Below the pieces are notes generated by a model that did not search any database, had not been told where the DNA came from, and worked only from the letters and a program-made list of their open reading frames with translations. Made by a program: the position numbers and the translations under genes. This document shows positions 1 through 32,671 of a DNA stretch of 32,671 nt, one piece after another (the first letter of the stretch is position 1; each line of letters begins with the position of its first letter). This DNA is from Opitutaceae bacterium (lineage in GTDB: Bacteria; Verrucomicrobiota; Verrucomicrobiia; Opitutales; Opitutaceae): assembly GCA_003164715.1 (NCBI GenBank), contig PLTZ01000085.1, positions 1 to 32,671 of the forward strand. Direction: 5' to 3'.

Positions 1-537
1 CCACTAAGAAACCGGAAGAACCTCATTTTTGAAACTTAATGAAACCCCGTCCTTTTCGATTCTTGGAATGGTAGGTATCCCGGGCCCTCAATCGCCAACG
101 AAGGCCCGCAGTGGCGTTTCACGACTGATTTCAGCAGCACATTCCTCCAATGGAGTTGGCCATTCCGAATGTCAGTTAAAGCAATGGGAGTGAGGGCGGA
201 GTCCTTCTGACCTGCCCCTTGTCGCCGGATGGTCAAGATGGGATCCCGCGTGCTGCCTTTCATTGGACCCTTTGTGGAACGCCCCAAAAATCAATTGCTG
301 GCCAAGGAAGAAATTCACGGACGGCGCAATAGCCTCGATCAAGCGGACAGAGGGTATCCGCCAGACGAAATGCGGGCGGCCACCTTCTCAGCCTCCGCAA
401 TGACTGATGGCGGGTAGCAGAAGCCATTAGGTGAGATTGCATGGAAATTGCAGGGTCGGTGGGATGCGGGGCGGCCGCAGGAGGCGCCTGCCTCCCCGAC
501 GACACTTAAAATCCGCAGGTCTCCGGTTGCCCATTGA
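1..537. other. Left-edge region without a supportable gene
   Basis: No open frame here has a recognisable domain or a convincing start. The short frames on both strands overlap one another and look like chance. The base composition is less GC-rich than most of the window. The 3' end of the GH2 gene sits at its right border, so the part nearest 538 is probably the GH2 3' untranslated region. A short self-complementary stretch (AGGCGCCT) lies near 485 but has no following T-run, so I do not call it a terminator. Confidence 0.5.
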
Positions 538-2979
538 TCAGCGCTGGCTATGCAGTTGCACGGACGCGGGCTTGAGTCCGGGTGCGGTGGCTTTGATCGT
601 GATCGCACCGGCGGCATCAGTGGTGCGGACGATGGCGAGAGCGCGGCCGCGGAAGGCGGGGTGCGTCGCGTCGCGTGAGCTGTCGGTATTGGTCTCATCG
701 GCATTGCCGAAACCAAGAAGCTCGACGGGGCCGGCGATCTCGAGAGCGACCATTTGCGCCGCGTTCGGGACGAGGATTCCATTCGCGTCGACGATCGCGA
801 ATTCGAGGTGGGCGATGTCTTCGCCGTTGGCCCGGAGTATGGAGGCATCGGTGGTGAGCACGATGCGCGCCGGCGCGCCTGCGGTTCGCAGCGTGAAGGT
901 GGAGAGCTCGCGACCGTTCGTGCGGGCGATAGCTTTCAGTATGCCGGGTGCGTAAGGCACCTCCCAAGTGAGCACGCCGTCAACTGCGGCCGACTGCGGC
1001 TTCACGCCGAGGGAGCGGCCGTTGAGCGTGAGCTCGACCTCGGCGCAATTTGTATAGCAGGCGACGTTGACGGTGGAGCCGGCGGCCCAGTTCCAGCTTT
1101 CGAGGGCGTCGCCGCGGTGCGCGATTGCGGGAACGGGGACGCAGAGGTAAACCATGGGCTTATCGCTCCAGAGGCTTTGGCGGAACCAGCCGATCGGTTT
1201 TTTGAAACCGCATAGATCGAGCAGCCCGGCGGTGTTGCCTCGCGAAGGCCACCTGGCCGCCTCGCCGAGGTAGTCGACGCCGGTCCAAAGGAACTGGGCG
1301 GACATATACTCGTTGTCGCGGACGGCCGCCCAAGCGGAGTAGTCGTGGCCGTTTTCGCTGCCGTAGATCACGCGTTGCGGATATTTCGCGTGGTGGGCGG
1401 CGTAGTCGCCCTCCCGGTAGTTGTAGCCGACGATGTCCAGAAGTTCGGGCAGGCCCACGGCGTTGGCCAGGAGAGGTGAGGCGAGCGCCATGGTTACGGG
1501 ACGCGTGGTATCGTTGGCCTTAACGGCGGCAATGAGCGGCTTGGCGTTGACGACGAGGTCGGTGGCGGGCGGATTGCCAGGGCGGTAGTCCCTGCCGAGA
1601 ACCGGATCCGAATACGGGTCATTCGGCGTGTCGACTTCGTTGCCGATGCTCCATTGAATGATGCTCGGGTGGTTGCGGTCGCGGCGAACCATGTCCGCGA
1701 CGTCACGGGCACCCCACTCGGCGAAGAACTCACCGGCGCCGAAGCGGCTGGGTACGCCCAAGTTCCAGCCCGTTACCCATTTGTTTTTCGTGGGCGCAAA
1801 TTCGTCGAGCCCTTCGTCCATCACGAGAAAACCAAGACGGTCGCAGAGGTCGAGCAGCTCGGGCGCGGGCGGGTTGTGGCTGGTGCGAATGGCATTTGCG
1901 CCGATCTCCTTGAGCGCGCGCAGGCGGCGTTCCCAGATGCCGGCGGGGACCGCGGATCCGACCGAGCCGCCGTCGTGATGGAGGCAGACGCCTTTCAGTT
2001 TCATCGACTTGCCGTTGAGCGTAAAGCCGTGGTCGGGATCGAAGGCGAATGTGCGCACGCCGAACGACGTGAGCGTTTCATCGCGAACGGTCGTGCCGTC
2101 GAGAACGCGCGTGCGGAGGGTGTAGAGCGAGGGCGACTCGATCGACCAGAGTCGCGGCGAGGCGAGGGTGGCGGTCTGTTCAAACGTCGCGGCGGCGCGT
2201 GGGCCGGCCGCGCCGGAGGCAGCCGCGGAGGCGACAACGCGACCGGCGTCATTGAGAATGTCCGATTGCACGGTGAAGGCTCGGCGGTCACCGGAGCTGT
2301 TCTGCACGGTGGTCCCGATGCATATTGTGGCGACGGCGGCGGTGGCTGACGGCGTGGAAACGACGACGCCCCAGTGTGCGACGTGCAGCGGATCGGTCAC
2401 GACGAGCCGGACGTGGCGGTAAATGCCGGAGCCGGTGTAAAAACGGGAATCCGCGAGGCGCGAGTGGTCGACCCGGACAGCGATGACATTATCGACGCCC
2501 GGCGGGTTGAGATAACGCGTGAGATCGAGGGCGAAACTGGAATAGCCGAAGGGGCGGCCGCCAACGAACTGGCTGTTGAGCCAGATTTCGCTGTTGGCGT
2601 AGATGCCATCGAACTCGACCGTCACAATGCGACCCTGCACAGCAGGATCGAGTTTGAAATGCTTGCGATACCATGCGATGCCGCCGGCCGCGAAGCCGTT
2701 GCCGCTGGCGTAGTCGGAGCGGTAGGGTTCTTCGGTGCTCCAGTCGTGCGGCGCACGGACGACGCGCCAAACCGAGTCGTCGAAGCTGTCGGTCGCCGCC
2801 GTCGTGAAATCGTGCTCGCCGGTCATGCTGAAACGCCAGTCGTGATCCCATGGCGTGACGATGCGGGAGGCGGACAAGGAGGAAGGGCCCGCCGAAGCGG
2901 CGTCCGAGCCAGAGAGCGGGCTTGCGAGCAAAATGGAAACGACGAAGGGCTGGAGTCGGCGAATGAGGACGGAGGTCAT
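538..2979 (-). CDS. Secreted GH2 beta-galactosidase-like glycoside hydrolase
   Basis: An 813-residue family GH2 enzyme that would hydrolyse terminal beta-galactosides or related beta-glycosides in the periplasm or outside the cell. I chose the ATG at 2979 because a signal peptide begins there (MTSVLIRRLQPFVVSILL) and the longer upstream frame is not protein-like. Domain order: GH2 sugar-binding jelly roll (about 45-195), Ig-like sandwich (200-310), TIM barrel (310-610) with KGVCLHHD and RTSHNPP, then a DUF4982-like beta domain (about 620-710) and a final Ig/invasin-like domain (715-813). Predicted acid/base is E448 in the IGNE motif; the nucleophile is probably E542 in YGSENG. The typical Asn-Glu pair is intact. 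Family assignment is firm; substrate (galactose versus other beta-sugars) is not. It stands alone, with an operator-like inverted repeat upstream, and is divergent from the sigma factor gene. Confidence 0.93.
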   Translation of the reverse strand: MTSVLIRRLQPFVVSILLASPLSGSDAASAGPSSLSASRIVTPWDHDWRFSMTGEHDFTTAATDSFDDSVWRVVRAPHDWSTEEPYRSDYASGNGFAAGGIAWYRKHFKLDPAVQGRIVTVEFDGIYANSEIWLNSQFVGGRPFGYSSFALDLTRYLNPPGVDNVIAVRVDHSRLADSRFYTGSGIYRHVRLVVTDPLHVAHWGVVVSTPSATAAVATICIGTTVQNSSGDRRAFTVQSDILNDAGRVVASAAASGAAGPRAAATFEQTATLASPRLWSIESPSLYTLRTRVLDGTTVRDETLTSFGVRTFAFDPDHGFTLNGKSMKLKGVCLHHDGGSVGSAVPAGIWERRLRALKEIGANAIRTSHNPPAPELLDLCDRLGFLVMDEGLDEFAPTKNKWVTGWNLGVPSRFGAGEFFAEWGARDVADMVRRDRNHPSIIQWSIGNEVDTPNDPYSDPVLGRDYRPGNPPATDLVVNAKPLIAAVKANDTTRPVTMALASPLLANAVGLPELLDIVGYNYREGDYAAHHAKYPQRVIYGSENGHDYSAWAAVRDNEYMSAQFLWTGVDYLGEAARWPSRGNTAGLLDLCGFKKPIGWFRQSLWSDKPMVYLCVPVPAIAHRGDALESWNWAAGSTVNVACYTNCAEVELTLNGRSLGVKPQSAAVDGVLTWEVPYAPGILKAIARTNGRELSTFTLRTAGAPARIVLTTDASILRANGEDIAHLEFAIVDANGILVPNAAQMVALEIAGPVELLGFGNADETNTDSSRDATHPAFRGRALAIVRTTDAAGAITIKATAPGLKPASVQLHSQR

Positions 2980-3080
2980 GGCTACGGGGTCTATGAGGTT
3001 TTCCGAGGGAGTACGGTCAGAATTGGAATGCCGGGATAGTTGACCAGCATCGTCCCACCGAGGTGATGATGTTGCCAACA

Positions 3081-3108
3081 TTACCAAAGGCATATGTTCA
3101 CTTGGTAA
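3081..3108. promoter_or_regulatory. Inverted repeat, candidate operator upstream of the GH2 gene
   Basis: Perfect 7-bp arms, TTACCAA and TTGGTAA, are separated by a 14-bp spacer centred on CATATG, with some further pairing inside. It lies about 100 bp upstream of the GH2 start in the intergenic region between the divergent GH2 and sigma factor genes. The geometry fits a dimeric helix-turn-helix regulator, but the bound protein is unknown and no regulator gene is adjacent. Confidence 0.4.
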
Positions 3109-3210
3109 ATGGAATTCCTGCCGCTCCGCACACAATTTTCAATGCGACCACATCGGCAACCACCCGAGCTGTTTCAAAAAGGACCCTTTCCGCAACGCGG
3201 ATCCCGCGTG

Positions 3211-3250
3211 GTAGTGATCGCGTACCGCGGGTAGTGATCGCGTACCGCGG
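3211..3250. repeat. Two perfect tandem copies of a 20-bp unit
   Basis: The unit starts GTAGTGATCG and ends CGTACCGCGG; it occurs at 3211-3230 and 3231-3250 with no mismatch. It lies in the gap between the GH2 and sigma factor genes, about 200 bp upstream of the latter. It could be a recent slippage duplication or a pair of protein-binding sites. Confidence 0.9.
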
Positions 3251-3408
3251 ACATCACTTAGGATCAGAAGGAATTTCCAGCGCCGCAATTGGAAGCCAGA
3301 CATGCGACTACTCTGGGTTCAACGGCCTATGCGAGATCCGCGTTGATTAGCATCGCCATGAGCCTAGACCGGCGCGAAGGCCCTTTTGCTCCCCTTAGCC
3401 GATTTTCT

Positions 3409-3443
3409 GTCAGGTCCTGACCAATTCCGACCACTCATGTGGT
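3409..3443. promoter_or_regulatory. Palindrome plus a hairpin over the sigma factor RBS
   Basis: A 13-bp palindrome, GTCAGG-T-CCTGAC, occupies 3409-3421, about 30 bp before the ATG at 3450. Just after it, ACCAC (3430-3434) can pair with GTGGT (3439-3443), and the second arm overlaps the likely Shine-Dalgarno sequence GGTGA (3441-3445). The first could be an operator and the second could partly mask the ribosome site. Both functions are inferred. Confidence 0.35.
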
Positions 3444-3449
3444 GACACC

Positions 3450-4925
3450 ATGACATCCATCGCCGTTTCCGCCGCTAAGCATTCCGATGCCGAGCTCGTT
3501 GAGCAAAGCCTAGCAGGAGACCGTCAAGCCTTTGGCAGAATCGTAGCTCGTTACCAAGCTTTGGTCTGCGCGCTCGCTTACAGCGCCACCGGCAATCGCA
3601 GCCACAGTGAGGATTTGGCCCAGGAGACGTTTCTCACGGCGTGGCAAAAGCTGCGTGACCTGCACGAACCCTCCCGGCTCTGCGCGTGGCTTTGCGGCAT
3701 CGCCCGCAATGTCATTCATGGCGACCTCCGCCGACTCGGTCGCCAGCCTGCGCACGAGGCGACTACGCTCGATACCACGCAGGGGCTTCAGTCCGCCGAC
3801 CCACTTCCCGACGCGCAAGCGGTCAGCAATGAGGAGATGGCCATCCTCTGGCGCGAGGTTGGACGTCTGCCAGAGATCTACCGCGAGCCTCTAATCCTGT
3901 TCTATCGCGATCACAAGTCGGCGGAGCATGTGGCTGAGGCGCTCGGACTTACTTCCGACGCCGTTATGCAGAGGCTGACCCGCGGCCGCCGGCAGTTGCA
4001 GGAACACATGATGGAGTTTGTCGAATCCACGCTGCAACGGACCAACCCCGGTTCCCAATTCACCCATCAGGTTCTGGTCGGAATTCCCCTTCTTGTGGGA
4101 GCAGGGCCTGCTGTTGCCATGGGCGCTGCCACCAAGGGCGGCATGGCGGCCAAGGGAGGCATTCTTGGAATCATGCTATCATGGATCGCACCCTTTGTCG
4201 GTGTCTTTGCCGCCATAGGGATGTCTTGGGCCGATATCTCCCAGGCGGCGACGAGGCGCGAACGTCGATTCGTGCTCCGATGGACGCTTGTGCTCTGGCT
4301 CTCCGTGGTGGGATTTGTGACGGCACTGATCGGCATCGGTGCTCTGGCCCGGTCCGCAGATGTGTATCACCGCCAGGACTGGACGACGACCGCACCGATG
4401 GTCGCCATTTGGTTCGGTTATGCGATGATTGCGATGACCCTGATCGTGTTTCTGTTCCGGGGGAAAAGCTCGCTGCGTCGTCAAATGATTGCCGAAGGGC
4501 TCATTCGATCCTCCGCGCAGGCACCAACCACGATGAAGAAGAGCGTGGCGATGACGGCGGGCTTCCTGACGGCGGCCTTCTGGGTGTTGATCTTCCTCGC
4601 CTGGCAAACCGGCGACCGGTCCGTGGCCGTTGGGATAGTGTGCGGCGTGGTCCTACTGGGAGCAGTCCCTCTCTGGCTAGGTCGGAAGATGCCTTCCACG
4701 GTCAACGAGGGGAATGCTGGGGGCTGGTATGTCTCCTCTTGCGGCCTAATCTTCCTCGGCATCTTGAACTGGCGCCTCGATGTTTGGCTGGCGCCCATCT
4801 ATGGCGTCGGAATGGACGCTATGAATCGCCTTCTCCCAATGGCCATCATCCACTGGCTCACTGCGATCGTGATCGCCTGGACCGCTGCACTCGTGTTCAT
4901 CACCCAAGCGGACGAGAAGGCCTGA
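3450..4925 (+). CDS. ECF sigma factor fused to a multi-pass membrane domain
   Basis: A 491-residue protein. Residues about 12-90 form sigma region 2 (DRQAFGRIVARY, then SEDLAQETFLTAW), and about 125-185 form region 4 with a helix-turn-helix (LPEIYREPLILFY, AEALGLTSDAVMQRLTRGR). The rest, about 205-485, is hydrophobic with six or seven likely membrane spans (roughly 235-258, 272-298, 313-336, 366-384, 390-411, 428-446, 462-485). ECF factors are normally about 160-200 residues and held by a separate membrane anti-sigma factor; here the membrane part is in the same chain and no anti-sigma gene follows. I infer a membrane-tethered, perhaps self-inhibited sigma factor. The ATG at 3450 has GGTGA upstream and starts just before the conserved region. 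The gene converges on the TonB receptor gene. Confidence 0.88.
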   Translation: MTSIAVSAAKHSDAELVEQSLAGDRQAFGRIVARYQALVCALAYSATGNRSHSEDLAQETFLTAWQKLRDLHEPSRLCAWLCGIARNVIHGDLRRLGRQPAHEATTLDTTQGLQSADPLPDAQAVSNEEMAILWREVGRLPEIYREPLILFYRDHKSAEHVAEALGLTSDAVMQRLTRGRRQLQEHMMEFVESTLQRTNPGSQFTHQVLVGIPLLVGAGPAVAMGAATKGGMAAKGGILGIMLSWIAPFVGVFAAIGMSWADISQAATRRERRFVLRWTLVLWLSVVGFVTALIGIGALARSADVYHRQDWTTTAPMVAIWFGYAMIAMTLIVFLFRGKSSLRRQMIAEGLIRSSAQAPTTMKKSVAMTAGFLTAAFWVLIFLAWQTGDRSVAVGIVCGVVLLGAVPLWLGRKMPSTVNEGNAGGWYVSSCGLIFLGILNWRLDVWLAPIYGVGMDAMNRLLPMAIIHWLTAIVIAWTAALVFITQADEKA

Positions 4926-5046
4926 ATCCCCTCCGTTGGAAGAGACGCCCCCAGGATTCGGCCCAGGTGCACTTGCGCAGCTAAGTTCCGGATGCGCTCC
5001 AGATACGAGCATTCTTTATCGTACGCAGACCACTCTATCCCTTACC

Positions 5047-7506
5047 TCACCACGAAAGGCGCAATCCTCCGTGTGCCAGGCGAGGCGAGCCGATATAGAA
5101 TACGCCATTAGCGCTGCGGCTTGTGTCGATGCGGTCGTTAGCAAAATTGTCGACGGCAAGGAATAGCTCCGCATGTTTCGAGACCGAATAGTATGCTCCG
5201 ACGTCGGCGATGACAGCCTCGCCCAAGCGAAGCGTGTTTTCATCGTCCACGAATTTGGGGCCGAGCGCCCGCATGCTGGCTCTGATGGTCAGCTTTTCCG
5301 AGGCACGCCATCTCGCCGCCACCGCGTAGGACTGGCGCGATACACCGGCGACCTGCTTGCCCGCAAGCCCGGGCGCAATGCCAACGTGGTCAATCGTCGC
5401 GTCATTGAACACCACGAAGACGTAGGTCGAGAATGCCGAGTTGGGGCTCCATTGGACTGAGCCGGTCGCACCTTGGATCCTCGAGCGATCGAGGTTGATC
5501 AACTGCTGGGCGACATAGCCTGCGGGTAGAGCGCCGAAGACCGGATACCCGCCTGTTCCCGGTGCCAAGTTGAGGTTGCCGATCGCATCGCGTAGATCGT
5601 TCGAGAACACCGTTGCGGCGACGACAAGCTTTCCTGAGGCGAAGATGGGGGACCGGTAATAGGTATTCGGGCTCTTCTTGGACTGGTCTGCGCCGAAGTG
5701 AAAGGTGTACTCGGCTCCGGCTTCGACGCTTGTGTTGCGCTCGGTCCCAAGTCGGGGGTTGGCCTCGGTGACAATCGCATCCTGACCGTATGGCTGGTAG
5801 AGTTCTCCAAGCGTAGGCCTGCTAAAGGCCTGCTGGCCATTGACGTGCATTCTCAAATCCTCCGCGGGCCGCCACACCAACCCTATGGTCGGGCTGAATT
5901 CCGTTCCGCTCTGCGTGGCAAAGCGGACACTGTCGGGCAGGCCGCCGCTGATGAGGTCGGTCTCTCTCTGGTGGCCTCCGGCCTCGTCCCAGGCGTCGAG
6001 CCTCGCGCCGAACACTGCACGAAGGCCCCAGGCGAGGCCCTGGTCCCGTAAGACGAATGCGCCGAAGTCGCCCTGTTCCCCGCCGGCGACGAGCCCGCGG
6101 GCAAAGGCGCCGTCATCGAAAGCAAAGTCCTCCCGGGCGTCGCCCCTCACGTAGTGATAATCGGCGCCTGCGCTGGTGCTCGATCCGCCGGCCTCCCGCC
6201 ACGCTCCGCTCCATGATGCTCCGAATGAGGTTTCGGGCTCAGCGAACTGCTTCATCACCGGGGTTTCAGCCGTGCGTGCGGCATTGACGGAGGAAAACGT
6301 GTCTGACGATTGCCCGTCCTGCACGTAGACGACTCCGTTCCATGTGAAATCGGCCGACGGATGGCTGGCCAGGGCAACTGACGCGAACCTGCCGGACGAG
6401 CTGCCCTGCTGGTAGGGGGTCCCCTCGCCGTGGGTTTCCTCGCTTCCCCGAACCGTAACGGTCAGCACAATCTTCTTGCCGACCAGCTGCCGCCAGCGCG
6501 CCTCGAGCCACTCGTGCCGGTTCCCTGCTGCGTCATCGATCGGGCCCCGCTGTTGCGGTGAGACCAGAGGGTAACCGTCAGTCGAATAGGTATTCCCCAA
6601 GACTTGCAGGACCCCCTCGCTTGTGGGCTGTGAGGCGAAGAACTCGACTTCGCGGGTCCCAAAGCTGCCAGCCTCAGCGGTGACCTGCCCTGTTCCAACT
6701 ACGATCTGTTTGGTCAGCGCCGGATCCAAGGGGCCATTCTCGGTCAGGGACCCCGGCTTCAACACAAGTTCACCGCTCGGCGGCAAAGTGAAGAACTGCA
6801 CCACGCCGCCCAGTGCGCCCTGGCCCCAGGCGGTGGCACCGCCGCCGGGGACCACTTCAACCCGCGCAAGCCCATCGCGCGGCACCTCGGCCCACGGCAC
6901 CCATCCTCCGAATGGATCGTTGAACGGCACGCCGTCGAGCAGGACGCGCGCCCCGACGCCTACAGCTCCCATGCCCCGGAGAGTGACAAAGTCCCTTTGT
7001 GGCGGTGAACCGGGGCTGTCGGCCCGCTCTGAAAGGCCGAATTCAGGATACGAGCTCAGCGCACCGGCAATCGAATCAGACGGCCATTCGTTGCTCTCCT
7101 TGCCGTCCACGACATAGGCAGTGAAAGCGGTTCGTGTCGGGCTCTGCGGCTCCCGCAGCGGAGTCATTACAACCAGGCTGCTCCTGTTGGCCCCAAGACC
7201 CCCGACCGCGAAGTCGATGCCCAGGTCCCAATAGAGCTTGATCCACTGAAGCTCGCCTGGGGTCAGAAACGCCCTAAAGGAGGACTCCACCACGACATAC
7301 GGCTTCATCGGGTCACCCTCGGAGTTCCCTGCCGATGAAGAGGAACTGGGCGTCCCTTCCGCGGCCGGGCCGGCCAGAGTCGGCGGATTGGCGCTGGCCG
7401 CCTGCTCGGCTGCCCGGCCCACAGAACCTTCATTGGCCGTGGCAGCCGCCAGGAAAAGGATCCATCGCGCAAGCACTCGCTGGCTTGTGCTCACTAATGA
7501 AAGCAT
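5047..7506 (-). CDS. TonB-dependent outer-membrane receptor
   Basis: An 819-residue TonB-dependent receptor for energised uptake of a ligand across the outer membrane; by context oligosaccharides, although siderophore or cofactor uptake cannot be excluded. I chose the ATG at 7506 (MLSLVSTSQRVLARWILFLA) because it begins a signal peptide. A low-complexity Ser/Ala/Gly/Pro linker (about 30-65) is followed by a short segment and then the plug (about 105-215), with FVTLRGMGAVGVGARVLLDG and the plug-end motif RVEVVPGGGATAWGQGALGG. The remainder is a 22-strand-type barrel. It ends in aromatic Trp instead of the more usual Phe. There is no SusD-like lipoprotein beside it, as in non-Bacteroidetes systems. 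It lies downstream of the rhamnosidase operon on the same strand, separated by 320 bp containing a permease relic. Confidence 0.92.
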   Translation of the reverse strand: MLSLVSTSQRVLARWILFLAAATANEGSVGRAAEQAASANPPTLAGPAAEGTPSSSSSAGNSEGDPMKPYVVVESSFRAFLTPGELQWIKLYWDLGIDFAVGGLGANRSSLVVMTPLREPQSPTRTAFTAYVVDGKESNEWPSDSIAGALSSYPEFGLSERADSPGSPPQRDFVTLRGMGAVGVGARVLLDGVPFNDPFGGWVPWAEVPRDGLARVEVVPGGGATAWGQGALGGVVQFFTLPPSGELVLKPGSLTENGPLDPALTKQIVVGTGQVTAEAGSFGTREVEFFASQPTSEGVLQVLGNTYSTDGYPLVSPQQRGPIDDAAGNRHEWLEARWRQLVGKKIVLTVTVRGSEETHGEGTPYQQGSSSGRFASVALASHPSADFTWNGVVYVQDGQSSDTFSSVNAARTAETPVMKQFAEPETSFGASWSGAWREAGGSSTSAGADYHYVRGDAREDFAFDDGAFARGLVAGGEQGDFGAFVLRDQGLAWGLRAVFGARLDAWDEAGGHQRETDLISGGLPDSVRFATQSGTEFSPTIGLVWRPAEDLRMHVNGQQAFSRPTLGELYQPYGQDAIVTEANPRLGTERNTSVEAGAEYTFHFGADQSKKSPNTYYRSPIFASGKLVVAATVFSNDLRDAIGNLNLAPGTGGYPVFGALPAGYVAQQLINLDRSRIQGATGSVQWSPNSAFSTYVFVVFNDATIDHVGIAPGLAGKQVAGVSRQSYAVAARWRASEKLTIRASMRALGPKFVDDENTLRLGEAVIADVGAYYSVSKHAELFLAVDNFANDRIDTSRSANGVFYIGSPRLAHGGLRLSW

Positions 7507-7562
7507 CGGCCGCCTGCCCGCCGGTTGGGTCTCCGAATGTCGATGGGCGCCGCATTCATTTC

Positions 7563-7673
7563 TCAATCCGCCCTCAACAGCCTCGCTACGTCGACCCGGG
7601 CCGCCCTCCGGGCCGGCAGCAAGCAGGCCGCCAAGGCAAGGGCGGCAAACGGGATGCGGGGCAGTGCGCGCAT
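7563..7673 (-). pseudogene. Relic: C-terminal tail of a MacB/FtsX-type ABC permease
   Basis: This minus-strand frame, too short for most gene callers, encodes 36 residues ending in ACLLPARRAARVDVARLLRAD and then TGA. A hydrophobic stretch followed by PARRAxRVD and a closing LRAD/LRAE is the characteristic extreme C-terminus of MacB/FtsX-family (including acidobacterial-type duplicated) ABC permeases. The several hundred preceding residues are absent: upstream the frame reads unrelated codons and meets TAG at 7731-7733. It ends 57 bp before the TonB receptor start. I read it as the remaining 3' end of a deleted permease gene. Confidence 0.6.
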
Positions 7674-7826
7674 GGGGTGCCTATTAGACAAGAGGCAATC
7701 TGCGTGCTTTTCGAGGACGTTCCGCCTGGGCTACCCGCCGTCGTTCGTGCCCGACCCCCCGGACGGTCCGGGCAGGCTGGATGTGTCTAGTGGAAGAAGG
7801 GTGCCGTCATGATCACCGACTCCTCC

Positions 7827-10184
7827 TCAGAGACTCAGATCGACGTTCCCCCGAATCGGCCGCTCCTGGCCCTTCCACACGAACACGCCGTCCAGACCCG
7901 GGGGCAGCGAGACCCGGGCGCGAAGGCCGTCGCCCGTGCGGTCGAGCCACACCTCGATCGGGCCGGCGGGATGCGGCATTCGCGCGTGGACGTGGTTCAG
8001 CGAGCCGAGCGAGGGCTCGATCCGGACGGTCCGGAAACCGGGGGAGGCAGGCTCAATTCCCGCCACCGTGGCGAGCAGCTCGAACCCAGGGCTAGTGCCC
8101 CACGGGTGGCACTCCGAGCGCGGGTCCTTCGCCAGCTCCCCGAACGTCTGCATGCCGTCGTGCATCATCTCCTCCCAGGGCCCCAGGGTCCCGAGGTAGC
8201 GGTCGCCCAGGCCGGTCTTCTTGAGGGCGCGCCCGACATAGTAGTGGAGGAACATGAAATCGGACGGATCTGACTTCACCGCGGACGTATCCCCCAGCAT
8301 GCGCTCCATCAGCGCCCTTTGGTTTGGGTGCGGAACCGCGTCGGCAAGAACGGCGAACAGGTTCACCCGATCGGTAAAGCCGAGCTCCGGCGTGTCATGC
8401 AGCAGGCCGCGAGAAGGGTCGAAGTTCGATGCGTACGCCTCCTGGTTGATGGCGGAGGCGAGCTCGCGGAAATGCGCTGCGTCCTGGTTCCCTCCAAAGT
8501 GCTCAAAAAGCTCTGCGCTCTCCTGCAGCGTGAGCGAGAACAGGAACTTGTCGGCGATCGCGCTGGGAGTCCAGGACCACGGCACGGGGCGGTTTCCATT
8601 TTGCCGGACCTGCTCCTCCCACCACCCGAGCACGTTCCTGATGCCCGGCAGGAACCTCCGCGTGAACGCGTCGTCGCCACGGTACCTCCAGTGGTCGTGC
8701 ACCATCGACACCCAGAAGAGCGAAAACGTCGGGATGAACTGCTCGAGGTTCGCCGGATATCGGCTCTGGGTCAGCCCGCAGGGCGCTCGTGAGGCGTCGA
8801 TCTCCTCGATCGCCAGCCGCACGAGCCGGTCGTCGCCGCAGAGATTGAGCCAGGCCAGGGCCTGCATCTTGGTGTCGGCGACGTATTGCAGCCGCTCCCA
8901 GGCGATGTCGCTGATGAAAGTCTCCTGCGCGTTGAGGGCGAGGGTGCGCCATGTGGCGTCCCAAATCGGTGTCAGTTCCCGGGAGTCGCTTTCGAACACG
9001 GCGAGCCGGGTGGCCGGGTAAACGCAGAGCAGGCTCGACGCATCCTCGATGACGAGCGGCTCGGCGCGGGTCTGGATGTCGAGCTGCACCCAACGCCAGT
9101 TGCGCGTCCACAGCGGCCGGTATTCGCGCGGCGCCCCGTCCGGCAGGAAGACGTCCTCGGGGCCCATGACCGTCTTTCCCTCGAATTCGTTCCGGTTCCC
9201 CTTGGCGCCCTTTCCGTCGTACAAGGCCTCCGAGTAGGTGAGTTGAACCACGGCGCCCCGGCCGCCGGCGACCCGCAGGACAGGGTAGCCCGTCGTCACG
9301 CCCCCTTGGTCCAGCAGTACCGCAGCCTTGCTGTTTGCCGGGATCCGCATGGGGCCGGAGCCCTGGACGAAGGCCGCCCCGGCCTCCACGCCCTCGGCCC
9401 GGGCGACCCGCGCGAATCGCTGGGGCGCCTCCGGCAGGAGCGGCACGGAGCGGGGCGTGAGTTGCCAGCGCTGCATGCCGAGGACCCTGGCCGGACTGCC
9501 TTGGTCGATCGGCGCAGCCGGGAGCCATGCCGAGTCGTTGAAGGCCGGCAGCTCCCATCCCCACGGATAAAGGGCCGCATCCACCCGCTCCGTCGCCCCG
9601 GCGACGTAGTAGTTCCAGCGCAGGCGCTCGTCATTGTGGTTGTAGACGATCGGCCGGTACGCCGGATCCTCGGTCACCTTCCACGCGCCGTCCGTGTTCA
9701 CCGCCTTGTTGGCCGGATCGTCGGATTGCAGGATGAAACCGGTGCGATGGCTGATCTGGGCCATCGGCCTGGCCACGCCGCCGTTCCACACGACCGCGGC
9801 CAGCACGTTGTTTCCCGCCCGCAGATACGGGGCCAGGTCGACGGTTTCAAAATGCCAGTTGAACAAGTCGCCCTGTGCCGGCCCGGTGGCGACAAAAACG
9901 CCATTGGCAAAGAGCCGGTAGCGGTTGTCGGCCGAAACATGGATGACGAAACGCTCCGGCTTCACGGCGAGCGAGAAGGTCTTGCGGTAATGGAATACTC
10001 CAAAGTCGGTTGCCGGCCCGCTGGGATGCGCAATCCACCACGCCGGCCACAATTCGGTTAGTAGGCGGGGACTAATCGAGGGCTCGGTTGTCCCGTTCTG
10101 GTCCGCTCCGCGAAGGGCGCAGCCGAGCGCGAGGCAAAGGACGCCGTTCCGGAGAAACGCAGACAGCCGTGGCGGGTGTTTCAT
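7827..10184 (-). CDS. GH78-type alpha-L-rhamnosidase, secreted
   Basis: A 785-residue enzyme related to bacterial GH78 alpha-L-rhamnosidases, removing terminal alpha-L-rhamnose from polysaccharides or glycosides. I prefer the ATG at 10184 (MKHPPRLSAFLRNGVLCLALG), which opens a signal peptide; an ATG at 10238 would overlap the upstream stop as ATGA and cannot be excluded. The N-terminal half holds two jelly-roll domains (WPAWWIAHPSG with FHYRKTFSL; later VQLTYSEALYDGKGAKGNR and LWTRNWRWVQLDI). The alpha/alpha barrel starts near 405. The usual CPxRDER motif is replaced by SDIAWERLQYVAD, keeping Asp426, Glu430-Arg and Asp437 but lacking the Cys-Pro. The C-terminal RSECHPWGTSPGFELL and final beta domain are typical. 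It is the last gene of the rhamnosidase operon. Confidence 0.85.
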   Translation of the reverse strand: MKHPPRLSAFLRNGVLCLALGCALRGADQNGTTEPSISPRLLTELWPAWWIAHPSGPATDFGVFHYRKTFSLAVKPERFVIHVSADNRYRLFANGVFVATGPAQGDLFNWHFETVDLAPYLRAGNNVLAAVVWNGGVARPMAQISHRTGFILQSDDPANKAVNTDGAWKVTEDPAYRPIVYNHNDERLRWNYYVAGATERVDAALYPWGWELPAFNDSAWLPAAPIDQGSPARVLGMQRWQLTPRSVPLLPEAPQRFARVARAEGVEAGAAFVQGSGPMRIPANSKAAVLLDQGGVTTGYPVLRVAGGRGAVVQLTYSEALYDGKGAKGNRNEFEGKTVMGPEDVFLPDGAPREYRPLWTRNWRWVQLDIQTRAEPLVIEDASSLLCVYPATRLAVFESDSRELTPIWDATWRTLALNAQETFISDIAWERLQYVADTKMQALAWLNLCGDDRLVRLAIEEIDASRAPCGLTQSRYPANLEQFIPTFSLFWVSMVHDHWRYRGDDAFTRRFLPGIRNVLGWWEEQVRQNGNRPVPWSWTPSAIADKFLFSLTLQESAELFEHFGGNQDAAHFRELASAINQEAYASNFDPSRGLLHDTPELGFTDRVNLFAVLADAVPHPNQRALMERMLGDTSAVKSDPSDFMFLHYYVGRALKKTGLGDRYLGTLGPWEEMMHDGMQTFGELAKDPRSECHPWGTSPGFELLATVAGIEPASPGFRTVRIEPSLGSLNHVHARMPHPAGPIEVWLDRTGDGLRARVSLPPGLDGVFVWKGQERPIRGNVDLSL

Positions 10185-10234
10185 TCGGGAGGCGCTCGGT
10201 GGAGCCGGAAGGGCGCTCGGTCCGGCCGCGGGGC

Positions 10235-11593
10235 TCATTTGCCGGACGGATTGCCTGGCGCAACCAGGGAAAGGATGTACGTGCGCTCCTTGGGCGCGGC
10301 AGCGGCCATCCGGTCCGCCTGGTCCTTCTCGTCGAGAGCGGCGAGGGTCTGCGCGGCGGTGCCGGTCCCCGGGTCCGCGAGACCGTCAAACATGAGATTT
10401 CGCCTCACGCGCTGCGTCTCAGCGCCTCCGCTGGCTCCCCAGACCACGGAGAAGGCCTGCCAGCGCATCGGGGTGCCATAGCGCGCGAGGTTGATGCCCG
10501 AGGCGAGTTGGCTTGCGGTGAAGACCCCGATCGCCTGCCCGTCTATGGCCAATTGGTAGGAACCCTTCGCGAGACCGGTGACGGCCAGCGGCTCAAGGTC
10601 GAGCGACTCCAAGTCCGCTCCCGCTTGAATTGCGATCGCCACCGCTTCGTTGTCATAGTCGATCGGCAGGGGCAGGGATCCGTCGAGCTGGCGCCACGTG
10701 AAGCTCCCGGAGCCGGCCGACCAGCCGCTCACCTTCGTGTTTTCGGAAGGGCTGATTGCGCCCGACCTGGCGTCGATGCCGACCCGGGTCACGAGCGAGG
10801 GCGCGTGCCAGGCATGCAGCAGGGCGGCCCCCAGAATCAGGTGCGCCGACGCGCTCGGGTGGACGCGATCGGGGAGAAGGGTGCGCGCCAGTTCCGGATT
10901 CGCCTTGAGGAGTCGGACGAGCGCAGCGTTAAGCGGCGCACCGAAGTCGACGGTTGCAAGGTGGTTTTCGGCCGCAATCGCCTCCACGCCTTGGCCAAGC
11001 CTGCGGAGCACTTGGTCGTATCCCGCACCGAATTGGGGGCTGCGGGTGATGTCGTCAAAGGGGGAGGGAAGGATCGGGACGAGCCGGGCTTCTGGAGCCT
11101 CCCGTCTCAGACGCTCGATGATGGACCGGTATCCGGCGGTGAAACGGTCCAGGGTCGGGGTCTCAAGGACTCGGTATTGGCCATCGTTCATCCCCAGCAT
11201 GAGTGTAACCACGGTGGGGTGCATCGAGACCACGTCGCGCTCAAGGCGCGTGGCGATGTCGCCTCTGGCGCCACCTGCCACGGTGTCACCGCCCACACCC
11301 GAATAGTAGAAGCGCAGGTCCCAGGCTGGAAAACGCGTGCGCGCGTACGCTTCGACCAGGGTGGCGTATCCGCCGTCCTGGGTTATGCTGTCTCCGTAGA
11401 ATACGACTCGGTCCCCGTTGTGTATCAGGAACGATCCCGGGTCCTGTGCCCGGAGTGAACCGGACGACATGAGGAGCGCGCACAGGACCGCGCGTTTGGC
11501 GCTATTCAGGGTTGCGGCAGGCTGAGCGACCGGCCTCCGGCTTGAGCGCCGGAAAAAGGCTGTCGGGTGGAACTGTGGTACGATTGTCGTCAT
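10235..11593 (-). CDS. Secreted SGNH/GDSL-family esterase
   Basis: A 452-residue SGNH hydrolase, probably a carbohydrate esterase that removes acetyl groups from a pectic or rhamnose-rich glycan. Catalytic blocks are complete: block I FYGDSIT with S69, block II SGVGGDT (Gly about 101-102), block III GMND with N136, and block V PDRVHPSASAH with D242 and H245. Residues 1-50 form an N-terminal region with a signal-like segment (AKRAVLCALLMSSGSLRAQ); the start could be a little downstream of the ATG at 11593. A beta-rich domain follows the catalytic part (about 280-430), making it longer than simple GDSL esterases of about 200-250 residues. Its stop lies 50 bp before the preferred GH78 start. Acetyl-rhamnogalacturonan as substrate is inferred from the neighbours. 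Confidence 0.85.
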   Translation of the reverse strand: MTTIVPQFHPTAFFRRSSRRPVAQPAATLNSAKRAVLCALLMSSGSLRAQDPGSFLIHNGDRVVFYGDSITQDGGYATLVEAYARTRFPAWDLRFYYSGVGGDTVAGGARGDIATRLERDVVSMHPTVVTLMLGMNDGQYRVLETPTLDRFTAGYRSIIERLRREAPEARLVPILPSPFDDITRSPQFGAGYDQVLRRLGQGVEAIAAENHLATVDFGAPLNAALVRLLKANPELARTLLPDRVHPSASAHLILGAALLHAWHAPSLVTRVGIDARSGAISPSENTKVSGWSAGSGSFTWRQLDGSLPLPIDYDNEAVAIAIQAGADLESLDLEPLAVTGLAKGSYQLAIDGQAIGVFTASQLASGINLARYGTPMRWQAFSVVWGASGGAETQRVRRNLMFDGLADPGTGTAAQTLAALDEKDQADRMAAAAPKERTYILSLVAPGNPSGK

Positions 11594-11722
11594 AAAATTG
11601 AAAGCCTGACCACTACCGCGGCATGGGGCGCGGCCGCCCTCAAAACGTACCAGGCGCCCGGCCCGCAGAGGCCGATGCAGCTCGGGGTATGGATCGGCAT
11701 CCGGCGTTCTCCTTCCTGGCGC

Positions 11723-12964
11723 TCAGCGGCCGGGGGGCTGGGCAAGGCCCAGGGCCCTCAGGTACTCCCCGTTGATCCGGCATTTCTCGAGCCGGACATT
11801 GGCGAGGAGTTCGTCCAGGGCCGCCTGGGCCTGCGCTTGGGGTGGCGCCCCCTTGCGCATGTCGGCGTAGTGGGTGCGCACGGCCACGCTGAACGCCGAG
11901 ACCGCCTTCCAGCCCGCCGGTTCCGGGACACTGGCGACGCAGGTCGTGGCCTCCATCTTCTTGTAGGGCCAGAAACACCAGCCGACGGAGTTCGCCTCGA
12001 GGAGCTCCCGAAACGCACGGATCCAGCTGTTGTCCGCCTCGCCGGATTCCCCGAGCCAGACCGGCACGCCGTACCGTGACCGGAAGTCAAGGTAGGGCTT
12101 GAGCGAGGCCATCGCCGCGGGCTTGTCATAGAGGTGAAACGTGTAGGCCACGTTGGGCCCGTGCGGCGGGTGCAGGGTGTCGATGTCCTTGTCCCAGCGG
12201 GCCCCCCCCAGGATGATGATGTGGCCGGGGTCCACGGTCCGGATCCCCGCGATCACCCTGCGGAAGAACGGCTCGAGCCTCGGGAAATAGGCCTTCTCAT
12301 CGAAGAAGTCCGCCATCGGCTCGTTGAGCAGGTTGTACCCGAGCACCGCGTTCTCGCCGGCGAACCGCCGCGCGATCTCCGTCCAGAGCCTAATTGTCAG
12401 CTCCTGCGCGGCCGGGTCGTCAAAGAGGAACGGGCGCCCGTAGCTGTCGTCGATGTTCATCCCGGTCTGGCCGCCCGGCGCGGCGTGCATGTCCAGAATG
12501 GCATAGACGCCCTCCTCATGGCACCAGCCGATGACGTTTGCCATGACGCTCCAGCCCGGACCCTCCATCCGGTAGGGCGGACGCTGCTCCACGAAGAGCC
12601 GCCAATCGAAGGGAATCCGGACCGAGTTGAAGCCCGAGTTCCGGATAAGGCGGATGTCCTCCCGGGTGATGTAGTTCTGTCTCCAGCGCTCCCAGAATTC
12701 GGCGGCGCGGAAGTCCCCCACGAGCTCCCGGATCACCTGGTCGATCTGCCAGGGGCCCAGATCGTCATCGAGTTTGAACATGTAGCCTTCGGGAAGGAGC
12801 CAGTTGCCTAGGTTGATGCCCTTGAGGAGTAGGGGGGAGCCGGAGGGCAGCACGAACTGCGTTCCCCTTACCTGCACCAAGCCCGGGGACTCCGCGGCCC
12901 TGGCGCCCAGGGCCGCGGCCATGAAGAGCGCGAGTCCGGCAGTCGCCAGCGATCGTGGAATCAT
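11723..12964 (-). CDS. Secreted GH5 (cellulase-like) endo-glycosidase
   Basis: A 413-residue GH5 glycoside hydrolase starting at the ATG at 12964, where a signal peptide begins (MIPRSLATAGLALFMAAAL) with a likely cleavage after ARA. The (beta/alpha)8 barrel covers about 35-400: LKGINLGNWLLPEG at the first strand, GFNSVRIPFDW, YAILDMHAAPGGQTG, then the acid/base E215 in NLLNEP, FHLYD, and the nucleophile E306 in VWLGESGE. The fold would cut a beta-1,4- or beta-1,3-linked glucan, mannan or similar backbone. Subfamily and substrate cannot be read here, and beta-glucosidase or exo-glucanase activity is possible. It lies 37 bp after the GH106 stop on the same strand, so it is very probably co-transcribed with it. 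Confidence 0.9.
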   Translation of the reverse strand: MIPRSLATAGLALFMAAALGARAAESPGLVQVRGTQFVLPSGSPLLLKGINLGNWLLPEGYMFKLDDDLGPWQIDQVIRELVGDFRAAEFWERWRQNYITREDIRLIRNSGFNSVRIPFDWRLFVEQRPPYRMEGPGWSVMANVIGWCHEEGVYAILDMHAAPGGQTGMNIDDSYGRPFLFDDPAAQELTIRLWTEIARRFAGENAVLGYNLLNEPMADFFDEKAYFPRLEPFFRRVIAGIRTVDPGHIIILGGARWDKDIDTLHPPHGPNVAYTFHLYDKPAAMASLKPYLDFRSRYGVPVWLGESGEADNSWIRAFRELLEANSVGWCFWPYKKMEATTCVASVPEPAGWKAVSAFSVAVRTHYADMRKGAPPQAQAQAALDELLANVRLEKCRINGEYLRALGLAQPPGR

Positions 12965-13001
12965 GGGTTGATGGGCCTCGTCGAGCGTTGAAACTCGGGA
13001 C

Positions 13002-16000
13002 TCACGGGGCCCCGATGCGGAGGATCCGCACGGGTCCAAGCAATCCCGACTCCAGGAGCGGCGAATCGGCCTTGTAGGGCCTTATGTCCGCAAAGGTGTA
13101 CTTTGTGGCTGTTCCGGGCTGCTCGTCCCCGATGAGCCTATTGACCCATGCATTCGTAACCTTGATCTCCAATTCGTTTCGGCCCTCCCTTAGTTCTCCG
13201 GTCAGGTCCGCGCGATACGGGGGGTGCCAGGAAATCCCCAGCGATTTTCCGTTAAGCACCACCTCGGCTAGATTCTTGACGCTTCCCAGATCGATCCAAA
13301 GGTGCACCCCTTTTGCCCTCCATTGCGGCGGCACCTCAAGGGTCTTCGTGTAGGTGCCGGTTCCGGAAAAGTACCTTACGCCGGCCTCCGGGCTGTCGCT
13401 CCACGACGACAGGGCGCCCAACAGGATGCTCGGCGGGGCTCCCCGGTCCGCCTGGAAGCTCAGGTTCCACGGCCCGTTCAAGGTCTCAACCAGCCTCTCC
13501 GGGGGCTTGGGCAGCGTGAGCGAGGCAAGTTTTGCTTGCGCGCGGAACACGACAAAGACGCTGCCCCAGGGGCCGAGATGCAACGGCACCTTCGTGCGGC
13601 CGCCCTGGATCTCGTATGAGACCGGCTCTGCCGCGCCGGTCTCGGCCAGCCAGAGTTCGGGGGCTTTCCCGGTCACCCTGAAGAATGCATCAAAGTCCTC
13701 GTCGCGGTCGTTCCGATTGTCCAGGAAGTAGATATCTCCATCGTCAAGCTTGCGGTGCACGAACAGGATTCGCGTATCGCGCTTTGGCATTGTGTGCTCG
13801 AAGTCCGGGACCACGCCCAAAGCGTTGAAAACATCCTTCAGGGCCTGCCCGGAATATACCCGTCCCTTGCCGAGGCTGTGAACCCCCGTTCCGTCGCCGA
13901 ACAACCGGTTGCTGAGCCTTGCGAACTCCGCCTGGTCGTCAGCGAGGCTGGGATCGTCCGTCGGCTTCGGGCCCGCCACAACCGCGCCGTTCTCCACCAG
14001 ACGGTAGATGGCCCGCAGCACGGGCAGGGACATGTGCTGGCTGTACGGATCGAGACCGAGCACGCGGTAGGTCATCCCGCTCCTTGTTCCCAGGCGGCCG
14101 TCGCTGGCGCTCAACTCATGGATCAGGCCGTCGGCATTGATGTAGTCAAACCCGTAGCCCGCGGGGACGGCGGGTGCCTTGCTCGTGAAGATCGCCGTGA
14201 GGTTCGAGTCTTCGCCGTAAAAGTAGACCAAGTCGGCGCCAAATCTCCCCTGCTGCAGCAAGTAGCTGCAACGGGCGAGGTACTTCACCCAGGGGCCCGC
14301 CAGTTCTGCCCAGGTATCGTTGCGGTTGAACCATTGCCCAAACGGCCCGAGCGTAAGCCCGGGCGCCTTGCCGACCAAGGGCTGGTGGGCCGATTCGTGG
14401 ATCACGATGCGATTGATTCCATTCAGGAACTCCGAATCGGCGGTCGGCTTCAGGGTGGCGGGCGACCAGGCCCAGGGAGCGGCCGAGGCAGTCATTGATT
14501 CGGCGGCGGCAAGGTTCTGGCCGTAGATATGGGCCACGGACGCGGACTCCCGATCGTCGGCATTGTAGTTATAGCTCTCGTCATTCTGGCCGAAAAGCTG
14601 CGTCCACATCGCGCTCATCGGGATGTCATCCAGCTTCTTGACCTCCATGCCGTCGGCGACGAAGGCGCGTCCGCCCTCGTGGGATTCGCCGTAATGGCCC
14701 ATGCCGCGCTCCTTGAGCGACGCCTGGACCTGGCCGTAATGCTCGTCGGCAATCAGGTCCGCTATCGTCTTTCGGAAATCCCACAAGAAACGGTCGCTGG
14801 CCTCCGCGCTGTCAACGACGCGCCCTGCCAGCACCGGCAGCCAGGGAACCGGATCGTAGCCCCGGCGGGCCTTGAACTGCGCGATCATGTCGTCGGTCCA
14901 GTTCTGCGAGCCCGCCTCCCAGCTGTCGGTCACGACGAATTGGATGCCCCGCTTGCCCATGAGTCCCTTGCCGACGGCGGCCTCGTAGCTGGAAAGGTAC
15001 CCGTCCATGTAATTCCGGACATATCCGCCGTTGAGCTTGTCGACCTCAAGTCCGGTGGCCTCGGCTGTCGCGGGGTGGTTCGTAATCCCCAACAGCGAAT
15101 ACCCGAACCTAAGGACGACCCATGCGCCATCCGGCGGGCGCCAGTCAAGCGATCCGTCTGCACGCATCTTGGCGGTGAGGTCGATCACATCGGACTTCGG
15201 GATGGCCTCGGACGGCCCGACGTGCGGGGTTGCGAATGGATAGAGGTCGGGAAGCGGCGTGAAGGCGGCCTTCTCCTCGAACCGGTTGACCCGCGCCCCG
15301 GTGTGCAGCCGGAGCTTCCTGATCACGTAGCTTGTCGGAGGCGGGCCTCTGCGGGCCCCGAGCGAGGCGGGGTCAATGCCCATCATCCATGAGGGAGTGG
15401 CCGGGGCCGGACCTCGCTTGAAAACAACCCTGAAAAACCTCGCCTTCGACGCCTGGAACGAGACCGTGTGCTCCGGGGCGCCGTCCTGCGGTATTCTGGC
15501 GATGACGCGGAAACTCTTTCCGTCATCGCTGCTCTCCAGGGATTTATCGGGGTTGGAGATGCCGTAGCCAACCGAGCTGACCTCGTCGAGGTCCTGGGTC
15601 GCAATGGTCAGGGCCCGCACGGACTCGGGCTCTGCGAATTCATACTGGATCCATGCGCTTGCGCCGCTGGGCGGAATCGGAAGCCTGGTGACGATCGCGG
15701 CGTCCTCCCCGCCCAACGCCTTCAAGTCGGGCTCGACCCCGCTCGCAGTCACCCTGACCTGGAGCGACTCGACCGGCACGTCGGTCGCCGGCCTGCGAAG
15801 GGCCACGACCGCGGAATCAGCGTAGAACCTCCAGAGGCCGCCGGCCGCCGCCGCGGCATCCGGGTCACCCAGGTTCTGGAAGGGTCCCGTGTTTGACGGA
15901 GGATGCACGAGGGTGCCCGTATAGGCCTTGCCCCCCTCAACCTCGGTCTCACTCCAGACGTATTTCTTCATCGCCTGCGGCGGTGGCACCCAAGGGCCGC

Positions 16001-16391
16001 CCGTTTCGCTCCAGCCCGGGGAACTGGCGATGGCTTCCTCCATGCCCATCTGGTCGGCGAGTTCGGTCGCGTACTTGAAGGCCTCCTTCCACTCCGGAGT
16101 CATGTAAGCCAGCCTTTTTTCGACGACCTGCGGCGTGTCCAGGCTCGCGTCAAAATTATGAAAACCGCCCAGATCAACTCGATGCATCCACTCCAGATCA
16201 AGCCGGATTCCCTCCTTGGTGATGTTTCCATTCATCCAATGCCACCAGACGCGAGGCTTTGCGCTTTCGGGCGGATTAGAGAACCCCTGCGCCAAGGAAT
16301 CCCGGTCCTGCTGCGCGGTTAGGTCGACCGGCAGGCACGCCAGCGCCAGCGAGAATGCGAGAATGAAGGCCCTCATGGGCCCTTGCGTCAT
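13002..16391 (-). CDS. GH106 alpha-L-rhamnosidase, secreted
   Basis: A 1129-residue enzyme of the GH106 alpha-L-rhamnosidase type. Diagnostic stretches are PRVWWHWMNGNITKEGI near residue 50, then DSWEAGSQNWTDDMI, RRGYDPVPWLPVLAGRVV and YGESHEGG in the catalytic barrel. The last roughly 110 residues (HLWIDLGSVKNLAEVVLNGK, VTNAWVNRLIGDE) form a galactose-binding-like jelly roll. The ATG at 16391 has the purine-rich GAGGGAAGG 6 bp upstream and is followed by a signal peptide (MRAFILAFSLALACL); the in-frame ATG at 16376 has poorer spacing. GH106 enzymes attack alpha-L-rhamnose in rhamnogalacturonans and other heteroglycans, often in chain positions GH78 does not reach. It heads the operon that continues into GH5, GDSL and GH78. 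Confidence 0.9.
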   Translation of the reverse strand: MTQGPMRAFILAFSLALACLPVDLTAQQDRDSLAQGFSNPPESAKPRVWWHWMNGNITKEGIRLDLEWMHRVDLGGFHNFDASLDTPQVVEKRLAYMTPEWKEAFKYATELADQMGMEEAIASSPGWSETGGPWVPPPQAMKKYVWSETEVEGGKAYTGTLVHPPSNTGPFQNLGDPDAAAAAGGLWRFYADSAVVALRRPATDVPVESLQVRVTASGVEPDLKALGGEDAAIVTRLPIPPSGASAWIQYEFAEPESVRALTIATQDLDEVSSVGYGISNPDKSLESSDDGKSFRVIARIPQDGAPEHTVSFQASKARFFRVVFKRGPAPATPSWMMGIDPASLGARRGPPPTSYVIRKLRLHTGARVNRFEEKAAFTPLPDLYPFATPHVGPSEAIPKSDVIDLTAKMRADGSLDWRPPDGAWVVLRFGYSLLGITNHPATAEATGLEVDKLNGGYVRNYMDGYLSSYEAAVGKGLMGKRGIQFVVTDSWEAGSQNWTDDMIAQFKARRGYDPVPWLPVLAGRVVDSAEASDRFLWDFRKTIADLIADEHYGQVQASLKERGMGHYGESHEGGRAFVADGMEVKKLDDIPMSAMWTQLFGQNDESYNYNADDRESASVAHIYGQNLAAAESMTASAAPWAWSPATLKPTADSEFLNGINRIVIHESAHQPLVGKAPGLTLGPFGQWFNRNDTWAELAGPWVKYLARCSYLLQQGRFGADLVYFYGEDSNLTAIFTSKAPAVPAGYGFDYINADGLIHELSASDGRLGTRSGMTYRVLGLDPYSQHMSLPVLRAIYRLVENGAVVAGPKPTDDPSLADDQAEFARLSNRLFGDGTGVHSLGKGRVYSGQALKDVFNALGVVPDFEHTMPKRDTRILFVHRKLDDGDIYFLDNRNDRDEDFDAFFRVTGKAPELWLAETGAAEPVSYEIQGGRTKVPLHLGPWGSVFVVFRAQAKLASLTLPKPPERLVETLNGPWNLSFQADRGAPPSILLGALSSWSDSPEAGVRYFSGTGTYTKTLEVPPQWRAKGVHLWIDLGSVKNLAEVVLNGKSLGISWHPPYRADLTGELREGRNELEIKVTNAWVNRLIGDEQPGTATKYTFADIRPYKADSPLLESGLLGPVRILRIGAP

Positions 16392-16448
16392 CGGGAACCT
16401 TCCCTCGGGCCTATTCTGGGGACTCACGTCATCCGGGATGCTGGGGCC

Positions 16449-16600
16449 TGTTTTCATATGAACTTTGAGCTTCAGGGCGATGGGGTGAACAGAGGGCAAA
16501 ACATACCAGATCGGCCTCGTGCGGGGAATCGAGGAAATGACTGAAAACATACACAATATGACCCCCGACTCGGGGTGCCGGGACCGGGTTCCCCGGTTCG
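16449..16600 (-). promoter_or_regulatory. Leader region of the GH106 operon with palindrome
   Basis: This gap lies between the symporter stop and the GH106 start. It contains a perfect 10-bp palindrome TTCATATGAA at 16453-16462 and an 8-bp inverted pair, TGTTTTCA (16449-16456) and TGAAAACA (16542-16549). The AT-rich minus-strand stretch around 16535-16560 is the best place for a promoter. The palindrome sits about 60 bp upstream of the chosen start and could be an operator or part of the leader. No binding protein can be named. Confidence 0.35.
16563..16597 (-). terminator. Paired hairpins after the symporter gene
   Basis: Reading the minus strand past the stop at 16602-16604, a perfect 6-bp stem ACCGGG-GAA-CCCGGT (16597-16583) is followed by a 5-bp stem CCCCG-AGT-CGGGG (16575-16563), then a moderately T-rich stretch. 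There is no continuous T-run, so this is a candidate terminator or mRNA-end stabiliser separating the symporter from the GH106 operon. Confidence 0.4.
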
Positions 16601-16601
16601 A

Positions 16602-17987
16602 TTAGGCGGACGCCGGGGCCGCCCCGAGGCGCTTCCTCTCGCGCAGCTCGGCGGCGATCTGCCGCTCGTCCTCGGTCGAGAGGCGGTAGAGCATCGAGAG
16701 GCCGACAACCGCGAGGCCGAGCACGGCCGGAAGCGTGCTCATCAGGTGGCGCAGCCCCGCGATCGAGGTCGCCGACTGGACGACGTTGGCCTTGTAGCCG
16801 ACGACGGTGAGCACGACGTTGACGAGCGCCGCCCCGATGGCGCCGCCCGTCTTTTGCGAGAACGTGGAGCCCGCGAAGATGAGCCCCGTAGCCCGGCGCC
16901 CGAACTTCCATTCCCCGTAGTCGGCGGTGTCCGCGTACATCGAGCCCATCAGCGGGAAGATGGCGGCCTGCGGGATCGAACCGAGCATGTGCGTGGCGAA
17001 GATGAGGACCAGGTCCCTGGGGCCCGCGAGGAAGGTGGCCGCGTTGCAGGCCGCGCCGATGAGGGTGAGCCCGATGAAGGTCGCCTTCTTGCTGCCGAAC
17101 AGCGGGACCAGATAGGGCGTCGAGATGGCCCCGAGGATCGAGAAGACCGTCCCGGCCAGCAGGAACGTGGAGGCCATCGCCTTGTCGCCGACGTAATAGA
17201 CGAAGTAGTACACGGCCGTGGTCTGGCGGAAGGTGATGTAGACCAGCGTGGTCGCCCCCATCATGAAGAGGGTGACCCATGGCCGGTTGTGCATCAGGTC
17301 CCTGAGGTCCGTCCGGATCGAGTTTCGCTCCACGGGGGGGAGCACCCGCTCCTTGGTCGACGCGAACAGGTACAGGAAGAGGCCGCCCGAGGCGAACGCC
17401 AGCACGGTGACCGCAAGGGTGTAGCCGATCCGGTCGTTGCCGTGACCGAAGTGGCTCACCATCCAGAGGAGCGTCCCCTGGACAATGAAGTTTCCCGCGA
17501 AGGCCCCGACGAAGCGGTACGACGCGAGGGCCGTGCGCTCGTACGAATTGGGCGTGATGACGCCGAGAAGCGCCCCGTACGGCACGTTGATCCCGGAGTA
17601 GACGAGCATCACCACGCTGTAGGTGACGTAGGCGTAGACCAGCTTGCCCGTGGGCCCGAGGCCCGGGGTGTAGAAGAGCGCGATCTCCGCCACCATGAAC
17701 GGGATAATGCCCCAGAGGATCCACGGGCGGAACTTGCCCCAGCGGCTCGAGGTGCGGTCGGCGAACATGCCCACGATCGGGTCGAAGGCCGCGTCCCACA
17801 GGCGGGTGATGAAGAGGAGCCCGGCCAGCGCCGCCGGAGCCAGGCCGAACACATCCGTGTAGAAGATGTTCAGGAAGCTCGAGACGATGACCCAGAACAG
17901 GCAGCAGGCGGTGTCGCCGACGGCGTAGCCGAGCTTTTCGCGCCAGAAGATGAGCTTGGGGGTGGTCGCGGCGGAGGTGGAGGTCAT
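16602..17987 (-). CDS. GPH-family sugar:cation symporter (MFS fold)
   Basis: A 461-residue inner-membrane transporter of the glycoside-pentoside-hexuronide:cation symporter family, related to MelB, XynB and YicJ, importing mono- or oligosaccharides with H+ or Na+. The family signatures are FWREKLGYAVGDTACCLFW at the N-terminus, LLFITRLWDAAFDPIVGMFADRTSSRWGKFRPWILWG in the first cytoplasmic loop region, and NVPYGALLGVITP. About twelve hydrophobic spans run through the length, as expected for the family. The ATG at 17987 starts directly before this conserved N-terminus; the frame upstream is Pro/Arg-rich and not protein-like. No clear Shine-Dalgarno sequence is visible, and a C-rich leader (G-rich on the plus strand) precedes it. 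Located between the rhamnosidase operon and a divergent esterase, it is the likely cytoplasmic uptake step for released sugars. Confidence 0.93.
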   Translation of the reverse strand: MTSTSAATTPKLIFWREKLGYAVGDTACCLFWVIVSSFLNIFYTDVFGLAPAALAGLLFITRLWDAAFDPIVGMFADRTSSRWGKFRPWILWGIIPFMVAEIALFYTPGLGPTGKLVYAYVTYSVVMLVYSGINVPYGALLGVITPNSYERTALASYRFVGAFAGNFIVQGTLLWMVSHFGHGNDRIGYTLAVTVLAFASGGLFLYLFASTKERVLPPVERNSIRTDLRDLMHNRPWVTLFMMGATTLVYITFRQTTAVYYFVYYVGDKAMASTFLLAGTVFSILGAISTPYLVPLFGSKKATFIGLTLIGAACNAATFLAGPRDLVLIFATHMLGSIPQAAIFPLMGSMYADTADYGEWKFGRRATGLIFAGSTFSQKTGGAIGAALVNVVLTVVGYKANVVQSATSIAGLRHLMSTLPAVLGLAVVGLSMLYRLSTEDERQIAAELRERKRLGAAPASA

Positions 17988-18041
17988 GGGGTGTCTGGGG
18001 CGGGGGTGGGGACGCTGGGGCGCCCTGGGTTTGGGGTCGGG
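17988..18041 (+). other. G-quadruplex-type G-run cluster at the symporter start
   Basis: On the plus strand, at least five runs of four or five G are separated by loops of 1-5 bases (17988-18020), with further G-runs to about 18041. This meets the usual intramolecular G-quadruplex pattern. It abuts the symporter start codon, in the 296-bp divergent gap before the esterase gene; the G-rich strand is the template strand for the symporter. The rest of that gap shows no further gene. Confidence 0.55.
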
Positions 18042-18283
18042 GCCCTTATGGAGTGGCCGGAATTCGCGCCGCGGACAACCCTGGAAGCGGGGGGCGTTTC
18101 CATGGCGGTCGCCGGCGCGCGGCCCCCGCCCTTCCGACTCCCCTGCCAGCCCCATTCCGGAACCCGGTCAGAACCTCGCAGAGTTCCGCGGGCGCGACTC
18201 CGGAGGATCCGCCGGCGCCTTTGAGGTCCTTGCGTCGCCGCGTTGAATGCAATCAGCTCTCCCACGGCCCCTGCCGAAGCCCC

Positions 18284-19171
18284 ATGAACCCCCGCACGCG
18301 AATTCTCACGACGGCAGCCCTCTTGCCGCTTCTCTGGCTGCTCCCCGCCTCTGCCGCGGCGGCCGGCGCCCCCGAGGCGAAGCCCGACCCGAGCACCTGG
18401 AAATGGAACGATCCAAAGGACCTGGGGATCTCGGGCCTGCGGCACGGGACGATCGAGAGTGCGTCCATGAGGCGCACGGTCGGGTTCAACGTCTACCTGC
18501 CGCCCCAGTATGGGAGCGAGCCGGGCCGCCGGTTTCCGGTCGCCTATTTCCTGCACGGATCAACGGGCACGGAAAGCTCGGACGCCGGGCTTGCGCGCCG
18601 CGTGCACGCGGAGATCCTCGCCGGGCGCATCGCCCCGGTCATCTACGTCTTCCCGAACGGGGGCGCGGAAAGCTACTACCGCGACTGGCCGGATGGCACG
18701 GTGATGGCGGAGACGCTCCTGATCCGCGAGCTGCTCCCCTGGATCGACGGGCACTACCGCACGATGGACCGGCCGGGGGCCCGCGGCATCTGCGGGTTCT
18801 CGATGGGAGGGGTCGGCGCGATCCGCATGGCGCTCAAGCACCCGGAGCTCTTCGGGACGGCGGCGTCGCTTGCCGCGGCCCTCGAGCAGTCCCCTGACGA
18901 CTTTGGGGGGGACACGTGCTACCGCTACGCGTCGGCGCTAAGCCAGGCGGACCGGAGCCGTCTCTACCTCTACCTCGTGGTCGGAGAGGACGACTTCCTA
19001 TACCCGCGGCACACCCCATTCATCAGCCGCCTGAAGGAGCTTGGGATCCGGTACACCTACGTGGTACACGCCAGGGTGACACACAACCTCGGGGTCTATA
19101 CCGAGCTGTCCGGTGACGCCATGATCGAGCACGTGTCGCGGGAGCTGGCGCGCAACTGCGGCCGCCCGTGA
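18284..19171 (+). CDS. Secreted esterase, feruloyl esterase/esterase D fold
   Basis: A 295-residue alpha/beta-hydrolase of the PF00756 type (esterase D, feruloyl esterase and mycolyltransferase relatives). The ATG at 18284 starts a signal peptide (MNPRTRILTTAALLPLLWLL, cleavage near AAA-AG). Strand motifs FNVYLPPQY and PVAYFLHGSTG lead to the nucleophile elbow GFSMGG with S173; D236 or D237 in VVGEDDF and H267 in HARVTHN complete the triad. Such enzymes release ferulate or acetate from plant cell-wall polysaccharides, or hydrolyse S-formylglutathione; the signal peptide and glycosidase neighbours favour the carbohydrate role. It is transcribed divergently from the symporter and has no obvious Shine-Dalgarno sequence. 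Confidence 0.87.
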   Translation: MNPRTRILTTAALLPLLWLLPASAAAAGAPEAKPDPSTWKWNDPKDLGISGLRHGTIESASMRRTVGFNVYLPPQYGSEPGRRFPVAYFLHGSTGTESSDAGLARRVHAEILAGRIAPVIYVFPNGGAESYYRDWPDGTVMAETLLIRELLPWIDGHYRTMDRPGARGICGFSMGGVGAIRMALKHPELFGTAASLAAALEQSPDDFGGDTCYRYASALSQADRSRLYLYLVVGEDDFLYPRHTPFISRLKELGIRYTYVVHARVTHNLGVYTELSGDAMIEHVSRELARNCGRP

Positions 19172-19261
19172 CCCCTGAGCGCGGGCTCCTGATAAGGGAA
19201 CCGGGGCGGCCGCCGGTCCCGCGTCGGCGCCCCGCCGGGGGATTCGCCCAGGAGAGCGCCG

Positions 19262-19609
19262 ATACCCCTAAACAACGAGGCGAGCATCCGCAGCATGGCC
19301 GTGGGCCTTATGCGGCGGATCGGGCTCGACATCGTTACCGTCGAGCAGTTCAAGAGCGCGAAGGAGGAGGGCAGGCCCTTCTCGCTCGTCATCATGGACC
19401 TGACGGTCCCGGGAGGCATGGGCGGGCGCGAGGCGATCGGGCTGCTGCGCGCGATCGACCCGAAGGTGAAGGCCGTGGTCTCGAGCGGGTACTCGAGCGA
19501 CCCGATCCTCGCCAACTACCGCGACTACGGCTTCTGCGGCGTGGCCTCGAAACCCTACGACGCCATGAAGTTCAGCCGCGTGATTGGCGAGTCGCTCGGC
19601 GTGGCCTAG
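19262..19609 (+). pseudogene. Decayed response-regulator receiver domain
   Basis: This reading frame resembles the last 120 residues of a hybrid kinase or response regulator, for example the receiver of the kinase at 22005-25475. Conserved pieces are EGRPFSLVIMDLTVP with the phospho-acceptor Asp, SSGYSSDPILANYRDYGF and SKPYD with the conserved Lys. Signs of decay: the frame opens at 19196 with no usable start before the ATG at 19295, which falls inside the first helix; the acidic DDE position reads NNE (19271-19279); and about seven codons are missing between VTV and EQFKSA relative to the intact receiver. Any kinase part is gone. A translated product from 19295 (104 residues) would lack the first strand and metal-binding acids. 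Its TAG overlaps the GH92 stop on the other strand in one CTAG. Confidence 0.65.
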
Positions 19610-21891
19610 CGTGCGGCCGGCCCGGCCGAGAGGGGCGAGGGCGGCGCGGGGCCCTCGGGCCACGACGACGGCCTGTTGCCCATCTTTAGGACGAGGGATC
19701 CCCCGGCCATGAGGTCGTCGTGGCGGATCCACGCCCGGTCGTACGGACGGCCGTCCAGATCAGCCGAGGTGACGTAGAAGTTCGCCTCGGACAGGTTCTC
19801 GGCCCGGATCGTGAACGTCCGGCCGTTCGCGAGCTTAAGACTCACCGCCGAGAACACTGGGGTCCCGATCAGGTAGTAGTCCTGGCCGGCGTTTGGGAAG
19901 ATCCCGATCGCGCCGAAGGCGTACCACGCCGCCATCGCGCCCGAGTCGTCATTGCCCGGCAGCCCGCCGGGCGTGGCGGAGTAGTTCTTTGCGAGGATGC
20001 TATGGACGCGCTCCGCGGTCTTGTCGTGGCGCCCGGCCCAGATGTAGAGGTACGGGGTGAGGAAGAAGGGCTCGTCGCCCACGTCGCATAGGCCGGGCGT
20101 GTCGAAGAGGGCGTCTAGCCGGCCGATGAACTTCGCCGGGCCGCCCATCCTGGCGATCAGGCCCGCGACGTCCTGCGGGACGAAGAAGGAGTACGTCCAC
20201 GAGTTTCCCTCGTAGAAGGAGTCGCCGTACCACGAGCAACCCTCGGACGCCTTGAAGGGCTCCTTCCACGCGCCGCCCAGGTGCCTGGGCCGGATGAACC
20301 CCGAGTATCCGCCTTCGGCGAAATCCGGGTCCCAGAGGTTTTGCCACTGGCGCGCTCTCCCGAGATATTTCTCCGCGTCCTCCAGCCTGCCGAGACCCCG
20401 GGCCATCTCGGCGGCCCCGAAGTCGTCGTAGGCGTACTCCATGGTCTTCGACGCCGGGCGGTCGATCCCCTCGATGCTGCAGTACCCCAGGGTGCACCAG
20501 TCTCCGAGGCCGCCGCGGCCCTCCTTCATCGGGTCGACCGGCGGAACCTCGGCGTCCCTGACCACCGCGGCGTAGGCCTCGTGCCAATCGACGCCGGGGA
20601 CGTGCTTGACGTAGGCGTCGGCGATCACGATGTCGGCATCGCTTCCGCCCTGTGTGCGGCCGTTGGCGTTGCCTGAGCGGCCGTCCGGCAGAAATCCGTC
20701 GTGCCTGGCGATATCCACCAGCGCCCGGACGATCCCCGCCTCCCGTTCCTGCGCAACCAGCGTCAGAAGCGGGTTTGTGACCCGGAACGTGTCCCAGAGG
20801 GTATAGAAATCGTCGTAGGACGGCTCGGGGGACGTCCACAGCGGGTTCTCCCCCGTCCGGTCGGCCGGCATGAGCATGGCGTGGTAGAGCGCGGTGTAGA
20901 GGAGCGTCCGCTCGGCCTGCGTCCCGCCGGCGACCTGGACCGTGGCGAGCGCCCTCCTCCAGGCGTCGACCCCGGCAGCCAGCGTCTTCCGGAAATCGAA
21001 CCGCTCGATCTCGCGCGTGTTGGCCCGGGCCTGGGCGACGCTCAGGAACGAGATCCCGACCTTCAGCCGCACGACCCTGCCCGGCGGGAAGTCCAGCCAG
21101 GCCCCGGTCAGAATCTGGCCGCCCGACTCGAGCTTGCCGCCCGGGTGGAGCGGATGCAGGTCCTGCCGGTTCCATGTGCCGAAGCCCTCTGCAGGGGTGT
21201 CGGTGACGGCGTAGAAGAAGACGGTGAACGGGCGGGTCTGCTCGTTCCATCCCCCGATGAGCGTGGTCGAGCCCGCCACCTCGGTCGGGGACAGCACCTG
21301 GGCGGTCGAGGCCGCCACCATCTGCCCCTCATGGTAGGGGATTCCGGAGCAGAGGCAGTGGCCGGCGTCGAACAGGAGGTGGGCCTGGCCTCCGGCCGGG
21401 AACGTGAACCGGTAGAGGGCGGCGCGGTTGGCCGCCGTCACCTCGGCGCGAACGCCGTAGCGCTTGAGGGTTACGGCATAGTAGCAAAGCCGCGTCTCCT
21501 CGTGCTCCGGCGGCGAGCCAATGTCGTCGATTGCCAGCAGGCCGACCGTGGGCTGGATCAGGATGTTGCCGTATTTCGCGCCGCCGCCGGTGCCGCTCAC
21601 GTGGGTCTGGCTGAACCCGTTGATGTTGTCCCCCGGCGCATAGCCCGAGTTCTGGTCGTTGGCGCCCGTGTCCGGCCCGGGCTTGATCATCCCGAAGGGC
21701 AGGGAGGGGCCGATGATCGTGTTGCCCCCGTCCCGTGTCCCGATCGCGGGGTCGACCAGGTCCACGTTCTCCGCGCGAAGGACCGTCGCCGCAAGAATAA
21801 GAGAGGCGAGGCCAAGCACCGTGGCCGTCCTGCAGGGCGTACTGCCGCCCGTCGATGCCGTGCACCGTCCTTTGAATGGCTTTGGATTCAT
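19606..21891 (-). CDS. GH92 alpha-mannosidase, secreted
   Basis: A 761-residue family GH92 exo-alpha-mannosidase, a calcium-dependent inverting enzyme family acting on alpha-1,2-, 1,3-, 1,4- or 1,6-linked mannose. The N-terminal beta-sandwich begins with VDLVDPAIGTRDGGNTIIG and LPFGMIKPGPDT, with FSQTHVSGTGG following. The (alpha/alpha)6 barrel includes YDDFYTLWDTFRVTNPLLTL, GGSDADIVIADAYVK, and the late signature GNDDSGAMAAWYAFGAIGIFP. Length matches the family (about 700-780). I chose the ATG at 21891 (MNPKPFKGRC), giving a signal peptide-like segment near residues 22-40 (ATVLGLASLILAATVLRAEN). The closely preceding ORF extension is not protein-like. It lies 113 bp downstream of the hybrid kinase gene on the same strand and could share its transcript. 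Confidence 0.93.
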   Translation of the reverse strand: MNPKPFKGRCTASTGGSTPCRTATVLGLASLILAATVLRAENVDLVDPAIGTRDGGNTIIGPSLPFGMIKPGPDTGANDQNSGYAPGDNINGFSQTHVSGTGGGAKYGNILIQPTVGLLAIDDIGSPPEHEETRLCYYAVTLKRYGVRAEVTAANRAALYRFTFPAGGQAHLLFDAGHCLCSGIPYHEGQMVAASTAQVLSPTEVAGSTTLIGGWNEQTRPFTVFFYAVTDTPAEGFGTWNRQDLHPLHPGGKLESGGQILTGAWLDFPPGRVVRLKVGISFLSVAQARANTREIERFDFRKTLAAGVDAWRRALATVQVAGGTQAERTLLYTALYHAMLMPADRTGENPLWTSPEPSYDDFYTLWDTFRVTNPLLTLVAQEREAGIVRALVDIARHDGFLPDGRSGNANGRTQGGSDADIVIADAYVKHVPGVDWHEAYAAVVRDAEVPPVDPMKEGRGGLGDWCTLGYCSIEGIDRPASKTMEYAYDDFGAAEMARGLGRLEDAEKYLGRARQWQNLWDPDFAEGGYSGFIRPRHLGGAWKEPFKASEGCSWYGDSFYEGNSWTYSFFVPQDVAGLIARMGGPAKFIGRLDALFDTPGLCDVGDEPFFLTPYLYIWAGRHDKTAERVHSILAKNYSATPGGLPGNDDSGAMAAWYAFGAIGIFPNAGQDYYLIGTPVFSAVSLKLANGRTFTIRAENLSEANFYVTSADLDGRPYDRAWIRHDDLMAGGSLVLKMGNRPSSWPEGPAPPSPLSAGPAAR

Positions 21892-22004
21892 GGTTGCGCT
21901 TAAGGCCGAGCCTCCTCCTATCGGGGCGTCTAAACAATGTGATTCCGGCCCCATCTACGCGATGTGGGGGTCTTCGGTCTGCACTTTGGACTCGCAGCCG
22001 GCGG

Positions 22005-25000
22005 TCAGAGCGTCCGGATCCCCGGTAGGAGCCTCTTGATCGTCTCCGTCAGCGTGGCGATGTCGTAGGGCTTCGGCACGACGGCCTGGAAGCCGTAGTC
22101 GCTAAAGTTGGCCATGACCGGGTCTCGCGAGTAGCCGCTGCAGACGATGGCCGGGACGTTCGAGCCGGATTTCCGGATGGCCTCGATCGTCGCCTGGCCC
22201 CCTATGCCGTTTGGGATCGTCAGGTCGAGAATCAAGAGCGAGAAGGGCCTCCCCGCACTCTGCGCCGCCTCGAACTCCCGCAGGGCGGACTCGCCGTCCG
22301 GCACGGCGGTGGGTTCGAGCCCCAACTTTCTCAGGACGACGGAGCCGATCCGGCGGATGCTCTCCTCGTCATCCATGAGGAGGACGCGGGTGGCGGGCGC
22401 GGGGGAGGGGGCCGGGGCCGGGCCGGCGGGCGCCGCCGCCGCCGCCTTCGGCGCCACGTCCCCGCTGGCGACGCAGGCGGGGAGCCAGACCGTGAAGACC
22501 GTGCCGAGCCCAGCGACCGACTGGACCTCGATGTACCCTTGGTGCTTCCTGATGATCGAGAAGGCCGTGGGCAGCTCGAGGCCGTCGCCGGACCTCTTGG
22601 TGGCGAAGAAGGGCTCGAAGATCCGCGGCAGCTCGTTTGCCGGGATGGCCTCGCCGGTGTCGGCGATGGTGATCTTCAGGTACGCGCCCGGGGGGAGCGT
22701 GTGGGATCCTTTCTGGACGTCCGCATTGGCCAGCGTGATCCGCACGGCGCCCGGGGCGGGCATGGCCCTCACCGCGTTGCGCATGAGGACCTGCAGCGTC
22801 TGGCTAATCTGCTCCGGGTCCACCCTCGCGGGCCGCAGGTCCGCCGCGATCTCGCAGGCGCACCTCCCCGGCACGCCGTCCGAGGCGCGCGCCGCGGCCT
22901 CGCGCACGATGGCGGACAGGTCGACGGCGGTGCGCATTGGCTCCCCGCCCTCGGAGAAGGTGAGCAACCGCCGCGTGAGCTCGCGGGCCCGCAGGGTCCC
23001 CTTCTCGATCTCGCGCACCTGCTCCTCCTCGGATCCCATGACCAGGGGATTGAGCTTCATCAGCGAGAGGTTCCCCATGATCACCGTGAGCAGGTTGTTG
23101 TAGTCGTGGGCGATGCCCCCGGCCAGCCGGCCGAGCGACTCGAGCCTCGCCGCGCGCTGCACCTCGGCCTCGAGGCGCGCCTGCTGCTCCATCTGGGCGC
23201 GCAGCTGCGCCGTCTGCTGGCGGACCCGCCGGCGCAGCGCGCCGATCCACGCGAGGCCGAGGAGCACGCAGCCCCCGAGCATGGCCGCGACCAAGAGCGA
23301 CCGCCGGACCGTCCAGAATCGCGGGCGGGTGGTGACCGCCATGTCCGCCGGCGTGCGCGCCAGGAGCGCGAAGGTGCGGGGCTGGTGGAAGTCGTCGAAG
23401 ATCAGCTGGTAGATGCCGGTGACCTCGAGGCCGGCCCCGACGGGAAGGTCCAGGTCGTCGGCGCCGGCCAGGTGGTCGAACGCGACGTCAAAATGGGTGT
23501 CTCCCTGGTACAGGGTGAGGCGGGTGTGCCCGGCGCTGCGGACCAGGTTCATCAGCATGCCGTGCAGGCGCACCAGGCGGTAGTCGTCCTCGGGCACGAG
23601 CGGCCGGGCCTCCGGCAGGACGACCGGCTGCGGCGGCGCACCCGCGCCGATCCTCCTGCAGACGGCCTCGCGCAGGATGGTGCGGGCGCCCTCGCGCCCG
23701 AGGATCCCCACCGCCTCGATGCGGTCGCCCGGCACGAGGCGCAGGTTCTCCCGGCTCAGCAGCAGCAGGCCCTTGCCCGCGTCGTCCATGTAGATGCGCT
23801 GGCCGGCGATGGCGAAGAGCACCGTGCCGGTGACCCGCGCCCTGAGCATGCCCTGGCCCGCGCTGATCTCATCCAGGTCCGCGGCGTGGCACAGCGGGAG
23901 GTCGTACAGGTCGGCTGGGGCGTCCTCCTCGACCGTGATGTCGTGGAGGAACGGGATCCGCAGCATGACCGAGGCCGAGAGGCCGTCGACGCCCGCCTGC
24001 GTCTCGCAGACCCCGCGGACGCGGATGAGCGAGCCCGGGTTCGCCGCGAAGGTGACCGGGTTCTGCAGGTGCCCCACGAAGTCCCCCGAGGGGGTCGTGA
24101 CGAAGATCCAGCGCCAGTCGCCCTCGGAGACGACGCTCCGGACAAAGCCCCGCATCTCGACCCATCCCCCGTCCTCCCTGCCGGTCAGGGCCTGCTCAAG
24201 CGTGATGGGCTTGGCCGGAGGATAGTTCATCGAGCCGAGGTCGGCGAAGTCGCTCAGCTCGACGGTGGGACTGACCCTGCCTGCGCGCGTCACGCCCTTC
24301 ACCTCGAGGTATTTCACGAACTGGAAGAAGCCCGCCTTCGCGCGGTCGTAGTGGACGCGGACGCCGCCGGAGAGATCCTGCAGGTAGAAGAAGTCCGACT
24401 CCAGCTGCGACCACGTGACCGTGCCCCGGAGGTCGACCGCGAGGCCTTGCGCGGCCCGCGCGTTGCCGACCGCCTTCACCTCGGACACGGTCGTCAGGAC
24501 CCTCCGCGCGGCGTGCTGCGCCATGCCGGACTCGGCGGCCGGCCTGTAGAGCGCCTTGTCGATCACCCACCTGGAGCCGTCGAGCCCTACGCGCCCGATG
24601 GCCTCCGCCCCGGACCCCTGGAGAAGGTGCCTCGTCTGGATCGAGCGGACCTCCACCTGGCCCGTGTCGTCGCCCAGCGTGAGCACCGTCCCGACCTGGT
24701 GGCTCCTGACTACGCCCCGCACCCTGACCTCCGTGCCGGGCGCCAGGCGGTAGAGGTCGTTGATGGCCGTGACGGGCGCGCCGAACCGCGGGCTTTCGTC
24801 CAGGGTTCCCTGGACCTTGAGTCCGGCCTGGCCGGCCATCCAGATCTCTATGAAGGCGTTTGTTTTCGAGGGATCAAAGCGGCGGGAGTACAGCCCGGTC
24901 ACCCGCACGAAGTGGTTGCGCCAGTCGGGCACATGGTCCGGGTCGTCGGGCTTGAGCCAGCAGACCACCGGGCGGTTCTCCACGATCAGGATAAGGCGGA

Positions 25001-25475
25001 CGTGGCTGGGATCGACCACCTGCTGGCTGTCGACGAAGCCGTCCGCGATCACCAGGCGGTCGGAGAAGGCGTTCAGGTCGTTGATCCGGCCCTCCGTCTC
25101 AAGCACGGTGGCGGGTGCGTTCTCCTCGATGACCCGCACAGTCACCTCGTCGGCGCTGAGTCCCATGTTTGGCGTGATCGTTCCCTCGATCACCACGAAC
25201 TGGCCGGAATGCATCACCGGGGGCTTGGCGGAAAGCCGGACGTAGACGCTCAAATGATCCTCGCGCTCGATCCAGAATAGCCCGTATTGCGAATCGTAAT
25301 AATTGACGCGACCCTGAAGCCGGAGGGGGTGGGCCTGCGACTTTTCGTCGGTAGGCATCGCCCACACCATTTCCGGATCGGTAATGGTGGGCCATTTTTG
25401 CTCCGTCGCCACAGCGGGAACGCGGCCAAGAAGCACGAGGCCGATCCCCAGCAGTCCCACCCGGCGCAGGCGCAA
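22005..25475 (-). CDS. Hybrid histidine kinase with periplasmic OB-like array
   Basis: A roughly 1156-residue sensor kinase. I chose the TTG at 25475, three bases after AGGAGG, because it opens a clean signal peptide (MRLRRVGLLGIGLVLLG, cleavage after VPAVA); a longer frame reaches an ATG at 25700 but its first 75 residues look non-coding. Residues about 45-715 hold some seven repeated beta-rich modules of OB-fold type, each with a pattern like VxVRGxV followed by xxLxDxTGxVxV. A membrane span (about 726-745) and a coiled coil lead to the H-box GGIAHDYNNLL with H790 and N-box N900. The ATP-lid boxes are altered: DTGEA instead of DTGxG (939-943), and GLEL instead of GLGL (965-968). An Ala/Pro linker then joins a complete receiver with DDE (1035-1037), D1084 and K1135. 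The signal sensed is unknown. Confidence 0.88.
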   Translation of the reverse strand: MRLRRVGLLGIGLVLLGRVPAVATEQKWPTITDPEMVWAMPTDEKSQAHPLRLQGRVNYYDSQYGLFWIEREDHLSVYVRLSAKPPVMHSGQFVVIEGTITPNMGLSADEVTVRVIEENAPATVLETEGRINDLNAFSDRLVIADGFVDSQQVVDPSHVRLILIVENRPVVCWLKPDDPDHVPDWRNHFVRVTGLYSRRFDPSKTNAFIEIWMAGQAGLKVQGTLDESPRFGAPVTAINDLYRLAPGTEVRVRGVVRSHQVGTVLTLGDDTGQVEVRSIQTRHLLQGSGAEAIGRVGLDGSRWVIDKALYRPAAESGMAQHAARRVLTTVSEVKAVGNARAAQGLAVDLRGTVTWSQLESDFFYLQDLSGGVRVHYDRAKAGFFQFVKYLEVKGVTRAGRVSPTVELSDFADLGSMNYPPAKPITLEQALTGREDGGWVEMRGFVRSVVSEGDWRWIFVTTPSGDFVGHLQNPVTFAANPGSLIRVRGVCETQAGVDGLSASVMLRIPFLHDITVEEDAPADLYDLPLCHAADLDEISAGQGMLRARVTGTVLFAIAGQRIYMDDAGKGLLLLSRENLRLVPGDRIEAVGILGREGARTILREAVCRRIGAGAPPQPVVLPEARPLVPEDDYRLVRLHGMLMNLVRSAGHTRLTLYQGDTHFDVAFDHLAGADDLDLPVGAGLEVTGIYQLIFDDFHQPRTFALLARTPADMAVTTRPRFWTVRRSLLVAAMLGGCVLLGLAWIGALRRRVRQQTAQLRAQMEQQARLEAEVQRAARLESLGRLAGGIAHDYNNLLTVIMGNLSLMKLNPLVMGSEEEQVREIEKGTLRARELTRRLLTFSEGGEPMRTAVDLSAIVREAAARASDGVPGRCACEIAADLRPARVDPEQISQTLQVLMRNAVRAMPAPGAVRITLANADVQKGSHTLPPGAYLKITIADTGEAIPANELPRIFEPFFATKRSGDGLELPTAFSIIRKHQGYIEVQSVAGLGTVFTVWLPACVASGDVAPKAAAAAPAGPAPAPSPAPATRVLLMDDEESIRRIGSVVLRKLGLEPTAVPDGESALREFEAAQSAGRPFSLLILDLTIPNGIGGQATIEAIRKSGSNVPAIVCSGYSRDPVMANFSDYGFQAVVPKPYDIATLTETIKRLLPGIRTL

Positions 25476-25718
25476 AAGCCTCCTGGATAAACTATTGCAA
25501 TCCCCGGCCACCGCCGTGAACAGCGATTGGAAATTGCCCTGGGGTACGCGGCAAAGACGGGGCACGTTGGGGCCTGTTATCCTAGGAGACTTGTGGGACA
25601 CATTCCATCTCCATTTATCGACGCGCAGGCGCCTCGGGTTAACCAAGGGCCGCCCGATGCCGTGTCTCAAGAGGCGTCGTCCCGGGACTGGCGCACCCAA
25701 CGCAGGGATTGCGCGGGA

Positions 25719-26636
25719 TCAGGCGGGCAGGAAATTCCGAAGGAAGCGCCCGCTTTGGAGCAGGGCCTCCTGGCGCAGCTCCCGTGTCGCCTCGTAGGCC
25801 CGGTCCTCGACCTCGACGCACACGGGTCCGTCGTAGCCGCAATCGCGGAGCGCGCAGAGGAAGGCCCCCCAGTCGATGTCGCCCAGGCCCGGAAGCTTCG
25901 GGGAGTGATAGTCGAGCGGCGGGGCCAGGATGCCGACGTCGTTCAGCCTCGCGCGGTCCACCTTCACGTCCTTCGCATGCACGTGAAAGATGCGGTCCGC
26001 GAATTCGCGCAGGGGCGCGACGGGGTCCATCTGCTGCCAGACCATGTGGGACGGGTCGTAGTTGAGGCCGAGCGCGCGGCTCGGGATGCGCCGGAACATC
26101 TCGCGCCAGGCCCGCGGCGAGACCGCGAGGTTCTTGCCGCCGGGCCACTCGTCCTTGGTGAAGAACATCGGGCAGTTCTCGATGCCGATCCGCACGCCCG
26201 CGGCCTCGGCGTGCCGGACGATCGCCGGCCAGCGCTCGTCGAACACCCTCCAGTTGTCGTCCGGCGTGCGCGCGGGATCGCGGCCGACGAACGTGTTCAC
26301 CTGGTTGACGCCGAGGAGCGCTGCGGCGGAGATCACCTTCTTCAGGTGGCCGATGCAGACCTCGGCCTCCCCCTCGTCGGCCGCCAGCAGGTTCGGGTAG
26401 TAGCCGAGTCCTGAAAGCGAGACGCGGTGCCTCGCGCAGAGCGCGAGGACGGCGTCGGCCTCCGGGCGGCCGAACCGCGACGCGTCGATGTGCGTCACGC
26501 CCGCGTAGCGGCGCTCGGCCCTGCCGACGGGCCAGCACATTGGCTCGACCGTTTCGAACCCGGCCTCCTTGGCGAAGGCCAGGACGTGGTCCAGGTCGAG
26601 GTCGGGAAGAATGGCGGACACGAATCCAAGTTTCAT
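25719..26636 (-). CDS. Sugar phosphate isomerase/epimerase (xylose isomerase-like TIM barrel)
   Basis: A 305-residue AP endonuclease 2/xylose isomerase-like TIM barrel, a family of metal-dependent sugar isomerases and epimerases. The ATG at 26636 matches the family start ([15 protein letters not shown]); GGAAG-like purines (GGAAG) lie about 9 bp upstream. Metal ligands expected in the barrel are visible: E153 in GIENCP, D194 and H197 in NYDPSHM, H220 in FHVHAKD, and E275 in CVEVED. No signal peptide is present, so it acts in the cytoplasm. The exact substrate is not readable; rare-sugar or inositol-type ketose/aldose interconversion is typical. It is divergent from deoC and separated by 145 bp, suggesting shared control, and lies upstream of the sensor kinase on the same strand. 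Confidence 0.9.
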
Positions 26637-26650
26637 GGTGGGGGTCTTCC

Positions 26651-26680
26651 GGAAGCCGAGGGCGGGAAAAGACGGCTTCC
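26651..26680. promoter_or_regulatory. Inverted repeat between the divergent isomerase and deoC genes
   Basis: Perfect 8-bp arms, GGAAGCCG (26651-26658) and CGGCTTCC (26673-26680), are separated by 14 bp. The element sits 15 bp upstream of the isomerase start and about 100 bp upstream of deoC, where an operator could control both. It also overlaps the isomerase ribosome-binding region. The binding protein is unknown. Confidence 0.4.
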
Positions 26681-26742
26681 CCTTGCGCGCATAAGGGCGT
26701 AGTACGAAATCCCGCGGCCTACAAGGCCCGGCCACGCCCGGA

Positions 26743-26759
26743 GGCGCGGTGCCCGCGCC
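26743..26759 (+). promoter_or_regulatory. GC hairpin in the deoC leader
   Basis: A perfect 7-bp stem, GGCGCGG and CCGCGCC with loop TGC, ends 22 bp before the deoC ATG. It has no following T-run on the plus strand, so it is more likely a leader structure than a terminator. An effect on deoC expression is inferred only from position. Confidence 0.4.
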
Positions 26760-26781
26760 AGGCCCCACTTCCTCATTCTCC

Positions 26782-27570
26782 ATGAACCCAGAACCCACCC
26801 AGCCCTCAGTACTCGAGCTCGCCAAGATGATCGACCACTCGCTCCTGCATCCGACGATGACGGACGCCCAGCTCGACGCCGGGTGCGCACTCGCGATCCG
26901 CTGCGACGTGGCCACCGTCTGCGTGAAGCCCTACTACGTGCCGCGCGCGGCCGAGCTCACGAGGGGCACGGGCGTCCTCGTCTGCTCGGTCATCGGCTTT
27001 CCGCACGGCAACAGCCACACCGAGATCAAGGTCCGCGAGGCCGAGCTCGCCATGGCCGAGGGCGCCAAGGAGATCGACATGGTGGCCAACGCCGGGCGGG
27101 TGCTCGGCGGCAACCTGCGCTATGTCGCGGACGACATCCGGCAGGTGAACGCGGCCTGCGTCGCCCGCGGCGCGATTCTCAAGGTCATCTTTGAGAATGA
27201 CTACCTGCAGGACCCGCAGATTATCCAACTGTGCGAGATCTGCTCGGAGATCGGCGTGGCCTTCGTCAAGACGTCGACCGGCTACGGCTTCGTGAAGCAG
27301 CCGAACGGCGACTACAACTACAAGGGGGCGACGGAGCGCCAGCTAAGGCTCATGCGCGCCCACTGCCCGGAGAGGGTCCGGATCAAGGCCGCGGGGGGCG
27401 TGCGCACGCTGGACGACCTGTTGCTCGTGCGCTCGATCGGTGTCAGCCGGATCGGGGCGACGGCGACCGAGGCGATCCTTGGCGAGGCCGTGAAGCGCGG
27501 CCTGCCCGGGCCCATTCCCGCGGGACTGGGCCAGCCGGGCAAGGCGGCCATCGCGACACCGGGCTATTGA
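26782..27570 (+). CDS. deoC: Deoxyribose-phosphate aldolase
   Basis: A 262-residue class I aldolase that splits 2-deoxy-D-ribose 5-phosphate into acetaldehyde and glyceraldehyde 3-phosphate, in the cytoplasm. The key residues are all present: the Schiff-base Lys163 in FVKTSTGYG, Lys202 in IKAAGGVRT, and Asp99 in KEIDMV. Other family motifs are [11 protein letters not shown] near the N-terminus and [10 protein letters not shown]. The length and the N-terminal MIDHSLL element support the ATG at 26782; no strong Shine-Dalgarno sequence is visible. It does not sit in a nucleoside-salvage operon with deoA, deoB or deoD here, but faces a sugar isomerase. That suggests a role in catabolism of a sugar or deoxynucleoside pool that is not evident from the window. 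Confidence 0.95.
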
Positions 27571-27670
27571 GGCTCCTGGCCGGGCGCCTTCGGCCGCTTT
27601 GCCGCGGACGGAAAGGCTGACTTTTGTCGGTTTTGCGAGTACTCGAGGTGTGGTGTCTTCCAGGGACTCA

Positions 27671-28909
27671 GTGAGCAATCGCGCCGGCGGTTTCGTTGGT
27701 CGCCGCTCCGCGTTGGTCATTCTGGTGATCGCCGGCCTGCTGGCGTCACCGGGGGCGATGTTTGCCGATGGCCTTATCCTGACGCTGGCGGGCCCGCCCA
27801 ATCCGGTTGCGCCCGGATCCGATCCGATCGTGGTCCTTCTGGCGGCAAATCCCGGAAGTTCTGGGGTCGAGTTTGAGCCGCCGCCCTCGATCCAAGGACT
27901 GGTATGGCAGGGGGAGCGCTCCTGGCCTGTGGTCCTCAGGGCTCGTCAGGGGAATGGCGCGATGATTGCCCCGGGCGGCTTCTTGAGCCGCGACTATGTG
28001 CTCTCGGTTCCGGCCGGCATCAGTGGCCGACTGATCCTCGAAGTTTCCGGGGAACTTCCAGGATCACTGCGCGCGGTGGTTTCAGTGGCGCCTGCGGGAG
28101 CGGGAGCCGCCACTTTGGAGCCGCCGGCCGCCGCCGTCGTCGCGGGGCGGGGCGTCCGCACGACGGTGTCCACGATCCCGCGCGGCTTTGTGGGGCATTT
28201 CAGCATGCACGAGCCGATCTATTTTGTGTACGGGCCGAAGGCGCCGGCCGCGAAGTTCCAGTTCAGCTTCAAATACCGCCTGCTATCGTTCGACCCAGAC
28301 TCGCCGGAGGCTCCCAAGCAGACCCTGCAGTTCGCCTATACGCAGCGTTCGCTGTGGGACGTCAACGCGAGCTCGAGCCCATTCTACGATACGAGCTATA
28401 TGCCTGCGCTCTTCTATCAGTTCCTGACCCTTGCGCCCGACCCGAACGCGTCTAGGGGCGGTCCGACGTGGCTTGGGTTTCAGTCGGGTTACCAGCATGA
28501 GTCAAACGGCCAGGGCTCGGTCCAGTCGCGCAGCCTCAACACGATGTTCGTGCGCACGGGCTATCTGTTCGGCCGGCCGGAGGGATGGCACGCGATCGTG
28601 ATGGTCCGCGTGCTTGATTACGTGGGGGGATTGTCGGACAACCCGGACTTGGAGAACTATCGCGGCTACGGCGACTGGCAGGTGGCCGTGGCACGCGGAG
28701 ACGGACCCTCGCTGTCCTACACGGGTCGTGCGGGAAAGGACCTCAATCACTTCACGAGCGAGTTCGACCTGAATTTCCCGATCAGAACCCGCCTGCTGGA
28801 TTTTGGTACGTACTTCATCGTGCAGTACTTTGACGGCTACGGCGAGAGCCTCCGGAGCTACGACAAACCGTCCAACATCGTCCGCGCCGGGATCTCTTTG
28901 GTGCGCTGA
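27671..28909 (+). CDS. pldA: Outer-membrane phospholipase A with N-terminal extension
   Basis: A 412-residue OMPLA-family phospholipase A. The catalytic triad is clear and correctly spaced: H276 and S278 in GYQHESNG and N290 in SRSLN, matching the H-x-S and Ser+12 Asn arrangement of E. coli PldA. The conserved barrel begins near HEPIYFVYG and includes FAYTQRSLWD and SSPFYDTSYMPALFY. The enzyme would hydrolyse phospholipids in the outer membrane. E. coli PldA is about 290 residues; this protein has roughly 140 extra residues between signal peptide and barrel (about 35-175), beta-rich and Pro/Gly/Ala-rich. I prefer GTG at 27671, with AGGGA just upstream, over TTG at 27599, because the signal peptide (VGRRSALVILVIAGLLASPG) follows closely. 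It lies 100 bp after deoC. Confidence 0.88.
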   Translation: MSNRAGGFVGRRSALVILVIAGLLASPGAMFADGLILTLAGPPNPVAPGSDPIVVLLAANPGSSGVEFEPPPSIQGLVWQGERSWPVVLRARQGNGAMIAPGGFLSRDYVLSVPAGISGRLILEVSGELPGSLRAVVSVAPAGAGAATLEPPAAAVVAGRGVRTTVSTIPRGFVGHFSMHEPIYFVYGPKAPAAKFQFSFKYRLLSFDPDSPEAPKQTLQFAYTQRSLWDVNASSSPFYDTSYMPALFYQFLTLAPDPNASRGGPTWLGFQSGYQHESNGQGSVQSRSLNTMFVRTGYLFGRPEGWHAIVMVRVLDYVGGLSDNPDLENYRGYGDWQVAVARGDGPSLSYTGRAGKDLNHFTSEFDLNFPIRTRLLDFGTYFIVQYFDGYGESLRSYDKPSNIVRAGISLVR

Positions 28910-29189
28910 GCCGGGGCTTGTTGGTTTGCGGCGACAAAGGCGCCCGAGCAGCGGAGAACGTCTCCACAAGAGCCCTAGCAACCGAACATCTCCTAGGGAT
29001 CGAACTCCGCCTCGATGGGCATCGTTTGCCATTCAGGCGAGGCCGCCGCGGCGCTCGTCAAGACGTTGACCGGGCTACGTCTTCTTGAGATGGCAGCGCG
29101 AGGGCCGCAGCGGCAGGTGGGCGACGTAGGGGCGGGCGAGGCAAATACGCGCGCGAACGAAGCAAAGCGATCGACGCAACAGGCCCAAC
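28910..29189. other. Convergent intergenic region
   Basis: The gap between the phospholipase gene and the oppositely oriented surface-protein gene holds no supportable gene. On the plus strand there are small hairpins at 28953-28965 (GGAGA-ACG-TCTCC) and 28973-28998 (CCCTAG and CTAGGG arms); either could end the phospholipase transcript, but neither is followed by a T-run. Confidence 0.4.
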
Positions 29190-29226
29190 AAAAGGAGAGG
29201 GCCTCGCGGACTGTCCGCGAGGCCCC
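29190..29226 (-). terminator. Intrinsic terminator of the Ig-repeat protein gene
   Basis: A perfect 12-bp stem, GGGCCTCGCGGA with TCCGCGAGGCCC and a three-base loop (29199-29225), is followed on the minus strand by TCTCCTTTTG. It begins 24 bp after the stop codon at 29250. This is the clearest rho-independent terminator in the window. Confidence 0.85.
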
Positions 29227-29249
29227 TTGCGCACCCGTTGGGCGTTGTT

Positions 29250-30069
29250 TTACGGCTGGGTGTCGTAGACCTCGATGAGCGCGACGCCATTCGCGCTGCT
29301 GGCGCTCGTGACTTCGACGGTGTAGGCGCCGGGATTGAGCGTGGTGAGCAGGGCCGCGTCCTTGCTGCCGGACGACAGCGGGAACGCGCCGACTCCTGCG
29401 GAGGCTGAAGCGATCTGCGCGGCGGTGCTGGTGCCGGTCCCCCAGCTTGAGTTGCTGGCTATCGCGGACGTTCCCGAGAAGACCGTGATCACTGGGTCGG
29501 CGAGCGCGCCGGTGACGCCAAACTGCGACAGCGTCGGGCCGACCCCGCGGATGAGCACCGTCTTGGGGCCGTTGCCGCCGATCACCAGGCCGGCGATGAG
29601 GATGCCGTTGCCGCCCGTGACCTCCATGCGCGCCGACACGTTGGTCAGGCTGGCGTAGGGATTGCCGCCCGTGTCGTAGATCTCAATGAGGCCGACTCCC
29701 GACGCGCCGTTCGTCGTGAGAAGGCCGGTCGTGTGGACGCCGTTGTCGACCGTGACGAGCAGCGCCGAGTCCATGCTGCCGCTCGCGAGCGGGAACGCCC
29801 CGACCGAGGCGGCGGTTGATGCAATCAGGGCGCCGTCATTCAGGCCGGCGCTGTTGACCTGCCAGCCGCTGTCCGTCGCCTCGACCGTGCCGTCGATGTT
29901 GAAAAGCGTCAGGATGGGGTCGGGGAGGAAGTTTGCGATGCCGAAGGCCGCAAGGCCAGGGCCGATGCCGCGCACGAGGAGGTTCTTGCCGTCCCCGGAG
30001 ACGACAAACCCGACGATCAGGGTATCGCTTCCCGGACCGGACATGGCGCGCGCCGAAAAGTTTACGATG
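29250..30069 (-). repeat. Duplicated ~135-residue C-terminal domain
   Basis: Two consecutive copies (about 29660-30069 and 29250-29660) share NxSARxxxxxGxxxLIxGxVxxGxGxxxLxRGxGPxLxxFG, LxDPxxTxF, SxWQ/G and the closing VGLIEIYDT / VALIEVYDT. The domain is common in large secreted Opitutaceae and Verrucomicrobia proteins; a surface-attachment role is a guess. Confidence 0.75.
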
Positions 30070-32671
30070 TGGCTGTAGCCGAACGGTGCGATCACCCACG
30101 TGATGGTGACTGTGCTGGTGCCGGAGCCATTCGTGGCGGTGATCGTAACCGTATAGGTACCCGGGGTCGTGGGCGTGCCGTTGATCTCGCCCGTCAGCGG
30201 ATTTAGGCTCAGGCCGGGCGGAAGTCCCGTGGCGGTATAGCTTGTGGGCAGCCCCGTTGCCGTGATGGGGTACGTGACGATCGGCGTTCCGACCGTGCCC
30301 GTGGGATTCGTCGGGATGGTGATTATGGGCGCAACGGCGGCTGCCGAGATCGCGAATACAACGGTGGCTGTCCCGGTGCCGGTGCTGTTCGTGGCGCCGA
30401 TCGTCACAGTGTACGTGCCCACGGCCGTCGGGGTTCCCGTGATGGCGCCGGTCAGTGTGTTAAGCGTCAGCCCGGGCGGAAGGCCGGTGGCCGAGTAGCT
30501 CGTGGGCAGGCCTGTTGCCGTGATCGGATAGGTGACGAGCGTGGTGCCGACCGTACCCGGAACATTGGCGCTGGTCGGGCTCGTGATGATGGGCGTGACG
30601 CCGGCCGCGGCTACCGTGATGGTCAGCGTGGAGGTCCCGGTGCCGGTGGCATTCGTGGCGCCGAGCGCCACGACCGAGACGCCCGCTGCCGTTGGCGTGC
30701 CGTTGATCGCGCCCGTCGCGAGATTAAGGGTCAGGCCAGCCGGCAGGCCGGCGGCGGTGAAGCTCGTGGGCGAGTTCGTCGCCGCGATCGTGTAGGTTAC
30801 GAACGGCGTGCCGACGGTGCCTGGGGCGGTGAGCGGGCTCGTGATGACGGGTGCTCCGCCGGCCGCGGCCACGGTGATGGTCAGGGTCACGGGGAGGCTC
30901 GTGCCGGCGCCGTTTGTCGCCGTGAGGGTCACGATCGTGACTGCGGCCGCGGTGGGTATGCCGGTGATGGCCCCCGTGGCGGCGTTGACGGCGAGTCCTG
31001 CCGGCAGCGGGCTGGCGGTATAGCCCGTGGGCGAGCCCGTCGCGGCGATGTCATACACAAATGCGGTGCCGACGGTTCCGGGCGCGGCGATCGGACCCGT
31101 GATGATGGGCGCAACGCCGGCCGCGGCGACTGTGATGGTCAGGGTGGATCCCAGGCTGGTACCTGTGGCATTGGTCGCGGTCAGCGTGACAACGGTGACT
31201 CCGGCGGCCGTGGGCGTGCCGGTGATGGCACCGGTTGCCGTGTTGAACACGAGGCCGGCCGGGAGGGCGGTCGCGGCATAGCTCGTGGGCGATCCGGTCG
31301 CGGTGACGCTGAACGTGAAGGCCGCACCGACGGTGCCCGGCGCGGAATTGGCGCTCGTGATGGACGGAAATCCAAGGACGTTGAAACTCTGCTGCAGCAT
31401 GTTTGCGGTGAATGCCGGGGCGGCAGTCTGGCCCGCCTGGCGCGCCTGCAGCGTCACGATGCCTGGGCCTGTGGTCGTGACCGTGAATATGCGCAGCGAC
31501 GTGGGCGTGGCCCCGGATACGCCGGTCTGCGCGATCGTGGCGGGGCCGCTCACGACGGTCACATCGATGTCCAGGCCGGAGCTGGCAGTTGGCATTACGT
31601 TGAACACATCGCCGATATTGTGGTCGGGAATGGCCTCGAAGCTGATTGATTGGGCTCCCGGAGCGGATGAGCCGGTGGCGTAGAATTGAACGGTGCCCCA
31701 AGCTCCTGCGGGCCCGGTGGCGTCAAAGGCGAAGTTCAGCGTATTGAAGAGGCCGCCGAGGTTGGCGATGTCGGAGATTGTCCTGGCTCCGGCGACAAGG
31801 CTGGGGTTGAGGCGGCCGAGGACGGAGTTGCCGGTGACGGGGTCAGTCCGGAGATAATAGAAATTGTTCGTCGGGAAGTTCCCGATGACGGAGGTGGGCA
31901 CGAACGCCAGCGTCGTATAGCCGCCGACGCCGAAGCTCCCGACGGCGGTGGTGAGATCCAGGGTGTCACTGGAGGCGCCGGTCAACGCCGGAATCATCAC
32001 GCCAAATATGGTATGGTTGGAGGCGTTGGTTCGCAGGTAATATATGCTCTGGTCCGCATACGGGGCGCCCGCTGACAGGATCCCGGTGGCCCACGTCAGC
32101 GCAAAGTAGCCGTTCGAACCAGGGCTGGCCGGCGTGCCGGCCGTTGGGCCCTGCCAAGACATGGGCTTCAAGTCCGCAATCGAGGATGCGGTGCCGGTAC
32201 CGGGCACGATCTCTGCCCAGTAGTCCACGTTACTGGGCGTGTGATGGATCGCGTAGAAATTGCTGGCTCCGAATCCGAGGTCCGCCGCCGCGAAGGTCAG
32301 GCCCGAATAGGAATTCGGCGTAAGCTTGGAGGCGACGTCGGAATAGGTCACAACCCCCGTTGGGGAAGTAAGCGTGGCGTAGCTCGTGAAGGCGGTGGCG
32401 GGATTGGCCGCTCCGCCGGGAATGGCCGCCCCGGAAAGGGCATAAAACGCAATCGACGCGGGCGCCCCGGTCAGCGGGATCTGGCCTGCGACATACTGGA
32501 TTCCTGCGAGATTATTGCCGATGCTGCCCGGCTGATTCAGGGCGGTCCCGATCCGCGGCGTGATGACCGCGACACCGTTTGCGGTGCCACCTGCCGTTAT
32601 CGCCGTGGTGATGGCTACGCTGGATAACGTGTTTGTCTGCGCGTAGGATTGGGTACCGACGAGGGCTACTA
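29250..32671 (-). CDS. Secreted Ig-like repeat surface protein, 5' end beyond the window
   Basis: The frame stays open from the stop at 29250 to the right edge, giving at least 1139 residues; a GTG at 32351 is internal. The first residues visible (ALVGTQSYAQTNT) look like the end of a signal peptide, so probably only a short piece is missing. The N-terminal ~430 residues are beta-rich, with at least three strands of the type FYYLRTxxxxxxxGxxxP, suggesting a propeller or sandwich. Five He_PIG-type Ig-like repeats of about 85 residues follow (about 435-862), each with APGTVGxxF, LPxGLxxNxxTGxIxGTPT and TLTITVAAA. Two copies of a ~135-residue domain with VLIRGVGPTLxxFGV end the protein; this pair is common at C-termini of large Verrucomicrobia secreted proteins. 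Function, probably adhesion or surface binding, is inferred. Confidence 0.85.
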   Translation of the reverse strand, partial: VALVGTQSYAQTNTLSSVAITTAITAGGTANGVAVITPRIGTALNQPGSIGNNLAGIQYVAGQIPLTGAPASIAFYALSGAAIPGGAANPATAFTSYATLTSPTGVVTYSDVASKLTPNSYSGLTFAAADLGFGASNFYAIHHTPSNVDYWAEIVPGTGTASSIADLKPMSWQGPTAGTPASPGSNGYFALTWATGILSAGAPYADQSIYYLRTNASNHTIFGVMIPALTGASSDTLDLTTAVGSFGVGGYTTLAFVPTSVIGNFPTNNFYYLRTDPVTGNSVLGRLNPSLVAGARTISDIANLGGLFNTLNFAFDATGPAGAWGTVQFYATGSSAPGAQSISFEAIPDHNIGDVFNVMPTASSGLDIDVTVVSGPATIAQTGVSGATPTSLRIFTVTTTGPGIVTLQARQAGQTAAPAFTANMLQQSFNVLGFPSITSANSAPGTVGAAFTFSVTATGSPTSYAATALPAGLVFNTATGAITGTPTAAGVTVVTLTATNATGTSLGSTLTITVAAAGVAPIITGPIAAPGTVGTAFVYDIAATGSPTGYTASPLPAGLAVNAATGAITGIPTAAAVTIVTLTATNGAGTSLPVTLTITVAAAGGAPVITSPLTAPGTVGTPFVTYTIAATNSPTSFTAAGLPAGLTLNLATGAINGTPTAAGVSVVALGATNATGTGTSTLTITVAAAGVTPIITSPTSANVPGTVGTTLVTYPITATGLPTSYSATGLPPGLTLNTLTGAITGTPTAVGTYTVTIGATNSTGTGTATVVFAISAAAVAPIITIPTNPTGTVGTPIVTYPITATGLPTSYTATGLPPGLSLNPLTGEINGTPTTPGTYTVTITATNGSGTSTVTITWVIAPFGYSHIVNFSARAMSGPGSDTLIVGFVVSGDGKNLLVRGIGPGLAAFGIANFLPDPILTLFNIDGTVEATDSGWQVNSAGLNDGALIASTAASVGAFPLASGSMDSALLVTVDNGVHTTGLLTTNGASGVGLIEIYDTGGNPYASLTNVSARMEVTGGNGILIAGLVIGGNGPKTVLIRGVGPTLSQFGVTGALADPVITVFSGTSAIASNSSWGTGTSTAAQIASASAGVGAFPLSSGSKDAALLTTLNPGAYTVEVTSASSANGVALIEVYDTQP
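30085..31367 (-). repeat. Five tandem ~255-bp units encoding He_PIG Ig-like repeats
   Basis: The repeats show at protein level and partly in DNA: the string GCCGGCCGCGGC followed by an almost constant GTGATGGTCAG recurs near 30600, 30860 and 31115. The two units nearest the C-terminus share TGLPTSYxATGLPPGLxLN, and the others share LPAGL and TPTAAGV, so the units duplicated in more than one step. Confidence 0.85.

Follow-up and report, generated by a model that had tools for sequence, protein, structure and literature searches.

The kinase gene and its surroundings

The window, that is, the whole stretch of 32 671 nucleotides analysed here from an Opitutaceae bacterium (contig PLTZ01000085.1), carries a gene for a hybrid histidine kinase, P0001, which starts with a TTG at 25475, 3 bases downstream of an AGGAGG, in a frame that stays open further upstream as far as a TTG at 25700. 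As in other hybrid histidine kinases, HisKA, HATPase_c and receiver domains were found in one chain together with a phospho-His and a phospho-Asp; HATPase_c and Response_reg scored above the Pfam cut-offs and HisKA just under (26.3 versus 26.9 bits). Hydropathy gave an N-terminal hydrophobic segment at residues 6–24, from which a signal peptide is predicted, and one membrane helix at residues 727–745. P0001 shares the combination of transmitter and receiver with CckA/VirA-like hybrid kinases, and its residues from about 757 to 1150 scored 216 bits against a VirA-like NCBIfam model and 184 bits against CckA, both far under the curated cut-offs; these models stop short of its input domain. The surrounding genes, which include rhamnosidase, GH92, GH106, GH5 and GH2 genes, form a rhamnosidase-rich locus.

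Table 1. Coordinates of the kinase, its parts and its closest neighbours in the window, with the basis of each assignment.
Feature	Position	Strand	Basis
P0001 (1156 aa), hybrid histidine kinase with a periplasmic array of seven OB modules	22005..25475	(-)	Open frame, Pfam
Signal peptide region, P0001 1–24 (predicted)	25404..25475	(-)	Hydropathy peak 6–24, then AVA-TEQ
OB module M1, type A	25101..25337	(-)	Structure models; profile match to M4 and M6
OB module M2, type B	24798..25100	(-)	VIA Z 11.9 to AsnRS OB; profile match to M5 and M7
OB module M3, type A	24513..24797	(-)	VIA Z 11.3 to PolD DP1 OB; M3–M6 profile E 2.2e-21
OB module M4, type A	24225..24506	(-)	VIA Z 11.1 to YgiW (1nnx), 11.4 to an AsnRS
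OB module M5, type B	23913..24224	(-)	VIA Z 13.4 to human AsnRS OB
OB module M6, type A	23613..23912	(-)	Profile match to M3 (2.2e-21), M4 and M1
OB module M7, type B	23313..23612	(-)	VIA Z 11.8 to an OBody; M5–M7 profile E 2.2e-15
Transmembrane helix, P0001 727–745	23241..23297	(-)	Hydropathy
HisKA-type domain, H-box GGIAHDYNNLL	22950..23135	(-)	Pfam just below cut-off; motif
HATPase_c, N-box Asn kept	22476..22820	(-)	Pfam; motif alignment
Receiver with acidic pair, phospho-Asp and Lys	22038..22385	(-)	Pfam; motifs
GH92 glycoside hydrolase gene, same strand, downstream of the kinase with a 50-bp gap	19606..21954	(-)	Pfam, spacing
Gene for a xylose-isomerase-like TIM barrel, 243 bp upstream of the TTG at 25475	25719..26915	(-)	Pfam, coordinates

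Seven OB modules in the periplasmic part

The original prediction placed about 670 residues of tandem OB-like modules between signal peptide and membrane span, as the input of the kinase, and this was borne out. Seven modules filled residues 47–721 (about 675 residues) between the N-terminal hydrophobic segment and the membrane helix, and structure models, profile matches and Pfam OB families all pointed to seven OB barrels. Secondary structure, models and profile homology together predict a five-stranded and presumably closed barrel for each module. The AlphaFold2 model of the whole array had a pLDDT of 86.3 and a pTM of 0.52, so that the overall shape of the array is not fixed by the model, and a model of M1–M2 alone reached a pLDDT of 93.9. 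Both matched OB folds in comparisons using VIA and Foldseek; the 50 PDB matches by VIA listed for each are what we take to be OB-containing proteins, and neither a propeller nor any other known sensor fold was among the matches listed. A viral fold library also returned tandem-OB proteins such as LEF-3, plus many unnamed ones. Direct VIA matches were obtained for M2, M3, M4, M5 and M7, and M1 and M6 had none on their own among the 50 listed. M6 was assigned from secondary structure and profile matches to M3, M4 and M1, and M1 from secondary structure, profile matches to M4 and M6, and Foldseek HIN alignments spanning M1–M2.

Module-to-module profile matches gave two types of module, running A-B-A-A-B-A-B from M1 to M7. 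The best 8 of the 21 module pairs scored 110 to 32, whereas the highest control scores were 26.8 (49 reversed) and 19.3 (147 column-shuffled); the remaining 13 pairs scored within or near the control range. The family motif of M1, D-P-x-W-x3-W, reads D, S, Y, W in P0001, M4 bears a VTW...D..GG motif, and D155 and H158 of M2 as well as R602 of M6 are conserved in the family, with Q280 of M3 present in all 53 seven-module proteins. By entropy, M5 and M6 were the most conserved modules.

Within the array of P0001 no Pfam model reached its cut-off, the sub-threshold matches being headed by BOF, CcmE and tRNA_anti-codon (BOF, PF04076, at 15.9 versus 25.8 bits), and the array was not covered by any of the 25 NCBIfam matches listed for the protein. 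Among 19 related sensors, the three Pfam families that were matched most widely were all OB families: tRNA_anti-codon (11 sensors, best 4.8e-07), Rep_fac-A_3 (11 sensors) and BOF (7 sensors, best 6.6e-07). We also considered a propeller, PAS/Cache or Y_Y_Y sensor for the region between signal peptide and membrane helix and rejected it, as it had no Pfam support and was absent from the model. We conclude that P0001 is almost certainly an OB-array sensor. Its earlier description as not a standard sensor holds with regard to Pfam models at cut-off and to the NCBIfam matches listed, but the array turned out to be a recurring family.

The BOF proteins YgiW, YdeI and SipA (PF04076) are, like the array, periplasmic OB barrels, and M4 matched this family by sequence below threshold and in structure (1nnx, Z 11.1). 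They are, however, small and free (SipA, 15 kDa), having neither membrane anchor nor kinase, whereas P0001 combines seven barrels, of types A and B. Several OB barrels per chain are also found in CTC1/CST, RPA, HIN-200 and baculovirus LEF-3; these tandem-OB DNA binders act on nucleic acid inside the cell, whereas the acidic P0001 array lies in the periplasm as part of a kinase chain. Like the hybrid two-component systems (HTCS) of Bacteroidota polysaccharide loci, P0001 is a hybrid kinase next to glycoside hydrolases. In HTCS the input is formed by propeller and Y_Y_Y domains and the chain ends in an AraC-type DNA-binding domain, whereas Pfam gave no Reg_prop or Y_Y_Y match in P0001, for which the model shows OB barrels, and no AraC-type domain at E values up to 1, the chain stopping after the receiver.

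Spread, outputs and neighbours of the array

The seven-module input recurred within Opitutaceae, the family of the window, and the four-module core M4–M7 was widespread in Verrucomicrobiota and also present on one Acidobacteriota plasmid. Six-module and ten-module arrays were found as well, with module numbers ranging from 4 to 10. In all, 117 called proteins had three or more modules with M7 as the last. Removal of identical sequences left 81, some fragments being included and near copies counted separately; 53 of these had modules 1–7, 16 had modules 4–7, two had ten modules and one lacked M3. These counts are lower bounds, with at most 3 or 7 candidates scored per genome in the large searches. 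Loci without a called array protein were left out (L070, L078, L084, L093, L115, L129 and L026), and L033 and L064 are fragmented. A hydrophobic segment followed M7 within 70 residues in 75 of 77 array proteins, as judged by hydropathy.

The array was joined to HDFNN, SHExRTP, VLHN and HisKA_3-like transmitters, and also fused to a GGDEF domain. On a quick 77-row tree, in which L128 and L041 were possibly joined falsely, the transmitter class changed at least seven times, or six without two doubtful long-branch rows. Because it recurs with several transmitter classes and with GGDEF, the array is, as judged from sequence, a portable extracytoplasmic input unit. Additional N-terminal parts were either PA14 or long stretches without a known domain; PA14 was found in one array clade only, a short-form clade in which all five members matched N-terminal to the array, four of them above the Pfam cut-off and each match spanning only part of the model.

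The further suggestion that the array is the substrate sensor of this locus agrees with the adjacent GH92 and sugar-isomerase-like genes of the window, but no carbohydrate neighbour recurred across 44 long-form loci. Among neighbours up to four genes away at these loci, no cluster was found in more than four loci, except one holding response regulators. Pfam analysis of 153 neighbours (proteins above 1300 residues excluded, and one short receiver relic removed from 154), compared with 104 of 154 control proteins sampled from 225, gave no recurrent carbohydrate family among the families listed, counts that are still compatible with a weak carbohydrate enrichment; one control stretch, L139, itself holds a short-form array kinase. 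Within the first 70 neighbours there were two occurrences of GH26 and two of GH5; the controls included a single GH77 and a single GH88. The closest relative of P0001 (L023, 60% identical) has UPRTase, a DeoC-family aldolase and a transposase as neighbours. Neighbour clustering and Pfam counts thus led us to reject a GH92-locus sensor as a general rule, and the ligand need not be a local substrate. For the short forms, a LuxR-type response regulator came directly after the array gene in 16 of 24 loci.

Proposed ligand binding and signal transfer

The most likely ligand of the array is an envelope or surface molecule, long or multivalent, that would be bound across several of the barrels; a glycan or glycoconjugate is favoured, and an extended polymer is possible. 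The PA14-like domain in one short-form clade favours a glycan or surface ligand, and we tentatively regard the ligand as glycan-like. In the mechanism that we propose, the tandem OB array, largely made of A-B pairs on a single-pass hybrid kinase, would upon binding such a ligand alter the spacing or orientation of the juxtamembrane segments of two chains, a change that would reach the His domain via the single membrane helix, whereupon phosphate would pass to the receiver of the chain and from there to a further partner.

Proteins, peptides and nucleic acids are likewise known ligands of OB folds. A somewhat unlikely alternative is a protein or peptide ligand of the kind bound by BOF proteins, such as an envelope protein or cationic antimicrobial peptide, through which the array would report envelope stress. 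BOF is among the best Pfam families of the related sensors, M4 resembles YgiW in structure, and the net charge of the array was negative in all 53 seven-module proteins (mean -14, with M6 alone averaging +1.2). Furthermore, SipA of Vibrio cholerae, of the BOF family, binds polymyxin B and LL-37 and is under two-component system control (PMC6370654). The BOF matches of P0001 itself are nevertheless below cut-off, seven to ten barrels exceed the apparent need of a peptide, and no such neighbour family recurs at the long-form loci, either as clusters or among the Pfam families listed.

It seems improbable that the array is mainly a spacer or dimerization stalk, with the true sensing site in one module or in an N-terminal domain. 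The variable number of modules, the N-terminal PA14 or long unassigned stretches and the stronger conservation of M5 and M6 would agree with such a role, but several modules keep non-glycine polar or aromatic residues of their own (W64, which is Y in P0001, W68, H158, Q280, W355 and R602) that a plain spacer would not need. Binding of extracellular nucleic acid along several barrels, as by CTC1, RPA and HIN domains, is highly improbable. The best multi-domain Foldseek matches were indeed tandem-OB DNA binders (HINab, CST, RPA and BRCA2), from a match list biased by PDB OB structures being mostly of nucleic-acid proteins, but with TM-scores of 0.10–0.18 of the query, so that the barrel arrangement differs. 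The consistently acidic array speaks against such a ligand, and no nuclease or competence family was seen among the recurrent neighbours listed (RNase_PH twice).

With regard to the output, P0001 kept the N-box Asn while its G1 box (22641-22664) reads DTGEA and its G2 box (22560-22589) GDGLEL, both altered. Because of these changes it may be a weak kinase, or mainly a phosphatase or phospho-acceptor. Three array copies were found in the source genome, two of them with altered ATP boxes, the third copy (L103/L003) being changed in G2 only; the paralogue L002 is intact. That the window kinase is instead decaying, with signalling lost, we consider improbable. Its nearest rows in the tree, L023 and L053, do retain DxGxG and GLGL, and a receiver relic lies 2.4 kb away, but the 1156-residue frame is intact and the H-box His, the N-box Asn and the receiver residues are retained. 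Phospho-His and receiver are likewise kept in eight other relatives with damaged ATP-binding motifs, but the N-box Asn has been lost from every one of them. The mirror image was seen in L065, L069 and L104, having lost the phospho-His but kept the ATP motifs. Complementing kinase pairs were considered and rejected, as the only array protein found in genome G415 was the His-less one (six same-genus genomes searched), so that pairing within the array family is not general.

Taken together, a single-pass hybrid kinase with a tandem OB input, a glycan-favoured ligand and a phosphorelay is on balance the probable explanation. A wider and rather doubtful proposal is that of an undescribed polyvalent receptor family, in which four to ten OB modules in A-B pairs would read a polymer along its length, the signal being set by length or multivalency, and which would have been moved onto HisKA, HisKA_3 and GGDEF outputs, some lineages having hybrid kinases whose ATPase motifs were lost and which would serve, with an active paralogue driving them, as phosphatase or sensor-controlled phospho-acceptor. 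In a full-text literature search, judged from titles and the beginnings of abstracts and with subscription journals thinly covered, neither an OB-fold sensor of histidine kinases nor this array architecture was found described. Extracytoplasmic kinase inputs are known mostly as PAS/Cache domains, helical bundles, periplasmic-binding-protein folds and propellers. Considering its lack of Pfam cover at cut-off, its recurrence through Verrucomicrobiota and its several outputs, the tandem OB array is a candidate new sensor-domain family. Recognizing it would let annotators label many sensor regions that are now blank, and the array is a concrete target for learning what these environmental bacteria sense.

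Fold and module types of the array

A kinase with about seven repeated extracytoplasmic modules had been proposed for this gene, and that observation was right. Pfam and hydropathy gave the encoded protein (P0001) a signal-peptide-like start, seven modules (M1 to M7), one membrane helix, a His phospho-acceptor domain, HATPase_c and a C-terminal receiver, in this order. Its start codon is TTG, 3 bases past AGGAGG, with an alternative in-frame TTG at 25700, and the host genome (a 3.8 Mb draft) holds two further complete array kinases, 47% and 37% identical to the window copy.

Features of the window discussed in this section
Feature	Positions	Strand	Remarks
Hybrid histidine kinase P0001, 1156 aa	22005-25475	minus	Open frame
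Altered G1 and G2 boxes of P0001	22560-22664		Intact in nearest relatives
Receiver-domain relic	19199-19609	plus	Response_reg 27.4 bits, below the cut-off of 30.2
ECF sigma factor extended C-terminally by about 300 residues	3450-4925	plus	Adjoins TonB-dependent receptor gene

The assignment of the modules to the OB fold was likewise upheld, by structure models and their OB matches and by Pfam OB families in 19 related sensors. In P0001 itself the array gave sub-threshold Pfam matches only, led by BOF, CcmE and tRNA_anti-codon (all three OB families, CcmE being an OB fold) and followed more weakly by Tudor and MlaD. Among the 19 related sensors, tRNA_anti-codon matched 11 (best E 4.8e-07), Rep_fac-A_3 also 11 (best E 7.9e-05) and BOF seven (best E 6.6e-07). 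A profile search against solved structures gave three weak matches (E 0.05 to 0.44), two of them RPA-type chains and the third an oxidoreductase. The AlphaFold2 model of the array, built from a 19-row alignment, had a mean pLDDT of 86.3 and a pTM of 0.52, by which the predicted individual modules appear good and the overall arrangement is left undefined. With Foldseek, its best matches were the tandem-OB proteins HINab, CST, RPA, LEF-3 and BRCA2, with VIA Z values of 13.4 for M5, 11.8 for M7, 11.4 and 11.1 for M4 and 11.3 for M3; M1 and M6 had no VIA match of their own among the matches listed. A separate model of M1-M2 reached pLDDT 93.9 and pTM 0.87, with HIN domains aligning across both barrels and a VIA Z of 11.9 for M2.

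Profile-profile comparison divided the modules into type A (M1, M3, M4 and M6; M3-M6 E 2.2e-21, M4-M6 6e-09, M3-M4 1.1e-05, M1-M4 and M1-M6 near 7e-07) and type B (M2, M5 and M7; M5-M7 2.2e-15, M2-M7 2.5e-11, M2-M5 2.6e-11). The eight best pair scores, from 110 to 32, exceeded every control (49 reversed, maximum 26.8; 147 shuffled, maximum 19.3), and the scores of M1-M3 and of all A-B pairs were not distinct from these controls. The resulting order, A-B-A-A-B-A-B, suggests that the array grew largely by A-B pairs. Modules 4-7, the four-module core, make up two such pairs, and one relative (found twice, as L022 and L036) is without only M3, the odd module.

Candidate ligands and genomic context

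The original prediction also saw in the array a possible substrate sensor of its locus. The window copy does have an isomerase-like gene on one side and GH92 on the other, and the region around them adds GH106, another alpha-L-rhamnosidase, GH5, GH2, a TonB receptor, a GPH-type transporter and the ECF sigma factor, whose C-terminal extension had no Pfam match at E up to 0.001. This carbohydrate context is, however, not common to long-form loci (those with modules 1-7): by clustering and Pfam counts, no cluster of neighbours within four genes occurred in more than 4 of 44 loci, except one holding response regulators, and the reading is unproven. PA14 and GLEYA are carbohydrate-binding folds. 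A PA14 match precedes the array in all five HisKA_3-type kinases of one clade (L117, L119, L121, L122 and L124), four above the cut-off and L121 at 23.2 against a cut-off of 24, each spanning just 35–40 or so of 147 model positions; GLEYA was listed N-terminal to the array in four of the five, once above its cut-off.

A cationic peptide or protein as ligand has a good precedent in SipA, a BOF-family protein that binds cationic peptides (PMC6370654). Nucleic acid is an unlikely ligand, because every one of the 53 seven-module proteins has an acidic array (mean net charge -14). Judged from conservation, D61, W64 (Y in the window copy), W68, D155, H158, Q280, W355 and R602, each kept in at least 85% of these 53 arrays, are among the candidates for binding or inter-module contacts.

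The receiver-domain relic has lost the first strand and the acidic pair and is shortened in the middle. Among the proteins compared it was closest, at 59%, to the receiver of array kinase L035, from a record labelled Lentisphaerae, and it is probably a remnant of another hybrid kinase.

Damaged ATP-binding motifs

Of the N, G1 and G2 motifs, at least two are broken in 9 of the 43 HDFNN-type kinases whose ATPase domain is not truncated. The window copy is one of the nine and, unlike the other eight, keeps the N-box Asn. The H-box His is retained in all nine, and so are the receiver residues, with ED in place of DD in one. Since the damaged-motif label needs four changes on the tree, the damage likely arose more than once. 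Three other kinases (L065, L069 and L104) have lost the phospho-His (to R, R and Q), keep the ATP motifs and are without a full receiver. Complementing kinase pairs are an attractive idea, but such pairing is not general.

Distribution and portability of the array

By record title, the 19 named relatives belong to Verrucomicrobiota, several to Opitutaceae, with one record (L035) labelled Lentisphaerae; going by these titles, the family of the window is apparently Opitutaceae. Among 81 distinct called proteins, a set that includes fragments, 53 have modules 1-7, 16 have modules 4-7 (the short form), two have ten modules through repetition of 1-2-3, and the remainder are other or partial forms. 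As lower bounds, the long profile matched at least 41 of 288 genomes in a phylum sample and at least 55 of 150 in a family sample, and the four-module core at least 72 of 236 in a class sample. Among the matches listed for the phylum sample, full seven-module matches were confined to the family of the window, other families matching mainly region 300-714; exceptions elsewhere were G039, which comes from a different family within the order and matched over 26-678, and L035, with all seven modules.

One locus encodes a 1923-aa array kinase (L107:4679-10450) in which the roughly 800 residues ahead of M1 had no Pfam match at E up to 0.1. Another encodes a seven-OB array protein (L095:10600-12957) that ends 35 residues past M7, without a kinase, and adjoins a divergently oriented array kinase. 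In a third (L064; G431:C1:439-2562), three TAG codons split the array gene into short frames, and it was read as a broken gene.

The array is a portable input. A quick tree built from 77 arrays needs one change of the long/short label and at least seven changes of transmitter class, or six without two doubtful rows; the joined transmitters include CckA-like HDFNN, SHExRTP, VLHN and HisKA_3 types. The sole match in 72,556 plasmid records came from Acidisarcina polymorpha (Acidobacteriota), whose plasmid carries the four-module core joined to GGDEF. In 16 of 24 loci (L033, a fragment of a long form, being counted among the 24) the gene that comes next after the short form, on its own strand, is a LuxR-type response regulator, with Response_reg and GerE in every case; a gene of the regulator cluster held the equivalent place after 3 of 44 long forms. 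The array family is larger and more modular than was visible to the original prediction, and P0001 is a membrane histidine kinase, a known type, with an input-domain architecture outside the coverage of the libraries searched.
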